Assembly (NCBI RefSeq): GCF_026283925.1
Contig: NZ_JAPDPF010000007.1
Span: 62,001-126,000 of the forward strand
Direction of reading: 5' to 3'
DNA from: Dyella halodurans
GTDB lineage: Bacteria > Pseudomonadota > Gammaproteobacteria > Xanthomonadales > Rhodanobacteraceae
Length of the DNA: 64,000 nt
Under the pieces are notes generated by a model, which did no database searches, had not been told where the DNA came from, and saw nothing but the letters and a program-made list of their open reading frames with translations. Below are positions 1-64,000 of this stretch, one piece after another (position 1 is the first letter of the stretch; each line of letters starts with the position of its first letter). A program made the translations under genes and the position numbers.

Positions 1-91
1 CTGCTTCGCCAGCCCTCGCGAACATCTGCTCGCGGTCGGCGTCGAAACTCCCGTCATCGATATGGGCGTGGCTGTCAGTGAGTTCGAGCAT
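1..91 (-). CDS. TatD-family metal-dependent hydrolase, N-terminal fragment
   Basis: The gene runs off the left edge, so only the first 30 codons are visible, read leftwards from an ATG at 91. The fragment begins MLELTDSHAHIDDGSF and continues FDADREQMFARAGEA. The D-S-H-A-H-I-D block carries the H-x-H metal ligands found at the start of TatD/YcfH-type 3'-5' DNases, and the FD-DR-RA spacing fits the family. A modest AGGA ribosome-binding site lies about 10 bases upstream. The paralogue (TatD, YcfH or YjjV type) cannot be decided from so little. It is not the tatD copy that usually follows pilZ, because pilZ lies more than 40 kb away. Confidence 0.75.
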   Translation of the reverse strand, partial: MLELTDSHAHIDDGSFDADREQMFARAGEA

Positions 92-230
92 AGATTGCAA
101 GGTCCTGTCCCGGGAAAATGGCCGATTTCGATCTAAGCGAATATTCAGTGAATGAGAGGTTCAATGGGTGCACGTTCGGATCGAATCTGGCGGAAGCGGG
201 GTGCTCCGCCGATCCAGACAGGAGAGCATT

Positions 231-815
231 ATGAACAGGTTGGTCGTTACAGCGTTGAATCTCGGAATCGGCGCCGTACTGGTTTTTGGTCTATCGGCGT
301 GTAATCGCGACGCCAATGCCGATGGTGGCGTGGATGCTACGACGCAGCAGGCGCCGGCCCAGGATGCTCCCGCTTACGCCCGTGTGGTGAGCGTGACGCC
401 GGTCCATCAGGCGGCGAGTGCTCCACGACAGGAGTGTCATGACGAAGTCGTCACGCAAAAGGCACCCGTCAAGGACACCCATCAGATTGCCGGTACCGCC
501 ATCGGTGCTGTCGTGGGTGGCCTGCTCGGCAATCAGGTGGGCGGTGGCAAGGGGCGTACGCTGGCGACGGTGGCCGGTGCCGCCGGCGGCGGCTACGCCG
601 GTCATGAAATCCAGAAGAATCACCAGGAAAACAACACCGTCTCGAGCACGCAAAAGCACTGCACCACGGTGAACGACAACACAGGTGACCGCGTCGTGGC
701 GTACGACGTGAGTTACGAGTACAAGGGCGTGACCCGCACGGTGCGAATGGATCATGACCCGGGCGACAGGTTGCAGGTACAGGAAGGGGTGGTGTCCGTT
801 TCCGACGCTCACTGA
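231..815 (+). CDS. Glycine-zipper 2TM-domain lipoprotein
   Basis: A 194-residue protein. The ATG at 231 is chosen over an upstream in-frame ATG at 168 because it has a GGAGAG site 7 bases before it and opens a lipoprotein signal peptide, MNRLVVTALNLGIGAVLVFG, ending in a lipobox L-S-A-C. The middle (about residues 85-125) has alternating Gly/Ala runs, GAVVGGLLGNQVGGGKGRT followed by GAAGGGYAGHEIQ. This is the glycine-zipper pattern of Rickettsia 17-kDa antigen / SlyB-like outer-membrane lipoproteins. Cysteines at about 69 and 145 flank the zipper. Predicted location is the outer membrane, periplasmic side. It is followed after 11 bases by a paralogue and probably shares its transcript. Function is unknown beyond an envelope role. 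Confidence 0.85.
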   Translation: MNRLVVTALNLGIGAVLVFGLSACNRDANADGGVDATTQQAPAQDAPAYARVVSVTPVHQAASAPRQECHDEVVTQKAPVKDTHQIAGTAIGAVVGGLLGNQVGGGKGRTLATVAGAAGGGYAGHEIQKNHQENNTVSSTQKHCTTVNDNTGDRVVAYDVSYEYKGVTRTVRMDHDPGDRLQVQEGVVSVSDAH

Positions 816-826
816 GGATTCACGCC

Positions 827-1291
827 ATGCAGACACGTCGTAGACAGTTTGCAGTTGCTGGGCTCGTTTCTGTTGCTGCCATCGTTTCCGGATGCACGCC
901 GCCGCCGCAGCGTCCGCCGGTGGCCTTCAACAGCTACCCGGCCTCCAGCGAGCACTGCGAATTGTGCGGCGTGGTGAATGACGTGCGGCAGGTGGCCGTG
1001 CCGAAGGGCGTATCGCCTGGGGGCATGGTGATTGGTGCCATCGCTGGTGGCCTGCTAGGCAGCACCATCGGCGGTGGCAGTGGTCGTACGGCTGCCACCG
1101 TCGTGGGTGCGGTCGCCGGCGGCGCTGTTGGCAACGAGGTCGGCAAGAACACCGGAAGTCCCGACATGCAATGGCAGGTCACGATTCGTCTCGATGATGG
1201 CCGTGATGCGACGGTGACGCAGGCAAGCGATCCGCAGGTCAGGCCTGGTGATTACGTGCAGATTCGTGGCAATCAGGTTTTCAGGATGTGA
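827..1291 (+). CDS. Glycine-zipper 2TM-domain lipoprotein, second paralogue
   Basis: A 154-residue protein with a basic N-terminus (MQTRRRQFAVAGLVSVA) and a lipobox V-S-G-C near residue 23, giving a predicted lipoprotein. Residues about 65-105 form a glycine zipper (GAIAGGLLGSTIGGGSGRTA, then GAVAGGAVGNEVGKN). The C-terminal 45 residues look like a small beta domain (WQVTIRLDDGRDATVTQ, then PGDYVQIRGNQVFRM). That same C-terminal pattern recurs in the protein encoded at 16290-16757. It follows the first paralogue by 11 bases and ends just before a strong terminator, so the two make a small envelope operon. No enzymatic residues are evident. Confidence 0.85.
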   Translation: MQTRRRQFAVAGLVSVAAIVSGCTPPPQRPPVAFNSYPASSEHCELCGVVNDVRQVAVPKGVSPGGMVIGAIAGGLLGSTIGGGSGRTAATVVGAVAGGAVGNEVGKNTGSPDMQWQVTIRLDDGRDATVTQASDPQVRPGDYVQIRGNQVFRM

Positions 1292-1321
1292 CCTTATAAG
1301 CGTCTAGACGTCCATAACAAA

Positions 1322-1348
1322 AAAGGCCCTCAATGAGGGCCTTTTTTT
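1322..1348. terminator. Bidirectional intrinsic terminator
   Basis: A 10-bp perfect stem (AAAGGCCCTC / GAGGGCCTTT) with a 3-base loop is flanked by an A-run on the left and a T-run on the right. It serves both the lipoprotein pair on the plus strand and the convergent SleB-like gene on the minus strand. Confidence 0.9.
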
Positions 1349-1362
1349 ATTATTTTTCGAGA

Positions 1363-1797
1363 TCAGTTGACGGCGTAGAAGGCGTGTTCGCCGATCGTCT
1401 TTACGATGCGTCGCGTTGACCATGTTGGCGCGACTGCGAGCGTGGCGAAATGATCTGCTTGCGGCACATACACCGTGCGCTCACCCTTCGGCAGGCTCCA
1501 GTTGCTGATCGAGTCGCCGGCAATCTTCCATGCCTTGGTCCAAGAGTTCAGGTCGGTGACTTCGAAACTGCTTGCGGTTGTGGTCAATGCGAATTGATTT
1601 GGCGAGGTGACTACCTTGCAGACGCTGCCGCCCCATGTGCCGCGGTCCCGGCGGCGAAGTGCAACTTCCGCCACCGCGTACTGGCCAATGGTCGACTCAC
1701 TGCGTGCCTCGAGATACACCGTCGTGGCCAGGCAGGTCTGGTCCGCAAGGGGTTGGGGTAGCACGGACGCTAGCCACAACAGCATGGAAAGTTTCAT
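1363..1797 (-). CDS. Secreted cell-wall hydrolase, SleB/CwlJ (Hydrolase_2) family
   Basis: A 144-residue protein. The ATG at 1797 is preferred over one five codons upstream because a GGAGG site sits 8 bases before it and it begins a signal peptide (MKLSMLLWLASVLPQPLADQ). The mature part starts with C-L-A-T-T-V-Y-L-E-A-R-S-E; the Glu of this Y-x-E-A-R block is the presumed catalytic residue of the SleB/CwlJ fold. It continues with GQYAVAEVALRR, VCKVV and PNQFAL, the usual order of family motifs. In non-sporulating proteobacteria such proteins are taken as periplasmic peptidoglycan hydrolases. It is shorter than SleB and carries only the catalytic domain. It stands alone, convergent with the lipoprotein pair. 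Confidence 0.8.
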   Translation of the reverse strand: MKLSMLLWLASVLPQPLADQTCLATTVYLEARSESTIGQYAVAEVALRRRDRGTWGGSVCKVVTSPNQFALTTTASSFEVTDLNSWTKAWKIAGDSISNWSLPKGERTVYVPQADHFATLAVAPTWSTRRIVKTIGEHAFYAVN

Positions 1798-2259
1798 TAG
1801 ATCTGCCTCCAACGTGCTGTACGCGTGAGTTCGATGCTGCTGAGCTCATGCGCCGTTGCGGTGGACGGGCGGGCAGGCCGTTCCACCTGGATTAAACGCA
1901 CCGAACCGAAACTTGTGGTCGGGCGGTTTGCCACGGGATTGTGGCCAGTCGAGCGGCTGATCCGGTGCCACTCTCAACATGTTGTGCTGCAAAGGCATTG
2001 CTCGGGTACTAACGACCTCGGTGCCTGCAACTTCGTCCGCGCTATAGGGCGGCATGTACTCCGACATCGCTGTCGGGTCGCGCTGATCCGGACCCTTCCG
2101 GTTCGTCGCGTATATGGACGCCCATGGGCTGGGGGCGTCGTTCAATTGGTCGGCGGAGACTAGTAGCGCATTACGAGTATGGCAAGTGCCTGGCCGTTCA
2201 GATTCACGTCGCGCTCACATTGGTGTGATGCCTTCGTGAGTCCTTGCGCAAGATCATCG
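1798..2259. other. 462-base gap without a secure gene
   Basis: The stretch between the SleB-like gene and ygfZ holds only the doubtful small ORF at 1846-2145. I see no tRNA, strong hairpin or clear promoter in it. Confidence 0.5.
1846..2145 (-). CDS. Doubtful small ORF, unknown
   Basis: A 99-codon open frame starting with TTG, with no good ribosome-binding site. Amino-acid composition and third-position GC look protein-like (for example YMPPYSADEVAGTEV), but I recognise no family. It would sit between the SleB-like gene and ygfZ on the same strand. An overlapping plus-strand frame (1825-2163) looks less plausible. It may be non-coding. Confidence 0.22.
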   Translation of the reverse strand: MNDAPSPWASIYATNRKGPDQRDPTAMSEYMPPYSADEVAGTEVVSTRAMPLQHNMLRVAPDQPLDWPQSRGKPPDHKFRFGAFNPGGTACPPVHRNGA

Positions 2260-3057
2260 TCACGCAGGCCAGCTGTCTGTCACTCGCATCGACACGTCTC
2301 CGTCTACGCGGTGCAATGCACCGTTGTCGAACTGTGAAACGATGTCATCGCCGATGACGGCAAGTGCTTCGATGCTCTGCGCGTCGGCTGCAACATCGAG
2401 TAATTGGGCAACCTCCTTGCCCTCATGGCGCAGCACGGTGCCTGCTTGCAAGGGTTGCGACAATACGACGCAATGCATATGCCGCTTATGACCTCCGCGA
2501 TAATGCAGTCGCGCAACGATCTCCTGTCCCGGATAGCAACCCTTCTCGAACGCCACTGCCTGCAATCGCTCAAGCGATAGCGCGGGTGCGAGGCATTGAT
2601 CGAGCGTGTTGTCCGGAAGCCATGGCCATCCCGCACGAATCTGCGGAAGTCGCCATGCATCGTCTGCACTCGCGCCCACCACGAGGCTGTGCTCACCGCA
2701 ACCGAAAATGGTCGCGTCGCCTTCACGACGCAAAGCGTAAGTGTCCAGTGCCGGGCCGGTGCCGAGTGTGCGCGGCTCGTGAGCGGTCAACTTGAGCTTG
2801 GAGCGGAACACGAAACGCTGAAGCGACTGCGCCATCGGCGCAGCTTCGCCGCCGCGCAGCAGCAGGAGCAGGGTGTCGTCAGCAAGCCTGGCCAGATGGA
2901 ACAGCGCGCGAACGCGCCCTTGTGCATCCAGCCACGCACTGAATTGCCATTGCCCGATGGCGAGCGACTGGACGTCGCTACTGAATTGGGCCTGGGCGAA
3001 GGCCCTGGCGTCGGGGCCTTCGATCAGCAGGGTTTGCGCAGAGTAGTGTGTTGGCAT
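2260..3057 (-). CDS. ygfZ: tRNA-modifying / Fe-S cluster maintenance protein YgfZ
   Basis: A 265-residue protein of the GcvT-like folate-binding fold. The family signature K-G-C-Y-P-G-Q-E lies at about residues 172-179 (FEKGCYPGQEIVARL); the Cys is the conserved functional residue. YgfZ acts in the cytoplasm, uses tetrahydrofolate, and supports Fe-S enzymes including succinate dehydrogenase and tRNA thiomethylation by MiaB. I chose the ATG at 3057 (MPTHYSAQTLL). A GTG at 3093 would add 12 residues, and neither start has a clear ribosome-binding site. It is transcribed divergently from the sdh operon, which depends on Fe-S assembly. Confidence 0.9.
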   Translation of the reverse strand: MPTHYSAQTLLIEGPDARAFAQAQFSSDVQSLAIGQWQFSAWLDAQGRVRALFHLARLADDTLLLLLRGGEAAPMAQSLQRFVFRSKLKLTAHEPRTLGTGPALDTYALRREGDATIFGCGEHSLVVGASADDAWRLPQIRAGWPWLPDNTLDQCLAPALSLERLQAVAFEKGCYPGQEIVARLHYRGGHKRHMHCVVLSQPLQAGTVLRHEGKEVAQLLDVAADAQSIEALAVIGDDIVSQFDNGALHRVDGDVSMRVTDSWPA

Positions 3058-3186
3058 ATGGCGGCTGAGGTGAGGGCGGGGCAGGGGTGACACAAGTGCG
3101 ACGGGCTTACCTGTCAGACGATCGCCCGGCCGTCAAGGTTGTGCTGCATTTACGCAAGTATTACGCTTTCACAGCTTTCACATACC

Positions 3187-3354
3187 ATGTCCGATACGTC
3201 CTCCCAACCAGAGTCCAAGCCCGCGTCCGTTCCTTCGGAGCACGCAACCGTGCCTACTGTTCCGGCGACGGACAAGACGTCGGTGGAGCGGCCGGCACCG
3301 GATCCCACGCGCTACGGCGATTGGGAAAAGAACGGGCGCTGTATCGACTTCTGA
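3187..3354 (+). CDS. SDHAF4-like succinate dehydrogenase assembly factor (DUF1674)
   Basis: A 55-residue protein beginning MSDTSSQPESK, with a disordered, Ser/Pro/Thr-rich N-terminal 37 residues and a C-terminus DPTRYGDWEKNGRCIDF. This GDWEKxGRCxDF tail is the hallmark of DUF1674, the family of mitochondrial SDHAF4/Sdh8, which binds the flavinylated SdhA subunit and protects it before assembly. It lies 85 bases upstream of sdhC and is probably the first gene of the sdh transcript. An upstream in-frame ATG at 3139 would add 16 unrelated residues. No Shine-Dalgarno sequence precedes the chosen ATG, so the start is less certain than the gene. Confidence 0.85.
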   Translation: MSDTSSQPESKPASVPSEHATVPTVPATDKTSVERPAPDPTRYGDWEKNGRCIDF

Positions 3355-3439
3355 CTCGTCGGGCCGGCTCATGCGCTGGCATCGATGGATCGGGGAAGGG
3401 CGGTAACGGGCATCAGCGATTCCACTCAGGATAGCCGCC

Positions 3440-3835
3440 ATGGCAGACACGCAACGACCGCTCTCTCCCCATATGGGCATATATAAGTGGCAGGTGCAGA
3501 TGGTGACATCCATCCTGCATCGCGGCACCGGTATTGCCCTGGCCGTAGGCACCTTGCTGGTGCTTTGGGGGGTGTTCTCCCTGGCGCAGGGCGAGGACAG
3601 CTACAACCAGTTCAAGATCTGCATCGGTAGTCCCATCGGCCTCGTGCTGATGTTCGGATGGACCTTGGCGCTGTTCTACCATCTGTGCAACGGCATTCGT
3701 CACCTGGTCCAGGACGGCGGCGCCGGTTATGCGATTCCCCAGTTCGTCCGCTCCAGCTGGTTGTCGATCATCGTGAGCATCCTGCTCACCGTCATCGTCT
3801 GGGCTTATGTGCTGACCGCCGGAGGTGCCGCATGA
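3440..3835 (+). CDS. sdhC: Succinate dehydrogenase cytochrome b556 subunit
   Basis: A 131-residue inner-membrane subunit of complex II. The N-terminus has the family signature [13 protein letters not shown], then SILHRGTG, with Ser25 and Arg28 of the quinone-site region. Three hydrophobic helices follow (about 30-48, 63-80, 104-126). His81 in [14 protein letters not shown] is in the position of the heme b ligand. The stop codon overlaps the sdhD start (ATGA). Together with SdhD it anchors SdhAB, binds heme b and carries electrons from succinate to ubiquinone. Confidence 0.97.
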
Positions 3836-4224
3836 ACACGGCGAAGGATTTCCGTCATCCGCTGAAGCGCGCCCGTGGCCTGGGTTCGGCGCAGTCCGGC
3901 GTCAGCCACTGGTGGACGCAGCGTGTCACCGCCGCCGCCCTGGTGTTCCTGAGCCTGTGGTTCGTGGTGACCGTGCTGAGCGTGTTGCACGCCGACTACG
4001 CCACCGCCCGCGCCATCGTGGCCAAGCCCTGGAATGCCTTGCTGCTGGTGGCCTTCGTGCTGACCGTGTGCTGGCACGCCGTGCTCGGCCTGCAGATCGT
4101 GATCGAGGATTACGTGCACACCCGCTGGAAGGAGGTCTCCCTCCTGGTGCTGGTCAAGTTCATTGCCGTATTGGGCACATTGGCGACGCTGATGGCCGTG
4201 CTGCGCGTGGCGCTGGGAGCCTGA
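3832..4224 (+). CDS. sdhD: Succinate dehydrogenase hydrophobic anchor subunit
   Basis: A 130-residue membrane anchor of complex II with three predicted helices (about 32-52, 68-90, 103-126). Residues 78-94 contain the C-W-H-A-V-L-G block followed by E-D-Y. The His and the D-Y pair match the heme-facing His and the quinone-binding Tyr region of SdhD. The ATG overlaps the sdhC stop by 4 bases, so the two are translationally coupled, and sdhA follows 5 bases later. Confidence 0.95.
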
Positions 4225-4229
4225 GTTCG

Positions 4230-6017
4230 ATGGAAAGCTACAAGATCCAACAACATAAGTATGACGTGATCGTCGTCGGCGCCGGCGGCGCGGGCCTGCG
4301 CGCCACCTTCGGCCTGGCCGAGAAGGGCCTCAAGGCCGCCTGCATCACCAAGGTGTTCCCGACGCGCTCGCACACCGTGGCGGCGCAGGGCGGCATCTCG
4401 GCGGCGCTCGGCAACATGGGCGAAGACGATTGGCGCTTCCACTTCTACGACACGATCAAGGGTTCGGACTGGTTGGGCGACCAGGACGCGATCGAGTACA
4501 TGTGCCGCGAGGCGATTCCGGCGATCATCGAGCTGGAACACTACGGCGTGCCGTTCTCGCGTACCGAGGAAGGCAAGATCTACCAGCGCCCGTTCGGCGG
4601 CATGACCACGCACTACGGCAAGGGCACCGCGCAGCGCACCTGCGCCGCGGCCGACCGTACCGGCCACGCCATCCTGCACACGCTGTACCAGCAGGCGCTG
4701 GCGCATGACGCCACGTTCTTCATCGAATACTTCGCCATCGACCTGATCTTCGACGAAGAGGGCGTGTGCCGCGGCGTGCTCGCGCTGGACATGAACGAAG
4801 GCACCTTGCACTTCTTCCGTGGCCACTCGGTGGTGCTGGCGACCGGTGGTTACGGTCGCGCCTACTTCAGCGCCACCTCGGCGCATACCTGCACCGGCGA
4901 CGGTGGTGGGATGGTGCTGCGCGCGGGCCTGGCGCTGCAGGACATGGAGTTCGTACAGTTCCATCCGACCGGCATCTACGGTTCGGGCTGCCTGATCACC
5001 GAAGGCGTGCGTGGCGAAGGTGGCTACCTCACCAACTCCAACGGCGAGCGCTTCATGGAGCGCTATGCGCCGAACGCGAAGGATCTGGCCTCGCGTGACG
5101 TGGTCAGCCGCGCGATGACGATGGAGATCCGCGAAGGTCGCGGCGTCGGCGAGCACAAGGACCACATCTACATCAACCTGATGCACCTGGGCGCGAACGT
5201 GATCCACGAGCGCCTGCCGGGCATTGCCGAGTCGGCGCGCATCTTCGCTGGCGTGGATGTGACCAAGGAGCCGATCCCGGTCATCCCGACCGTGCACTAC
5301 AACATGGGTGGCATTCCCACCAATTATCACGGCGAAGTGGTGCAGAAGAAGGGCGACAACGTCGACGCCATCGTGCCGGGCCTGTTCGCCATCGGCGAAG
5401 CGGCTTGCGTGTCGGTGCATGGCGCCAACCGCCTGGGCTCCAACTCGCTGCTCGACCTGGTGGTGTTCGGTCGCGCCGTGTCGCATCGCTGCGCCGAGCT
5501 GATCAAGCCGGATACGCCGCACAAGGATCTGCCGGCTAACGTGCTGGACAAGGCGCTGGCCCGCTTCGACGGCCTGCGCAACGCCAAGGGCAGCCAGCCG
5601 ACCGCGAAGATCCGCGCGGAAATGCAGCGCACGATGCAGTCCGACGCGGCCGTGTTCCGCACCGGCGATTCGTTGAAGGAAGGCTGCGAGAAGATTTCCA
5701 AGGTCCGCGATTCGTTCAAGGACGTCGGCGTCAGCGATCGTTCCATGGTGTGGAACTCCGACCTGATCGAGACGCTGGAACTCGCGAACCTGCTGGATCA
5801 GGCGGTGGCGACCATGTACTCGGCGGCACAGCGTCACGAGAGCCGTGGCGCGCATGCCCGCGAGGATTTCCCGGATCGCGACGACGAGAACTGGCAGAAG
5901 CACACCCTGGTGGCGGTGGACGAGGCCGGCAACGCCAGCTTCGATTTCCGCCCGGTGCACATGTACACCATGACCGATGAGGTCGAGGTGGTGCCGCCGA
6001 AGAAGCGCGTTTACTAA
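4230..6017 (+). CDS. sdhA: Succinate dehydrogenase flavoprotein subunit
   Basis: A 595-residue catalytic subunit that oxidises succinate to fumarate. The N-terminal Rossmann motif is at residues 17-22 (VVGAGGAG). His48 in [10 protein letters not shown] is the residue that takes the covalent FAD. The substrate loop [16 protein letters not shown] sits near residue 245, and [13 protein letters not shown] (about 397-409) carries a substrate Arg. Length is normal for the family (E. coli 588). The open frame extends upstream to 3825 across sdhD, but the ATG at 4230 fits homologue N-termini and the operon spacing. FAD attachment is expected to be assisted by the SdhE encoded at 7077. Confidence 0.98.
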
Positions 6018-6024
6018 CCGGGTT

Positions 6025-6044
6025 CGAACTCCTTCGGGAGTTCG
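6025..6044 (+). other. UUCG-loop hairpin between sdhA and sdhB
   Basis: An 8-bp perfect stem (CGAACTCC / GGAGTTCG) closed by a C(TTCG)G tetraloop, an exceptionally stable RNA hairpin. There is no U-run after it, so it is more likely an mRNA processing or stability element than a terminator. It lies in the only sizeable gap (104 bases) inside sdhCDAB. Confidence 0.5.
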
Positions 6045-6121
6045 GCTCGAGGTTCTTTCATCGTTGTACCGGCGCTCGCAAGACGAGCTGTTACGGCAAG
6101 CACGAGATTAGTGAGGCAAAC

Positions 6122-6904
6122 GTGGCAGAGTTTTCGCTACCCAAGAATTCCAAGGTCCAGCCCGGCAAGCACTACCCGGCCAAGGACGCCAAGAAGCCGC
6201 GTACGTTCCGCATTTACCGCTGGACGCCGGACGACGGCCAGAACCCGCGCATCGACACCTACGAGGTCGACCTGGCGGCGTGCGGCCCGATGGTTCTGGA
6301 CGCGCTGCTGAAGATCAAGAACGAGATCGACTCGACGCTGACGCTGCGCCGTTCATGCCGCGAAGGCATCTGCGGTTCGTGCGCGATGAACATCGACGGC
6401 ACCAATACGCTGGCCTGCACCAAGGCCATCGAGGATTGCGCCTCCGGTGACGTGAAGATCTACCCGCTGCCGCATATGCCGGTGGTCAAGGACCTGGTGC
6501 CCGACCTGACGCATTTCTATGCCCAGTTCGCCTCGATCAAGCCCTGGCTGCGCACGCAGAGCCCGGCGCCGGCCGACAAGGAGCGCCTGCAGTCGCCGGA
6601 AGACCGCAAGAAGCTCGACGGTCTCTACGAGTGCATCCTGTGCGCTTGCTGCTCGACCAGCTGCCCGAGCTACTGGTGGAACGGCGACCGTTATCTCGGT
6701 CCGGCCATCCTGCTGCAGGCCTATCGCTGGATCGTCGACAGCCGCGACGAGGACACCGGTGCACGCCTGGACGACCTGGAAGATCCGTTCAAGCTGTATC
6801 GCTGCCACACCATCATGAACTGCGCGCGCACCTGCCCGAAGGGTTTGAACCCGGCGAAGGCGATCGCGGAGATCAAGAAGCTGATTGTCGAGCGTAGGAC
6901 TTGA
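6122..6904 (+). CDS. sdhB: Succinate dehydrogenase iron-sulfur subunit
   Basis: A 260-residue protein starting with GTG. The N-terminal ferredoxin domain has the [2Fe-2S] ligands in [10 protein letters not shown] (Cys79, 84, 87) plus a Cys about 12 residues later (TLACTKAI). The C-terminal domain has [12 protein letters not shown] (Cys171, 174, 177, 181) and [12 protein letters not shown] for the [4Fe-4S] and [3Fe-4S] centres. It passes electrons from SdhA to the quinone site. About 20 extra N-terminal residues, rich in Lys and Pro, precede the ferredoxin fold. A GTGAGG site lies just upstream. Confidence 0.97.
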
Positions 6905-6912
6905 CCTTGATT

Positions 6913-7044
6913 CCCTCTCCCCTCCGGGGAGAGGGTAGGGTGAGGGGCGGGTGCTCGCGGAAGTCTTGCCTAATTGAAGATTTCCTTAGTTGGACTGAGG
7001 CAAGATTGCCCCCTCACCTCAATCCTCTCCCCAAAGGGGAGAGG
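6913..7044. repeat. Inverted pair of REP-like palindromes
   Basis: Two copies of a 35-base unit face each other. Unit 1 (6913-6947) contains the palindrome CCCTCTCC...GGAGAGGG followed by a GGTGAGGGG-type tail. Unit 2 (7010-7044) is the reverse complement, with a CCTCTCCCC/GGGGAGAGG palindrome. An additional 8-bp inverted match (TCTTGCCT at 6964-6971, AGGCAAGA at 6999-7006) lies inside. The arrangement is like a bacterial interspersed mosaic element, placed between sdhB and sdhE where it could stabilise or attenuate the mRNA. Confidence 0.75.
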
Positions 7045-7076
7045 AAGTAGCTAGGAGACGCTTCGCGCTGTTCTTT

Positions 7077-7325
7077 ATGGAAGAAGCCCGCATCAAACGC
7101 CTCCGCTGGCGCACCCGCCGCGGCACCCGCGAGCTCGACGCGCTGTTCGGCGGCTGGCTGGACGAGCGTTTTGCCGACGCCGACGAGGCGCAGCGCCAGG
7201 CTTTCGAGGCCTTGCTGGACGTGCAGGACCCGGACCTGTGGGATTGGGTGATGGGCCACGCCAAGGCATCCCGCGCGGACTGGCAGGCCATCATCGATGA
7301 CATCCGCGCCCGCCATCGGCTTTGA
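7077..7325 (+). CDS. sdhE: FAD assembly factor SdhE
   Basis: An 82-residue YgfY/SdhE-family protein, the bacterial equivalent of SDHAF2/Sdh5, needed for covalent flavinylation of SdhA. The conserved R-G-x-x-E motif is present near residue 15 (RRGTRELD), followed by the helical W-L-D, F-E-A-L-L and D-P-D-L-W-D-W signatures. It follows sdhB after a REP-like pair, so it may be co-transcribed or partly uncoupled. Its last 29 bases overlap the start of the next gene. Confidence 0.93.
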   Translation: MEEARIKRLRWRTRRGTRELDALFGGWLDERFADADEAQRQAFEALLDVQDPDLWDWVMGHAKASRADWQAIIDDIRARHRL

Positions 7326-7734
7326 GTATTCGCCTTCGCGTTGGCTGGGCCGCGCGCTGGGTCTGATGTCGGTGCTTGCTGCCGTGGCGATCCTGCTGGC
7401 GGCGCTTCCGTTCTGGCTGAGGTTTCCGCTGGCGTTGCTGCCGTTACTGGCCGCCGCCCATGCAGGCTTGCGCTTCAGGCAATCGTCGGTGCGGGCCGCG
7501 GGCTGGCGTCGCGACGGCAGCTGGAGCTTGCGCTTGGCGTCTGGCGAGGACGTGCCGGCCACGTTGGCGTCGTTTCGTGCCACCGGCGAGCTCATCTGGC
7601 TGCGCCTGCGCACGCAGGGGCGGGGCAACGTCGTCCTGCTGTTGGCGCCCGACAACGCGGACGCCGATATCCGGCGGCGGCTACGCATGCGCCTGGCCTT
7701 GCCGGTCCAGGATGAGGCCGCCAAACCGGCATGA
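7297..7734 (+). CDS. YgfX-like membrane protein
   Basis: A 145-residue protein with an N-terminal FEYSPSRWL segment, two hydrophobic helices (about residues 18-36 and 39-58) and a basic soluble tail with alternating W-x-L-x-L strands. This matches the YgfX/CptA family, which is commonly encoded directly after sdhE. The ATG at 7297 lies inside sdhE, giving a 29-base overlap and likely translational coupling. In E. coli the neighbour pair was described as a toxin/antitoxin, but the SdhE partner works in flavinylation. The role here is unresolved. Confidence 0.75.
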   Translation: MTSAPAIGFEYSPSRWLGRALGLMSVLAAVAILLAALPFWLRFPLALLPLLAAAHAGLRFRQSSVRAAGWRRDGSWSLRLASGEDVPATLASFRATGELIWLRLRTQGRGNVVLLLAPDNADADIRRRLRMRLALPVQDEAAKPA

Positions 7735-7846
7735 GACCCAAGGCACTCTCGCAGATGAACGCGGTCCTACGGTTTGCCCGGTTATCAGGCGATAATCGGC
7801 GCCACATGGGCGGCTAGCCCTTTCGAATCCCACAAGCGACCTGCCC

Positions 7847-9091
7847 ATGTTTCGACCGTTAGAGCTTTTTATCGGCCTGCGTTACACCCGAGCCAAGCGT
7901 CGCAACCAGTTCATCTCCTTCATCTCCACCGTTTCCATCGTGTGCATCGCCATCAGCGTGACCGCGCTGATCACGGTGATGTCGGTGATGAACGGCTTCG
8001 ACAACGAGCTGCGCACGCGCATCCTGGGCGCCATTTCCCATGCCACGGTGTCGGGCCTGCCCGGCGAGAGCGTGCAGAACTGGCCGCGTGCGGTGCAGAT
8101 TACCGATGCCAACAAGCACGTCCTGGGCGCTGCTCCCTACGTGGAGATGCAGGCCTTCCTGCAGGCACGCCGGCCGAGTGGCGCGCTGGTGCGCGGCATC
8201 GAGCCCTCGGAAGAACCGAAGGTATCGGACATCGGTATCCATATGGTGGAAGGCCGTCTGACCGACCTCACGCCAAGCAGCTGGAATATCGTGCTCGGTC
8301 GCGAGCTGGCGATGACGCTCGGCGCCTCCGTGGGCGACAAGATCACCATGGCCGTGCCCGAGCTCCGCGCCACGCCGATGGGCAGCGTGCCGCGGGTGCG
8401 TGGCTTCAAGGTCGTCGGCATCTTCGAGCTGGGCATGCAGGAGTTCGATGCCAATCTCGCGCTCATCAACATGAGCGATGCCGAGAGGCTCAACAGCATG
8501 ACCGGCCCCACCGGCATCCGCCTGCGCCTGGATGACATGTTCAATGCGGGCCTGGTCGCGCATCAGCTGGCCGACCAGCTGGGCCAGGTCTACCGGGTCG
8601 ACACCTGGATGGATAGCCACGCGAATTTCTTCTCTGCCATTTCGATGGAGAAGAAGGTGATGTTCATCATCTTGTCGCTGATCATCCTGGTCGCGGTGAT
8701 CAACCTCATCTCGATGCTGATGATGCTGGTGACCGACAAGCAGGCCGATATCGCGATCCTGCGCACGCTCGGCTCGACGCCGCGCAGCATCATGGGCATG
8801 TTCATGGTGCAGGGCGTGCTGGTCGGCGTGGTCGGCATCGGCTTCGGCGTGGGCCTTGGCTCGCTGCTGTCGTGGAAGCTGCCGGTGATCGTGAAATGGA
8901 TCGAGAACGTCACCGGGGTGACGTTCCTGTCGCCGGACGTGTATTACATCAGCGAACTGCCCAGCAAGCTGCTCGCCAGCGACGTGGGCTGGGTGGCCTT
9001 GATCACCTTCCTGTTCTCCTTGCTTGCCACCCTCTATCCCGCGTGGCGCGCCTCGCGTACCCAGCCGGCACAGGCGCTGCGTTATGAATAA
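7847..9091 (+). CDS. lolC: Lipoprotein-releasing ABC transporter permease LolC/LolE
   Basis: A 414-residue inner-membrane permease. It starts with the family signature [21 protein letters not shown] and one helix, followed by a large periplasmic MacB_PCD-like domain (about 45-260) and three C-terminal helices in an FtsX domain (about 268-405). With LolD it extracts outer-membrane lipoproteins from the inner membrane and hands them to LolA. Only one permease gene is seen here beside lolD, so this could be a LolC/E hybrid (LolF-type) or a second permease may lie elsewhere. The stop overlaps the lolD start. Confidence 0.92.
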
Positions 9092-9794
9092 GCCCATGAC
9101 ATCTACCAACGACATCGTGCTGCGTGCCAGCAACATCGCCAAGGTCTACGAAGAAGGCGACCTGAAGACCGACGTGCTTGCCGATGTCAGCTTCACGCTG
9201 AAGCGCGGCGAGACGCTGGCCATCGTCGGCGCCTCGGGCTCGGGCAAGAGCACGCTGCTGCACATCATTGGCGGCCTCGACACCTTGACCCGCGGCGACG
9301 TGGAGGTGGAAGGGCAGAACCTTTCCCGTCTTTCCGATGCCGATCGTGGTCGCGTGCGCAATCGCTCGATGGGTTTCATCTACCAGTTCCATCACCTGCT
9401 GCCCGAGTTCACCGCGCTGGAGAATGTGTGCATGCCGCTGCTGATCCGCGGCGTGGCCATCACCGAGGCGGAGCGCCAGGCGACGGCCTTGCTGGAACGC
9501 GTGGGCCTGGGCAAGCGCTTGCAGCATAAGCCGGGCGAACTGTCGGGTGGCGAGCGCCAGCGTTGCGCGGTGGCGCGTGCACTGGTGACGCGGCCCGCTT
9601 GCGTGCTGGGCGACGAGCCCACCGGCAATCTCGACGAAGGCAATGCGGCGCAGGTCTACGACCTGATGCTGGAGCTCAATCGCGAGATCGGCACCAGCTT
9701 CATCCTGGTGACCCACGACAATCGCCTGGCGGCGCGCATGGACCGTACGCTGGAACTGCACAACGGCGTGCTGATAGAGAAGATTCACGCCTGA
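9084..9794 (+). CDS. lolD: Lipoprotein-releasing ABC transporter ATPase LolD
   Basis: A 236-residue ABC ATPase. Walker A is at about 49-57 (GASGSGKST), the signature [15 protein letters not shown] near 152 and Walker B with D-E-P-T-G-N-L-D near 175, which is typical of the LolD/MacB class. The ATG at 9084 overlaps the lolC stop by 8 bases; a second ATG at 9096 would remove four residues. It drives LolCE-dependent release of lipoproteins, several of which are encoded in this window. Confidence 0.95.
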
Positions 9795-9903
9795 GCGCGG
9801 GCGTTCTTCAGCCACCAGCTTGAGCCAAGGCCTACATGCAGGCTGCCGCTGAGCAGGTACGTGGGCACTAAGCTGTCGCCGTCCTCAGGGAAGGAGGTGG
9901 CTG

Positions 9904-12204
9904 ATGCTGCACCGGGACGGCGCGATCGTGCCGGGCATGCTGCTGCTGATGGGCGTGCTGGTCGTGCAGTGGCTGCCGGCGCTGCCTTCGCGCATCGCGT
10001 GCGTGGTGTTGGCGGTTCTTGCGCTGGGTCTGGCGTGGCGCGTTCCGCGTCTGCGTTGGCTCGCCTGGGCGCTGTTTGGCGTTGCCTGGGCGTGTTGGCG
10101 CGGTGGCCTGGCGATGGAGTCGCGACTTCCTCGCGACTGGGAAGGTCGCGACCTGCAGGTTGTCGGCACGATCAGCGACCTACCCGTACGCCGCGACGAT
10201 GCCACGGGTTTTGTCCTGGCGGTGGCCCGTGCCGAGCTGGATGGCATGCCGGTCACCTGGCGTGGACGCGTGCGGGTGAACTGGTACAACGACGCGCCAC
10301 CCATCGCGCCCTGCGGTCGTTGGCGGTTGACCTTGCGCGTGAAGCGGCCGCGCGGCCTGATCAATCCCGGCGGCAGCGATAGCGAGCGCACGGCCCTGGA
10401 GCGCGGCATCGTGGCCACCGCTTATGTGCGCGACGATCCTTCCAATGCAGCGCTCGCTGCGGCAGGTTTTTGCATTGACGGCGTGCGCGATGCGATCAGT
10501 CGCCGCATTGCCGCGCGCGTTGCCGATACGCACGACGCTGCGCTGTTGCAGGTGTTCGCGGTGGGCGATACCCGCGGCTTGAATCAGCAGGACTGGGAGG
10601 TCGCGCGGGCCAATGGCATTCCACACCTGATTTCGATTTCCGGTTTCCACGTGGGCGTGGCGGCGTTGTTCGGCATCTGGTTGGCGCGGCTGCTCTACTG
10701 GGCGTTGCCGGCCTGGAGCTTGTGGGTGCCGCGACCGCAGGCCCAGGCGGCCAGCGCGCTGCTCGCTGCCGGCATGTACAGCGCGCTGGCCGGCTTTGGC
10801 CTGCCGACGGTGCGAACGCTGTTGATGATCGGTGTGGTGGCGCTTGCTCGTTGCCTGCGGCGCCAACCGACCGGACTGCAATCGCTGGCCCTGGCCCTGG
10901 TGGTCGTCCTGCTGTTCGACCCGCTGAGCGTGTTGGCCGCGGGCTTCTGGCTGTCCTTTGTCGGCGTGGCGTTCCTCATGCTTTGCCTGACCACGCGTGG
11001 TCGTGGCCTGCGCGGCTTCCTGCATGAATTGTCAGCGGGCCAACTGGTCATGACGCTGTCGCTGCTGCCACTCACCATGTGGTTCTTCGGCGAGGCCTCG
11101 CTGGTGGGCGCCTTGTCCAATCTGATCGCGGTGCCGTTCGTCAGTTTCGTGATCGTGCCTTGCGCCTTGCTCGGCATGCTGCTGCTCGGGCTGTGCCCAC
11201 CACTCGCTACGCCCATGCTGTGGCTGGCCAGCCAGCTGGCACACGTCCAATGGTGGTTGCTGGAACAGATGGCGACCTGGCCGGGCGCCCACTGGTATCT
11301 GCCCGAGGTTCGCCTGTGGGCGTTGCTGCTGGCGACGGTGGGGGCGCTTTGGTTGTTCACGCCGCGCGGCGTGCCGCTGCGTTGGCTGGGTGGGCTGTTG
11401 TTTCTGCCCTTGCTGTTGCCGCCGCGCGCCTCGCTGGGCGACGGAGCGTTCCAGTTATGGGTATTGGATGTGGGGCAGGGCTTGGCCGTCTTGGTGCGCA
11501 CCCAGCACCATGCCCTGGTGTATGACGCCGGCGCGCGCTACCCATCGGATTTTGATCTTGGCGAGGCCGTAGTGCTGCGCTCCATGCGCGCGTTGGGTGT
11601 CGACAGCCTGGATCTGCTGGTGGCTAGCCATGCCGACAATGATCACGCGGGCGGGGTGCCGGTCGTGGCGATGGCGTTTCCCGCGGCCCAGCGTGTTTCC
11701 GGCGAACCGGAACGCCTGTCTTTGCCGATGGCGCCATGCGTGGCCGGACAAATATGGGCCTGGGACGGCGTGACCGTGCGCGTGCTGCCGTCAGCGGCGC
11801 CATCGGGGGCGAGCAACGACCGTTCCTGCGTACTGCTGGTCGAGGGGCGTGGTGGCCGGGCCTTGCTCACCGGCGACATCTCCGCGCGCATCGAACCCAC
11901 GGTGGCCGGCGACTTGGCGCCAGGTCCGCCCTTGGTGCTGTCGGTGCCGCATCACGGCAGCCGTAGCTCGTCCAGTGCCGCCTTCCTCCAGGCGACCCAG
12001 CCGACGCTGGCGCTGATTTCCGCCGGCTGGCGCAACCGTTTCCGGCATCCGCATCCACTGGTCATTCAGCGCTACGAGGACGCTGGCATTCCCTGGCTGA
12101 ACACGGCTACCGCCGGTGCCATCCAGGTCGATTTCCCCGCCGATGCGCCGCCCCGGCTGACATCCCGGTGGCGCCAGCGCCAGCCGCGCTATTGGCGCGA
12201 ATAG
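9904..12204 (+). CDS. comEC: DNA uptake channel ComEC/Rec2
   Basis: A 766-residue multi-helix membrane protein. It has an N-terminal DUF4131 region, then a Competence domain with GDTRGLNQQDWEVA and HLISISGFHVG (about 220-250) and many helices to about residue 500. The C-terminal metallo-beta-lactamase-like domain has LDVGQGLAVLV, VYDAGARY, SHADNDHAGG and PHHGSRSSSS. This is the full architecture of ComEC, the inner-membrane channel for single-stranded DNA during natural transformation. A strong GGAAGGAGG site precedes the ATG. The preceding 109-base gap shows no terminator. Position before exbBD-msbA-lpxK is conserved in related bacteria. Confidence 0.95.
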   Translation: MLHRDGAIVPGMLLLMGVLVVQWLPALPSRIACVVLAVLALGLAWRVPRLRWLAWALFGVAWACWRGGLAMESRLPRDWEGRDLQVVGTISDLPVRRDDATGFVLAVARAELDGMPVTWRGRVRVNWYNDAPPIAPCGRWRLTLRVKRPRGLINPGGSDSERTALERGIVATAYVRDDPSNAALAAAGFCIDGVRDAISRRIAARVADTHDAALLQVFAVGDTRGLNQQDWEVARANGIPHLISISGFHVGVAALFGIWLARLLYWALPAWSLWVPRPQAQAASALLAAGMYSALAGFGLPTVRTLLMIGVVALARCLRRQPTGLQSLALALVVVLLFDPLSVLAAGFWLSFVGVAFLMLCLTTRGRGLRGFLHELSAGQLVMTLSLLPLTMWFFGEASLVGALSNLIAVPFVSFVIVPCALLGMLLLGLCPPLATPMLWLASQLAHVQWWLLEQMATWPGAHWYLPEVRLWALLLATVGALWLFTPRGVPLRWLGGLLFLPLLLPPRASLGDGAFQLWVLDVGQGLAVLVRTQHHALVYDAGARYPSDFDLGEAVVLRSMRALGVDSLDLLVASHADNDHAGGVPVVAMAFPAAQRVSGEPERLSLPMAPCVAGQIWAWDGVTVRVLPSAAPSGASNDRSCVLLVEGRGGRALLTGDISARIEPTVAGDLAPGPPLVLSVPHHGSRSSSSAAFLQATQPTLALISAGWRNRFRHPHPLVIQRYEDAGIPWLNTATAGAIQVDFPADAPPRLTSRWRQRQPRYWRE

Positions 12205-12319
12205 GCCGCGACAGCGCGCCCGCGGGAGAATATGAACGGCTGGCCCGGCCCCCGATTCCGCACCCCAATCCAGCTTTTTGCACAACTGCCACCGGTGCCG
12301 CGGAACGGCCGGATGGGAC

Positions 12320-12328
12320 TGTTATGAT
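12320..12328 (+). promoter_or_regulatory. Candidate extended -10 promoter for exbB
   Basis: TG-T-TATGAT forms an extended -10 element with no clear -35 box. The predicted start of transcription near 12335 would give a leader of about 30 bases before the exbB GTG. Confidence 0.35.
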
Positions 12329-12364
12329 GCGCCCTTCCTACCGATCGAGTGGCGCGGAGTCGTT

Positions 12365-13027
12365 GTGCTGGAAATCCTGATGGCTGGTGGCTGGGCGATG
12401 TTGCCCATCCTGATCTGTTCGGCGGTCGCCCTGGCGATCGTGCTGGAGCGTTGCTGGACGCTGCGTCGTCGCTCGGTGCTGCCGCCCGGTTTGGGCGACG
12501 AAGTACGCAACTGGGCGCGTTCGGGCCAGTTGGACCCGAATCACCTGACGGCCCTGGCCAACGGTTCGCCGCTGGGTGAGCTGCTCGCCTCGGCCTTGGC
12601 TGTGCGCAATCGCCCGCGCGAGCTGATCAAGGAGCGCATCGAGGATACCGGCCGCCACGTCGTGCATCGCATGGAGCGTTATCTCAACACGCTCGGCACG
12701 ATTGCCTTGATCGGCCCGCTGCTCGGCCTGCTGGGCACGGTGATCGGCCTGATCCGCATGTTCATGGACGTGATGAAGGGCGGGGTGGGCGATCCCATGA
12801 AGATGGCGGGCGGCATCGGCGAGGCGCTGATCTGCACGGCCACCGGCCTGGTCGTGGCGATCCCGGCTTACGTGCTGCATCGCTATTTCCGTTCCAAGGT
12901 GGCCGGCTACTGCGTGGAGATGGAGCGGCAGGCCACCGAGCTGCTCGATGAGCTGACCATCGTCCAGCAGCCGGCGCCGCGTACGCGCGCCGCAGCGCGT
13001 GCCACGACCGAGTCGAGCGCGGGCTGA
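12365..13027 (+). CDS. exbB: MotA/TolQ/ExbB proton channel family protein
   Basis: A 220-residue inner-membrane protein with three helices (about 4-24, 112-135, 158-180). The GTG at 12365 is chosen because a GGAG site lies 5 bases before it. The TolQ/ExbB core is clear: TLGTIALIGPLLGLLGTVIG, GIGEALICTATGL and VVAIPAYVLHRYF. With ExbD it forms a proton-driven motor for a TonB- or Tol-like system. Placement directly upstream of exbD, msbA and lpxK is typical of the 'ExbB2' locus in this group, with no tonB beside it. The C-terminus ends in a basic Ala/Arg-rich tail. Confidence 0.92.
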   Translation: MLEILMAGGWAMLPILICSAVALAIVLERCWTLRRRSVLPPGLGDEVRNWARSGQLDPNHLTALANGSPLGELLASALAVRNRPRELIKERIEDTGRHVVHRMERYLNTLGTIALIGPLLGLLGTVIGLIRMFMDVMKGGVGDPMKMAGGIGEALICTATGLVVAIPAYVLHRYFRSKVAGYCVEMERQATELLDELTIVQQPAPRTRAAARATTESSAG

Positions 13028-13030
13028 CGC

Positions 13031-13462
13031 ATGCGTATTGGCAACGATCGCCGGCAGGACGATTTCGAGATCAATGTAATCTCGCTGATCGACGTGCTGC
13101 TAACCCTGCTGATGTTTTTCGTGCTGACCACCACCTTCATCCAGCACTCGCGGATGCAGGTGACGCTGCCCAAGGCCAGTGCCGAGGAACGCGACATGCA
13201 GGCCCCCGCGCTCACCGTCGTGGTGGACCGCGACGGCCATTTCTATGTGGGCAGCGATGAAGTGCTCGGCGAAGGCGTCGAACCGCTCAAACAGGCCATC
13301 GCCAACGTCGCCGGCGACGATCGCGAGCGTCAGGTGACCATCCGCGCCGACGCCATGACGGCACATCAGAACGTCGTCATGGCCATGGATGCGCTGGGCC
13401 AGTTGGGCTTTAGCAAACTATCCATTGCCACGACGCCGACGCAGGAGCAGGGCAAGCCGTGA
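13031..13462 (+). CDS. exbD: ExbD/TolR biopolymer transport protein
   Basis: A 143-residue protein with a short cytoplasmic start, one helix, and a periplasmic domain. The helix IDVLLTLLMFFVLTTTF carries the conserved Asp (about residue 21) that relays protons. The C-terminal part (about 60-135) has the ExbD fold pattern with VTIRADAMTAHQNVV. The stop overlaps the msbA start (GTGA). It partners the upstream exbB product. Confidence 0.93.
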   Translation: MRIGNDRRQDDFEINVISLIDVLLTLLMFFVLTTTFIQHSRMQVTLPKASAEERDMQAPALTVVVDRDGHFYVGSDEVLGEGVEPLKQAIANVAGDDRERQVTIRADAMTAHQNVVMAMDALGQLGFSKLSIATTPTQEQGKP

Positions 13463-15231
13463 GCAAGAAGAACAAAGGGGTTTGGGATGCCGAGGCGTGG
13501 CAGACCTACCGGCGACTGATTGGTTACACCAGCCCCTATAAGCTGATCGTCGTCCTGACCGTGCTGGGCATGGCCGTGGATGTCGGTTGCCTGGCGCTGT
13601 TCACCAAGCTGATCCAGCCCATGCTGGACGACATGTTTACGCACAAGTCGGCCTATCTGATCTTCTGGATGCCGATCTGGATCCTTTCGATCTTCGTCGT
13701 ACGTGCGTTCGGCACGTTTGCCTCGGACTATGGCATCGCCTATGTCGGGCGCAACGTCGTGCAGGTGATCCGACAACAGGTTTTCGCGGCCTATCTGCGT
13801 CTGCCCGCTCCGTTCTTCTCCGAAGAAGCGTCGGGGCATCAGATAGCGCGGATCACCTATACCTCGGAGCAGGTCGCCTCGGCGACCACCGATTCGCTCA
13901 AGGTCATGGTGACCGAAAGCCTCATGGTGGTGAGCATGCTGGGCGTGATGCTCTTTCAGAGCATTTACCTCACGCTTGCACTCTTCGTGCTGGCGCCAAC
14001 CGTGCTGCTGATCGCCACCGTGGTGAGCCGGCGTTATCGTCGGATCAGCGGGCGTATCCAGGACATGATGGGAACGGTGACGGGCGCGGTCGAAGAAGCC
14101 GTCAACGCGCATCGCGAAGTGCGCATCTACGGTGGCCAGGATTCCGAGCGCGAGCGATTCGATGAGGTGGCCGAGCGCACGCGGACCCTCAATCTCAAAG
14201 TGTCGATGACCAGTTCGCTGTCCAGTTCCACCGTCCAGACCATGGGCGGGGCGGCGATTGCGGCGCTGGTGCTGTTGGCGACGCGTCCAGGCGTGCTGGG
14301 CCACATGTCGCCGGGTATCTTCTTCTCCGTGCTGACGGCCATGGGCGCGATGATGCCATCGCTCAAGCGCCTGACCGGTGTGCAGGGCAGTGTCCAGCGC
14401 GGCCTGATCGCAGCGAAGGATCTGTTCGGCATCCTCGACAGGCCACCGGAGATCGATAGCGGCACGCTGCCCATCTCGCGTTGCGTCGGCGATATCACGT
14501 TCAGCGGCGTGCACCTCAGCTATCGCGATTCGACCGAAGAAGCCCTGCGTGGCGTCAATCTGCACTGTCGTCCCGGCACGGTGACGGCGCTGGTCGGGCG
14601 TTCGGGCAGCGGCAAGAGCAGCCTGGCAAGCCTGCTGCCTCGTTTCTACGAACCCACGGCTGGCCAAGTGCTGCTCGATGGTCACGCCCTCGACGACTAC
14701 CTGCTCGCCGACCTGCGCCAGCAGATCGCCTGGGTGGGCCAGAATGTGGTGATGTTCGACGACACCGTGGCCAACAACATCGCCTACGGTGAACTGGCCG
14801 GTGCCAGCGAGCAGGACATCGTCGCTGCCGCCGAAGTGGCCAATGCGATGGAGTTCATCAGCCGCATGCCACAGGGCCTGCAAAGCCGCGTCGGAGAGCG
14901 CGGTGGCATGTTGTCCGGCGGCCAGCGGCAACGCATCGCGATCGCCCGGGCCATCCTCAAGAACGCACCCATCCTGGTGCTCGACGAGGCGACCAGCGCG
15001 CTGGATACGGAATCTGAGCGGCTGATCCAGCAGGCACTGCAGCGACTGATGAAAGACCGCACGACCCTGGTGATCGCGCATCGCCTTTCCACCATCGAGC
15101 ATGCTGACCAGATCGCCGTGATGGACCAGGGTCGTATCGTCGAGCGCGGCACCCATGCTGAACTACTGGAATTGGGCGGCCAGTACGCGGCGCTCCATCG
15201 AATGCAGTTCCACAACCCGGGCAGTGACTGA
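13459..15231 (+). CDS. msbA: Lipid A flippase MsbA
   Basis: A 590-residue half-transporter starting with GTG that overlaps the exbD stop. Residues about 20-310 form a six-helix ABC exporter domain. The nucleotide-binding domain has Walker A GRSGSGKSS near 380, signature LSGGQRQRIAIARA near 485 and Walker B ILVLDEATSALD. Its position immediately before lpxK is the standard msbA-lpxK pairing, so the substrate is inferred to be lipid A-core flipped across the inner membrane. Confidence 0.95.
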   Translation: MSKKNKGVWDAEAWQTYRRLIGYTSPYKLIVVLTVLGMAVDVGCLALFTKLIQPMLDDMFTHKSAYLIFWMPIWILSIFVVRAFGTFASDYGIAYVGRNVVQVIRQQVFAAYLRLPAPFFSEEASGHQIARITYTSEQVASATTDSLKVMVTESLMVVSMLGVMLFQSIYLTLALFVLAPTVLLIATVVSRRYRRISGRIQDMMGTVTGAVEEAVNAHREVRIYGGQDSERERFDEVAERTRTLNLKVSMTSSLSSSTVQTMGGAAIAALVLLATRPGVLGHMSPGIFFSVLTAMGAMMPSLKRLTGVQGSVQRGLIAAKDLFGILDRPPEIDSGTLPISRCVGDITFSGVHLSYRDSTEEALRGVNLHCRPGTVTALVGRSGSGKSSLASLLPRFYEPTAGQVLLDGHALDDYLLADLRQQIAWVGQNVVMFDDTVANNIAYGELAGASEQDIVAAAEVANAMEFISRMPQGLQSRVGERGGMLSGGQRQRIAIARAILKNAPILVLDEATSALDTESERLIQQALQRLMKDRTTLVIAHRLSTIEHADQIAVMDQGRIVERGTHAELLELGGQYAALHRMQFHNPGSD

Positions 15232-15240
15232 GGCGCGGCC

Positions 15241-16224
15241 ATGACACTGGCCGAACGTCTTGAATCGGCTTGGTATGGTCCCGGGCGCGCACCGTGGTGG
15301 ACAGCACCGCTTGCCGTGCTCTACGGCGTGGCGATGCGTTGGCGCCGGGTCCTGTATCGGCTTGGCCTGCTGAAACAGGTGCGTTTGCCGGTGCCCGTGG
15401 TGGTCATCGGTAACCTTAGCGTCGGCGGCACCGGCAAGACGCCGGTGACGATCGCCGTGGCTGAAGTCTTGCGCCGACGTGGCTATACGCCAGGCGTCGT
15501 CAGTCGCGGTTATGGCGGTTCGCAGGTCGAGCCCATGCTGCTCGACGCTGCACCCGATCCTGCCCGGGTGGGCGACGAGCCTTGCCTGATCCGCGCCAGC
15601 GACGTCGCCGTGGCCGTAGGGCGCGACCGTCCGGCCGCCGCCAGGCTATTGCTCGATGCCGGCTGTGATGTCGTGATCGCCGACGACGGCCTGCAGCACT
15701 ATGCGCTGGCGCGGGACGTGGAGATCTGCGTGATCGACGGCGTGCGCCGTTTCGGCAATGGGCGGCTGCTGCCCGCCGGCCCGCTGCGCGAACCGCTATC
15801 GCGCCTGCAGCAGGTGGACTTCCGCATCAGCAACGGCGGAGTTCTGGCGCCCGGTGATGTGCCGATGCAGTTGCAAGGTGGGCTGGTGCGGGCGTTGGCT
15901 GACGACCACGTCAAGCCGTTGTCCGACTTCGCCGGGCAAACCGTGCACGCGGTCGCGGCCATCGGCCACCCGCAACGCTTCTTTGCCAGCCTGCGCACGC
16001 AAGGCATCACCGTCGTGGAGCATGCCTTTCCTGATCACCACGCCTTCATGGCGGCCGACCTGGCGTTCGCCGACGGTCGGGCGGTGCTGATGACCGAGAA
16101 GGATGCGGTAAAGTGCCGCGGCTTTGCCCAGGCGCACTGGTGGGCGGTGCCGGTGCGGGCTGTCTTGCCACCGGTGTTCTACGATGATCTGGTGGCTCGA
16201 CTGGCGGCATTGCGCCCGCACTGA
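15241..16224 (+). CDS. lpxK: Tetraacyldisaccharide 4'-kinase
   Basis: A 327-residue lipid A biosynthesis kinase that adds the 4'-phosphate to give lipid IVA. It has an N-terminal membrane-associating segment (about 20-45). An atypical P-loop NLSVGGTGKTPVT is at about 59-70, then SRGYGG and DDGLQHYALARD (about 142-153), all LpxK signatures. It follows msbA by 9 bases. Unlike many relatives, no trm112/kdsB pair follows; a convergent gene lies downstream instead. Confidence 0.96.
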   Translation: MTLAERLESAWYGPGRAPWWTAPLAVLYGVAMRWRRVLYRLGLLKQVRLPVPVVVIGNLSVGGTGKTPVTIAVAEVLRRRGYTPGVVSRGYGGSQVEPMLLDAAPDPARVGDEPCLIRASDVAVAVGRDRPAAARLLLDAGCDVVIADDGLQHYALARDVEICVIDGVRRFGNGRLLPAGPLREPLSRLQQVDFRISNGGVLAPGDVPMQLQGGLVRALADDHVKPLSDFAGQTVHAVAAIGHPQRFFASLRTQGITVVEHAFPDHHAFMAADLAFADGRAVLMTEKDAVKCRGFAQAHWWAVPVRAVLPPVFYDDLVARLAALRPH

Positions 16225-16247
16225 ATGCCCCGTTTCGGGTACAAAAA

Positions 16248-16269
16248 AAGCCGGCCCTGGGGCCGGCTT
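16248..16269. terminator. Intrinsic terminator between convergent genes
   Basis: A 10-bp stem (AAGCCGGCCC / GGGCCGGCTT). On the minus strand it is followed by a 7-base T-run, so it mainly ends the gene at 16290-16757. On the plus strand only CTTGTTT follows, a weaker end for lpxK. Confidence 0.85.
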
Positions 16270-16289
16270 CTTGTTTCACAGCGGAGCGC

Positions 16290-16757
16290 TTACTGGATGC
16301 GCGTGATATTGCCGTTCGGGTCGATCTGCACGATATCGCCCGGACGGATCGCGCTGGCGTCCGGCACGGTGACATTGGCGATGCTGCCGTTGCCCATGCG
16401 GACGTGCACGGTGAAGCTCTGGTGGCCGCCGCCGCTATTGGCGCCGATGCGGTTGCCGGCATAGCCGCCGCCGACCGCGCCGGCCACTGTCGCCAGGGTG
16501 TTGCCCTTGCCCTTGCCGACCTGGTTGCCCAGCACGCCACCGGCGATGCCGCCGATGATGGTGCCGGCCATGCTGTGGTCACTGCCCTGGCTTACGTTCT
16601 GGTCGATCGAGTCGACGGTGCCGCACTGGTCGCAACGCACGTAGATGCCGTCGTTGCGGACCAGGACGTTGCCGCGGGACTGCTGTGCACCGGCGGCAAG
16701 CGGGCTGAGGGCAAGCAGGGCGGCCAGGGGCAGCATGAGAAAGCGTTGCGTAAGCAT
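16290..16757 (-). CDS. Glycine-zipper 2TM-domain exported protein, third paralogue
   Basis: A 155-residue protein with a cleavable signal peptide (MLTQRFLMLPLAALLALSP to about residue 24, A-G-A-Q) and no lipobox. A conserved C-D-Q-C-G pair is near residue 40. The glycine zipper (about 65-105) reads GTIIGGIAGGVLGNQVGKGK then GAVGGGYAGNRIG. The C-terminal 45 residues (VHVRMGNGSIANVTV, PGDIVQIDPNGNI) parallel the end of the protein at 827-1291. Probable periplasmic or outer-membrane-associated protein of unknown function. An AGGTCCC-type leader precedes the ATG. Confidence 0.85.
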   Translation of the reverse strand: MLTQRFLMLPLAALLALSPLAAGAQQSRGNVLVRNDGIYVRCDQCGTVDSIDQNVSQGSDHSMAGTIIGGIAGGVLGNQVGKGKGNTLATVAGAVGGGYAGNRIGANSGGGHQSFTVHVRMGNGSIANVTVPDASAIRPGDIVQIDPNGNITRIQ

Positions 16758-16908
16758 GGGACCTCTCGGGTTGGGATCGGGTACCGCACCAGTCTAATGC
16801 GACAGGCTGAACGATAGGACAAGACAACGCTTATGATGTGCGATCTGTCAGCCAGGCATCGTGATTGATTTGTCACGCGGCCCTGCCCATACCCGTCGGA
16901 GTTCTTCC

Positions 16909-17307
16909 ATGAGCCTTATCCAAGTCCCCGTTTCCTATGGCGAGCTGATCGACAAGATCACCATTCTGGAAATCAAGTCGCAGCAAATCACCGACCCAGC
17001 CAAGCTGGCCAACGTGCGCAACGAACTCGACCTGCTCAACGCGACCTGGTCCAGTGCCGCCGCCTCCCACACCGACATCGCGGACGAGCGTGCCCGCCTG
17101 CTGGCGGTCAACGAGCTGTTGTGGGATATCGAGGACCGCATCCGTCTCAAGGAAAAGGCCCAGGCGTTCGACGCCGAATTCATCGAACTGGCCCGTGCGG
17201 TGTACTTCCGCAACGACGAGCGCGCAGCGGTAAAGCGCGAGATCAACCTGAAGCTTGGCTCACAGCTGGTCGAAGAAAAATCCTACAAGGATTATCGCGC
17301 GCCGTAA
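16909..17307 (+). CDS. DUF6165 family protein
   Basis: A 132-residue soluble protein starting MSLIQVPVSYGELIDKITIL; the ATG is preceded by GGAG. It is rich in long charged helices (RNELDLLNATW, LLWDIEDRIRLKEKA) and ends EEKSYKDYRAP, features of the DUF6165 family. I know members as small proteins found among LPS core genes of Xanthomonadales, and here it sits beside a heptosyltransferase and the Kdo kinase. No catalytic motif is apparent. It is convergent with the GT9 gene. Confidence 0.75.
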   Translation: MSLIQVPVSYGELIDKITILEIKSQQITDPAKLANVRNELDLLNATWSSAAASHTDIADERARLLAVNELLWDIEDRIRLKEKAQAFDAEFIELARAVYFRNDERAAVKREINLKLGSQLVEEKSYKDYRAP

Positions 17308-17318
17308 GCGCGGCTGTG

Positions 17319-17343
17319 CCACGCGGCGGCCATCGCCGCGTGG
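17319..17343. terminator. Weak hairpin between convergent genes
   Basis: A 10-bp perfect stem (CCACGCGGCG / CGCCGCGTGG) fills the 39-base gap between DUF6165 and the GT9 gene. It has no T-run on either side, so termination activity is uncertain. Confidence 0.4.
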
Positions 17344-17346
17344 CGA

Positions 17347-18390
17347 TCAAGCCAGGCCAAGGTGACGGGCGCAGGCTTCGAAACGATCGATGGCGTCATC
17401 GACGCTGATCAGGTCCATCACGCCAGGCTTTTCGATCTTGCTGCCCCAGGGAATCTCGCTGGCCGGCTTGCCGAAGTACTTGCGCGAGGCTTCGTCGTAT
17501 TTGTCCACGCACCAGCGGCGATCTGAATAGGGCCCGGAGCGATCCGGGTTGCTGGCGGCATGCAGGCCCAGGACTTTGCAGCCGACCGTGTTGGCCATGT
17601 GCATCGGCCCCGAATCCGGCGTCAGCAGCATCGGTGCACGCGCAAGCATTGCCAGCAACTGCTTGAGCGTGTCCTTGCCGGTCAGGTCCAGCGGTGCGTG
17701 CCGACAGCTGGCGAGCACGGCATCGGCCATGCTGCGTTCGAGCGGGGATGGGCCGCCCACCAGCACCACGCGCCAGCCTCGCGCGCTGGCGTGATCCATC
17801 ACGGCGGCATAGCGTTCCGGCTGCCAATTGCGCAGCACGTGACTCGAAGTGGGGCTGACCAGCAGGGTCGGCGTGTCGCCGGGTAGCTGTTCGGCCGCCC
17901 AGGCATGTGCCTCCTCGGGTACGGGAATGTCCCACCGCACGTCGGTCTGCTTGAGTCCCAGCGGCTCGCAGAAACTGCCGATGGCGTCGAGCACATGCTC
18001 GCCCGTGCGCGCGGGAATGCGCTCGTTGATGACCAGGCCATGGCCGTCCTTGGCGCGCGCGTGGTCATAGCCAACGCGCTGGCGCGCCTTGATAAACAGG
18101 CTGAGCAGGTTGGAGCGCAGCGCGACCTGCATTTGCAGCAGGGCGTCGAAGCGCTGGCCTCGCAGCGCCTCACCCACGGCACGCATGCCGGCGAGGCCGG
18201 CGTTCTTGTCAAAGGTCACGAAGGTCACACCAGGCACATCGCCGACCAGGCGACGCTCCAGCTTGCCGATGATCCAGGTCAGCTCCATCTGTGGCCATGC
18301 CTTTTGCAGGGTTCGCACCAGCGGCACCACATGGGTGACATCGCCGATGGCGGAAGTGCGCAGCAGGCAGATCGAGGAGGGTGCGGGCAT
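17347..18390 (-). CDS. Lipopolysaccharide heptosyltransferase-type GT9 glycosyltransferase
   Basis: A 347-residue GT-B enzyme of family 9. The N-terminal signature LLRTSAIGDVTHVVPLVRTL and the C-terminal donor-site block T-P-D-S-G-P-M-H-M-A-N-T-V-G (about residues 255-268) are those of WaaC/WaaF/RfaQ-type ADP-heptose transferases. LLVSPTSSHVLRNWQPERY marks the start of the second Rossmann domain. It acts on the cytoplasmic face of the inner membrane in LPS core assembly. Divergent from the Kdo kinase gene, with only 55 bases between, which suggests shared regulation. The exact acceptor is not readable from sequence. Confidence 0.88.
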   Translation of the reverse strand: MPAPSSICLLRTSAIGDVTHVVPLVRTLQKAWPQMELTWIIGKLERRLVGDVPGVTFVTFDKNAGLAGMRAVGEALRGQRFDALLQMQVALRSNLLSLFIKARQRVGYDHARAKDGHGLVINERIPARTGEHVLDAIGSFCEPLGLKQTDVRWDIPVPEEAHAWAAEQLPGDTPTLLVSPTSSHVLRNWQPERYAAVMDHASARGWRVVLVGGPSPLERSMADAVLASCRHAPLDLTGKDTLKQLLAMLARAPMLLTPDSGPMHMANTVGCKVLGLHAASNPDRSGPYSDRRWCVDKYDEASRKYFGKPASEIPWGSKIEKPGVMDLISVDDAIDRFEACARHLGLA

Positions 18391-18445
18391 GGGCTAGAAT
18401 CGCTGGACTCGGTACAGGGTAGGCGTCGATAACGCAGGGGGGGCG

Positions 18446-19171
18446 ATGCAGGAACGAATCCGCGAGGACTCCACCGGGGCGATTCTGTTCGACGCGGCGG
18501 TGTCGCCACAAGTCGATGCCGACTGGTTCGTGCCTGAAGCCTGGCGTGAACGCGGTGCGCTGCGCCAGCAGGCGGGTGGTCGCGGTGGCGTCGCCATTAT
18601 CGATACCCCGGCCGGCGAATGCGTGTTGCGGCACTACCGGCGTGGCGGCCTGGTGGCCAGCTGGATGGGCGACCGCTACCTGTGGACCGGCGCCGATCGC
18701 ACGCGCAGCTTCAGCGAATTTCGGTTGCTTGGCCTGATCGCGTCGCTCGGCCTGCCTGGGCCGCAAGCCGTCGCCTGCCGCTACCAGCGGAGCGGACTGT
18801 TTTATACGGCAGACCTGATTACCCGCCGCATCGCGCACGCACTGACCTTGGCGGAGTGTCTGGCAGCCGGCCGCCTCGACAGTGAGATGGCTGAACTGGT
18901 GGGCGCGCTGGTGGCGCGTTTTCATCGCGCCGGCATCTGCCATGCCGACCTCAACGCACACAATGTGCTGGTGACGTCGGACGAGCTGTACCTGATCGAC
19001 TTCGATCGCGGCCGCCAGCGCACCCCTGCCGAAGCGTGGCAGCAGGCCAACCTGCTGCGCCTGCGTCGTTCACTGGTGAAGCTGGGGGCGGCTGCGCAAG
19101 ACCAGGCCGCCTTCGAGGAGCAATTGTGGAAGCCCCTGGTCTACCGCTACGAGCGTACCCTGAGCGCATGA
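18446..19171 (+). CDS. kdkA: 3-deoxy-D-manno-octulosonic acid (Kdo) kinase
   Basis: A 241-residue protein of the small eukaryotic-like lipopolysaccharide kinase family. The catalytic loop H-A-D-L-N-A-H-N is near residues 166-173 and the metal-binding LIDFDRGR near 182-189. FTYTADL-like and CVLRHYRRGG (nucleotide-binding Lys/Arg region, about 58-67) complete the pattern. KdkA phosphorylates the Kdo residue of LPS that carries a single Kdo, as in Haemophilus and Xanthomonas. Its stop overlaps the next gene's ATG. Confidence 0.9.
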   Translation: MQERIREDSTGAILFDAAVSPQVDADWFVPEAWRERGALRQQAGGRGGVAIIDTPAGECVLRHYRRGGLVASWMGDRYLWTGADRTRSFSEFRLLGLIASLGLPGPQAVACRYQRSGLFYTADLITRRIAHALTLAECLAAGRLDSEMAELVGALVARFHRAGICHADLNAHNVLVTSDELYLIDFDRGRQRTPAEAWQQANLLRLRRSLVKLGAAAQDQAAFEEQLWKPLVYRYERTLSA

Positions 19172-19926
19172 ACTGGAATCTGCACTTTCTTGGTGTTGGC
19201 GCGGCGCACGCCGTGGAGCTGGGCTCGTCGGCGGTCGTGCTCGAGCGCGATGGCACCCCCATGCTGCTGGTCGATTGCGGCCCCGACACGCTGGATCGCT
19301 ACCAGGCAGCCTACGGCGAACCGCCACGCGCGGTGTTCATCACGCATACCCATATGGACCACGTGGGTGGCATGGAGCGGCTGTTCTTCCGCCTGTGGTT
19401 TGACGAACAGTGGCGCGGGCGCACCAAGCTGTTCGTGCATGCCGGCCTGATGAGCTGGTTACAGGCGCGCGTGGCGGACTATCCCAACGTGCTGGCCGAG
19501 GGCGGCGTGAATTTCTGGGAGGCGTTCCGGTTGGTGCCGTGCACGCGCGGTTTCTGGCTCGATGGCCACTGGTTCGATGTGTTTGCCACCCGCCACCATA
19601 TGGCGGGCACCTCGTATGGCGTGGCCCTGGCAGGCAGCTTTGCCTATACCGGCGATACGCGTCCGATTCCAGAAGTGCTGGCGCGGGTGGCCGCGGGTAA
19701 CGAGGTGATCGCGCACGATTGCGGCCTGGTGGGCAACCCGTCGCATACCGGCATCGACGATATCGAGCGCGAATACGACGCGGCCCAGCGCCAGCGGATG
19801 CGGCTTTATCACTACGGCAGCGAGGCCGATGGTGCGGCACTCGTGGCTCGTGGCTATGCCATTGCGCGAACGGGTGGGCGTATCGCCCTGCCGGAACCGG
19901 CTCCTGTCAGGCCTGATGCTGGCTGA
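19168..19926 (+). CDS. MBL-fold metallo-hydrolase
   Basis: A 252-residue metallo-beta-lactamase-fold enzyme. The metal-binding motif H-T-H-M-D-H-V-G-G is at residues 60-68 (His60, His62, Asp64, His65). A further His pair is in TRHHMAGTSYG, with D in F-A-Y-T-G-D-T-R-P and H in AHDCGL; all expected ligands of the RNase Z/phosphodiesterase-like branch are present. Substrate unknown. The start overlaps the kdkA stop by 4 bases, so the two are co-translated, hinting at an envelope or nucleotide-linked role, though this is only context. Confidence 0.85.
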   Translation: MNWNLHFLGVGAAHAVELGSSAVVLERDGTPMLLVDCGPDTLDRYQAAYGEPPRAVFITHTHMDHVGGMERLFFRLWFDEQWRGRTKLFVHAGLMSWLQARVADYPNVLAEGGVNFWEAFRLVPCTRGFWLDGHWFDVFATRHHMAGTSYGVALAGSFAYTGDTRPIPEVLARVAAGNEVIAHDCGLVGNPSHTGIDDIEREYDAAQRQRMRLYHYGSEADGAALVARGYAIARTGGRIALPEPAPVRPDAG

Positions 19927-19998
19927 TGTGGCGCGAACCACATCCTGAATGACGGGCAAGATCCCTAACCACCATGATTCCAAGGGGTATCCACGGCC

Positions 19999-20502
19999 AT
20001 GACAGCCCGCCATCTGGACAAACTGCTGCGCTACCGCGCCTGGGCCGACCAGCTGATCTACGACGCCGTGGCCGCACTGCCGGACGGCGCCGCGGAGGCA
20101 GCCCGCGCCACCATCTTCGGCAATATGTTGCGCACGTTAAGCCACACCTATGTGGTCGACGATATTTTCCAGGCGCACCTGCAGGGTCGCGCGCACGGCT
20201 ATACCAGTCGCAACACGGACGAGCCGCTGGCGCTGGCTGAGCTGTGGTTGCGCCAGCAAGCGATGAACGACTGGTACCTCGCTTACGCCGCGGCGCTTTC
20301 GCCCGAGCAGGCGGCCGAACCGGTGTCCTTCCAGTTCATCGGTGGCGGGGAAGGGTGCATGAGCCGCGAGGAGATAATCCTGCACGTGGTCAACCACGCC
20401 ACCTATCACCGCGGCTTCGTCGCGGACATGTTCTATCAGGTGCCGGCCAGGCCGCCGGCCACCGACCTGCCGGTGTTCCTGCGCGACGTTCCCCAGCCCT
20501 AG
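19999..20502 (+). CDS. DinB family protein
   Basis: A 167-residue four-helix-bundle protein. The start (LLRYRAWADQLIYDAVAALP), the central H-T-Y-V-V-D-D and the C-terminal H-V-V-N-H-A-T-Y-H-R-G (about 129-139) are DinB features. The three His residues (about 51, 133, 137) are the usual metal site. DinB/YfiT-type proteins include thiol-dependent transferases and many uncharacterised members. Here it is a single gene after the MBL hydrolase, with a 72-base gap. Confidence 0.88.
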   Translation: MTARHLDKLLRYRAWADQLIYDAVAALPDGAAEAARATIFGNMLRTLSHTYVVDDIFQAHLQGRAHGYTSRNTDEPLALAELWLRQQAMNDWYLAYAAALSPEQAAEPVSFQFIGGGEGCMSREEIILHVVNHATYHRGFVADMFYQVPARPPATDLPVFLRDVPQP

Positions 20503-20518
20503 ACCGGCGGGGGCTCTC

Positions 20519-20547
20519 TTGTACGAATGGTCCGCTGCCGTTATCCT
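20519..20547 (+). promoter_or_regulatory. Candidate promoter for tRNA-Ser
   Basis: TTGTAC, a 17-base spacer and TATCCT lie 50 bases upstream of the tRNA gene. Both boxes are imperfect, but the spacing is ideal. Confidence 0.35.
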
Positions 20548-20597
20548 TTCGCCTCTTTGCCGGGCGAGTTGCCTGGTAAAAGAGGTTTCACCACCGC

Positions 20598-20690
20598 GGA
20601 GAGGTGTCCGAGTGGTTGAAGGAGCACGCCTGGAAAGTGTGTATACGGCTTATCCCCGTATCGCGGGTTCGAATCCCGCCCTCTCCGCCA
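20598..20690 (+). tRNA. tRNA-Ser (anticodon GGA)
   Basis: A 93-base class II tRNA with CCA encoded. The acceptor pairs GGAGAGG with CCTCTCC. The anticodon stem CACGC/GTGTG encloses loop CTGGAAA with GGA, reading UCC and UCU. A long variable arm (about 20 bases, with CGG...CCG pairing) follows, and the T arm has GGTTCGAATCC. It lies between a DinB-family gene and the 4.5S RNA gene. Confidence 0.97.
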
Positions 20691-20743
20691 GTGAGTGAAA
20701 CCGAGCGCCGCCCCCTGGGCTGACGCAAAATGTACGTCTCTAT

Positions 20744-20853
<110 letters not shown>

Positions 20854-20947
20854 GCCTTTCCAGGCCCCTGGCAGCCGTCGCGACGGATGTTACTGACTTG
20901 CCGCGAGCGACTTGGCACAATCGACGCTCGCCCCAAGGTAGTAACGC

Positions 20948-22633
20948 ATGTCCTATCAGGTCCTCGCGCGCAAATGGCGTCCCCGCAAGTTCGCCGAACT
21001 GGTCGGGCAGGAGCATGTGGTGCGCGCGCTCACCAATGCGCTCGACACCGGCCGCATGCACCATGCCTATCTGTTCACCGGCACCCGCGGCGTGGGCAAG
21101 ACCACGATTGCGCGCATTTTCGCGAAATCGCTGAACTGCGAGCGCGGTGAGTCAGCCGATCCCTGCGGCGAGTGCGCGGTGTGCACGGCGGTCGACGCGG
21201 GTCGCTTTGTGGACCTGCTGGAAATCGACGCCGCCAGCAACACCGGCGTGGACGATGTGCGCGAGGTGATCGAGAACGCGCAGTACGCTCCGGCCCGGGG
21301 GCGCTTCAAGGTGTACCTGGTCGACGAGGTGCACATGCTCTCCAAGCCGGCCTTCAATGCGTTGCTGAAGACGCTGGAAGAACCGCCGCCGCATGTGAAG
21401 TTCCTGCTGGCGACCACCGATCCGCAGAAACTGCCGGTGACGGTGCTGTCGCGCTGCCTCAAGTTCAATCTCAAGCGACTGCTGCCCGAGCAGATCTCGG
21501 GCCAGATGCGCCACATCCTGGGCGCTGAAAATATTCCCTACGAAGACGCCGCCATCGCCGAGCTGGCGCGTGGCGCGGATGGTTCGTTGCGCGACGGCCT
21601 GTCGCTGCTGGACCAGGCCATCGCCTATGGCGGCGGCTCGCTGCGCGTGGACGATGTGCGGGCGATGCTCGGCAGCGTGGCGCGCGGCCAGGTGCTTGGG
21701 CTGCTCGACGCGCTGGCGGCCGGCAACGGTGACGCCTTGCTGGCCGAGTGCACGCGCATTGCCTCGTACTCGCCGGACTTCGGTGGTGTGCTCGATGACC
21801 TGGCCAGCGTGCTGCATCGCATCCAGCTGATCCAGCTGGTACCCGGCTATCGGCCGGATGAGGATGGCAGCGATGACAGCGCCCTGATGGCGTTGGCGCA
21901 GCAGTTGGCGCCCGAAGACGTGCAGCTTTACTACCAGATCGCCACGGCTGGACGCCGCGATCTTGCCCTGGCGCCGGATGCGCGCACCGGTTTTGAAATG
22001 GCCATGCTGCGCATGCTGGCATTCCGGCCCACCGATGGCGGCAGCGCAATCGTTGCCGAACGTCCGTCCGCTCCTGCGTCGCGCCCGCCAGCACCACCGT
22101 CGCGTGCAGCATCGCCCGTGGTCAACGAGCGCATGCATGTCGCCAGCGTGGCCGAGGCGAAGCCGTCCCAGGCCACGCCAGCGCCCGCCACGGCGCCGGC
22201 ACCGGTGGCAGCGGCGCCACGGGAAGCGCTGGCGCTCGACGCGAATGGCCTGCCTCACTGGGATGCCTTGATCGAACGCGCGAACCTGCGCGGCCCGCTG
22301 GGCCAGCTGGCGCAGAACGCGGCCCTGCGTGGGCGCGAAGGCAGCACCTTGCTGCTGGCCTTGCAGCCAGCGCATATGCATCTTGCCGTGGAGCCGATGG
22401 TGGGGCAGATGGAGGAGCGCATCAGCCAGACGCTGGGCGAACGTATCCGCCTGCGCTTCATGGAGGAACGCGGCGTGACGACCGAAACGCCGGCGGCACG
22501 CGCCGCCAATGCACGCGAAGCCGCGCAGTCGGCGGCCGAGCAGGCCATCGAAGAGGATCCCCTGGTGCAATCGCTCAAGCGCGAATTCGGTGCGCGCGTG
22601 GTGCCCCAGTCGATCAAGCCTTTTGAGAACTGA
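20948..22633 (+). CDS. dnaX: DNA polymerase III subunit gamma/tau
   Basis: A 561-residue clamp-loader ATPase. It opens [20 protein letters not shown]. Walker A G-T-R-G-V-G-K-T is at 45-52, the zinc module has Cys64/73/76/79, the DEVH-box is [10 protein letters not shown] and the arginine-finger sensor is LSRCLKF. After residue about 370 an Ala/Pro-rich linker (about 377-425) leads to a C-terminal domain presumed to bind the alpha subunit. It is shorter than E. coli tau (643). I see no A-rich slippery heptamer, so a separate gamma product by frameshift is not indicated. Confidence 0.97.
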
Positions 22634-22654
22634 CAGAGACAAGCGGAGTACGCC

Positions 22655-22978
22655 ATGAGAGGACAGATCGGCCAGCTAATGCAGCAGGCCCAGCGCATGC
22701 AGGACGAAATGAAGCGTGCGCAGGAAGAAATCGCCAAGCTGGAAGTCACCGGCAGTGCGGGTGGCGGCCTGGTGAGCGTGCTGATGACCGGCACGCACGA
22801 AGTACGCCGCGTGCAGATCGATCGCAAGCTGTTTGCCGATGATCCGGAGATGGCCGAGGACCTCGTCGCCGCGGCGGTCAACGATGCGGTGAACAAGGTC
22901 GCGGAAGTCAGCAAGAACAAGCTTGGCGGCGTCACCGCGGGCATGAATCTGCCGGCCGGCTTCAAGATGCCGTTCTGA
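22655..22978 (+). CDS. ybaB: YbaB/EbfC nucleoid-associated protein
   Basis: A 107-residue dimeric DNA-binding protein. It has an N-terminal coiled helix ([19 protein letters not shown]), a central sheet ([17 protein letters not shown]) and a C-terminus [19 protein letters not shown]. It has the family length and the standard dnaX-ybaB-recR order. The ATG follows the dnaX stop by 21 bases with an AAGCGGAG leader. Confidence 0.96.
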
Positions 22979-22985
22979 GTTGCTG

Positions 22986-23062
22986 TTGTAGGAGCGCACC
23001 CTGTGCGCGACAAGCCTACGTAGCGGTAAGCCCGTGATCGCGCACAGGGTGCGCTCCTACAA
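22986..23062. repeat. 25-bp perfect inverted repeat (REP-like)
   Basis: Arms at 22986-23010 and 23038-23062 are exact reverse complements; each contains GGAGCGCACCCTGTGCGCGA or its complement. The 27-base centre contains the small palindrome CTACGTAG. The element fills nearly the whole ybaB-recR gap and would form a large mRNA hairpin. No T-run follows, so read-through to recR is expected. Confidence 0.85.
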
Positions 23063-23078
23063 CCATTAGCGCCCATCC

Positions 23079-23672
23079 ATGAGCAAGCTCCTCACTGACC
23101 TGATCGAAGCGCTGCGCTGCCTGCCCGGCGTGGGTGGCAAGAGCGCGCAGCGGATGGCCTTCCATCTGCTGGAGCGCGACCGCGAGCGTGGCTTGCGCCT
23201 GGCCCAGGCACTGGAGCAGGCCATGCGCGAGATCGGCAACTGCTCGCGCTGCCGCAACTTCAGTGAAACGGCGGTCTGCTCGCTATGCGCCAGTACCAGC
23301 CGCGACCGCCAGGTGCTGTGCGTGGTGGAGTCGCCTACCGAGCTGGCGGCGATCGAGCAGGCAACGGGTTATCGCGGGCAATACTTCGTGCTGCTCGGCA
23401 GGCTGTCGCCGCTCGATGGCCTCGGCCCGGAAGAGCTGGGTTTGGACCTGCTCTCGGAGCGACTGGGCGAGGGCGAAATCGAGGAGCTGATCATCGCCAC
23501 CAATCCCACCGTGGAAGGCGAGGCGACGGCGCATTACCTCGCGCAACTGGCGCGCGCGGCCAACGTGCGGCCTTCGCGGCTAGCCCACGGCGTGCCGCTG
23601 GGCGGCGAGCTGGAATACGTCGATCGCGGCACCCTGGCGCATGCGTTCGGCAGCCGCCAATCGCTGGATTGA
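23079..23672 (+). CDS. recR: Recombination mediator RecR
   Basis: A 197-residue protein. It has an N-terminal helix-hairpin-helix ([18 protein letters not shown]), a zinc finger with Cys55, 58, 67, 70, and a Toprim domain ([15 protein letters not shown] to about 170) with EGE in TVEGEAT. With RecF and RecO it loads RecA on gapped DNA. It ends A-overlapping with the next ATG (TGATG). The upstream inverted repeat leaves only 16 bases for its leader. Confidence 0.97.
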
Positions 23673-24094
23673 TGACGATGACCTTGGTGCCGCAACTCTC
23701 GCTCGAGATTCCCGGTGCCGATGAATACCGCGCCTTGCGCAGCGCCGCGGGTTTGAGCGCGATGACGCCAGAAGCCGCCGCGGTGGGGCTGCCGGCGAGC
23801 TGGTGCTCGGTGTGTGTGCGTCACCAAGGCGAGTTGATCGGCATGGGCCGCGTCGTCGGTGATGGCGGGCTGTTCCTGTTCCTGTTCGTGGTCGACATCG
23901 CGGTGGCGCCGGCCTGGCAGGGTCAGGGCTGGGGGCGGCGCATCATGCAGGCCTTGATGGATCAGGTGCATGCGCGGGCGCCGGCGCGCGCCATGATCGG
24001 GCTGATCGCCGATGGCACGGCTTCCCGGCTTTACGAGCAATTCGGATTCAAACTCGTGGCGCCAGCGGCGCACGGTATGCTGCTGCGTCTGTAA
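23672..24094 (+). CDS. GNAT family N-acetyltransferase
   Basis: A 140-residue protein with the GNAT acetyl-CoA site D-I-A-V-A-P-A-W-Q-G-Q-G-W-G at residues 75-88 and the C-terminal L-Y-E-Q-F-G-F signature. A second in-frame ATG two codons on (23678) is an alternative start. It overlaps the recR stop by one base and precedes a HIT protein. Substrate unknown. Confidence 0.88.
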   Translation: MTMTLVPQLSLEIPGADEYRALRSAAGLSAMTPEAAAVGLPASWCSVCVRHQGELIGMGRVVGDGGLFLFLFVVDIAVAPAWQGQGWGRRIMQALMDQVHARAPARAMIGLIADGTASRLYEQFGFKLVAPAAHGMLLRL

Positions 24095-24110
24095 ACAGGA
24101 GGATTCTGCG

Positions 24111-24455
24111 ATGGGCGATACCATTTTCGGCAAGATCATCCGGCGCGAAATACCCGCCGATATCGTCTACGAGGACGACGACGTGCTCGCCTTCCGCGAC
24201 CTCAATCCGCAGGCGCCGGTACACGTGTTGTTTGTGCCGAGGAAGGCGATCGCCACGCTCGACGCGGCAAGCGCGGAAGACGCGGAACTGCTGGGCAAGC
24301 TCCTGCTGGCCGCTGCCAGCTATGCCCGCCAGGAAGGCCTGGCGGAAAAGGGCTACCGCACGGTGGTCAACTGCAACGAGCACGGCGGGCAGACCGTCTT
24401 CCATTTGCACGTGCACCTGCTTGGCGGCCGTCCCATGCATTGGCCGCCGGGCTGA
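24111..24455 (+). CDS. HIT-family nucleoside phosphoramidase (HinT-like)
   Basis: A 114-residue protein. It begins GDTIFGKIIRREIPADIVYEDD, the typical HINT start, and ends with the histidine triad V-F-H-L-H-V-H-L-L-G-G (His98, 100, 102). HINT enzymes hydrolyse purine nucleoside phosphoramidates in the cytoplasm. A strong AGGAGG site lies 10 bases before the ATG at 24111. A terminator follows at 24475. Confidence 0.95.
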   Translation: MGDTIFGKIIRREIPADIVYEDDDVLAFRDLNPQAPVHVLFVPRKAIATLDAASAEDAELLGKLLLAAASYARQEGLAEKGYRTVVNCNEHGGQTVFHLHVHLLGGRPMHWPPG

Positions 24456-24474
24456 GTCCAGGTCAGCCTTTAAG

Positions 24475-24501
24475 AAAACGCCGGCACGTGGCCGGCGTTT
24501 T
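24475..24501. terminator. Bidirectional intrinsic terminator
   Basis: An 11-bp perfect stem (AAAACGCCGGC / GCCGGCGTTTT) with loop ACGTG, A-rich on the left and T-rich on the right. It ends the HIT gene and the convergent Slp gene. Confidence 0.85.
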
Positions 24502-24513
24502 CATTGCTGTGGA

Positions 24514-25110
24514 TCAGCCGTGCGCCGGCGGCACCCGGCGTGGCACGACGATCACGCGGGTCGGGTAGTACCCGCCCCAGCCGTAGCCGCCCCAGCCCCA
24601 CGGGCCACCCCAGTAGGGGCCCCAGCCCGGACCCCAGAACGGGTCGTAGTAGCCCCCATACGGGTAGACCACGCGATTGGGCCACAGATAAACCACGTTC
24701 GCTTCGACGCGCGGATAGGGATAGCCATATTCGCCGACCTTCTCCGAAACGGTCCCATGCAAGGTGCCGGTAACGGTGATATCGCGGCCTGCGGTAAACA
24801 CTTCCGGATCGTAGAAGCCGGCGCGGCAGGCGACGAAGCGGCCCTGGGTAGCGCTGTTGCTGGACTCGTCGTGCGGGCGCGCCTGGCTGTCCAGGGGGCG
24901 CGACAGTATGTAGAAGCAGGTTTCCTGCGGGCCCGGCTCGGTCTTGATGATCTGGCCGCCCCAACGTACTTCGCCGCCGGGGGCGGCGCCCTGCTGGACT
25001 GACACGGAGGACACGTCGGTGTACGTGCCTTGCAGCGGTTGCGGCACCGTTGCGCAGGCGGCCAATGTCGCTACTGCGGTCGCGAGGATCAACGGCTTGA
25101 ACATGGACAT
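24514..25110 (-). CDS. Slp-family outer-membrane lipoprotein
   Basis: A 198-residue protein with signal MSMFKPLILATAVATLAAC and a lipobox L-A-A-C. The Slp/YeaY core is seen in V-R-W-G-G-Q-I-I, C-F-Y-I-L-S-R-P-L-D and G-R-F-V-A (about residues 48-95), then ITVTGTLHG and YPRVEANVVYLWP. The last 50 residues are strikingly rich in Gly, Trp, Tyr and Pro (PYWGGPWGWGGYGWGGYYP), a tail not required by the family. A GGAG site precedes the ATG at 25110; the ATG at 25104 is an alternative. Confidence 0.88.
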   Translation of the reverse strand: MSMFKPLILATAVATLAACATVPQPLQGTYTDVSSVSVQQGAAPGGEVRWGGQIIKTEPGPQETCFYILSRPLDSQARPHDESSNSATQGRFVACRAGFYDPEVFTAGRDITVTGTLHGTVSEKVGEYGYPYPRVEANVVYLWPNRVVYPYGGYYDPFWGPGWGPYWGGPWGWGGYGWGGYYPTRVIVVPRRVPPAHG

Positions 25111-25158
25111 GACACTATCTCCATCGTCTAGCGGATGTAAGGCATCCGCGGCTCTATA

Positions 25159-27132
25159 TCATTTGACCATGCGACGCGGTCGAAAGTACTGCACGGCGCG
25201 TCGAAAGTTCTTTACCAGGTGCGCGGGCGGTTCGTCATGGGCGTAGCGCAGTTCCAGATACGTCCTCATCAGTCGGTCCAGTTCCACGCGCTGGGCAGGC
25301 AAGGCCCGCGCAGCGCGACTGAAAAAATGCTGTGGTCCTTCACTGTGGCGACGCACCACATCGACGCCGGCCAACCTCCGTTCCAGCGACTGCATCGCCG
25401 CACGCAGCGGATCGGTCGGTGGGCGCGTCCACAGTGCCCACGCCAGCCCGATGGCTGCGAACAGCGTGCCGCCGATGGCCAGCAACAGTCCCAGCGTACC
25501 TGGGTCGGTGTCGCGTAGACCGAAGGGTGTCAGCAGTCCGTGCTGCCTCAGCGCGTCAAAGCCGATAACGCCCTGGTTCCACCAGCGGTTGACGATGTCC
25601 CAGTGATTGCGCAGGTCAAGCCACCAGCCGCCTGGCGACCACGCCGCGGCGGCGCTCGACGCGGCAGCCGCGCCCAGGTTGATGCGTTCCGGCCGCACGG
25701 CCGCGGTGGGATCCACACGCGTCCAGCCGCGACCCGGCAACCAGACTTCACCCCAGGCATGGGCATCGGACTGGCGCACCAGCAGGTAGTTGCCCAGCGC
25801 GTTCCAATAGCCTCCCTGATAGCCAGTGACTACGCGTGCCGGAATACCCGCCGCACGCATCAGCACCGTAAAGGCCGATGCGTAGTGCTGGCAAAAACCC
25901 TCATGGGTGGAGAACAGGAAATCATCGACCGAGTCACGACCGAGCGGTGCCGGTGCCAGCGTGTAGCTGAAGCCGCCGTCATGGAACAGGCTCAGCGCGG
26001 CTTTGATCACGGCCGCATCGTTGGCTCCGTATTGCGCGCGCCAGCGACCGGCCAGGGCGAGTGCGCGCGGATTGAAGTCCGCTGGCAGTTGCAGGCCGCG
26101 ACGACGTTCCGCCTCATCAAGTTGGGCCTGCAGGCGATAGCTGAGTGCCGAGCGCAACGAGTAGGTGAGTGCCTCGTTGACCGGTCGATCCGCCAGCACC
26201 TCCCGGTCCGGGCCAAGTTGAGCCCGTGCCGGCGCCTCGATGGGGACATCCAGCGCGGGCAGCACACGCTGGCCGCTCGGCTCGAGGTTGATGGTGTAGT
26301 CGACGGTCTTGTCGTGCTCGACCTCGGCCGTTGGCTGGTCCTCGCCATCGAATTGGCTCCAGCGGCGTCCGTCGAAGTTCGACATGACGTAGGCGCGAAA
26401 ATAACGCTGGCTGGTCTGCGGCGGCCGCCCCGTGAAACTGACACGCATGGCCGGTCGATCGTCGGTCAGCAGGTCGAAGAAGTCGCCAGGCGCCATGTCA
26501 TCGCTTAGGCCGGAACGTGCCTGTGGCGGATTGGGAGCGCCCCATAATGGCGAGCTGAGTCGTGGCAGCAGGAGGAAAGCCAGCAAGGCCAGCGGCAGTG
26601 ATACGCCAAGCAAACCCAGTGCCGGCAACAGCTCGCGCGGCAGGGAGGTCGAGCCGTGGGCGGGTTCGAGGGCGCGCAGCGTGGCAAGAGCCGGCAACAA
26701 ACCCAGCGCCACCAGGAGGGTTGCCAGCATGCCTTGATCGAACAGTAGCGCCGTCATCAGCGCAAAGCAGGCGAATGCTGCGCCGACGCGCGCGTCACGG
26801 GTCGCCTCGGTTTCCAGCAGCTTGAGCACCAGCAGGCCTACAGCTAGCGCCGCGCCGGGTTCGCGTCCGAACAAGCTGCCGTAGTGCACGATCACGGCCG
26901 CGGAAAGCAGCGCTATCAAGGGCAGCTTGAGATACCACGGCGCGCGGCCGCCATGCCGTCTGCGCTGCCACCAGCGCAGCCCAAGCACGAGGACGAGGGC
27001 ACCGCTGAACCACACCGGCAGATGCGGCGTATGCGCAGCCAGTACGACGAGGACGGTGAGACAAAGCAGGTCGAAGGCGCGCGCACCAAGCGGCAGCCGT
27101 GGTTTGCGGTGAAACAGCGATAACTTGATCAC
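25159..27132 (-). CDS. Membrane-bound transglutaminase-like protein (DUF3488/DUF4129)
   Basis: A 657-residue protein starting at a GTG whose codon overlaps the upstream stop (GTGA). It has four to six helices (about 15-190, DUF3488), a periplasmic domain, a transglutaminase/protease-like core with G-F-C-Q-H-Y-A (Cys near 410), S-D-A-H-A-W-G-E-V-W and W-T-R-V-D-P-T-A, then a helix near 560 and a DUF4129 tail. The Cys-His-Asp triad is intact. The open frame continues upstream to 27594 but that part is a shadow of the DUF58 gene. Encoded with moxR and DUF58; the trio is widespread but its substrate is unknown. Confidence 0.92.
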   Translation of the reverse strand: MIKLSLFHRKPRLPLGARAFDLLCLTVLVVLAAHTPHLPVWFSGALVLVLGLRWWQRRRHGGRAPWYLKLPLIALLSAAVIVHYGSLFGREPGAALAVGLLVLKLLETEATRDARVGAAFACFALMTALLFDQGMLATLLVALGLLPALATLRALEPAHGSTSLPRELLPALGLLGVSLPLALLAFLLLPRLSSPLWGAPNPPQARSGLSDDMAPGDFFDLLTDDRPAMRVSFTGRPPQTSQRYFRAYVMSNFDGRRWSQFDGEDQPTAEVEHDKTVDYTINLEPSGQRVLPALDVPIEAPARAQLGPDREVLADRPVNEALTYSLRSALSYRLQAQLDEAERRRGLQLPADFNPRALALAGRWRAQYGANDAAVIKAALSLFHDGGFSYTLAPAPLGRDSVDDFLFSTHEGFCQHYASAFTVLMRAAGIPARVVTGYQGGYWNALGNYLLVRQSDAHAWGEVWLPGRGWTRVDPTAAVRPERINLGAAAASSAAAAWSPGGWWLDLRNHWDIVNRWWNQGVIGFDALRQHGLLTPFGLRDTDPGTLGLLLAIGGTLFAAIGLAWALWTRPPTDPLRAAMQSLERRLAGVDVVRRHSEGPQHFFSRAARALPAQRVELDRLMRTYLELRYAHDEPPAHLVKNFRRAVQYFRPRRMVK

Positions 27133-28085
27133 GGCATGCGCGCCAGCGCGTTCATGCAGCGCGCGTAGTGATTGTGACCGCTGCCCAGGGGAATCTCCTC
27201 GTCGGGCAGCCACAGGCTGCTGGTGCGTCCGAGCGCGTCTGCCTCGCCGAGCCAACGGGCGAGTCGCGAGATGCGCGCCTCGGGCGAAAGCTGCGGAAGA
27301 TGACGCCAATCCAGTCGCCATTCCTGCCGCGCTTCGGGTTGCTCGAAATCCTTCACCAGCAAGTTGGAGTGTCGCGCACTGACTTTCCACGCAATGTGCC
27401 GTTGTGGGTCGCCGGCGCGGTAGTCGCGCAACGCCGCGACGTCTTCGCCATGGTGCAGGCGTTGGCGTTGGCCGTCCTCGCCTGGCAGTACCGGCGGCGG
27501 GCCACCGGTTTCCGGCTGCGGCCACACCAGCACGGCCTGGTCCGGGTGAATCCAGCTCCAGGCGTGGAACAGGCCGAGCGGCCAGTTGCTCCACAGCTTG
27601 ATGCGCGGCAGGCGCTGCCAGCCGCGTTGCGAGGTGGGCACGCTCAGCGTCACCAGGGTTTGTTCGCGCGGGGCCAGCGAGAACGCTTCCGTATGGCCGT
27701 CCAGATCCGCGTGGACCGAGGCGTGCGCGCGTTCGCCTCCCTCGAACACGAGTCGCAGCGCAAGCGGCTCGCCAGCAATGGCATGCCCCTGCTGGATGCT
27801 GATGAGGCGCAATCCGTTGAGGCTGCGAAAGGCCACCAGCATGCTGGCAGAACTGGCGGCACCCAGCAGGCAGGTAAGCAAGAGCGCCGCATTGTTGGCG
27901 TAGTTGAGTGCGCCGATAAGCATGATGAAGAGCAGCGCCGTGAAACCCGCGCCGAAAGCGGTGGGCACGATGTAGATACGCCGGCGATGCAGTGAGATCG
28001 GAAGGCTTTCAGGTCGCTTGTAGCGCGTCAGCGCGGGCAATCGTCGCTCCGCCCCGGCCTGAAAGCGACGCAGTGCCGCCAGCAT
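27129..28085 (-). CDS. DUF58 domain protein
   Basis: A 318-residue protein with two adjacent helices (about residues 40-85) and then the DUF58 core. The core is recognisable by Y-R-A-G-D-P-Q-R-H-I-A-W-K-V-S-A-R (about 222-238) and L-L-V-K-D-F-E. DUF58 proteins are usually linked to a MoxR ATPase and are proposed to be client or VWA-like partners. Start and stop overlap its neighbours by 3-4 bases on both sides, so all three genes are one translation-coupled operon. Confidence 0.9.
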   Translation of the reverse strand: MLAALRRFQAGAERRLPALTRYKRPESLPISLHRRRIYIVPTAFGAGFTALLFIMLIGALNYANNAALLLTCLLGAASSASMLVAFRSLNGLRLISIQQGHAIAGEPLALRLVFEGGERAHASVHADLDGHTEAFSLAPREQTLVTLSVPTSQRGWQRLPRIKLWSNWPLGLFHAWSWIHPDQAVLVWPQPETGGPPPVLPGEDGQRQRLHHGEDVAALRDYRAGDPQRHIAWKVSARHSNLLVKDFEQPEARQEWRLDWRHLPQLSPEARISRLARWLGEADALGRTSSLWLPDEEIPLGSGHNHYARCMNALARMP

Positions 28086-29026
28086 CAGCCCACCGCGACG
28101 TTGGCGAGCAGGTCGCGGGCGAGGTGTTCGCCGCTGGCACCGCGGGCGGCGACCATGCGATGTGCGGCCAGGGGTACGAACAGGGCTTGTACGTCCTCGG
28201 GCAAGACATGCGTACGATCACTCAGCATGGCCCAGGTCCGCGCGGCACTCAGCAGGGCCAGGCCCGCGCGCGGTGAGAGACCGACGCGGATGTCCGTGTG
28301 CCGGCGGCTTGCAGCCAGCAAGCCCTGCAGGTAGTCCAGAAGTGCGCTGCTCGCGGTGACCGCACGGGCGCGACGCGACAGTTCGGCGAGGCTTGCCCCG
28401 TCGAGCTGGGGGGAGAGCTGGGCGAGCAGGTCGCGGCGATCGCTGCCGGTCAGCAGCGCGCGTTCGGCCGCGGCGTCGGGATAGTCCAGCGACACTCGCA
28501 GCATGAAGCGGTCCAGCTGCGAGTCGGGCAGGGGGAAGGTGCCTGCCAGGTCCATGGGATTCTGCGTGGCCACCACAAAGAACGGCTGCGGCAAGGCATG
28601 CGTTTGGCCGTCTACGGTGACCTGGCCTTCGGCCATCGCTTCCAGCAGGGCGCTTTGCGTCTTGGGCGTGGCGCGATTGATTTCATCGGCCAGTAACAGG
28701 CCGGTGAAGATCGGTCCCGGGTGAAAACGGAAATGGCCGGTCTCGCGCTCGTAGACGCTGACGCCGATAATGTCCGAGGGGAGCAGGTCGCTGGTGAACT
28801 GCACGCGTTGGAAATCGAGCGCAAAGCTGGCCGCCAGCGCGTGGGCCAGGGTGGTCTTGCCAACGCCGGGCACGTCTTCCAGCAGCAGGTGGCCGCCTGC
28901 GATCAGACAGGTAAAGGCGAGCTTTACCTGGCGCGGCTTGCCCAACAGCACGCGATTGACCTGGGCCATCGCTGCGTCCAGGCGCGTACGCAAGGTCTCA
29001 TCGTGCAGGGGAGTGATGGCAGACAT
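28085..29026 (-). CDS. MoxR-family AAA+ ATPase
   Basis: A 313-residue AAA+ ATPase. Walker A D-V-P-G-V-G-K-T-T is at about 51-59 and Walker B L-L-L-A-D-E-I-N-R near 115. E-A-M-A-E-G-Q-V-T, A-T-Q-N-P and G-T-F-P-L-P-D-S-Q-L-D-R-F follow in the MoxR order. MoxR proteins act as chaperone-like remodelers for partner proteins, here presumably the DUF58 and transglutaminase products. The ATG at 29026 (MSAITPLHD) is chosen over an upstream frame extension. Divergent from the GT39 gene with 41 bases between. Confidence 0.93.
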   Translation of the reverse strand: MSAITPLHDETLRTRLDAAMAQVNRVLLGKPRQVKLAFTCLIAGGHLLLEDVPGVGKTTLAHALAASFALDFQRVQFTSDLLPSDIIGVSVYERETGHFRFHPGPIFTGLLLADEINRATPKTQSALLEAMAEGQVTVDGQTHALPQPFFVVATQNPMDLAGTFPLPDSQLDRFMLRVSLDYPDAAAERALLTGSDRRDLLAQLSPQLDGASLAELSRRARAVTASSALLDYLQGLLAASRRHTDIRVGLSPRAGLALLSAARTWAMLSDRTHVLPEDVQALFVPLAAHRMVAARGASGEHLARDLLANVAVG

Positions 29027-29067
29027 GGGTTTCCGGCAGCTGAAGAGAATGGCGCAGGGCGGTACCC

Positions 29068-30663
29068 ATGCGTGACGGCAGCAGTGTAGCCGTCGACCTC
29101 GCACGCTGGCGAGGCGCTTTCGTCATAGGCTTTTTGGCGTTGTTCCTCATCAAGCTCATGCTTGCCGTGACCTTGTCGCCATTTGGTGACGAAGCGTTTT
29201 ATTGGCAGGAAAGCCGTCACCTCGCCTGGGGCTATAGTGACCTGCCGCCGCTCACGGCCTGGCTGATCCGGTTCGGTGAAGCGGTGGCTGGGCACGGCCT
29301 GCTCGGCATGCGCTGGCCGTTCCTGCTGATCGGTAGCGCCTTGCCGTGGTTGGTGTGGGCTTTTGCGCGGTACGTATTTGACGAGCGCGCGGGCTGGCAG
29401 GCTGGCTTGCTATGCCTGGCGCTGCCCTTGGCTGGCAGCTTGGGAGTGCTGGCGCTGCCCGATGTGCCATTGACCGTCGCGACCATGCTGGCGCTGCTCG
29501 CCTTGGTCCGCGCGATGGACGACGATCGACTGCACGACTGGTGGTTGCTTGGCGTCGCGTTGGCCATCGCTTGGCTCACGCACTACCGGGCGGCGATGCC
29601 GATGCTGGCGGGCCTGCTCTTTTGCGTGCTGACTGCGCGTGGTCGCCGCCAGTGGCGTCGCGGTGGCTTCTGGTTGGCGCTGGGAGTGGCGGCACTGGGC
29701 CTCTTGCCACTGCTCATATCCAACTGGCAACAACACGGCGCCGGTCTTGCCTTCCAACTGCTGGAGCGCCATCCGTGGACCTTTCATGCGGATGCCCTGG
29801 TGCAGCCGTTGGAGCAGGCCATTGCCTGCACGCCACTGCTCTATGCGCTGTTGCTGTGGGCGGTGTGGCAGTGCTGGAAGCGTAACCGCCAGGAGGGCGC
29901 GCCTTGGGATGTCATCGCCACGGTATCGCTGAGCTTCATCGTGCTCTACTTCGTGCTTGGCCTGTTTGCGGATGACCGGCGTTTCCGAGCGCATTGGCCT
30001 TTGGCGGGATACCTGCCACTGCTGGCGGCGCTACCGGTACTGCTTCGCCATGAGGTGCTCGCGCGACGGCGCTCATGGCTGGTCGTGACATTCGGCTTGG
30101 CCGTGCTCGGGCAGCTCGGCGGGCTGTTTTATCTGGGCTTGGCCGCCAGCCCGGAAGGGGCCCGGGTCTTGGCGGGCGTAAAAGCGTTTCCGGCTAGCTT
30201 CGTCGGCTGGCGCGAGAGTGGCGACGCGGCAGGCGAGTTGTTGTCACAACACCCGGCCGTGCTGGTGGCCGACCATGCCGGAATGGCGGTAGAAATCGCG
30301 TTCCGGCTTGGCGATCGCGTACCGGTCTATACACTCGATAGCCCGCTCAATGTGAAGCACGGCCGGGCACCGCAGCTGGCCATCTGGCAGCGCGATGAAA
30401 CCGCGTTGAGAAACGCGCATGCTGGCGAGCCGATGCTGCTGGTCGTGGACGAGGCCGCCTTGCTCGTGCACGAACGACCAGCCTGGCTGCGCACGTTGTG
30501 CAGCCGCATCGACGAGCCGCGACTCTTGCGGCGGCTGGATCTGTTCGATGGGCGCAGGCGCTTCGCTTTCTATCTCGGCCGCGTGCCGACCGCAGTGCCG
30601 GTGCTTGCCCAGAGCGATGATCAGTGTTCGATCTGGCAGTTCGCACACAAGGCCGAGCGTTGA
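29068..30663 (+). CDS. Glycosyltransferase family 39-type membrane protein
   Basis: A 531-residue polytopic inner-membrane protein with about 10 hydrophobic helices in the first 370 residues and a soluble C-terminal domain of about 140. The first periplasmic loop has G-D-E-A-F-Y-W-Q-E-S-R-H-L-A-W-G-Y, with the acidic D-E motif of GT-C enzymes (PMT/ArnT type, lipid-linked sugar donors). L-P-P-L-T-A-W-L-I and R-F-R-A-H-W-P fit the family. Likely transfers a sugar from polyprenyl phosphate to an envelope acceptor; donor and acceptor are unknown. Stands alone. A distant relative is encoded at 43351. Confidence 0.85.
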   Translation: MRDGSSVAVDLARWRGAFVIGFLALFLIKLMLAVTLSPFGDEAFYWQESRHLAWGYSDLPPLTAWLIRFGEAVAGHGLLGMRWPFLLIGSALPWLVWAFARYVFDERAGWQAGLLCLALPLAGSLGVLALPDVPLTVATMLALLALVRAMDDDRLHDWWLLGVALAIAWLTHYRAAMPMLAGLLFCVLTARGRRQWRRGGFWLALGVAALGLLPLLISNWQQHGAGLAFQLLERHPWTFHADALVQPLEQAIACTPLLYALLLWAVWQCWKRNRQEGAPWDVIATVSLSFIVLYFVLGLFADDRRFRAHWPLAGYLPLLAALPVLLRHEVLARRRSWLVVTFGLAVLGQLGGLFYLGLAASPEGARVLAGVKAFPASFVGWRESGDAAGELLSQHPAVLVADHAGMAVEIAFRLGDRVPVYTLDSPLNVKHGRAPQLAIWQRDETALRNAHAGEPMLLVVDEAALLVHERPAWLRTLCSRIDEPRLLRRLDLFDGRRRFAFYLGRVPTAVPVLAQSDDQCSIWQFAHKAER

Positions 30664-30679
30664 GCATCCTGGCAAGTGC

Positions 30680-31264
30680 TCAGGGCAGGGGGATGCCCGC
30701 CTCACGCAGCAAGCGCGCCAGCGCGATCAAGGGCAGGCCGATCAAGGCGCTGGGGTCTTCGTTGTCGATTCGCTCGAACAAGCTGATGCCCAGGCCCTCG
30801 CATTTGAAACTGCCGGCACAGTCGAGCGGCTGCTCGCGTTCGACATAGCGCGCGATTTCCGCCGCATCGAGGCTGCGAAAACGGACGCAGGTGTGATCGA
30901 TATGGATGCGGTCCTGCCCGTTGCGGGTGTCGTGCAGGCACAGCGCGGTATGGAAATGCACTTCCCGACCGGAGCAGGCAGCGAGCTGTTCGCGGGCACG
31001 CTCCACCGTGCCGGGCTTGTCCAGGACCAGACCGTCGCGTTCGGCGACCTGATCCGAACCGATCACCAGCGCATCGTCCAGGTCCGCGGCCGCTGCGCGC
31101 GCCTTGGCAATGGCGAGGCGCAGGGCGCGCTCGCGCGGGGTTTCCCCCGCCAGCGGGCTCTCGTCCGTGCCGGGCGCGCGCTGGTCGAAATCGGCATGGA
31201 TCCGCCGCAGCAGTTCGGCGCGATAACGTGAGGTGGAGCCCAGCACCAGGCGCGGCAGGCTCAT
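30680..31264 (-). CDS. Maf-family nucleotide pyrophosphatase (YceF type)
   Basis: A 194-residue Maf protein. It starts LPRLVLGSTSRYRAELLRRI, then DESPLAGETP, I-G-S-D-Q-V-A and C-A-G-S-F-K-C-E-G-L-G. The last motif and the yceF-yceD-rpmF neighbourhood place it in the YceF subgroup, which in E. coli hydrolyses 7-methyl-GTP. Soluble, cytoplasmic. The start overlaps the stop of the upstream unknown gene by 4 bases. The plus-strand neighbour at 29068-30663 is convergent. Confidence 0.92.
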   Translation of the reverse strand: MSLPRLVLGSTSRYRAELLRRIHADFDQRAPGTDESPLAGETPRERALRLAIAKARAAAADLDDALVIGSDQVAERDGLVLDKPGTVERAREQLAACSGREVHFHTALCLHDTRNGQDRIHIDHTCVRFRSLDAAEIARYVEREQPLDCAGSFKCEGLGISLFERIDNEDPSALIGLPLIALARLLREAGIPLP

Positions 31265-31716
31265 GCGTCATGCTCCCGGCGGATGTGTTCGCGCATCGCG
31301 CTGTCCAGGTCGTGCTGGGCACGATCCAGTGCCTCGACCAGGGGGCGCAAGCGTTCGCGCGTCTGGTTCATGGAGCTGACGGCCTGGTCCAGCTGTTGCT
31401 GGGTGGCGCGGGGCGCCTTGTCGCGAATCCAGATCCGTTGCTGCAACAGCGAGCGCAGGCCGGCGTCGATCGCCTGTCGCGCCTCCTGCTCGCCGTTGGC
31501 TGGCTGGTCGGGATTGAGCGACATCACCGCGTGGGCTTGCTGCAAACCAGTCCGGCAAGTCTTGAGATCCACTTCCAGGCGGTCGGCCAGCTCCAACAAC
31601 CGATGCAGGCTACCGCTGCGCCGGTCGGTGCGGTACCGGTAGAATAGGGCGAGGCCAATGGCGGCCGCCGCGAAGGCCACCAGGGCGGCCAGGCCGAGCG
31701 TCAGATAGTCATTCAC
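31261..31716 (-). CDS. Single-helix membrane protein with coiled coil, unknown
   Basis: A 151-residue protein that I do not recognise. Residues 5-26 form one hydrophobic helix (LTLGLAALVAFAAAAIGLAL), followed by a basic stop-transfer patch (YRYRTDRR) and about 115 residues of charged, probably coiled-coil helix with many Gln and Arg. Predicted topology is N-out or N-in single pass with a long cytoplasmic tail. It overlaps the yceF start by 4 bases, so it is co-translated with it. Confidence 0.7.
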   Translation of the reverse strand: MNDYLTLGLAALVAFAAAAIGLALFYRYRTDRRSGSLHRLLELADRLEVDLKTCRTGLQQAHAVMSLNPDQPANGEQEARQAIDAGLRSLLQQRIWIRDKAPRATQQQLDQAVSSMNQTRERLRPLVEALDRAQHDLDSAMREHIRREHDA

Positions 31717-31815
31717 GGGGACGGTCGGCTCGCTGGAAGAAGTGGCTGAAGTCTGCCGTACCAGCCGCGTTCAGGCAAAATGGCCGGGATTCGGCGTTTT
31801 AAGGCGCCTTACCCG

Positions 31816-31844
31816 TTGACTTCAACTGGTTGTAATCCTAAGAT
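31816..31844 (+). promoter_or_regulatory. Strong sigma-70 promoter for yceD-rpmF
   Basis: TTGACT, a 17-base spacer and TAAGAT form a near-consensus promoter. The -10 box ends only 3 bases before the first candidate ATG at 31848, so the transcript would start at or within the first codons (see the leaderless finding). Confidence 0.7.
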
Positions 31845-31847
31845 TTC

Positions 31848-32375
31848 ATGTCTATGTCCGTGACACTGCCAGAGTCCGTGGACGCTTGGCGCATGGTCTC
31901 GGCGCGGCGTTCCTTCCAGGGAGAACTACCCGTAGCCGCCTTCAAGCGGTTGGGCGAGGTCTTGGCCGGTACGGAAGGAACACTGCATTACGAGCTGGAT
32001 TTTGGGCGGGACGAGTTTGGTACGGCGTACCTCGATGTCCGCGTTCAAGCGCCTCTCACGCTGACCTGCCAGCGCACCTTGGAGCCTTTCGTGCTGCCGG
32101 TGCCGGTAGACAGCCGCCTCGGCCTGATCCGTGCCGAGCGCGAGGAATCGGCCTTGCCGCCGGGTTGCGAGCCCTTGCTCGTGGCCGACGACGGCAAGCT
32201 GAACCTGGCGGATGTGATCGAAGACGAATTGTTGTTGGCACTGCCGCTGATCCCGGTGAACCCGGACAGCACGCTGCCCGAAGCAGTAACAGGCCACGAG
32301 CCAGAGGAAGACTCCTCCGGTGAAGGGCGTTCCGATAACCCGTTCGCGGTTTTGCGCGAACTCAAGAAACGTTGA
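31848..32375 (+). CDS. yceD: YceD/DUF177 family protein, 23S rRNA accumulation factor
   Basis: A 175-residue protein of the DUF177 family, linked to 23S rRNA accumulation in E. coli and plants. Recognisable parts are R-R-S-F-Q-G-E-L-P (about residues 22-30), C-Q-R-T-L-E-P-F (about 76-83) and the acidic L-A-D-V-I-E-D-E-L-L-L-A-L-P-L-I-P block (about 122-138). Two in-frame ATGs (31848 and 31854) are possible starts, neither with a Shine-Dalgarno sequence. Followed by rpmF after 18 bases. Confidence 0.9.
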   Translation: MSMSVTLPESVDAWRMVSARRSFQGELPVAAFKRLGEVLAGTEGTLHYELDFGRDEFGTAYLDVRVQAPLTLTCQRTLEPFVLPVPVDSRLGLIRAEREESALPPGCEPLLVADDGKLNLADVIEDELLLALPLIPVNPDSTLPEAVTGHEPEEDSSGEGRSDNPFAVLRELKKR

Positions 32376-32393
32376 TTTAGCTGGAGACTCGCC

Positions 32394-32588
32394 ATGGCCG
32401 TTGCCAAGAGCCGCAAGACCCCGTCCACCCGCGGCATGCGTCGTTCGCACGACGCGCTGAAAACCGTGCAGCTGGCCACCGATCCGACCAGTGGCGAGGT
32501 GCACCTGCGCCATCACGTCACCAAGGATGGCTACTACCGCGGCAAGAAGGTCATCGACACCAACACCTCGGTGACCGAAGAAGATTGA
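32394..32588 (+). CDS. rpmF: 50S ribosomal protein L32
   Basis: A 64-residue ribosomal protein. The start [20 protein letters not shown] is the universal L32 N-terminus, followed by [14 protein letters not shown]. The zinc-binding Cys residues of some L32 forms are absent, as in E. coli. Co-transcribed with yceD; a hairpin follows at 32619. Confidence 0.97.
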
Positions 32589-32618
32589 TCGTTCCCGCAA
32601 GGGACACGGTTTAGCAGG

Positions 32619-32647
32619 GCGGCGCGGTAACGCGCCGCTTTGCGTTT
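32619..32647 (+). terminator. Terminator-like hairpin between rpmF and fabH
   Basis: An 8-bp GC stem (GCGGCGCG / CGCGCCGC) with a GTAA loop, followed by TTTGCGTTT. The interrupted T-run suggests partial termination, limiting fabH expression relative to rpmF. Confidence 0.6.
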
Positions 32648-32744
32648 GGGCGATCACCACGTAACGTTGGCGGCTTGGGGGTGGGTGCCGCGCGCAAGCG
32701 CGAGATGGCGGCCCGCCTGGGTCGAACCCTCAGCTGGAAAGCCA

Positions 32745-33719
32745 ATGTCCCAGATCTACGCCCGCATCACGGGCACCGGCAGCGCGCTGCCCGAGCGGGT
32801 AGTCAGCAACGCCGAGCTCGAAAAGATCGTCGATACCAGTGACGAGTGGATTCGCACCCGTACCGGCATCCAGCAACGCCACATCGCCGCCGACGGCGAA
32901 ACCACCGGTGACCTGGCCACCATGGCTGCCCAGCGCGCGCTCGAGGCGGCTGGAGTCAAGGCCTCGGAGCTGGACCTGATCGTGCTGGGCACGACCACGC
33001 CGGACCTCATCTTTCCGTCCACCGCGTGCCTGGTGCAACACCGTCTGGGTGCCAACGGCTGCGCCGCGTTCGACCTCAATGCCGCATGCTCGGGCTTCGT
33101 CTACGCGCTGGGCGTGGCCGACAAGTTCATTCGTAGCGGCCAGTCCAAGAAGGTGCTGGTCATCGGCGCGGAAACCCTGACCCGCATGGTCGACTGGACT
33201 GAACGCGAATCCTGCGTGCTGTTCGGCGATGGCGCCGGCGCCGTCGTGCTCGAAGCCTCCGCGGAGCCGGGCATCTACGCCACCTGCCTGCACGCCGATG
33301 GCGGCTTCAAGCACCTGTTGTACAACCCCGTCGGCGTTTCCGTGGGCTTCAAGGACGAGCCGAACCACGGCGTGCGCATCCAGATGGCAGGCCGCGAGGT
33401 GTTCAAGGTCGCGGTGAAGACGCTCGATGCGCTGGTCGATGAAACCCTGCAGGCGGCCGGTATGGAAGCCTCCCAGATCGACTGGCTGATTCCACACCAG
33501 GCCAACCTGCGCATCATCGAGGCCACCGTCAAGCGCTTGCATATGCCGATGGAGCAGGTGGTGGTGACGGTCGATCAGCACGCCAATACCTCGTCCGGCT
33601 CGGTGCCGCTGGCGCTCGACTTTGCCGTGCGCTCGGGCAAGGTGCAGCGTGGGCAGACGCTGTTGCTGGAAGCGTTTGGTGGTGGTTTCACCTGGGCGTC
33701 GGCGTTGTTGCGCTACTGA
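32745..33719 (+). CDS. fabH: 3-oxoacyl-ACP synthase III
   Basis: A 324-residue condensing enzyme that starts fatty-acid synthesis by joining acetyl-CoA and malonyl-ACP. Cys115 in N-A-A-C-S-G-F, His near 250 in I-P-H-Q-A-N and Asn near 281 in H-A-N-T-S-S make the C-H-N triad. The G-I-Q-x-R loop near 41 and the C-terminal G-G-G-F-T-W-A-S-A-L-L signature are typical. The ATG at 32745 (MSQIYARITG) matches homologue starts. plsX, which normally lies between rpmF and fabH, is not present. A terminator follows. Confidence 0.97.
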   Translation: MSQIYARITGTGSALPERVVSNAELEKIVDTSDEWIRTRTGIQQRHIAADGETTGDLATMAAQRALEAAGVKASELDLIVLGTTTPDLIFPSTACLVQHRLGANGCAAFDLNAACSGFVYALGVADKFIRSGQSKKVLVIGAETLTRMVDWTERESCVLFGDGAGAVVLEASAEPGIYATCLHADGGFKHLLYNPVGVSVGFKDEPNHGVRIQMAGREVFKVAVKTLDALVDETLQAAGMEASQIDWLIPHQANLRIIEATVKRLHMPMEQVVVTVDQHANTSSGSVPLALDFAVRSGKVQRGQTLLLEAFGGGFTWASALLRY

Positions 33720-33744
33720 GGCGCGGGGCTTTTATTTCTACTTC

Positions 33745-33775
33745 ATGCCGTCCTTGTGGGCGGCATTGGTTTTTT
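33745..33775 (+). terminator. Intrinsic terminator after fabH
   Basis: A 9-bp stem (ATGCCGTCC / GGGCGGCAT with one G-T pair), loop TTGT, followed by TGG and a 7-base T-run. It should end the fabH transcript before the palindromic element. Confidence 0.8.
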
Positions 33776-33869
33776 AGGGTGTTCGTCGTGCCTATGGGGC
33801 TTTGGATGCGTTGCCATCCCGGCAGGCGCGGGACAAGCGCGCAGCGTGCAGCATGGCCGCAACTTCCTG

Positions 33870-34507
33870 CACCGTCATCCCCGCGAACGCGGGGATCCAG
33901 CGCCTTTCGCTCTGTCTTGAAGTGACCGCGACCGGGCTCGCCTGCGGCGGGCTTCCGAGCCGCTGCCGCGGCCCGGGTTACTTCTCTTTGCGTGGCCAAA
34001 GAGAAGTAACCAAGAGAAAGGCCACCCCGATGGCGCGCCTTCCGGGCTACGCCCTCCAGGTGCGCGGGTGGGTTACGGAGGTTTGTCGACAGGGCATCCT
34101 GCCCTGACGACAAACTGGCCGGCATCCGTGCCGGCCACCCTGCGGGCTTTTCCTCCACCCACCCGCCGCGCCATAGGGGACCCGGAGAGCGGTAGAGCAA
34201 CCCCAAAGCGAAAGCCAAAACCCGAGCCAAAGCGAAAGCCAAGCAAGTGCGATGAGCAGCGCAGCGCGCTGCTCGAGCCTTGGGCTCTGCTTTTGACTTG
34301 TGGGGCCCCTCACGGACTTGCCGAGCGTCAGCTCGGCAAGCGCCAAGCGGGGTGCCCTTCTCCTTGGTTACTTTCTCTTGGGCAAGCAAGAGAAAGTGAC
34401 CCGGCCTCCGGCAGGAGGACGGAAGCCCGCGGCAGGCGAGCCAGGTCGCGGTCACATCACCACAGAGGAAAAGGCGCTGGATCCCTGCTTTCGCAGGGAT
34501 GACGGTG
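33870..34507. repeat. 638-bp nested inverted-repeat element, non-coding
   Basis: Two arms (33870-34036 and 34340-34507, about 167 bases each) align as imperfect reverse complements along their whole length. The ends start CACCGTCATCCC and carry a small palindrome. Inside each arm is a 14-bp stem: GTTACTTCTCTTTG (33977-33990) with its exact complement at 33997-34010, and GTTACTTTCTCTTG (34367-34380) with a near-exact complement at 34387-34400. The 303-base centre holds four more hairpins: 34081-34115, 34116-34137, 34254-34274 and 34317-34340. No transposase is present and the open frames across it show only repeat-derived sequence such as V-I-P-A-K-A-G-I-Q. I interpret it as a MITE-like or composite REP element. 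The flanks 33776-33869 and 34508-34612 show nothing else. Confidence 0.8.
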
Positions 34508-34612
34508 AGGGGGAGTGGGAGGATAAGTGGCCCCCCTTTCCCCCGATACAGCTGCGTATGTCCGCCATTACTGGCACCATTCCGTTTTTCGTTGCCAGAA
34601 ATCCGTCGCTCC

Positions 34613-35560
34613 ATGACTCAGACTGCCAATACGCTCGCTTTCGTCTTCCCTGGCCAGGGTTCGCAATCCGTCGGCATGCTGGCCGAATTGGCCGCTGCGC
34701 ATCCGGAAGCGAAGGCCACGTTCGACGAAGCCTCCCAGGGCGCCGGCGTGGACCTGTGGACCTTGAGCCAGCAGGGCCCGGAAGACGAGCTCAATCGCAC
34801 CGAGAACACGCAGCCGGCACTGCTGGCCGCGAGCGTGGCGGTGTGGCGCGTATGGCAGAAGCTGGGTGGCGTGCAGCCGGCGCAGCTGTCGGGCCATAGC
34901 CTGGGCGAGTACAGCGCGCTGGTGTGCGCGGGCGCGCTCTCGTTGCACGACGCGGCGGCGCTGGTGGCCGAGCGTGGTCGACTGATGCAGGCGGCGGTGC
35001 CGCCGGGCGTGGGTGCGATGGCGGCGATCCTGGGTGGCGACGATGCGCAGATTGCCGCGGTGTGCGACGAAGTGGCGCAGGGGCAGGTGGTGTCGCCGGC
35101 CAATTTCAATTCGCCGGGGCAGCTGGTCATCGCCGGCAATACCGAGGCGGTGGATCGTGCGCTGGCGAAGCTGGCCGAGCTGGGCGTGAAGAAGGCGATC
35201 AAGCTGGCCGTGTCGGTGCCGTCCCATTGCGCGTTGATGCGTGATGCGGCCGATCGCCTCGGTGAGCGCATGGCGGCGCTGCATTGGCAGTTGCCGGTGA
35301 TACCGGTGGTACAGAATGCCGAGGCGCGCAGCTACGCCACGGTGGAGGAGATCCGGGGTGCGCTGCAGCGTCAGCTCTACCTGCCTGTGCGCTGGACCGA
35401 ATGCGTGCAGGCGTTGGTGACGGGCGGCGCAACGCGCGTGGCCGAGGCCGGTCCCGGCAAGGTGCTGGCGGGCCTGATCAAGCGCATCGACAAGGGCGTG
35501 GAAGCGCGCGCCATTGGCACGCCGGCCGAGATCGAAGCCACCCGTAGCGAGTGGGCTTGA
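34613..35560 (+). CDS. fabD: Malonyl-CoA:ACP transacylase
   Basis: A 315-residue enzyme that loads malonyl groups onto ACP. N-terminal VFPGQGSQSVGM, nucleophile Ser96 in G-H-S-L-G-E-Y and the catalytic His near 205 in P-S-H-C-A-L-M are present, plus the Q-N-A-E block near 235. The ATG at 34613 (MTQTANTLAF) is chosen by homology; the open frame extends back into the repeat element. No strong ribosome-binding site is visible. Because fabH is terminated upstream, fabD needs its own promoter, which I could not locate confidently. Confidence 0.97.
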   Translation: MTQTANTLAFVFPGQGSQSVGMLAELAAAHPEAKATFDEASQGAGVDLWTLSQQGPEDELNRTENTQPALLAASVAVWRVWQKLGGVQPAQLSGHSLGEYSALVCAGALSLHDAAALVAERGRLMQAAVPPGVGAMAAILGGDDAQIAAVCDEVAQGQVVSPANFNSPGQLVIAGNTEAVDRALAKLAELGVKKAIKLAVSVPSHCALMRDAADRLGERMAALHWQLPVIPVVQNAEARSYATVEEIRGALQRQLYLPVRWTECVQALVTGGATRVAEAGPGKVLAGLIKRIDKGVEARAIGTPAEIEATRSEWA

Positions 35561-35668
35561 GTCGAGCGCAGCAACCCAGGTGGGCGAGGCACCTTGTGTC
35601 TCGCATGATTGATACGGCCGCTCTCGCTTCGACGCATCGACGTTCGGCCATCCAAAAGGAACTGACAG

Positions 35669-36412
35669 ATGAGCAAGACACTGCAAGGTGAAATCGCCCT
35701 GGTCACCGGCGCCAGCCGCGGTATCGGCGCAGCGATCGCCGATGAATTGGCGACGCTTGGCGCCACCGTGATCGGCACCGCGACCAGCGAGAGTGGCGCG
35801 GCCGCGATCGGCGAACGGCTGGCAGCGCACGGCGGCCATGGTCGCCTGCTCAACGTGACCGACGGCCCGTCGGTCGACGCCTTGATCGACGGCATCAGCA
35901 AGGAATTCGGTCCGGTATCGATCCTGGTCAACAACGCCGGCATCACGCGCGATCAGCTGTTGATGCGCATGCGCGACGAGGACTGGCAGGCGATTCTCGA
36001 TACCAACCTCACCTCGGTGTATCGCACGTCCAAGGCGGTGATGCGCGGCATGATGAAGGCGCGCAAGGGCCGCATCATTTCGATCGCCTCGGTGATCGGC
36101 CTGACCGGCAATCCCGGTCAATCCAACTATGCGGCGGCGAAGGCCGGCATCATCGCGTTCTCCAAGTCGCTGGCGCGGGAGATCGGTTCGCGCGGCATTA
36201 CGGTCAACGTCGTGGCGCCGGGCTTTATCGATACCGATATGACGCGTGCGCTGCCGGAGGAATCCAAGCAGGCGCTGCTGGGACAGATCGCGCTGGGTCG
36301 CCTGGGCGAGTCCAGCGACATCGCCAAGGCGGTGGCCTTCCTGGCGTCACCCGCGGCGGCTTACATCACCGGTGAAACCCTGCACGTCAATGGCGGCATG
36401 TACATGCCGTAA
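35669..36412 (+). CDS. fabG: 3-oxoacyl-ACP reductase
   Basis: A 247-residue short-chain dehydrogenase that reduces 3-ketoacyl-ACP with NADPH. The cofactor motif T-G-A-S-R-G-I-G is at residues 13-20, N-N-A-G near 89, catalytic Ser near 140 and Y-A-A-A-K near 154-158, and it ends L-H-V-N-G-G-M-Y-M. An AAGGA site precedes the ATG. Gap to fabD 108 bases. Confidence 0.97.
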   Translation: MSKTLQGEIALVTGASRGIGAAIADELATLGATVIGTATSESGAAAIGERLAAHGGHGRLLNVTDGPSVDALIDGISKEFGPVSILVNNAGITRDQLLMRMRDEDWQAILDTNLTSVYRTSKAVMRGMMKARKGRIISIASVIGLTGNPGQSNYAAAKAGIIAFSKSLAREIGSRGITVNVVAPGFIDTDMTRALPEESKQALLGQIALGRLGESSDIAKAVAFLASPAAAYITGETLHVNGGMYMP

Positions 36413-36743
36413 GACCGATGCGACAAGACGGCGAAGGCCTCTTCGCGGTCGGCGGCAGGGTGCAGGCATCACTGAAATCTAACGTTTGAAACGGCCGGAC
36501 GGGTCGTCCAGCCCAGGCTGGAACACCGTCCGGAGCGCCGGCACGGGCCGGTTTTACAGGGGGTTGTCGCCAGCGGCTTCGTTTTAGGCGACAATTACCC
36601 TTTCGCGCCGGTCCCGTGGCCTGCGTCCCACCATTGCTGACGGATCATGGCGGCCCCTGTGCTTAGCCACTACAATCCGCCGGCCATAGTCGGCCCATGG
36701 GTCGGCGTTGATAAGTAACTACTCCTTGGGAGGTATTGGCAAC
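36413..36743. other. 331-base structured gap upstream of acpP
   Basis: No gene. It contains a nested hairpin at 36496-36532 (CGGACGG/CCGTCCG outside, CCAGCC/GGCTGG inside) and an 8-bp inverted repeat TTGTCGCC (36564-36571) / GGCGACAA (36587-36594) with a 15-base spacer. A TACAAT hexamer at 36671-36676 resembles a -10 box but lacks a well-spaced -35. It probably holds the separate acpP promoter and perhaps an operator. Confidence 0.5.
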
Positions 36744-36983
36744 ATGAGCACCATCGAAGAGCGCGTCAAGAAAATCGTCATCGAGCAGCTGGGCGTGAAG
36801 GAGGATGAAGTCACGGCGAACGCTTCGTTCGTGGACGATCTGGGCGCTGATTCGCTGGACACGGTCGAGCTGGTCATGGCCCTCGAAGAAGAGTTCGAGA
36901 CCGAGATCCCGGACGAGGAAGCCGAGAAGATCACCACCGTGCAGCAGGCTGTTGACTACATCAAGGCCCACACCAAGGAGTGA
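36744..36983 (+). CDS. acpP: Acyl carrier protein
   Basis: A 79-residue acidic four-helix protein that carries acyl chains on 4'-phosphopantetheine. Ser37 in [11 protein letters not shown] is the attachment site. The ATG at 36744 has a GGGAGG site 10 bases upstream. It has the universal length and charge pattern, and the neighbours are fabG and fabF. Confidence 0.98.
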
Positions 36984-37042
36984 TCGCTCCGTGACGGCAG
37001 GCGCGTTCGCACCATGCGTCCGCCCACCAGCGATACCGGAAG

Positions 37043-37070
37043 CTGCGCCACATTGGCGCAGTTTTCGTTT
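37043..37070 (+). terminator. Intrinsic terminator between acpP and fabF
   Basis: An 8-bp perfect stem (CTGCGCCA / TGGCGCAG), loop CAT, followed by TTTTCGTTT. It should release part or most of the acpP transcript. The remaining 130 bases to fabF hold no other clear element. Confidence 0.75.
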
Positions 37071-37200
37071 CTGCATTTTGCAACGTCCGATCCCGTATGG
37101 TGCGCGGACGCGCGCCGCACGGCACGGATGACGTGGCCGCGATAGCGCGAAAGGTTGCCGGCAGCGGCAGCTCCACGGAACCGAAGAGGAAAGATCAGCA

Positions 37201-38439
37201 ATGAGCAAACGACGTGTGGTTGTAACCGGCCTCGGCATCATTTCGCCGGTCGGCAACGATATCGCCACCGCTTGGGACAACATCCTGAAGGGCGTCAGCG
37301 GCATCGGTGAGGTTACCCATTTCGACGCCACGGCCTATGCCACGCGCATTGCCGGTCAGGTGCGTGGTTTCGATCCGGCGGAGTGGATCGCTGCGAAAGA
37401 AATCAAGAAGATGGATCCGTTCATCCATTACGGCATCGCCGCGGGCACGCAAGCCCTGCGCGATTCCGGCCTGGAAGTGACGGAGGCCAACGCGCCGCGC
37501 ATCGGCGTGGCCGTGGCCGCCGGCATCGGCGGTCTGCACACCATCGAACACACTTCGATCGAGCTGCACGACAAGGGGCCGCGTCGCGTGTCGCCGTTCT
37601 TCGTGCCCAGCTCGATCATCAACATGGTCTCGGGCCATCTGTCGATCATGTACGGCCTGAAGGGCCCGAACATCGCCTGCGTGACCGCTTGCACCACCGG
37701 CACGCACAACATCGGTCTTGCCGCGCGCATGATCCAGTACGGCGATGCCGACGTGATGATTGCCGGTGGCGCCGAATTCGCCACTACCGGCACGGCGATG
37801 GCGGGCTTCTGCTCGGCCAAGGCCATGTCCACCCGCAACGACGAGCCGACCAAGGCCAGCCGTCCGTGGGACAAGGATCGCGACGGTTTCGTCCTGTCCG
37901 ACGGCGCCGGCGTGCTGGTGCTGGAAGAATACGAGCATGCCAAGGCGCGCGGCGCGAAGATCTACGCCGAGCTGGTCGGTTTCGGCATGAGCGGCGACGC
38001 GTTCCATATCACCGCGCCGAGCGAAGGCGGCGAAGGTGCGGCACGTTGCATGGACAGCGCGCTCAAGGATGCGGGTCTCAATCCGACCGACGTGCAGTAC
38101 GTCAATGCGCACGGCACCTCGACGCCGCTGGGCGACCTGGGCGAAGTGCTGGCAGCGAAGAAGGTCTTCGGTGACCACGCCTACAAGCTGGCCATGAGCT
38201 CGACCAAGTCGGTGACCGGTCACCTGCTCGGCGCAGCCGGTGGCGTGGAGGCGATCTTTACCATCCTGGCCCTGGGCGACCAGGTGCTGCCGCCGACGAT
38301 CAACCTGGACGAGCCGGGCGAAGGCTGCGATCTTGACTTCGTGCCGCACGTGGCGCGCGAGACGAAGTTGGACGTGGCCATCTCCAACTCGTTTGGCTTT
38401 GGCGGTACCAACGGCACGTTGGCGTTCCGCCGCGTTTGA
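37201..38439 (+). CDS. fabF: 3-oxoacyl-ACP synthase II
   Basis: A 412-residue condensing enzyme for chain elongation. Cys164 in [10 protein letters not shown], His304 in N-A-H-G-T-S-T-P and His341 in [10 protein letters not shown] form the Cys-His-His triad. N-S-F-G-F-G-G-T-N is near the end. The ATG has a GGAAAG-type leader. Its stop overlaps the TTG start proposed for pabB. Confidence 0.97.
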
Positions 38440-39797
38440 GCGGCGCCTTGAACTTCAAACGTCGCACTCTGCACGGCCGGCGCGATCTACTCGCGCCGGC
38501 CGCTGCATTTCCGGAGCGCTATCCCGGCCTGCTGCAAAGCGTGACGCGCGGCACGCCGCAGTCCCGCTACGACATCCTGTTCGCGTATCCGCAGGACAGC
38601 CTGACCTTGCACGCGGACGGACGTCTGCTCGATGGGCAGGGCGTGGAACGCGACGGACACTTTCTCGATGCGCTGGACGAGGCATGGCGGCAATCCCGCG
38701 TGCGGCGCGATCCCATGGACGATCTGCCCTTCCATGGCGGTTGGCTGCTGTTGCTTGCCTATGAGCTGGTCGGTGAGATCGAGCCGCGCCTGCGGCTGCG
38801 CTCGCCCGGGCCGCTACCCATTGCGCTGGCGCTGCGCTGCCCTGCAGCGGTCATCGTCGACCATGAAGCCGAATGCACGATCCTGGTCGCCGAGGCAGGC
38901 CACGAGGCCTTGCTCGATGCGATGGCGTCGGATCTCGATGCGACACCCGTCATCGGCGCGATGGCCGTACCCTCCCGCTGCGACGAGGATGACTCGACGC
39001 TGTTCCTCGATGGCGTGGCGCGCATCCACGAACATCTCCACGCCGGCGATATCTTCCAGGTCAATCTCTCGCGCGCGTGGCATGCGCACTATGCCGTATC
39101 ACCGAAGCCCGTCGAGCTGTACCAGGCATTGCGGCAGGCCAATCCCGCGCCATTCGCTGGCTTGTTGCAGCAAGCGGAGTGGGCCGTGGTCAGTTCTTCG
39201 CCGGAGCGGCTAGTGGAAGTGCGCGACGGACTGGCGCAGACGCGCCCGATCGCCGGCACGCGGCCGCGCACCCCGGGCGATGACGACCTGGCCCGTATTC
39301 GCGAACTCCGCACCCATCCCAAGGAGCGTGCCGAGCATGTGATGCTGATCGACCTCGAACGCAACGACCTGGGCCGCGTGTGCGTGCCGGGTACGGTCGA
39401 GGTCAACGAACTGATGGTGGTGGAAAGTTACGCCCACGTGCATCACATCGTGTCCAACGTGCGTGGCCGACTGCGTGACGAGGTGACGCCGGGCGAGGTC
39501 ATTGCGGCGACGTTTCCGGGTGGCACCATTACCGGTTGTCCCAAGGTGCGTTGCATGGAGATCATCGCCGCGCTGGAAGACGCGCCCCGCGGCGCCTATA
39601 CCGGTGCCCTCGGCTATCTGGACCGCAACGGCGACCTGGATCTCAACATCCTCATTCGCACCTTCACGCTGGCCGATGCGCAGGTGACCTTGCGAGCCGG
39701 CGCCGGCATCGTGGCCGACTCGGTGGCGGACAAGGAGCTGGACGAAACCCGCGCCAAGGCGCGCGGTCTATTGCGGGCGCTGGGAGTGCCGGGCTGA
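38436..39797 (+). CDS. pabB: Aminodeoxychorismate synthase component I
   Basis: A 453-residue chorismate-binding enzyme that makes 4-amino-4-deoxychorismate for folate synthesis. Signature blocks: [12 protein letters not shown] (about 205-216), [33 protein letters not shown], and [12 protein letters not shown]. The start is uncertain: TTG at 38436 overlaps the fabF stop, and another TTG lies at 38448. Its stop overlaps pabC. The glutaminase component pabA is not in the window. Confidence 0.93.
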
Positions 39798-40627
39798 TGT
39801 CCGCGCCTGCGCGCGTGCTGGTCGACGGTGTTTCCACCCAGACGGTCTCCGCTTTCGATCGCGGGCTGTCCTATGGCGACGGCCTGTTCGAGACCATTCG
39901 CTTCGTGCACGGCGTGGCGCCTCTGTGGTCGCGCCATATGCAGCGGCTACAGGCAAGCGGCGAACGATTGCGGCTGCCCGTGTCCGACGCGGCGCTGCTG
40001 TTGCGCGAAGCAGTGACGGTTGCGGATGGCCTCGAGCAGGCGGTCGTGCGGATCACCGTGACGCGTGGACAAGGGGAGCGCGGCTATGCGCTGCCGTCGT
40101 CGCCGCAGCCCACGCGCATCGTCGCCGCGTTTGCCGCACCGGCGATGGCGGGCGACGCCTATGCCCACGGCATTCGCCTGCGATGGTGTGAAACGCGCCT
40201 GGCCCGGCAGCCGCTACTGGCGGGCATGAAGCATCTCAATCGACTGGAGCAGGTGCTGGCGCGTGCCGAATGGAGCGATCCCGCCATCGCCGACGGCCTG
40301 TTGTGCGATACCGACGGCAAGGTCATCGCGACCACCATGGCCAATCTGTTCGCGGTCATCGATGGTGCGCTCGTCACGCCTTCGCTGGACCATGCCGGCG
40401 TGGCGGGCGTGGCGCGTGCCGAAGTCCTGGCAAGCCAGGCCGCTGTCCGGGTGGGTGATATTTCCCGCAAGGACTTGCTGCATGCCGATGAGGTCTTCCT
40501 CAGTTCGAGCGTCCGCGGCATCCTGCCTGTTCAGGCCGTGGACGATACCGTGTATGTTCCCGGCCCGGTCACCCGCGCCTTGCAGCGTCATTGGCGCGGT
40601 CTGGGTTTTCCGATGGAGCAGGCATGA
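39797..40627 (+). CDS. pabC: Aminodeoxychorismate lyase
   Basis: A 276-residue PLP enzyme of fold type IV that releases pyruvate to give p-aminobenzoate. D-R-G-L-S-Y-G-D-G-L-F-E-T is at residues 21-33, the PLP Lys145 in G-M-K-H-L-N-R-L-E-Q, and F-L-S-S-S-V-R-G-I-L-P-V near 235. The ATG at 39797 shares a base with the pabB stop and its own stop overlaps mltG, so the pab-mltG-tmk-holB run is tightly coupled. Confidence 0.95.
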   Translation: MSAPARVLVDGVSTQTVSAFDRGLSYGDGLFETIRFVHGVAPLWSRHMQRLQASGERLRLPVSDAALLLREAVTVADGLEQAVVRITVTRGQGERGYALPSSPQPTRIVAAFAAPAMAGDAYAHGIRLRWCETRLARQPLLAGMKHLNRLEQVLARAEWSDPAIADGLLCDTDGKVIATTMANLFAVIDGALVTPSLDHAGVAGVARAEVLASQAAVRVGDISRKDLLHADEVFLSSSVRGILPVQAVDDTVYVPGPVTRALQRHWRGLGFPMEQA

Positions 40628-41661
40628 GTCGAGACAAGCTGCAGGGGCGCGTGCGTTGGCGCGCACTGGTCGTACTGGTATTGCTGGCCGTGGCTGGCGT
40701 GCTGATCTATGGATGGCTGGACTTCCAGCGCTTTGCGCGCACGCCGCTGGCGGTGACGGCGCAGACCCCGAGCATCGACGTCGGTCGTGGCAGCAGTCTC
40801 CGCGACGTGGTGGCTGAGTTGCGCGAGGAGCGTGTCACCACGGTCGGCCCGCTCTACTGGCGCGTGCTGGCCGAGCAGCTGCGCGTGGCCGGGCGGCTGC
40901 ACGCGGGTGAATACGCACTCACCGCGGGCATGACGCCGCGCGACCTGTTGCTCAATATGGCGGCGGGCAGGGTGCTGCAGCGCAATTTCACCATCGTCGA
41001 TGGCTGGAATTTCCGCGACTTGCGCCAGGCGCTGGCCAAGGCCGAGCGCCTGCGCCAGGACGGTGCCGGGCTGGACGATGCCGCCTTGATGGCCAAGATC
41101 GGCGCCGCGGGCGAGATGCCCGAAGGCCGCTTCCTTCCCGAAACCTATGCCTATGTAAAAGGCGACAGCGATCTGGACATCCTGCGCCGCGCGCATGTCG
41201 CGATGAGCAAGATGCTCGATGCGCTATGGGCCCAGCGCGACCAGCAAGTGCCGCTGGGTACGCCGTACGACGCCCTGATCCTGGCCTCCATCGTGGAGAA
41301 GGAAACCGGCCGCGCGGACGAGCGTCCGCGCATCGCCGGCGTGTTCGTGCGCCGTCTTCAGGATCACATGCTGCTGCAGACCGATCCCACGGTGATCTAC
41401 GGCATGGGCGAGTCGTATACGGGGAGCATCCACAAGGTGGACCTCACCACGGACACGCCATACAACACCTATACCCGTCCCGGCTTGCCGCCGACGCCGA
41501 TCGCCATGCCCGGCAAGCCGGCCATTGAAGCCGCGCTGCATCCGGCCGACGGCACCGAGCTGTATTTCGTCGCCAAAGGCGACGGCAGCCATGCCTTCTC
41601 CAGTACGCTGGACGAACACAATCGCAATGTCGCCTGCTACCAACTGAAGCGCTGCCCATGA
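40624..41661 (+). CDS. mltG: Endolytic murein transglycosylase MltG
   Basis: A 345-residue YceG-like protein with one N-terminal helix (about 10-30) and a periplasmic body. The catalytic Glu lies in A-S-I-V-E-K-E-T-G-R (about residue 223). Q-T-D-P-T-V-I-Y-G, P-Y-N-T-Y and G-L-P-P-T-P-I-A-M-P-G follow in family order. It cleaves nascent glycan strands at the inner membrane and so sets their length. The ATG at 40624 overlaps the pabC stop; the last 4 bases overlap tmk. Confidence 0.95.
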   Translation: MSRDKLQGRVRWRALVVLVLLAVAGVLIYGWLDFQRFARTPLAVTAQTPSIDVGRGSSLRDVVAELREERVTTVGPLYWRVLAEQLRVAGRLHAGEYALTAGMTPRDLLLNMAAGRVLQRNFTIVDGWNFRDLRQALAKAERLRQDGAGLDDAALMAKIGAAGEMPEGRFLPETYAYVKGDSDLDILRRAHVAMSKMLDALWAQRDQQVPLGTPYDALILASIVEKETGRADERPRIAGVFVRRLQDHMLLQTDPTVIYGMGESYTGSIHKVDLTTDTPYNTYTRPGLPPTPIAMPGKPAIEAALHPADGTELYFVAKGDGSHAFSSTLDEHNRNVACYQLKRCP

Positions 41662-41717
41662 CTCCAAGCGGTATGACCCCAGGCGGTATGACTCCAGGCG
41701 GTACGACGCCACGCGGC
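41658..41717 (+). repeat. Four in-frame 15-bp repeats at the start of tmk
   Basis: Four tandem 15-base units, each close to ATGACTCCAGGCGGT, encode M-T-P-S-G, M-T-P-G-G, M-T-P-G-G and T-T-P-R-G. The first three units each begin with ATG (41658, 41673, 41688), so each is a potential start codon. Confidence 0.9.
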
Positions 41718-42338
41718 AAGTTCATTTCGCTCGAAGGTGGCGAGGGCGCCGGCAAGAGCACCTTGCTCGCCGGGCTGCACAAGCACCTGCTGGGGCAGGG
41801 CGTGGACCTGGTGCAGACGCGTGAGCCTGGTGGCACGCCGCTGGGCGAGGCGGTGCGCGGCATCGTGCTGGATCCGGCGCGCGGTGACATGAGTGCGGAG
41901 TCGGAGCTGTTGCTGATGTTCGCGTCGCGCGCGCAGCTGGTGCGCGAATGCATCGAGCCGGCCCTGGCTGCTGGTCGTTGGGTACTGTGCGACCGCTTCA
42001 CCGATGCCAGCTTCGCCTACCAGGGCGGTGGCCGCGGCATGCCGATGGAGCGCATTGCCGAGCTGGAGCGCTGGGCGACGAACGGACTCAAGCCGGACCT
42101 CACCTTGCTGCTCGATCTTCCGGTGGCCGACGGGCGCGCGCGTGCCGCGGGTCGGAGTGCGGCCGATCGCATCGAGGTCGAGGCCGATGCGTTTTTCGAG
42201 CGCGTGCGCGCGGCGTATCGCGCGCGCGCCGTGGCCGAGCCAGCGCGCTTTCGCATGATCGATGCCAGCCTGTCGCAGGCGCAGGTGCTGCAGGCCGCGG
42301 TGGATGCCACCGCCCATCTGTTTAGAGCGTCCGCATGA
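41658..42338 (+). CDS. tmk: Thymidylate kinase
   Basis: A 226-residue kinase making dTDP from dTMP. The P-loop is E-G-G-E-G-A-G-K-S-T (about 26-35), with T-R-E-P-G-G-T-P (about 55-62), the D-R-F-T-D-A-S-F-A-Y-Q block near 113 and the LID region with G-R-A-R-A-A-G-R. The catalytic core begins at G20-K-F-I-S-L-E; the preceding 19 residues come from the 15-bp repeats and are extra compared with the usual 205-215 length. The first ATG overlaps the mltG stop. Starts at 41673 or 41688 are equally possible, as no site is favoured by a Shine-Dalgarno sequence. Confidence 0.95.
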   Translation: MTPSGMTPGGMTPGGTTPRGKFISLEGGEGAGKSTLLAGLHKHLLGQGVDLVQTREPGGTPLGEAVRGIVLDPARGDMSAESELLLMFASRAQLVRECIEPALAAGRWVLCDRFTDASFAYQGGGRGMPMERIAELERWATNGLKPDLTLLLDLPVADGRARAAGRSAADRIEVEADAFFERVRAAYRARAVAEPARFRMIDASLSQAQVLQAAVDATAHLFRASA

Positions 42339-43270
42339 ACGCGATGCCCTGGCACGCCGAGCACTGGTCGCGCCTGCAGTCGCGCCGCGCGCGCGATGCC
42401 ATGCCGCATGCCTTGTTGCTGTGCGGGCCGCAAGGCCTGGGCAAGCGCGAATTCATGCATCGGTTTGCGCAGGGCTTGCTGTGCACGCAGGCGCAGGATG
42501 GTGAGGCCTGTGGGCATTGCCGCAGTTGCCAGTTGTTCGTCGCCGGCACGCACCCGGATTTTGCCGTACTGAGTTTCGGCTTGCGCAAGGACGGTGTGCA
42601 GCGCAGCGAGATCGTGGTCGACCAGATACGCGAGCTGTCGGCGCGCCTGTCCATGTCCAGCCAGTTCGGCGGTTGGCAGATCGTCTGCATCGATCCGGCC
42701 GATGCCATGAATGCGGCCGCGGCCAACGCCTTGCTCAAGACGCTGGAAGAGCCCTCGCAACAGACCTTGCTGATGCTGGTGGCCGACGCACCGTGGCGGT
42801 TGCCGCAGACCATTCGCAGTCGCTGCCAGCGCATCGAGTTCCATTTGCCATCGCGCGAAGACGCACTCGGCTGGCTGCAGCAGGCTGGCGTCAGTGATGC
42901 CGCTGCCGCGCTCGATGCGGCCGGGGGCAATCCCGGCCTTGCGCGCGCGTGGGTCGATGCGGGCGCGCTGGCGCGCAGGCAGGAAGTACGCAAGGACCTG
43001 TCCGCGCTTGCGGCGGGGCGCGGCGAGGCGATGGAAGTGGCGCGCCGCTGGCTGGACAGCGAGCCCGAGCAGCGCTTGTGGTTCGCCGCCCAGGCCGTCG
43101 CCGACGAGGTACGGTCGCGTGCCGGCACCGCCGCTGGTCCGCTGTCGAGCAGCCTGGATGCCGAGGCGCTGGACCAGTGGTACATGTCGGCCAATCTCAC
43201 GCGTGAATCCTTGCGTGGGCCGTTGCGCGGTGACCTCCTGCTGCTGGAATTGCTTGCCCGCTGGCGCTGA
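42335..43270 (+). CDS. holB: DNA polymerase III subunit delta'
   Basis: A 311-residue clamp-loader subunit. It begins with W-H-A-E-H-W and A-L-L-L-C-G-P-Q-G-L-G-K-R-E (degenerate P-loop, about 27-40). A zinc module C-G-H-C-R-S-C is near 62-70, then [11 protein letters not shown] and I-R-S-R-C-Q-R, the SRC motif with the arginine finger. The ATG overlaps the tmk stop by 4 bases. In most relatives pilZ follows directly; here two other genes intervene. Confidence 0.94.
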   Translation: MNAMPWHAEHWSRLQSRRARDAMPHALLLCGPQGLGKREFMHRFAQGLLCTQAQDGEACGHCRSCQLFVAGTHPDFAVLSFGLRKDGVQRSEIVVDQIRELSARLSMSSQFGGWQIVCIDPADAMNAAAANALLKTLEEPSQQTLLMLVADAPWRLPQTIRSRCQRIEFHLPSREDALGWLQQAGVSDAAAALDAAGGNPGLARAWVDAGALARRQEVRKDLSALAAGRGEAMEVARRWLDSEPEQRLWFAAQAVADEVRSRAGTAAGPLSSSLDAEALDQWYMSANLTRESLRGPLRGDLLLLELLARWR

Positions 43271-43274
43271 TGGT

Positions 43275-43288
43275 GCGCCTTCGGGCGC
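43275..43288 (+). other. Small UUCG hairpin after holB
   Basis: GCGCC and GGCGC form a 5-bp stem closed by a C(TTCG)G tetraloop just after the holB stop, with no T-run. Similar in design to the hairpin between sdhA and sdhB. Confidence 0.35.
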
Positions 43289-43350
43289 CTGGAAGGCGGG
43301 CCCGGGATCAGGGAAAGCTGGCAGACAGGCCGTCTGCCTAGGCTTGCCGG

Positions 43351-44976
43351 ATGAAGTCCCCGCTGCAGCACCGTGTCCCTGTTTGGCCCTGGCTTTGTTT
43401 CCTGCTCCTGCTGGTACTCCGGCTGGTGTGGTTGAACGCGTACACGCTCAATTCCGATGAAGCACAACATGCCCACGTGTCGTGGGCGTGGACGCAGGGG
43501 CTGTTGCCGTATCGGGATGTCTTCGACAACCACGGCCCCTTGTTTGGTTGGTTGCACTCGCCGCTGTTGAGGCTGCTCGACGGGCGTGCCGACGTACTGA
43601 CCTGGCTGCGCCTGGCCATGCAGGTCTGGTATGTCGTGGCGGTCGGCGCCGTCGGCTGGATGGGCCTGCGTCTGTATGGCTGGCGGGTCGCCGTGGTCGC
43701 CATGCTCGTCGCCGGATTGTTTCCTCGTTTCTTCATCGTGAGCGGGCAGTTTCGTACCGACGACCTGTGGACGGCCCTGTGGCTTGCCGGCCTCGCCTGC
43801 GTGGTTGGCGCACCTGCGCGCACCTGGCGCTATTTCCTGGCCGGACTCTTGGTTGGCTGCGCCCTGTCGGTGTCGCAGAAAACGCTGGTGTTGGTGGTCA
43901 CCGCCTTGGCCGCCGCCGCCGTGGTCCGGCTGATGCAGCCGACTGAGGTCGTACCGGGCGTATGGCGGCGCTGGACGGCGGCGGCCGTGGGCCTGCTGCT
44001 GGTTCCGGCCATTTTCGTCGGCTGGTTCGCCTGGCATCACGCGCTGGGCGACGTTTGGTACGGGCTGGCGGGTTACAACGTGGGCGGTGCGAAAAAGCGC
44101 CATGCCGCGCTGAACCTGCTGTGGTTCCTGGTGCTGGCGGGGGCGACGATTGCGGTGGCCGCGCGTGCGATCCGTCAGCGCGGGCTGCGCGACTTTGACT
44201 GGCCGGTTTTCCTGGCCTTGCAGAGCGGCCTGTACCTCCTGCTGATCTGGTTTGTCTGGCCCTTGATCACCAAGCAGGATTTCCTGCCGGCGGTTCCGTT
44301 GCTGGTCCTGGTGGCGTGCGGGTGGGCTTCGCATTGGGGCTGGTTGAGCGCGCGGCCGCGACTTCGCCGTGCCCTGGTGGTCCTGATCCTTGCCGGCGAA
44401 CTGGTGACCGTCATCGCCTATGCGCCGCCGTGGCAGGACAATCTGGCGCCGCAGCGCGCCGAACTGGCCCTGGTACTACGCTATACCGACAAGACGGATA
44501 CGGTGATGGATACCAAGGGCGAGTCGATTTTTCGCGAGCGTCCGTACTACCCGGTGCTGGAAAGCCTGGCCATGCGCCGGTTGCGGCGTGGGGAAATGGC
44601 CGACACGATTGTCGACGAGCTGGTGAGCCATTGCACCATGATGACGACGGCGCATCGCTTGCCCGAGGCGAGCAAGCGTTTCCTGGAGGGCAACTACGTG
44701 CCGGCGGGTCCGAATGTGTGGGTGGCGGGACGCATGCTTCCCTCGCAATCAGTCGATCAGGTCATCGACGTGGCCTTGCCAGGCGACTACGTGCTGACCG
44801 ACGGGCAGGCGCGTCTGCGTGCAAGCCTGGATGGTGCGCCGGACGCCGACCACTGGTTTCTTGATCGAGGCCGTCACCATTTGAAGGTGGCCGAGGGCAA
44901 GCCCGTGGCCCTGGTCTGGAGCAAGGCGTTTGACCGCGGCTGGCGGCCGCTTTCGTCTTATGGAGAGGGCGGTTGA
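43351..44976 (+). CDS. GT-C type membrane glycosyltransferase
   Basis: A 541-residue polytopic protein with a first helix (about 10-29), then a periplasmic loop with N-S-D-E-A-Q-H-A-H-V-S-W and R-D-V-F-D-N-H-G-P-L-F-G-W. About ten further helices run to residue 360, and a soluble C-terminal domain of about 170 residues has T-D-K-T-D-T-V-M-D-T-K-G-E. The acidic D-E motif in the first loop and the D-N-H-G-P-L pattern are like GT39/dolichyl-phosphate-mannose-type transferases. Donor and acceptor unknown. It sits between holB and pilZ, next to a PIG-L deacetylase gene that starts one base after its stop, which suggests a two-gene glycan or glycolipid modification unit. Confidence 0.8.
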   Translation: MKSPLQHRVPVWPWLCFLLLLVLRLVWLNAYTLNSDEAQHAHVSWAWTQGLLPYRDVFDNHGPLFGWLHSPLLRLLDGRADVLTWLRLAMQVWYVVAVGAVGWMGLRLYGWRVAVVAMLVAGLFPRFFIVSGQFRTDDLWTALWLAGLACVVGAPARTWRYFLAGLLVGCALSVSQKTLVLVVTALAAAAVVRLMQPTEVVPGVWRRWTAAAVGLLLVPAIFVGWFAWHHALGDVWYGLAGYNVGGAKKRHAALNLLWFLVLAGATIAVAARAIRQRGLRDFDWPVFLALQSGLYLLLIWFVWPLITKQDFLPAVPLLVLVACGWASHWGWLSARPRLRRALVVLILAGELVTVIAYAPPWQDNLAPQRAELALVLRYTDKTDTVMDTKGESIFRERPYYPVLESLAMRRLRRGEMADTIVDELVSHCTMMTTAHRLPEASKRFLEGNYVPAGPNVWVAGRMLPSQSVDQVIDVALPGDYVLTDGQARLRASLDGAPDADHWFLDRGRHHLKVAEGKPVALVWSKAFDRGWRPLSSYGEGG

Positions 44977-44977
44977 T

Positions 44978-45907
44978 ATGGCGTTGAGTCTTAACGCCGA
45001 CACACGCTTGCTGGTGGTAGCCCCTCATCCCGATGACGAATCGATTGCGACGGGCGAGCTGATCCAGCAGGTGCGGGAGACGGGCGGTGACGTCCAGATC
45101 CTGCTGCTGACGAATGGCGACAACAACCCCTGGCCGCAGCGCTGGGTGGAGCGGCGCCTGCGTATCGGGCCCGACGACCGCCGCCGCTGGGGTGCGCGTC
45201 GACGGGCCGAAGTAGAGCGGGCCTTGCATCAGTTGGGCGTGGATCCGGTCGCCTTGCATCCGCTCGGCTGGCCCGACATGGGCGTTACCGAGCGGCTGTT
45301 CGAGGACTTCAACCCGTCGGTAGCTGCCTTGAGCGCCTGCCTCGACGCGTGTCGGCCGAATCTCGTGGCGATGCCGGCGCTGGGTGACCACCATCCGGAT
45401 CACGGTGCCGCACACGTGCTGGTTCGCCTGGCGGTGTCGCAGTGGCAGGCGGGAGCCCCGGAGATGCTTGCCTATCTGGTTCACGGCCGTGAAGGCGAGG
45501 TGACGGGCAAGGTGAAGCTCGACTCCTCGGTCGGCCTGCATGCGAACAAGCTGGCTGCGCTGGCATGTCATCAAAGCCAGATGGCGCTCAGCGGCAAACG
45601 CATGCGCCGTCTGGCCGGCCGCGCCGAGCGCTATCGGTCGATCAAGGGCGACGGCCCGCGCGAACCTGCGCCAGTGCTGCCCTGGGTTCCGCCAGCGTCG
45701 CTGCATCGCTGGCTCCGACTGACCGTGGTCGACAGCAGCGGCGTCCACGACTGGTCCTGGTCGAAGGCGCCGATCAGCCAGGACGGGCAGGGTCGGTACG
45801 TGCTGCACGGCTTGGCCGAAGGGCGCTCGGGCCCGGGTTTCGCCAAGTTGCATATGTATGTGCCTTCGCCATGGATCTTCGATCGCTGGGGTTGGTGCGA
45901 GCTCTAG
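44978..45907 (+). CDS. PIG-L/LmbE family deacetylase
   Basis: A 309-residue enzyme. The zinc-site motif A-P-H-P-D-D-E is near residues 15-21 and the distal H-H-P-D-H-G-A near 138-144; with Asp and His ligands both present it should be catalytically competent. The first 230 residues cover the PIG-L fold; the final 75 are an extra domain with T-V-V-D-S-S-G-V and Y-V-P-S-P-W-I-F-D. The ATG at 44978 follows a GGAGAGGG site; an ATG at 44960 inside the upstream gene is an alternative. PIG-L enzymes remove N-acetyl groups from GlcNAc-lipids and related conjugates. No signal peptide, so it acts in the cytoplasm. Confidence 0.87.
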   Translation: MALSLNADTRLLVVAPHPDDESIATGELIQQVRETGGDVQILLLTNGDNNPWPQRWVERRLRIGPDDRRRWGARRRAEVERALHQLGVDPVALHPLGWPDMGVTERLFEDFNPSVAALSACLDACRPNLVAMPALGDHHPDHGAAHVLVRLAVSQWQAGAPEMLAYLVHGREGEVTGKVKLDSSVGLHANKLAALACHQSQMALSGKRMRRLAGRAERYRSIKGDGPREPAPVLPWVPPASLHRWLRLTVVDSSGVHDWSWSKAPISQDGQGRYVLHGLAEGRSGPGFAKLHMYVPSPWIFDRWGWCEL

Positions 45908-46064
45908 GCATCGGTGCCGAGCCTGGCGTGTTACGCGCGGCACCGGTGAGTGCGCCCGGCAGGCCATCACATTCCGTCGACACATCGCTTTACGCTCGCC
46001 CCCTGTGATCGCTAGGATGCGGCATGCGGGGTCTGCCACCCCAGCGGTTTGCAGGAGCACAGCC

Positions 46065-46421
46065 ATGAACCCGGCCATTGCCGCCCGCCAGGGCATCATT
46101 TCGTTGAAGATCAAGGACACGGCCGCGCTTTACAACGCGTACATGCCCTATCTGAAGCATGGCGGCCTGTTCGCGCCCACGGCGCAGCGCTATGCCCTGG
46201 GTGACGAGGTGGTGCTGCTGATCAATCTGACCGACGAGGGCGAGCGCCTGTCCGTGGCCGGCAAGGTGGTCTGGGTCACCCCGGTCGGTGCCCAGGGCAA
46301 CCGCACGGCGGGCATCGGCGTGCAGTTCAACGAGTCATCCGATGGCGAAGTGGCCCGCACCCGCATCGAGAATATCCTCGCCGGCATGACCGCCTCCGAG
46401 CGCCCCACGCACACGATGTAA
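46065..46421 (+). CDS. pilZ: Type IV pilus assembly protein PilZ
   Basis: A 118-residue PilZ-domain protein. The N-terminus (A-R-Q-G-I-I-S-L-K-I-K-D), A-Y-M-P-Y-L-K-H-G-G-L-F-A-P-T, L-G-D-E-V-V-L-L-I-N-L and G-K-V-V-W-V-T-P-V-G-A-Q-G-N-R-T-A-G-I-G closely follow the Xanthomonas PilZ pattern. The R-x-x-x-R motif for cyclic di-GMP is missing, as in the founding PilZ, which instead works through FimX and PilB. The ATG has an AGGAG site 8 bases upstream; earlier in-frame ATGs are unlikely. 157 bases separate it from the PIG-L gene. Confidence 0.92.
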   Translation: MNPAIAARQGIISLKIKDTAALYNAYMPYLKHGGLFAPTAQRYALGDEVVLLINLTDEGERLSVAGKVVWVTPVGAQGNRTAGIGVQFNESSDGEVARTRIENILAGMTASERPTHTM

Positions 46422-46495
46422 TTCCTTGCGTTGCCGGCGCTACCAAAGTCGCAGACAGATCGTGCGCAAAGTCCCCTGTTGATAGCCGTCAAGGC

Positions 46496-46523
46496 TTGTT
46501 GTTGTTAAGCGCACTGATACAAT
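46496..46523 (+). promoter_or_regulatory. Probable nuo operon promoter
   Basis: TTGTTG, a 16-base spacer and TACAAT lie in the 270-base gap between pilZ and nuoA. Predicted transcription would start near 46530, leaving a leader of about 160 bases. I see no clear terminator for pilZ in this gap. Confidence 0.55.
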
Positions 46524-46691
46524 GTCGCGATTCCCGACCTTGATCGTGGAAAGTCGGACGTTCGTGGCCTGAACAACGCGCGCGATCGTGGCGGATAGCC
46601 CTGGCCTTGACTGGCCTGCCGAACCCAGTTGCCGGACCGTTTACCCCGACGGTCACTGATGCGCCATGAAGGCGCGGAGGTACGCTCCATC

Positions 46692-47048
46692 GTGCTTGCC
46701 GAATACTGGCCCATTCTGCTGTTCATCGGCGTCGCCGCCGGCCTTGGCGTGGTCCTGCTGGTCATTGGCCTGCTGGCGGGTCCGCGTCGTCCCGAAGCAG
46801 ACAAGCTCTCGCCTTACGAGTGCGGCTTCGAAGCATTCGAAGATGCGCGCATGCGCTTCGACGTGCGCTACTACCTGCTGGCGATCATCTTCATCATCTT
46901 CGATCTGGAAATCGCGTTCCTGTTCCCGTGGGCCGTGGTGTTCCAGAAGATCGGCCTGACCGCGCTCATCGAGATGGCGCTGTTCCTGCTGCTCTTGGTC
47001 ATTGGTTTTGCTTACGTGTGGAAGAAGGGAGCACTGGAATGGGAGTGA
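46692..47048 (+). CDS. nuoA: NADH-quinone oxidoreductase subunit A
   Basis: A 118-residue membrane subunit of complex I with three helices. [10 protein letters not shown] (about 43-52) and [18 protein letters not shown] are family signatures. I chose GTG 46692 (protein [11 protein letters not shown]) because it gives the usual length and a GGAGG lies 11 bases upstream; an ATG at 46659 would add 11 residues. First gene of the nuo operon; its end overlaps nuoB by 10 bases. Confidence 0.95.
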
Positions 47049-47596
47049 TCTCGTCGCTCGATCGGGTGATGCACAACCCGCAGCCGTTGAACCTGGTGGA
47101 CGACATCCTGCGTCCGGTCGAGGACAACCCGATCATGCAGCGTGGCTTTGCCACCACCAGTGTCGATGCGCTGATGAACTGGGCACGTACCGGTTCGATG
47201 TGGCCGATGACGTTCGGCCTCGCCTGCTGCGCCGTGGAGATGATGCACGCTGGCGCCGCGCGACTGGACCTTGACCGCTACGGCGTGATCTTCCGTCCCA
47301 GCCCGCGCCAGTCCGACGTGATGATCGTGGCCGGCACCCTGGTCAACAAGATGGCCCCCGCGCTGCGCAAGGTCTATGACCAGATGCCGGAGCCGAAGTG
47401 GGTCATTTCGATGGGTAGCTGCGCCAATGGCGGCGGCTATTACCACTATTCCTATTCCGTGGTGCGCGGCTGCGACCGCATTGTGCCGGTGGACATCTAC
47501 GTGCCGGGCTGCCCGCCGACGGCGGAAGCGTTGATCCACGGCATTCTGCAACTGCAGAAGAAGATCCGTCGTACCAACACCATCGCGCGTTCCTGA
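47039..47596 (+). CDS. nuoB: NADH-quinone oxidoreductase subunit B
   Basis: A 185-residue peripheral subunit carrying the terminal [4Fe-4S] cluster N2. The ligands are the tandem Cys63-Cys64 in L-A-C-C-A-V-E-M, a Cys in M-G-S-C-A-N-G-G-G and one in P-G-C-P-P-T-A-E-A. It passes electrons to the quinone. The ATG overlaps the nuoA end. Confidence 0.98.
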
Positions 47597-47610
47597 GGAC
47601 GCAGCCAGCC

Positions 47611-48339
47611 ATGACTGATACACCATCGAACTCGCTGGCCGAGCGCCTTTCTGCGCGATTCGGCGACACGCTGTCGATCAGCGTCGTACGCAACGAAGTG
47701 ACCGCCGAGGTCCCTGCTGCCGATCTGCTCGCGGTGGCTACCGCTCTGCGCGACGAAGCACCTTTCAGCTTCCGTCTGCCGATCGACGTCTGCGGCATCG
47801 ACTATATGGGCTACGGCCAGACCGAGTGGGACACCGAAACCGTTTCCGGTACCGGCTTCTCACGCGGCGTGGAAGGCGAGGCGATGGGCCGCTTCAACTG
47901 GGCCGATCGTCCGCGTGCCGATAGCCAGCCGCGCCGTTTCGCCGCCGTGATCCACCTGCTGTCGCTGGAACACAACCATCGCCTGCGTCTGCGCGTGTTC
48001 TGTGAAGACGACACGCTGCCGATGGTGCCGTCGCTGACCGGCATCTGGCCGGGCGTGAACTGGTTCGAGCGCGAAGCATTCGACCTCTACGGCATCGTCT
48101 TCGACGGCCACCCGGACCTGCGCCGCATCCTCACCGACTACGGTTTCGTGGGCCATCCGTTCCGCAAGGACTTCCCGCTGATCGGCAATGTCGAGGTTCG
48201 CTACGACCCCGAGCAGAAGCGCGTGGTGTACGAGCCCGTGTCGATCGAGCCGCGCGTGCTGGTGCCGCGCGTGATCCGTGATGACGCCGACCTGGTCCAG
48301 GCCAAGGCCGAGTCCGCCGACAAGTGGCGGGAGAATTGA
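47611..48339 (+). CDS. nuoC: NADH-quinone oxidoreductase subunit C
   Basis: A 242-residue 30-kDa-type subunit with [17 protein letters not shown] (about 144-160) and the signature [13 protein letters not shown][10 protein letters not shown]. Separate from nuoD, unlike the fused nuoCD of E. coli. The C-terminus (residues 205-242) is a charged extension. The following ATG lies 2 bases after its stop. Confidence 0.97.
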
Positions 48340-48341
48340 GC

Positions 48342-49595
48342 ATGCAGGAAATCCGCAACTACACGATGAACTTCGGCCCCCAGCATCCGGCTGCGCACGG
48401 TGTGCTGCGCCTGGTGCTGGAAATGGACGGCGAAACCGTCGTTCGCGCCGATCCGCATATCGGCCTGCTGCATCGCGGTACGGAGAAGCTGGCCGAGTCC
48501 AAGCCGTTCAACCAGTCGATCGGCTACATGGATCGCCTCGACTACGTGTCGATGATGTGCAACGAGCACGCCTACGTGCGCGCCATCGAGAACCTGATGG
48601 GTATCGAGGTGCCGGAGCGTGCGCAGTACATCCGCACGATGTTCGACGAAATCACGCGCATCCTGAATCACCTGATGTGGATCGGTTCCAACGCGCTCGA
48701 CCTGGGTGCGATGGCCGTGTTCCTGTATGCGTTCCGCGAGCGCGAAGAGCTGATGGACGTCTACGAGGCGGTGTCGGGCGCGCGCATGCACGCGACCTAT
48801 TACCGTCCGGGCGGCGTCTACCGCGATCTGCCGGCACAGATGTCGCAGTATCGCGAGTCGCCCTGGCACAAGGGCAAGGACCTCAAGCGCCTCAACAGCT
48901 GGCGCGAAGGTTCCATGCTGGACTTCCTCGACGCGTTCACCGCGGATTTTCCCAAGCGCGTGGACGAGTACGAGGAACTGCTCACCAACAACCGCATCTG
49001 GAAGCAGCGCACCGTCGGCATTGGCGTGATCTCCCCCGAAAAGGCCCAGGCCTGGGGCATGACCGGCGTGATGCTGCGTGGGTCCGGCATCGAATGGGAT
49101 CTGCGCAAGAAGCAGCCGTATGCCAAGTACGCCGAAGTGGATTTCGATATCCCGGTGGGCGTGGGTGGCGACTGCTACGACCGTTATCTGGTGCGTGTGG
49201 AAGAAATGCGCCAGTCCAACCGCATCATTGCGCAGTGCGTGAAGTGGCTGCGGGCGAATCCCGGTCCGGTGATCGTGCAGAACTTCAAGGTCGCGCCGCC
49301 GCATCGCGAAGACATGAAGCAGGACATGGAAGCGCTGATCCACCACTTCAAGCTGTTCACCGAAGGCTACGGCGTGCCCGCGGGCGAGACCTACGCCGCA
49401 GTGGAAGCGCCCAAGGGTGAGTTCGGCTGCTACCTGGTTTCCGATGGCGCCAACAAGCCGTTCCGCGTGCATCTGCGCGCGCCGGGTTTTGCCCACCTGT
49501 CGTCGATGGACGTCACCGTCAGTGGCCACATGTTGGCCGACGTGGTGGCGATGATCGGTACTTATGACCTCGTGTTCGGCGAAGTCGATCGCTGA
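48342..49595 (+). CDS. nuoD: NADH-quinone oxidoreductase subunit D
   Basis: A 417-residue 49-kDa-type subunit that forms the quinone pocket with Nuo[11 protein letters not shown] (about 11-20) supplies the quinone-site His, L-L-H-R-G-T-E-K-L is near 46, and S-M-D-V-T-V-S-G-H is near the end. The GGAGAATTGAGC leader before the ATG at 48342 supports this start over one six codons upstream. Confidence 0.98.
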
Positions 49596-49613
49596 GCCCG
49601 GAGGAAAGCACCC

Positions 49614-50141
49614 ATGAAAGCAACCGGAAATTTCGAGCAGGTCAAGAATGTCGACCCGCTCGTCGTACTCAACGACCACACTCGTCATCACATCGAGGAG
49701 TGGGTGGCACGCTTTCCGCCGGATCGCAAGCGCTCGGCGCTGATCCAGGCGCTGTTTGCCGCACAGGAGCAGAACCACGGCTTCCTGACCGACGAGCTGA
49801 TCACCGCCGTGGCGAAGTATCTCGAACTGCCGGCGGTCTGGGCTTATGAGGTCGCCAGCTTCTACTCGATGCTGGAGACCAAGCCGGTCGGCCGCAACAA
49901 CGTGGCGATCTGCACCAATGTCTCGTGCTGGCTCAACGGCGCCGAAGACCTGGTGAGGCATGCCGAGAAGAAGCTGGGCATCAAGCTCGGCGAGAGCACG
50001 CCGGATGGCCGCGTGTATCTCAAGCGCGAAGAAGAATGCATCGCCGCCTGCGCCAGCGCGCCGGCGATGACCGTCAATGGTCACTACCACGAGCGTCTCA
50101 CGGCCCAAAAGGTCGACGAGATTCTCGACGGTCTCAAGTAA
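49614..50141 (+). CDS. nuoE: NADH-quinone oxidoreductase subunit E
   Basis: A 175-residue 24-kDa-type subunit with [2Fe-2S] cluster N1a. The ligands are C-T-N-V-S-C-W-L (about 101-106) and E-C-I-A-A-C-A-S-A-P (about 142-146). Y-E-V-A-S-F-Y-S-M is the family block before them. It has a strong GGAGGAAA site. It forms the NADH dehydrogenase tip with NuoF and NuoG. Confidence 0.97.
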   Translation: MKATGNFEQVKNVDPLVVLNDHTRHHIEEWVARFPPDRKRSALIQALFAAQEQNHGFLTDELITAVAKYLELPAVWAYEVASFYSMLETKPVGRNNVAICTNVSCWLNGAEDLVRHAEKKLGIKLGESTPDGRVYLKREEECIAACASAPAMTVNGHYHERLTAQKVDEILDGLK

Positions 50142-50153
50142 GGGCAGGGCGCA

Positions 50154-51464
50154 ATGGCATACGGACCGGCACCCCAGGAACATCAGGTCGTCTACACCAC
50201 GCTGCATTTCGACAAGCCGTGGGCGATGGACAGCTATACCCAGGTCGGTGGTTACGAAGCGTGGAAGAAGATCCTCGCCGAGAAGCCCGACCCGAACGCG
50301 TTGATCGAAGAGATCAAGAAGAGCAACCTGCGCGGCCGCGGTGGCGCAGGCTTCCCGACCGGCTTGAAGTGGTCCTTCATGCCCAAGGGCACGATGCAGA
50401 AGTACATCCTCTGCAATTCGGACGAATCCGAGCCGGGCACCTGCAAGGACCGCGACATCCTGCGCTTCAACCCGCATGCGGTGATCGAAGGCATGGCGAT
50501 CGCGTGCTATTGCACCGGTTCGACCGTGGCCTACAACTACCTGCGTGGCGAATTCCATCATGAGCCGTTCGAGCATTTCGAAGAGGCGCTGAAGGAAGCG
50601 TACGCCGCGGGTTTGCTGGGCAAGAACATCCAGGGCACCGGCCTCGATGTGGACATCTATGGCGCGCTCGGCGCCGGTGCCTACATCTGTGGCGAAGAAA
50701 CCGCGCTGATGGAATCGCTGGAAGGCAAGAAGGGCCAGCCGCGCTTCAAGCCGCCGTTCCCGGCCAACTTCGGCCTGTACGGCAAGCCCAGCACGATCAA
50801 CAACACCGAAACCTATGCCTCGGTGCCGGCCATCCTGCGCAAGGGCGCGGACTGGTTCCTGGCGCAGAGCAAGACCAAGAACGGCGGTCCGAAGATCTTC
50901 TCGGTTTCCGGCTGCGTGCAGAAGGGCGGCAATTTCGAGGTGCCGCTGGGCACCACGTTCGACGAGCTGCTGGAAATGGCCGGTGGCCTGCGTCCGGGCC
51001 GTACGCTGAAGGGTGCGATTCCCGGTGGCGTGTCGATGCCGGTGCTGCGTGCCGAACAGCTCAAGGGTCTGCCGTTCGACTACGACACCTTGCGCGACCT
51101 GAAGACCGGTCTGGGCTCGGGCGCCATCGTGGTGTTGGACGACACCGTCTGCACCGTGCGCTTCACCCGCCGCATCTCGCAGTTCTTCCACAAGGAATCC
51201 TGTGGCCAGTGCACGCCGTGCCGCGAAGGCACCGGCTGGATGCATCGCGTGCTGACCCGCATCGTGGACGGCCAGGGCACCATGGATGACCTGCATCGCC
51301 TGAAGGCCATTGCCGGCCAGATCGAAGGCCACACCATCTGCGCATTCGGCGAAGCCGCGGCGTGGCCGGTGCAGGGCTTCCTGCGCCAGTTCTGGGATGA
51401 ATTCGAGTACTACATCGTCAACGGCCGCTCGATCGTCGACGACAAGCTTGGAGCCGCCGCATGA
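50154..51464 (+). CDS. nuoF: NADH-quinone oxidoreductase subunit F
   Basis: A 436-residue NADH- and FMN-binding subunit. [15 protein letters not shown] (about 62-76) is the FMN/NADH glycine loop. [13 protein letters not shown] is near 173, and the N3 [4Fe-4S] ligands are in [12 protein letters not shown] (about 345-355) with a later Cys in T-I-C-A-F-G. It is the entry point of electrons from NADH. The stop overlaps nuoG by 4 bases. Confidence 0.98.
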
Positions 51465-53782
51465 GTGCGCAGCCCGTCGCCCCCGCTCTTGATCTCCTGA
51501 ATATCGAGATCGACGGCAAGCCCACGCAGATCCGCAAGGGCGCCATGATCATCGAGGCCGCTGACGCCATTGGCGTCGCGATCCCGCGTTTCTGCTATCA
51601 CCGCAAGCTGCCGATCGCCGCGAACTGCCGCATGTGCCTGGTCGAGGTGGAAATGGGCGGCAAGCCCATGCCCAAGCCCCAGCCGGCCTGCGCCACGCCG
51701 GTGGCCGAAGGCATGAAGGTAAAGACCCGCACCGACGTCGCGCTGAAGTATCAGAAGGACGTGATGGAGTTCCTGCTGATCAACCATCCGCTCGACTGCC
51801 CGATCTGCGATCAAGGCGGCGAGTGCGAACTGCAGGACGTGGCGCTGGGTTATGGCCGCAGCGTGTCGCGCTATACCGAGCGCAAGCGCACCATCGCCGA
51901 CGAAAACCTCGGCCCGCTGGTCGCCACCGAAATGACCCGCTGCATCCAGTGCACACGTTGCGTGCGCTTCACCAGCGAGATCGCCGGCACCTACGAACTG
52001 GGTGGCATGAGCCGCGGCGACAACCTGCAGATCGGCACCTATATCGGCAAGACCATCGAGACCGAGCTGTCGGGCAACATCATCGACGTCTGCCCGGTGG
52101 GCGCGCTCACCAACAAGCCGTTCCAGTTCCAGGCGCGCGCCTGGGAGCTGGTGGCGAAGCCGTCGATCGCCTATCACGATGCGCTCGGTTCCAATCTGTG
52201 GCTGCATACGCGCCGCGGTGAGGTGCTGCGCACGGTGCCGCGCGACAACGAATCGATCAACGAGTGCTGGCTCTCCGACCGCGACCGTTACAGCCATCAA
52301 GGCCTGTACGCCGCCGATCGCGTCAGCGCGCCGCAGGTCAAGCGCAACGGCCAGTGGCAGACCACCACCTGGGAAGACGCGCTTGGCGCCGCCGTCGAAT
52401 CGCTGAAGCAGTCCGCCGGCAGCGACCTGGGCGTGCTGGTGCATCCGGCCACCACCAACGAAGAAGGCGACCTGCTGGTGCGCCTGGCGCGTGGCCTGGG
52501 CAGCGCGCATATCGATCACCGCCTGCGTCAGCTCGACTTCGCCGACAACGCCGCAGCCCAGGCATTTGCCAAGCCGGTGGCGGAGCTGGATCACGTCAAG
52601 GCCGCACTGCTGGTCGGTTCGGACCTGCGCCATGAGCTGCCGCTGGTCAATCACCGCATCCATCAGGCGGTGAAGAAGGGCGCCAAGGTTTACGCCGTCA
52701 ATCCGGCGAGCTTCAACTTCAACTACAAGCTGGCTGGCGAAGCGATCGTCGCGCCGCAGGCCCTGGTCGATGCGCTGTTGGCGCTGGCCAAGGCCGCCGT
52801 CGAGGCAGGTGCCGCGGCACCGTCCGCACTGGCTGCCGCGATCAATGGCGCGTCGTTCGACCAGGGTGACCAGGACGCCATCGCTGCACTCAAGAGTGGC
52901 AGCGCCGTGGTGATCCTCGGCGAAGCCGCCGTGACGCATCCGCAGGCCTCGTGGCTGCGCGCCGTTGCCCGCTTCATCGCGGAAGCGACCGGCGCGGGCT
53001 ACAACGAGCTGCCCGTCGGCGCCAATGCGCTGGGCCTGGCCCGCGTCGGCGTGCTGCCGAGCAATGGCGGCCTCGATGCGCAGGCCATGCTGGCCCAGCC
53101 GCGCAAGTCGTATGTGCTCTACGGCGTCGAGCCGCAGGACGTGGCCGATGGCGCCGCCTTGCTCAAGGCCTTGCGCGGTGCCGAACGTATCGTGGCGTTC
53201 TCCGCCTATGCCGGCCCGGTGCTGCGTGAGGTGGCCGACGTGATCCTGCCGATCGCGCTGCTGCCGGAAAACGACGGCACCCTGGTCAATGTCGATGGCT
53301 TGTCGCAAAGCGTGGCTGCCGGTGCGAAGGCACCGGGCGAGGCACGTCCAGGCTGGAAGGTGCTGCGTGCCCTGGGTGGCGTGCTGAAGCTTGCGGGCTT
53401 CGAGTTCGACGACCTGGCGGGCCTGCGCGAAGGCATCGTCGAGCGCGGTCATCAGCAGCGCCCGGAACTGGCGGCGCGTCCGGCGGTTGCCGGCCTGAGC
53501 CGCCTGGCCACCTGGCCGATCTATCGCACGGATGCCGTGCTGCGTCGCGCGTCCGCCCTGAGCGCCCACCCGTTGAACCGGGCGCCAACCGTGCGCGTCA
53601 ATGCCGACGAGGCACAGCGCCTGGGCCTGGGCGAGGGCGTGGCAGTGCGCGTTGCCGATGCAGTGCTGTCGCTGGTGATCGATGTGAGTGTGCCCGATGG
53701 CACGGCATGGATCGAAGCTGCACACGATGACACCGTCACGCTGCCGCCTTACGGCGCGGCCCTCACCCTGAGCAAGGCGTAA
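51461..53782 (+). CDS. nuoG: NADH-quinone oxidoreductase subunit G
   Basis: A 773-residue Fe-S subunit. The N-terminal [2Fe-2S] ligands are in [15 protein letters not shown] (about 45-59). The His/Cys site is [14 protein letters not shown] (about 109-122), and [10 protein letters not shown] (about 162-171) is followed by C-P-V-G-A-L-T. The remainder is a molybdopterin-oxidoreductase-like domain without a cofactor role. It is shorter than E. coli NuoG (about 908) and lacks the extra N7-type cluster motif as far as I can see. The start overlaps the nuoF stop. Confidence 0.97.
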
Positions 53783-53786
53783 GCAC

Positions 53787-54815
53787 ATGGGCGATCAGAT
53801 TCTCAACCAGCTCATCTGGCCGGTGATCTACATCCTGGCCATCGTGCTGCCGCTGGTCATCGCGGTCGCGATGTTCGTGTACTGGGAGCGCAAGGTCATC
53901 GGCTGGATGCACGTGCGCATGGGGCCGAACAAGATCGGTCCCCTCGGCCTGCTGCAGGCCTTCGCCGACGTGGTCAAGCTGCTGCTGAAGGAAGTGATTC
54001 TTCCGACCGAAGCGAACAAGTTCCTGTACTACCTCGCTCCGATGCTGGCGCTGATTCCGGCGCTGGCGGCCTGGGCCGTGGTGCCGTTCAACGAGCAGAT
54101 GGTGCTGGCCAACGTCAATGCCGGCGTGCTGTACCTGCTGGCGATGACCTCGCTGGGCGTGTACGGGATCATCCTTGCCGGCTGGGCCTCCAACTCGCGT
54201 TACGCCTTGCTCGGCGCGATGCGTTCGGCGGCCCAGGTGATCTCCTACGAACTAGCCATGGGCCTGTGCCTGGTATGCGTGCTGGTGCTGGCCGGTTCGC
54301 TGAACCTCACCGACATCGTGCATGCGCAGACTGGCCACAAGGGCATGTTCGACTGGTTCATGTGGCCGCTGCTGCCGGTCTTCATCATCTACTTCATCTC
54401 GGGCGTGGCCGAAACCAACCGCGCGCCGTTCGACGTGGCGGAAGGCGAGTCGGAAATCGTCGCCGGCTTCCACGTGGAATATTCGGGCTCGGCGTTCGCG
54501 CTGTTCTTCCTGGCCGAATACGCGAACATGATCCTGGTCAGCTTCCTGGCCGCGATCCTGTTCATGGGCGGCTGGCTGTCGCCATTCCCGGCCTCGTGGG
54601 GCTTCATCGGGCAGGGCAGTTTCCTGTGGCTGTTCATCAAGGCCTTTATTTTCGCCTTCATGTTCCTGTGGTTCCGCGCCAGCTTCCCGCGCTACCGCTA
54701 TGACCAGATCATGCGTCTGGGCTGGAAGGTATTCATTCCCATCACCATCGTCTGGGTCCTCGTCGCCGGCTGCATGAAGTATTTCGGCTGGGTCACCGTC
54801 GGCACGGGAGGCTGA
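53787..54815 (+). CDS. nuoH: NADH-quinone oxidoreductase subunit H
   Basis: A 342-residue membrane subunit with eight helices that joins the quinone site to the proton path. [15 protein letters not shown] (about 33-47), [16 protein letters not shown] (about 209-224) and [12 protein letters not shown] are the family signatures. The gap from nuoG is 4 bases. Confidence 0.98.
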
Positions 54816-54823
54816 AGAGAACC

Positions 54824-55315
54824 ATGTCCCGCATTTCGCACTATTTCAAAAGCCTGCTACTGATCGAGCTGTTCAAGGGCATGGCACTGACCATGCGCTA
54901 CATGTTCAGCCCGAAGTACACGATGCGCTACCCGATGGAGCACATCCCCAAGTCGAACCGCTTCCGCGGCCTGCATGCCCTGCGTCGTTATCCGAACGGC
55001 GAAGAGCGTTGCATCGCATGCAAGCTGTGCGAGGCAGTGTGCCCGGCCCTGGCCATCACCATCGACTCGGCGCCGCGCGAGAGCGACGGCCAGCGCCGCA
55101 CCACGCGCTACGACATCGACCTGTTCAAGTGCATCTTCTGCGGTTTCTGCGAAGAGAGCTGCCCGGTCGACTCGATCGTCGAGACGCATATCCACGAGTA
55201 TCACTTCGAGCAGCGTGGCGAGAACGTGGTGACCAAGCCGCAGCTGCTCGCCATTGGCGACCGCTTCGAGCAGGACATCGCGGCGGCTCGCGCTCAAGAC
55301 GCTGCGTATCGTTGA
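54824..55315 (+). CDS. nuoI: NADH-quinone oxidoreductase subunit I
   Basis: A 163-residue ferredoxin-like subunit with two [4Fe-4S] sites, N6a and N6b: [12 protein letters not shown] (about 62-73) and [12 protein letters not shown] (about 103-114). The N-terminal amphipathic region docks on NuoH. A GAGGACA at its end doubles as the nuoJ ribosome-binding site. Confidence 0.98.
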
Positions 55316-55325
55316 GGACACTATT

Positions 55326-55979
55326 GTGATCGATCCCTCTGTGTTCCAACTCATCTGTTTCTACGCGTTCTCCGCGGTCACCATCGGTGCCGCGCTGGGC
55401 GTGATCAGCCTGCGCAACACGGTGCACGCCGTGCTGGCCCTGGTGCTCACGTTCTTCAGCACGGCCTGCATCTGGCTGCTGGCGGAAGCCGAGTTCCTGG
55501 CCATCGCGCTCATCGTGGTCTACGTCGGCGCGGTGATGGTGCTGTTCCTGTTCGTGGTGATGATGCTCGACATCAAGCAGGAGCATATCCGCGAAGGTTT
55601 CATCAAATACCTGCCGGTCGGCATCATCGTGGCCCTGATCATGCTGGGCGAGATGCTGGCGATGATCGGCGTGCGCGCCATGCATGCCCAGGTGATGGGC
55701 GCCAACCCGGCCACCGTGGCAGGCATGTCCAATACGGAATGGCTGGGTACGGCGCTGTACACGCAGTTCCTGCTGCCGTTCGAAATCGCCGCGCTGATTC
55801 TTACCGTCGGCGTGGTGGCGGCCGTCGTGCTGACCCTGCGCCAGCGCACCGGCGTGCGCCACCAGGCGGCTTCGCAGCAGGTCCTCGTCAATCCCCGTGA
55901 TCGCATTCGCGTGGTGAAGATGGCGGCGGAAGTCCCCGCCGCGCCGCAGCCGGCACCGGGCAAGGAGTCCACCCCATGA
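55326..55979 (+). CDS. nuoJ: NADH-quinone oxidoreductase subunit J
   Basis: A 217-residue membrane subunit starting with GTG, with a GAGGA site 8 bases upstream. Five helices; [17 protein letters not shown] (about 62-78) contains the pi-bulge helix typical of NuoJ. The last 40 residues form a hydrophilic, Ala/Pro-rich tail. The stop overlaps the nuoK ATG. Confidence 0.96.
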
Positions 55980-56281
55980 TCACGCTTTCGCATTTCATCG
56001 TGCTCGGCGCTGTCTTGTTCAGCATCGCCCTGGCCAGCCTCTTCATCAACCGCAAGAACGTCATCGTGCTGCTGATGTCGATCGAGCTGATGCTGCTGGC
56101 GGTGAACATCAACTTCGTCGCGTTCTCCCGTTTCATGGGCGATGCGGCAGGCCAGGTGTTCGTGTTCTTCATCCTTACCGTGGCCGCGGCGGAAACCGCC
56201 ATCGGCCTGGCGATCCTGGTGTTGCTGTTCCGCAATCGCAGCACCATCAACATCGCCGAAATCGACAGCATGAAGGGCTGA
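55976..56281 (+). CDS. nuoK: NADH-quinone oxidoreductase subunit K
   Basis: A 101-residue three-helix subunit of the proton path. The conserved membrane Glu residues lie in [12 protein letters not shown] (about 32-43) and [10 protein letters not shown] (about 68-77). The start overlaps nuoJ by 4 bases. Confidence 0.98.
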
Positions 56282-56285
56282 CCCG

Positions 56286-58331
56286 ATGGAATTGTCCACC
56301 TCCATTCTGCTGACCATCGCCCTGGCACCGCTCGTCGGCTGCCTGCTCGCGGGCTTCTTTGGTCGCATCATCGGCCGCGCCGGTTCGCATACCGTCACCA
56401 TTCTCGGTGTGGCGATTGCCTGCGGCCTGTCGTTCTACGTGCTGTACCAGCTCACCACCGGCGGCGCGCCGGTCTATAACCAGAACATCTATACCTGGTT
56501 CGAGATCGGTCGCTATACGGCCAACGTGGGCTTCCTGATCGATCGCCTCACCGCCATGATGATGGTGGTGGTGACCTTCGTGTCCTTGCTGGTGCATATC
56601 TACACCATCGGCTACATGGCGGATGACGACGGTTACCAGCGCTTCTTCAGCTACATCTCTCTGTTTACCTTCTCGATGTTGATGCTCGTGATGAGCAACA
56701 ACTTCATGCAGCTGTTCTTCGGCTGGGAAGCCGTGGGCCTGGTGTCGTACCTGCTGATCGGCTTCTGGTTCAAGCGTCCCACGGCGATCTTCGCCAACCT
56801 GAAGGCGTTCCTGGTCAACCGCGTGGGCGACTTCGGTTTCCTGCTCGGCATTGCGGCGATCCTGTATTTCCTCAATACGCTGGACTACGCCACCGCCTTC
56901 GGCAACGCCGACAGCCTGGTCGGTAAGACCCTGCAGATCACCCAGAACACCCATTGGGACGCCGCCACCGTGATCGGCATCCTGTTGTTCATCGGTGCGA
57001 TGGGCAAGTCCGCCCAGGTGCCGCTGCACGTGTGGCTGCCGGATTCGATGGAAGGTCCGACCCCGATCTCGGCACTGATCCACGCGGCGACGATGGTGAC
57101 CGCCGGCATCTTCATGGTCGCGCGCATGTCGCCGCTGTTCGAGCTGTCGGATACCGCGCTCAGCTTTGTGATGGTGATCGGCGCCACCGGTGCCTTGTTC
57201 ACCGGCCTGATCGGCATCGTGCAGAACGACATCAAGCGCGTGGTGGCGTATTCCACGCTGTCGCAGCTCGGTTACATGACCGTGGCGCTGGGCGTGTCCG
57301 CCTATGCGGGCGCGGTGTTCCACCTGATGACCCATGCGTTCTTCAAGGCGCTGCTGTTCCTGGGCGCGGGCTCGGTGATCATCGCCATGCACCATGAGCA
57401 GGACATGCGCTACATGGGCGGCCTGCGCAAGTACATGCCGATCACCTGGATCACCATGTGGATCGGCTCGCTTGCCCTGTGCGGCGTGCCGTTCTTCGCC
57501 GGCTTCTATTCCAAGGACGCGATCATCGAGGCGGTGGGCGAGTCGCACCGCTGGGGCGCCCATTACGCTTACTTCTGCGTGATGGCCGGTGCCTTCGTGA
57601 CCGCGCTGTACACGTTCCGTCAGATGTACCTGACCTTCCATGGCAAGGAACGCTTCGTCGTGGTGCACGACCACGGTCATGGCCATGACGAGCACCACCA
57701 TGACTCGCACAAGGATGACCACGGTCACCACGATGCCGGCATCATGCACGAGACGCCGAAGGAGTCGCCGTGGGTGGTGACCCTGCCGCTGATCCTGCTG
57801 GCGATTCCGTCGATCATCGTCGGCGCGCTCGCGGTCAAGCCGCTGCTTTACGGCGAGTGGTTTGGGTCCGCCATCCATGTCAACGAAGCGAACAACGTGC
57901 TCGGCGAGTTGGGCAAGGAATTCGACAACTGGTTCTCGGCGGCACTGCATGGCTTTGGCCAGCTGCCGTTCTGGCTGGTGGCCGCGGCTTTCGCCATTCA
58001 GACCTACATCTATCTATTCAACCCGGCCGTGGCCGAGCGCATCAAGAACGCGCTGAAGCCGGTCTACAACACGCTGAACCACAAGTACTGGTTCGACGCG
58101 GTGTACTACATCGTCTTCGCGCGCGGCGGCATCGCGCTCGGTCGTGCGCTGTGGAAGGGCGGCGATGCCGCCGTGATCGACGGCGTGCTGATCGACGGTT
58201 CGGCGGGTCTTGTCCAGCGGATCGCCGGCGGCGTGCGCCGTCTGCAGTCCGGCTACCTCTATCACTACGTCTTCGCGATGATTCTCGGCCTAATCCTGCT
58301 GCTTGGCGGGTATTGGCTGGTCGGGCAATAA
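56286..58331 (+). CDS. nuoL: NADH-quinone oxidoreductase subunit L
   Basis: A 681-residue antiporter-like proton-pumping subunit with about 16 helices and the long C-terminal lateral helix. Key blocks are [16 protein letters not shown] (Glu near 144), [20 protein letters not shown]-type segment near 242-260 (Lys in M-G-K-S-A-Q) and [11 protein letters not shown]. Residues about 461-488 form a histidine-rich loop with 12 His in 28 residues, an insertion relative to E. coli NuoL (613 residues). Confidence 0.97.
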   Translation: [681 protein letters not shown]

Positions 58332-58344
58332 GGGAACCAGCTCC

Positions 58345-59853
58345 ATGTTCAATCATTTGCTCAGCCTGCTGATCTGGCTCCCCGTCGTGGGTGCCATCCC
58401 CGTGCTGCTCGCCGGCTCGGGCCGACCCAACGTGGCGCGCTGGACGGCGCTGCTGGTGGCCGTGATCACCTTCGTTCTCAGCCTCTACCTGCTGCCGCAG
58501 TACAACGCGGCCGACAGCGCCAAGCAGCTGGTCGAAAGCCATGTATGGATCGCCTCGCTAGGCGTCCACTACAGCCTGGCCGTCGACGGCATCTCGGTGG
58601 CGCTGATCCTGCTCACCTGCTTTGTCGGCATCCTGGTGATCGTCGGCGCGTGGGAGGTCATCCAGGACAAGCCGCACCAGTACATGGCGGCGATGCTGGT
58701 GCTCCAGGGCTTGATGATCGGCGTGTTCTGCGCCACCGACGCCTTGCTGTTCTACGTGTTCTTCGAGGCCATGCTGATCCCGATGTTCATCCTCATCGGT
58801 GTCTGGGGCGGTCCGCGTCGCGTCTACGCCACCCTGAAGTTCTTCATTTACACGTTCTTCGGCTCGATCTTCATGCTGGTCGGCCTGATCTACCTGTACC
58901 TGAAGGCCGGCTCGTTTGACCTGCAGGTGCTGGCGGCGCTGCCGCTGACCTTGAAGGAACAGAGCTGGCTGTTCTTCGCCTTCCTCATCGCGTTCGCGGT
59001 GAAGGTGCCGATGGTGCCGGTGCATACCTGGTTGCCGGATGCCCACGTGGAAGCGCCTACCGGCGGTTCGGTGGTGCTGGCGGCGGTGATGCTGAAGATC
59101 GGTGGCTACGGTTTCCTGCGCTTCTCGCTGCCGATCGTGCCGGATGCGTCTGAAGCCTATGCCTGGCTGGTGATTGGCCTGAGCCTGACCGCCGTGGTCT
59201 ACATCGGCTACATCGCGCTGGTGCAGGAGGACATGAAGAAGCTGGTGGCGTATTCGTCCGTGGCGCACATGGGCTTCGTCACGCTGGGCATCTTCATCGC
59301 CTTCATGCTGGTGCGTGGCGCGGGCAATATCGACGCGGCCAAGCTGGGCATGCAGGGCGCCATGGTGCAGATGATCTCGCACGGCTTCGTCTCGGGCGCG
59401 ATGTTCTCGTGCATCGGCGTGCTGTATGACCGCCTGCACACCCGCCAGATCAAGGACTACGGCGGCGTCATCAACGTGATGCCGTGGTTCGGCTTCTTCT
59501 ACGTGCTGTTCGCCATGGCCAACAGCGGCTTGCCGGGCACCAGCGGTTTCGTGGGCGAGTTCCAGGTGATCCTGGCCAGCTTCCAGGCCAATCCGTGGAT
59601 TGCGCTGTTCGCTGCCTTCACCCTGATCATCGGCGCGGCCTACACGCTGTACATGGTCAAGCGCGTGCTGTGGGGCGATATCCACAACCCGCACGTGGCC
59701 GAGATGAAGGACATCAACGGCCGCGAGATCTTCGTACTTGGCGCCTTCGCCGCCGCCGTGCTGGCACTGGGCATCTGGCCGCAGCCGCTGATCCACCTGA
59801 TGGATTCGTCGGTGACGCAGCTGGTGACGCAGCTTGGCAATCACAAGGTTTAA
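58345..59853 (+). CDS. nuoM: NADH-quinone oxidoreductase subunit M
   Basis: A 502-residue antiporter-like subunit with about 14 helices. F-F-E-A-M-L-I-P-M-F-I-L-I-G (Glu near 143), V-K-V-P-M-V-P-V-H-T-W-L-P-D-A-H-V-E-A-P (about 221-238) and A-Y-S-S-V-A-H-M-G-F are diagnostic. The ATG at 58345 is preferred over an upstream frame extension overlapping nuoL. Confidence 0.97.
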   Translation: MFNHLLSLLIWLPVVGAIPVLLAGSGRPNVARWTALLVAVITFVLSLYLLPQYNAADSAKQLVESHVWIASLGVHYSLAVDGISVALILLTCFVGILVIVGAWEVIQDKPHQYMAAMLVLQGLMIGVFCATDALLFYVFFEAMLIPMFILIGVWGGPRRVYATLKFFIYTFFGSIFMLVGLIYLYLKAGSFDLQVLAALPLTLKEQSWLFFAFLIAFAVKVPMVPVHTWLPDAHVEAPTGGSVVLAAVMLKIGGYGFLRFSLPIVPDASEAYAWLVIGLSLTAVVYIGYIALVQEDMKKLVAYSSVAHMGFVTLGIFIAFMLVRGAGNIDAAKLGMQGAMVQMISHGFVSGAMFSCIGVLYDRLHTRQIKDYGGVINVMPWFGFFYVLFAMANSGLPGTSGFVGEFQVILASFQANPWIALFAAFTLIIGAAYTLYMVKRVLWGDIHNPHVAEMKDINGREIFVLGAFAAAVLALGIWPQPLIHLMDSSVTQLVTQLGNHKV

Positions 59854-59865
59854 GCAGGACTGATC

Positions 59866-61305
59866 ATGCCGAATATCAATGACATTCTGATCCTGTTGCC
59901 GGAGCTGTATCTGGTGGTGGCGGCGTGCTTGCTGCTACTGCTGGATGCCTTCATGAAGCCGGAGCAGCGACCCATGCTGCATTGGCTCTCGGTCGCGGTG
60001 CTGCTGGTGGCCATTTACCTGGTGATCGCGGGCCAGCCGCCGCAGGCCGTGACTGCCTTCAATGGCATGTTCGTGCGCGATGGCGTGGCCGAGGTGCTCA
60101 AGGTCTTTGCCTTGCTCACCACGGCGCTGGTGTTCATCTACGCCAAGCCTTACCTGGTCGATCGCAAGCTGTTCCTGGGCGAGTTCTACACGCTGACCAT
60201 CTTTGCGGTGATCGGCATCATGCTACTGGTCTCGGCCGGCAACCTGCTGACGGTGTACCTCGGCCTGGAACTGTTGACGCTGTCGTCGTACGCCCTGGTC
60301 GCGCTGAATCGCGATTCGCGCCTGTCGTCGGAAGCGGCCATCAAGTACTTCGTGCTGGGTGCACTGGCCTCGGGCATGCTGCTGTACGGCATGTCGATGG
60401 TCTACGGCGCGACCGGCACGCTGAGTCTGGCGAACCTGCATGGCGCAGCCCTGCATACCGGCATGCCGCAGCTGCTGATCTTCGGCCTCATCTTCATGGT
60501 CGTCGGCATCGGCTTCAAGCTTGGTGCGGCGCCGTTCCACATGTGGATCCCGGACGTTTACCAGGGCTCGCCCACCGCGGTGACGATCTTTATCGGCTCC
60601 GCCCCCAAGCTGGCCGCGTTCGGCATGGCGTATCGCCTGCTGGCCTCGGGCCTGGGCGACCTGTCGCAGCATTGGCAGCTGATGCTGGCGGTGCTGGCCG
60701 TGCTGTCGCTGGCGATCGGCAACCTGGTCGCCATCGTGCAGAGCAACCTCAAGCGCCTGCTGGCCTACTCGACCATTTCGCACATGGGTTACCTGCTGCT
60801 GGGCCTGGTCAACGCAGGGCCGGAAGGCTATGCGGCGGCCCTGTTCTACGCGATCAGCTATGCGCTGATGAGCACCGCTGCCTTCGGCGTGATCCTGGCG
60901 CTAGCCCGTGCAGGCTTCGAGTGCGAAGAGATCGACGATCTGAAGGGCCTCAACCAGCGCTCGCCGTGGGCTGCGTTCCTGATGATGCTGGTGATGTTCT
61001 CGCTGGCGGGCGTGCCGCCGCTGTTCGGCTTCTTCGCCAAGTTGCTGGTGCTGCAGGCCGCGATCCACGCCGGCATGATGTGGCTGGCCATCGTGGGTGC
61101 GGTGTTCGCCATCGTCGGTCTGTATTACTACCTGCGCGTGGTCAAGGTCATGTACTTCGACAAGCCGGTGGAAGGCACCGAAATTCGCCTGCAAAGCGAT
61201 GCCTCGGTGCGCGTGGTGCTGTCGTTGAATGTGTTGGCCTTGCTGGTGCTCGGATTTGGCTGGGGCCCGCTGTTCGGCTGGTGCCAGCGCGTGTTTGTCG
61301 GCTGA
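59866..61305 (+). CDS. nuoN: NADH-quinone oxidoreductase subunit N
   Basis: A 479-residue antiporter-like subunit with about 14 helices. L-G-L-E-L-L-T-L-S-S-Y-A-L-V-A (Glu near 131), F-K-L-G-A-A-P-F-H-M-W-I-P-D-V-Y-Q-G-S-P-T (about 214-233) and A-Y-S-T-I-S-H-M-G-Y are diagnostic. It is the last gene of the nuo operon. No strong terminator is visible before the downstream tRNA. Confidence 0.97.
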   Translation: MPNINDILILLPELYLVVAACLLLLLDAFMKPEQRPMLHWLSVAVLLVAIYLVIAGQPPQAVTAFNGMFVRDGVAEVLKVFALLTTALVFIYAKPYLVDRKLFLGEFYTLTIFAVIGIMLLVSAGNLLTVYLGLELLTLSSYALVALNRDSRLSSEAAIKYFVLGALASGMLLYGMSMVYGATGTLSLANLHGAALHTGMPQLLIFGLIFMVVGIGFKLGAAPFHMWIPDVYQGSPTAVTIFIGSAPKLAAFGMAYRLLASGLGDLSQHWQLMLAVLAVLSLAIGNLVAIVQSNLKRLLAYSTISHMGYLLLGLVNAGPEGYAAALFYAISYALMSTAAFGVILALARAGFECEEIDDLKGLNQRSPWAAFLMMLVMFSLAGVPPLFGFFAKLLVLQAAIHAGMMWLAIVGAVFAIVGLYYYLRVVKVMYFDKPVEGTEIRLQSDASVRVVLSLNVLALLVLGFGWGPLFGWCQRVFVG

Positions 61306-61375
61306 TGGTCGGCGTGGCGGAAGTACTCCGTCACGCAGGCATCAGACGATTTTTTGAAAATATTCACGAAAAAGC

Positions 61376-61404
61376 TTGCAAGAATTCGGCCATCTCGTTA
61401 ATAT
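61376..61404 (+). promoter_or_regulatory. Promoter of the initiator tRNA
   Basis: TTGCAA, a 17-base spacer and TAATAT end 13 bases before the mature tRNA. This AT-rich island (about 61350-61405) stands out in GC-rich surroundings. Confidence 0.65.
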
Positions 61405-61417
61405 TCTCGGACTCTGA

Positions 61418-61494
61418 TGCGGGGTGGAGCAGTCTGGCAGCTCGTCGGGCTCATAACCCGAAGGTCGCAGGTTCGAATCCTGCCCCCGCTACCA
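61418..61494 (+). tRNA. Initiator tRNA-fMet (CAT)
   Basis: A 77-base tRNA with CCA encoded. It has anticodon CAT in loop CTCATAA, the three G-C pairs of the anticodon stem (GGG/CCC) that mark initiators, and T arm GGTTCGAATCC. Position 1 is T and position 72 is T, so the first acceptor pair is broken, the initiator hallmark (C1-A72 in E. coli). The order tRNA-fMet, rimP, nusA, infB matches E. coli metY. Confidence 0.97.
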
Positions 61495-61512
61495 GATCTT
61501 TCTTAGAACAAG

Positions 61513-61536
61513 AAAGCCTCCTCGTGAGGCTTTTTT
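61513..61536 (+). terminator. Intrinsic terminator after initiator tRNA
   Basis: An 8-bp perfect stem (AAAGCCTC / GAGGCTTT), loop CTCGT, then a T-run. It lies 19 bases after the tRNA. Confidence 0.85.
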
Positions 61537-61555
61537 GTTGGGCGCATGGAAGCGT

Positions 61556-61590
61556 CGCACGTGCGTCACATGCCGCTTCGATGCGGCATG
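61556..61590. other. Two short palindromes upstream of rimP
   Basis: CGCACGTGCG (61556-61565) is a perfect 10-bp palindrome. CATGCCGC / GCGGCATG (61569-61590) is an 8-bp hairpin. Both lie between two terminators; an operator or a leader structure is possible, unproven. Confidence 0.4.
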
Positions 61591-61658
61591 CGCTGGTGCC
61601 CCGGAAAGAGTCTGTATGGGTCGGGACATCGGCGAGTGCGCTCTTTCTAAGAGCAGGG

Positions 61659-61684
61659 AAATGGGCCGCTTGAGCCCATTTTTT
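61659..61684 (+). terminator. Second intrinsic terminator, before rimP
   Basis: An 8-bp stem (AAATGGGC / GCCCATTT) with a 7-base loop and a T-run, only 31 bases before the rimP ATG. It could act as an attenuator of rimP-nusA-infB. Confidence 0.7.
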
Positions 61685-61714
61685 GTTTCTGGCGATGGTA
61701 ACGGTAGGCGAACT

Positions 61715-62233
61715 ATGGATACGCAGGCACTGGCTCAACGCTTCTCTGAAGTTCTGGCCGATCTGGGCGTGGAATGTATTGGCGTGGAGTTCACCCCGTC
61801 GCAGGGGCAGAGTACTCTGCGGGTCTACCTGGACGTGCTCGACCAGGGTGGCGAGAGCCGCGAAATCGGTCTCGACGACTGCGAGTCGGCCAGCCGCGAG
61901 CTGTCGGCGCTGCTGGACGTGGAGGACCCGATCCCGGGCCACTACGTGCTGGAGGTTTCTTCCCCGGGCATCGATCGCCCGCTGTTCACCGCGGCGCAGT
62001 TCGCCAAGGTGACCGGTGCGGAAGTGAAGGTATTGCTGAAGGCACCGCTGGAAGGTCGTCGCCGCATGCGCGGCAAGGTGGTGTCGGTCGAGGGCGAGCG
62101 TATTTCGCTGGAAGGCGAAGGCAAGACCTTCGAGTTCGAACATGGCGCGGTGGAAAGCGCGCGCGTGGTACCGGATTGGGTGGCGCTCGGTTACGTGCCG
62201 CAGCCCAAGCCGGGCAAGAAGCCTACGAAGTAA
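61715..62233 (+). CDS. rimP: Ribosome maturation factor RimP
   Basis: A 172-residue 30S maturation protein. [10 protein letters not shown] (about 18-27), [26 protein letters not shown] (about 53-72) and Y[13 protein letters not shown] (about 77-90) are the family blocks. The ATG at 61715 fits homologues; the open frame runs upstream through the terminator region. Conserved operon with nusA and infB. Confidence 0.96.
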
Positions 62234-62280
62234 TCAATCGAAAGCGATCGGGCGCTGATGGCGTCTACGGAGTTGCTGCA

Positions 62281-63786
62281 ATGAGCAAAGAACTTTTGCT
62301 GGTGGTTGACGCGGTTGCCAATGAAAAGGGCGTGCCGCGCGAAGTGATTTTCCTGGCGATGGAAGCGGCTCTCGCATCCGCCGCCAAGAAGCGTTACCCG
62401 GACGAAGATCCGGATATCCGCGTGTCCATCGATCGCCATACCGGCGACTATGAGACGTTCCGTCGCTGGGAAGTCATCGCAGACGACGGTGAGATGGAAT
62501 CGCCGTTCCACCAGGTGCGTCTGATGGACGCCGTCGACGAGCGCGAGGGTGCGCAGGTCGGCGAGTACATCGAGCAGCAGATCGAAAACGCCGAATTCGG
62601 CCGCATCGCCGCCCAGGCCGCCAAGCAGGTGATCGTGCAGCGCGTGCGCGAGGCCGAGCGCCAGCAGGTGGTCGATGCGTTCCAGGAGCGCGTGGGCGAA
62701 CTGGTCACCGGCATCGTCAAGCGCGTCGAGCGCGGCAATGTCTATCTGGACCTGGGCAGCAATGCCGAGGCCTTCATCCCGCGCGACAAGACGATTCCGC
62801 GCGAGTCGGCCCGCGTTGGCGACCGCGTCCGCGGCTACCTCTACGAAGTGCGCTCGGAAGCCCGCGGCCCGCAGCTGTTCGTGTCGCGCGCCGCACCGGA
62901 ATTCATGATCGAGCTGTTCAAGCTCGAAGTGCCGGAAGTCGGCCAGGGCCTGGTTGAAATCAAGGGCTGCGCCCGCGATCCGGGCGACCGCGCCAAGATC
63001 GCCGTGGTCGCCCACGACACACGCACCGATCCCATCGGCGCCTGCATCGGCATGCGCGGTTCGCGCGTCCAGGCCGTGTCGAACGAGCTCAATGGCGAGC
63101 GCGTCGATATCATCCTGTGGCACGAGAATCAGGCCCAGTACGTCATCAATGCGATGGCGCCGGCGGAAGTGCAGTCCATCATCATGGACGAGGAAAAGCA
63201 CTCCATGGACATCGCCGTGGCCGAGGACAAGCTGTCCCAGGCCATCGGTCGCGGTGGCCAGAACGTGCGCCTCGCCAGCAAGCTCACCGGCTGGCAGCTC
63301 AACGTGATGACCCAGGACCAGGTCGCCGCCAAGAGCGAGGCCGAGCAGGAATCCGCCCGCCAGCTGTTCATGGACAAGCTGGAAGTGGACCAGGAGATCG
63401 CCAACATCCTGGTGCAGGAAGGCTTCTCCAGCGTGGAAGAAATCGCCTATGTGCCCAGCGCCGAGCTGCTGGCGGTGGAAGGCTTCGACGAGGACATCGT
63501 CGAGGAACTCCGCGCCCGTGCCCGCGACGCGCTGCTGACCGAGGCACTGGCCGTGGAAGAAGGCATCGACGAACATCAGCCGTCGGGCGAGCTGTTGGCG
63601 CTGCCGGGCATGGACGAGGCCACCGCGTATGCGCTGGCTTCGCGTGAAGTGGTGACGGTGGACGATCTGGCCGATCTGGCGGTTGACGACCTGATCGATA
63701 TTGAAGGCATGGACGAAGATCGCGCCGCGGCGCTGATCATGGCTGCACGTGCGCCGATGATCGCGCGTCTGGAGAAAGGTGGCTAA
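62281..63786 (+). CDS. nusA: Transcription termination/antitermination factor NusA
   Basis: A 501-residue RNA polymerase-binding factor. It has an N-terminal domain (1-125, starting [19 protein letters not shown]), an S1 domain (about 135-200, [18 protein letters not shown]) and two KH domains (about 225-345, with I-G-A-C-I-G-M-R-G and [12 protein letters not shown]). Two acidic C-terminal repeats (about 360-500) follow, as in E. coli. The full-length family architecture (E. coli 495) is present. Confidence 0.98.
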
Positions 63787-63911
63787 CCGCGGACGGCAGC
63801 GCCCTGGACGGGCGCGCCGAGGAGAGCTGAAAGGCTCTCCACCAGGGATGGGGGTGGACGTGCAGGCGAGGCCGCACGGACTTAGCGCGGGAACGGCGGA
63901 GAAAGAACACG

Positions 63912-64000
63912 ATGTCGGACGTTACAATTAAGCAACTCGCCAAGGTACTTGGCATGCCGGTAGACAAGCTGCTTGGTCAGCTTGGCGAGGCCGGTATGAA
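63912..64000 (+). CDS. infB: Translation initiation factor IF-2, N-terminal fragment
   Basis: Only the first 29 codons are present before the window ends: MSDVTIKQLAKVLGMPVDKL and LGQLGEAGM. This is the IF2_N domain at the start of bacterial IF-2, in its usual place after nusA. A GGAGAAAGAA leader lies upstream of the ATG. Confidence 0.95.
   Translation, partial: MSDVTIKQLAKVLGMPVDKLLGQLGEAGM

Follow-up and report, generated by a model that had tools for sequence, protein, structure and literature searches.

A dispersed, non-coding palindromic element, built from two inverted structured units of ~300 bp that each appear to carry a triplex-type pseudoknot module, is in our view the best explanation (with a probability of about 60%) for the sequence between fabH and fabD in the Dyella halodurans DNA analysed here, a stretch of 64,000 nucleotides that we call the window. 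The element is presumably non-autonomous. The CGTC REPs at its ends are already described. The element and its module are not matched in Rfam or in the open-access literature: for window positions 33400-35000 Rfam 15 returned no family at gathering score and only three sub-threshold matches, 14 distant loci gave no family match, and we noticed no description of element or module in the open-access literature searched by sequence and by concept (subscription journals were not covered).

The palindromic element occupies positions 33870-34507 (no strand assigned), as delimited by its arms, its genomic copies and an alignment of ten copies, and is flanked by the fabH stop codon and the fabD ATG (34613); the closest relatives of this FabD belong to Dyella. 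Its two arms (33870-34029 and 34348-34507) are 160 nt long, 80% complementary and 318 nt apart. An earlier examination of the letters (hereafter the sequence-only reading) had thus recognized a real inverted repeat, for which it gave arms of ~167 nt and a centre of 303 nt. It had also placed a 14-bp hairpin in each arm; the hairpins exist and measure 15 bp (33976-34011, 100% complementary; 34366-34401, 93%). The predicted folding energy of the element is -448.5 kcal/mol, compared with -279.7 (s.d. 9.2) for 20 dinucleotide shuffles (z = -18.4). A MAFFT alignment of ten copies revealed two homologous half-units of ~300 bp in inverted orientation, so that what had been taken for a centre with four more hairpins is actually the inner parts of these half-units. 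The right one lacks ~106 bp present in another copy (L002), with the deletion junction at approximately 34304..34314 (no strand assigned; alignment against L002 and reading of the junction). The window copy is a decaying one, among the copies with several broken parts. Protein coding was rejected, in agreement with the earlier view, as the long ORFs of one strand overlap those of the other and indels distinguish the copies. Both ends carry a CGTC-1 type REP, identified by sequence reading and pattern match: CGTC-ATCCCCGC-GAAC-GCGGGGAT-CCAG at the left (33873..33900, plus strand) and CGTC-ATCCCTGC-GAAA-GCAGGGAT-CCAG at the right (34477..34504, minus strand), with both CGTC tags facing outward. 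These are the 'VIPAKAGIQ' repeats mentioned in the sequence-only reading, and each shows the CGTC tag, the 8-bp stem starting with A-T, the 4-nt loop and the CCA tail by which PMC3733652 defines CGTC-1 REPs.

Each half-unit contains a ~90-nt module composed of a hairpin, P2, whose 5' arm consists of pyrimidines and whose 3' arm consists of purines, followed after a short linker by a purine tract. The left module of the window copy (33943..34033, plus strand, inferred folded strand minus) is row 1 of our alignment A1 and corresponds to the model match G000:C23:95943-96033. According to the A1 structure and sequence reading, it comprises, on the plus strand, hairpin H2 (33955..33976) and the P2 hairpin (33982..34005), the latter with pyrimidine arm 33982-33989, loop 33990-33997 and purine arm 33998-34005, and prolonged by an extension that pairs 33977-33981 with 34006-34010. 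The purine tract AAGAGAAA (34012..34019, plus strand), the presumed third strand, is the mirror of the purine arm AAAGAGAA. It is followed by GGCCAC (34020..34025, plus strand), the pseudoknot partner of the loop sequence GTGGCC (33992-33997) in stem P1. The right module (34344..34434, minus strand, inferred folded strand plus; A1 row 2, model match G000:C23:96344-96434) has on the minus strand its P2 hairpin at 34372..34395 (from sequence reading), a purine tract AAGGAGAA at 34358..34365 that is one position off the exact mirror AAAGAGAA, and GGGCAC, the partner of its loop, at 34352..34357. The fold is indeed more elaborate than that of REP units, as had been noted; the half-unit make-up and the occurrence beyond the order had been overlooked, as had the pseudoknot and the three-strand covariation round the GTTACTT...CTCTT hairpin.

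Our pattern searches of the order and the class listed 174 modules (35 genomes), the repeated G000 rows of the class search being omitted, and in 172 of them the tract mirrors the purine arm exactly, although the searches demanded only purines in the tract, not mirror order. The arm types TTCTCTTT, TTTCTCTT and TTTTCTTT are each accompanied by their own mirror tract, and likewise TTTTCTCT, TTTCTCTC and TTTCTTTT. Over the nine distinct arm/tract types among the listed modules, 70 of 72 positions match in mirror order, a value reached by none of 20,000 sets of permuted tracts (mean 49.3, maximum 68). In A1 (45 rows), T-A.A and C-G.G together account for 358 of 360 triples, and five of the eight positions vary; one of the two exceptions is the right half of the window copy. 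The presumed third strand covaries with both strands of the P2 stem, as expected of a triple-helix pseudoknot. Since there are few, related arm types and some modules are common to several copies, the independent triple changes are fewer than these counts. We rejected two other roles for the tract, namely that of a Watson-Crick copy of the arm (same-order identity 44/72, against 70/72 mirrored) and that of a partner for the other half-unit, given that the two half-units of an element may have different arm types and each tract nonetheless mirrors the arm of its own half (e.g., G008:C1 426544 and 427084). Two modules deserve separate mention. G279:C18:309-351, near a contig end, has the arm TTTTTTTT against AAGGGGAA, with tract AAGGGGAA and four consecutive G/T pairs. 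L308 (G904:C1:961540-961628) has a stem pair A-T instead of T-A and a C in the tract, possibly an alternative base triple; on the outward strand this single case reads as G facing T-A, a triple known to suit such pair inversions.

The P2 loop, in turn, covaries with the bases directly after the tract, in combinations such as GTGGCC-GGCCAC, TTGCCC-GGGCAC, TTGTCC-GGACAC and GTCGCC-GGCGAC. Over 40 distinct loop/partner combinations, 166 of 200 positions of the P1 stem are Watson-Crick, compared with a mean of 120.8 and a maximum of 138 in 5,000 permutations. The underlying search covered 200 pattern matches, 101 of which had the mirror at 7 or 8 of 8 positions; the other 99, as far as they were inspected by eye, represent this palindromic hairpin read on the opposite strand, with the exceptions of L175 (degenerate) and L194 (a collapsed copy). 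In A1, 87.1% of cells are paired overall, and the covariation of 0.369 compares with 0.159 for shuffled alignments (none of 500 reached it) and at most 0.154 for slid ones. P2 is 99.7% paired, with five of its eight pairs changed on both sides, and P1 86.3%, with five of six, falling to 37.8% if its register is slid by one. H2 is 75.6% paired and the extension 88.9%, with four of the five extension pairs invariant. A measure of further pair types did not exceed shuffles on A1 (173/500). A hairpin loop thus pairs outside its hairpin, with compensatory changes, as in H-type pseudoknots; a standard fold program, which knows no pseudoknots, returned only hairpins for the module. Covariation establishes stems P1 and P2 and the three-strand relation, together with the inverted arrangement and the dispersal. 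The predicted fold of the module is well supported by covariation, and the covarying loop combined with a mirror tract is the signature of a putative H-type pseudoknot with base triples.

Which strand folds can be approached through mispairs, since A/C mispairs are G.U on the other strand. The A1 cells with A/C versus G/T mispairs number 25-0 in the extension, 18-8 in H2 (32 of the 45 rows used), 5-3 in P1 and 1-0 in P2. When distinct pair positions are counted, the excess disappears or is reversed (H2 4-5, P1 1-3), and the strand signal comes mainly from one extension position. In the 174 listed modules, this variable position is C,A in 119, T,A in 50, C,G in 4 and T,G in 1, which on the other strand are U.G, U-A, C-G and one C.A. 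These counts and the wobble cells favour the centre-to-end strand, and we propose with moderate confidence that the strand running from the centre to the nearer end is the one that folds. Only 2-3 nucleotides would cross P1 on this strand, which is sterically tight. Our initial reading, a purine-motif triplex on the inward strand, was dropped after the pseudoknot and the wobble counts.

On the centre-to-end strand, the order of the module would be the 5' strand of P1, the pyrimidine tract, the 5' extension strand, the P2 pyrimidine strand, the 3' strand of P1 (inside the P2 loop), the P2 purine strand, the 3' extension strand and hairpin H2. In the resulting H-type pseudoknot, the pyrimidine tract would lie parallel to the P2 purine strand in the major groove and could form about eight U.A-U or C.G-C triples, in a manner resembling the telomerase RNA pseudoknot. 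As the half-units are inverted, a transcript that crosses the element from either side would carry the folded sense in its distal half; we infer this less surely, as we do the folding of RNA rather than of single-stranded DNA. The distal half is where a 3' exonuclease would arrive, and a triplex pseudoknot followed by H2 and the REP might be a strong barrier to it. As for function, we infer either protection of RNA 3' ends or a folded DNA for transposition. The flanking genes at 39 sites were codirectional in 18, convergent in 16 and divergent in 5 (convergent versus divergent, p = 0.027), directions being assigned by a codon score made for this analysis that 39 of 59 sites passed. We counted this convergent excess in favour of our preferred explanation; ordinary REPs show the same preference for sites behind genes. 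That the module acts as a nuclease-resistant 3'-end structure for the genes on both sides is a tentative proposal, about which we are more doubtful than confident.

Copies of the element are numerous. A 681-bp query found 123 matching pieces in the 4.69-Mb genome of D. halodurans, including ten copies, counting that of the window, in which both halves are present, and two further pieces that stop at contig ends; three copies (L004, L008, L009) are the same element in reversed orientation in the ten-copy alignment. Among relatives of the genus, family and order, 41 of 61 genomes match, with 20 of 20 in the genus. The dispersed family proposed in the sequence-only reading is thus confirmed, and its statement that such repeats recur across Xanthomonadales holds for many genomes of the order: by a strict pattern, at least 70 of 299 match. 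The class search gave 15 matching genomes out of 369, including 14 from 13 genera that lie outside the order. In the phylum, the covariance model R1 matched at least 37 of 299 genomes at E 1e-5 (rough E-values, stricter filters); the listed matches fall in the order (5), elsewhere in the class (19) and in one family outside the class (13). Six genomes of the genus have at least 74-133 model matches each. R1 holds the consensus letters of the tract, and its matches therefore favour similar tracts. We parsed 33 modules from 36 segments of newly found distant loci, after dropping three with a short hairpin. Eighteen of the 33 fit the mirror rule fully, 13 of them with arms that are not self-mirrors, five miss it by one, and ten lie outside the fixed register. 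Seven of these ten fit another register by eye (two in L302, and L309, L313 (-), L318, L319 and L323), L303 (2606) and L313 (+) have no fit, and L308 (+) holds the pair inversion. L319, L321 and L322, module-like matches from a family (f210) of the same phylum outside the class, have GTTCA...CGAAC in place of the usual linker and arms that are self-mirrors, which might mean distant relatives or convergence.

Self-comparison of 17 loci from seven distant genomes detected a long inverted self-match of ~580-770 bp in six (L208, L211, L219, L223, L224, L229); the others gave none of that length, and some of them are cut by contig ends. By blastn, the L002 element had only the module and its edge in common with 10 of 11 distant elements (plus one REP in L211) and did not match L308. 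The module is the most widely conserved part of the element. In a plasmid collection, a single match of 55 bp turned up, within an Aeromonas record of 4.9 Mb, and the phages searched contained none. Four exact patterns gave 1, 0, 0 and 0 matches in viral contigs, one of the zeros being a wrong-order control that is uninformative, as the right order also gave 0.

The history of the insertions was followed by searching flank pieces of eight copies in three relatives (G014, G012, G018). The nearest one, G014, has an element at two of the sites, those of L002 and L008 (L172, L173), and at the other six, as judged by eye, palindromic remnants: REPs that have collapsed (L192, L196), outer arms joined to each other (L193, L197), a copy with its collapse at the P2 hairpin (L194) and an outer palindrome (L195). 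Left and right palindromes are fused in L194 and L197, as expected of deletion between equivalent palindromes. In G012 and G018, five stretches are traceless (L200, L201, L202, L205, L206), L198 and L199 retain REP remnants and L203 has module-like sequence. From these occupied, remnant and traceless sites we conclude that presence differs between species and that deletions between equivalent palindromes erode the copies. No target-site duplication is readable, as the traceless sites are too diverged and the others hold remnants. The fabH-fabD gap, readable in 10 of 18 relatives of the genus, measures 188-376 bp, too short for the element. Three of them (L035, L037, L042) have in this gap a short inverted REP pair different from the window element, so the gap (window 33720-34612) seems to be a recurrent site.

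Other arrangements were also encountered. In L185 (G008:C1:1118200-1119972), three half-units follow one another in tandem, a REP preceding each of them, where an inverted pair would be usual. Dyella has a second dispersed family, ~650 bp long (L021-L027; G000 contigs C2, C18, C11, C20, C10, C19), whose resemblance to the window element is limited to H2, the P2 hairpin and a portion of the tract. An outer palindrome, CCTTCTCCCC...GGGGAGAAGG / CCCTCTCCCC...GGGGAGAGGG, surrounds several elements (L007, L195, the flanks of L021-L027), and the repeats therefore look nested in one another.

The main rival to a fold acting in RNA is one in which a single DNA strand folds and the end modules are sites read by a transposase or another enzyme, the whole being a MITE-like element. 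We consider this rather unlikely, even if several observations agree with it: modules occur in 74 distinct inverted pairs, 71 of them 200-799 bp apart (counted in + then - order; other orders, as in L185 and L074, were left out), presence or absence differs between species, and the module alone is common to distant elements, as expected of a recognition site. In addition, PMC3733652 describes frequent links between REP-like DNA and HUH transposases. Against it, PF01797 (Y1/RAYT type), the one transposase family sought, had 0 matches in the D. halodurans genome (G000), with 5 of 14 control genomes positive, no element carrying a gene between its modules was met in a non-systematic look, and sites that are diverged or remnant-bearing leave no readable target duplication; the mobilisation in trans suggested by the sequence-only reading gained no support from these results. 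Moreover, we know of no transposase that needs a three-strand fold.

Two further explanations were weighed. One is selfish palindromic DNA whose fold has no function, the compensation being a product of template switching among the palindromic copies and of gene conversion between them; REP and hairpin stems do change in a compensated way that template switching can yield, and decay proceeds by deletion between equivalent palindromes (L192-L197). Nevertheless, template switching copies in direct or reverse-complement order, never in mirror order, whereas in every type the tract mirrors its own arm; covariation extends to the pseudoknot partner, which is situated beyond the hairpin, and the module is conserved while the remainder differs. 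This reading is already disfavoured, and we regard it as highly improbable. The other takes the element for an oversized CGTC-REP dimer, the end repeats being the real element and the inside a passenger. By strict pattern, the window copy and L002 are indeed capped at both ends by CGTC-1 REPs with outward tags, but L004 has one cap and L005, L006 and L007 have none, and the alignment shows degenerate caps in some copies (L003, L006). Distant elements keep the module pair amid different surroundings, and of the 34 REP pairs listed, 32 have, by eye, a spacing of 51-136 bp, whereas the two with long spacings (603 and 730) are the window copy and L002. We find this scarcely credible; identity with a REP dimer or REPIN was rejected on the 576-bp spacer, the CGTC instead of GTAG tag and the absence of Y1.

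Three-strand covariation is rare, and here it provides a sharp structural prediction from sequence alone. If our preferred reading of a palindromic element with pseudoknot modules is true, an undescribed triplex pseudoknot exists at tens of places per Dyella genome and in other Gammaproteobacteria, and an old question, whether long palindromic bacterial repeats serve for RNA 3'-end protection or as transposition signals, becomes testable. We think it distinctly unlikely, at this stage, that the element represents a widespread bacterial RNA family in palindromic selfish elements, in which telomerase-like triple-helix pseudoknots guard transcript 3' ends in either direction, as convergent bacterial equivalents of the triple-helix elements found in eukaryotic transposons.

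Compared with known systems, the element is closest at its ends to CGTC REPs, including the neisserial dRS3 (Di Nocera et al. 2013, PMC3733652), with which the end repeats share the CGTC tag, 8-bp stem, 4-nt loop, CCA tail and inverted pairing. That article reports these REPs without a dedicated transposase, CGTC-1 repeats interleaved with other repeats, and spacers of 20-100 bp in most dimers. In contrast, 576 bp of structured, conserved sequence separate 33900 from 34477 in the window element, and the ~90-nt module is not part of the REP and occurs without REPs. Like MITEs, the element is short and non-coding, with terminal inverted repeats and many copies; it differs from them by the conserved pseudoknot-like module at each end. 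With REPIN/RAYT systems (GTAG REPs) it shares inverted pairs of hairpin repeats between genes, but its tag is CGTC and its genome lacks a Y1 transposase gene. In the intergenic mosaic elements of neisseriae, dRS3-type repeats bound other repeated sequence, an organization also seen here. In the telomerase RNA pseudoknot, which is of the H-type, the first loop is U-rich and lies in the major groove, parallel to the second stem's purine strand; the likeness is one of inferred topology alone, a works-like comparison in which our triplex is a predicted one. Finally, the ENE and dENE elements form RNA triple helices in eukaryotic and viral transcripts and in transposons; they clamp an A-rich tail in a U-rich loop, with a proposed role in 3'-end protection. 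A triple helix in the RNA of a mobile element, predicted in our case, would be common to both, whereas in the Dyella module the third strand would be part of the pseudoknot and mirrors a mixed purine arm.
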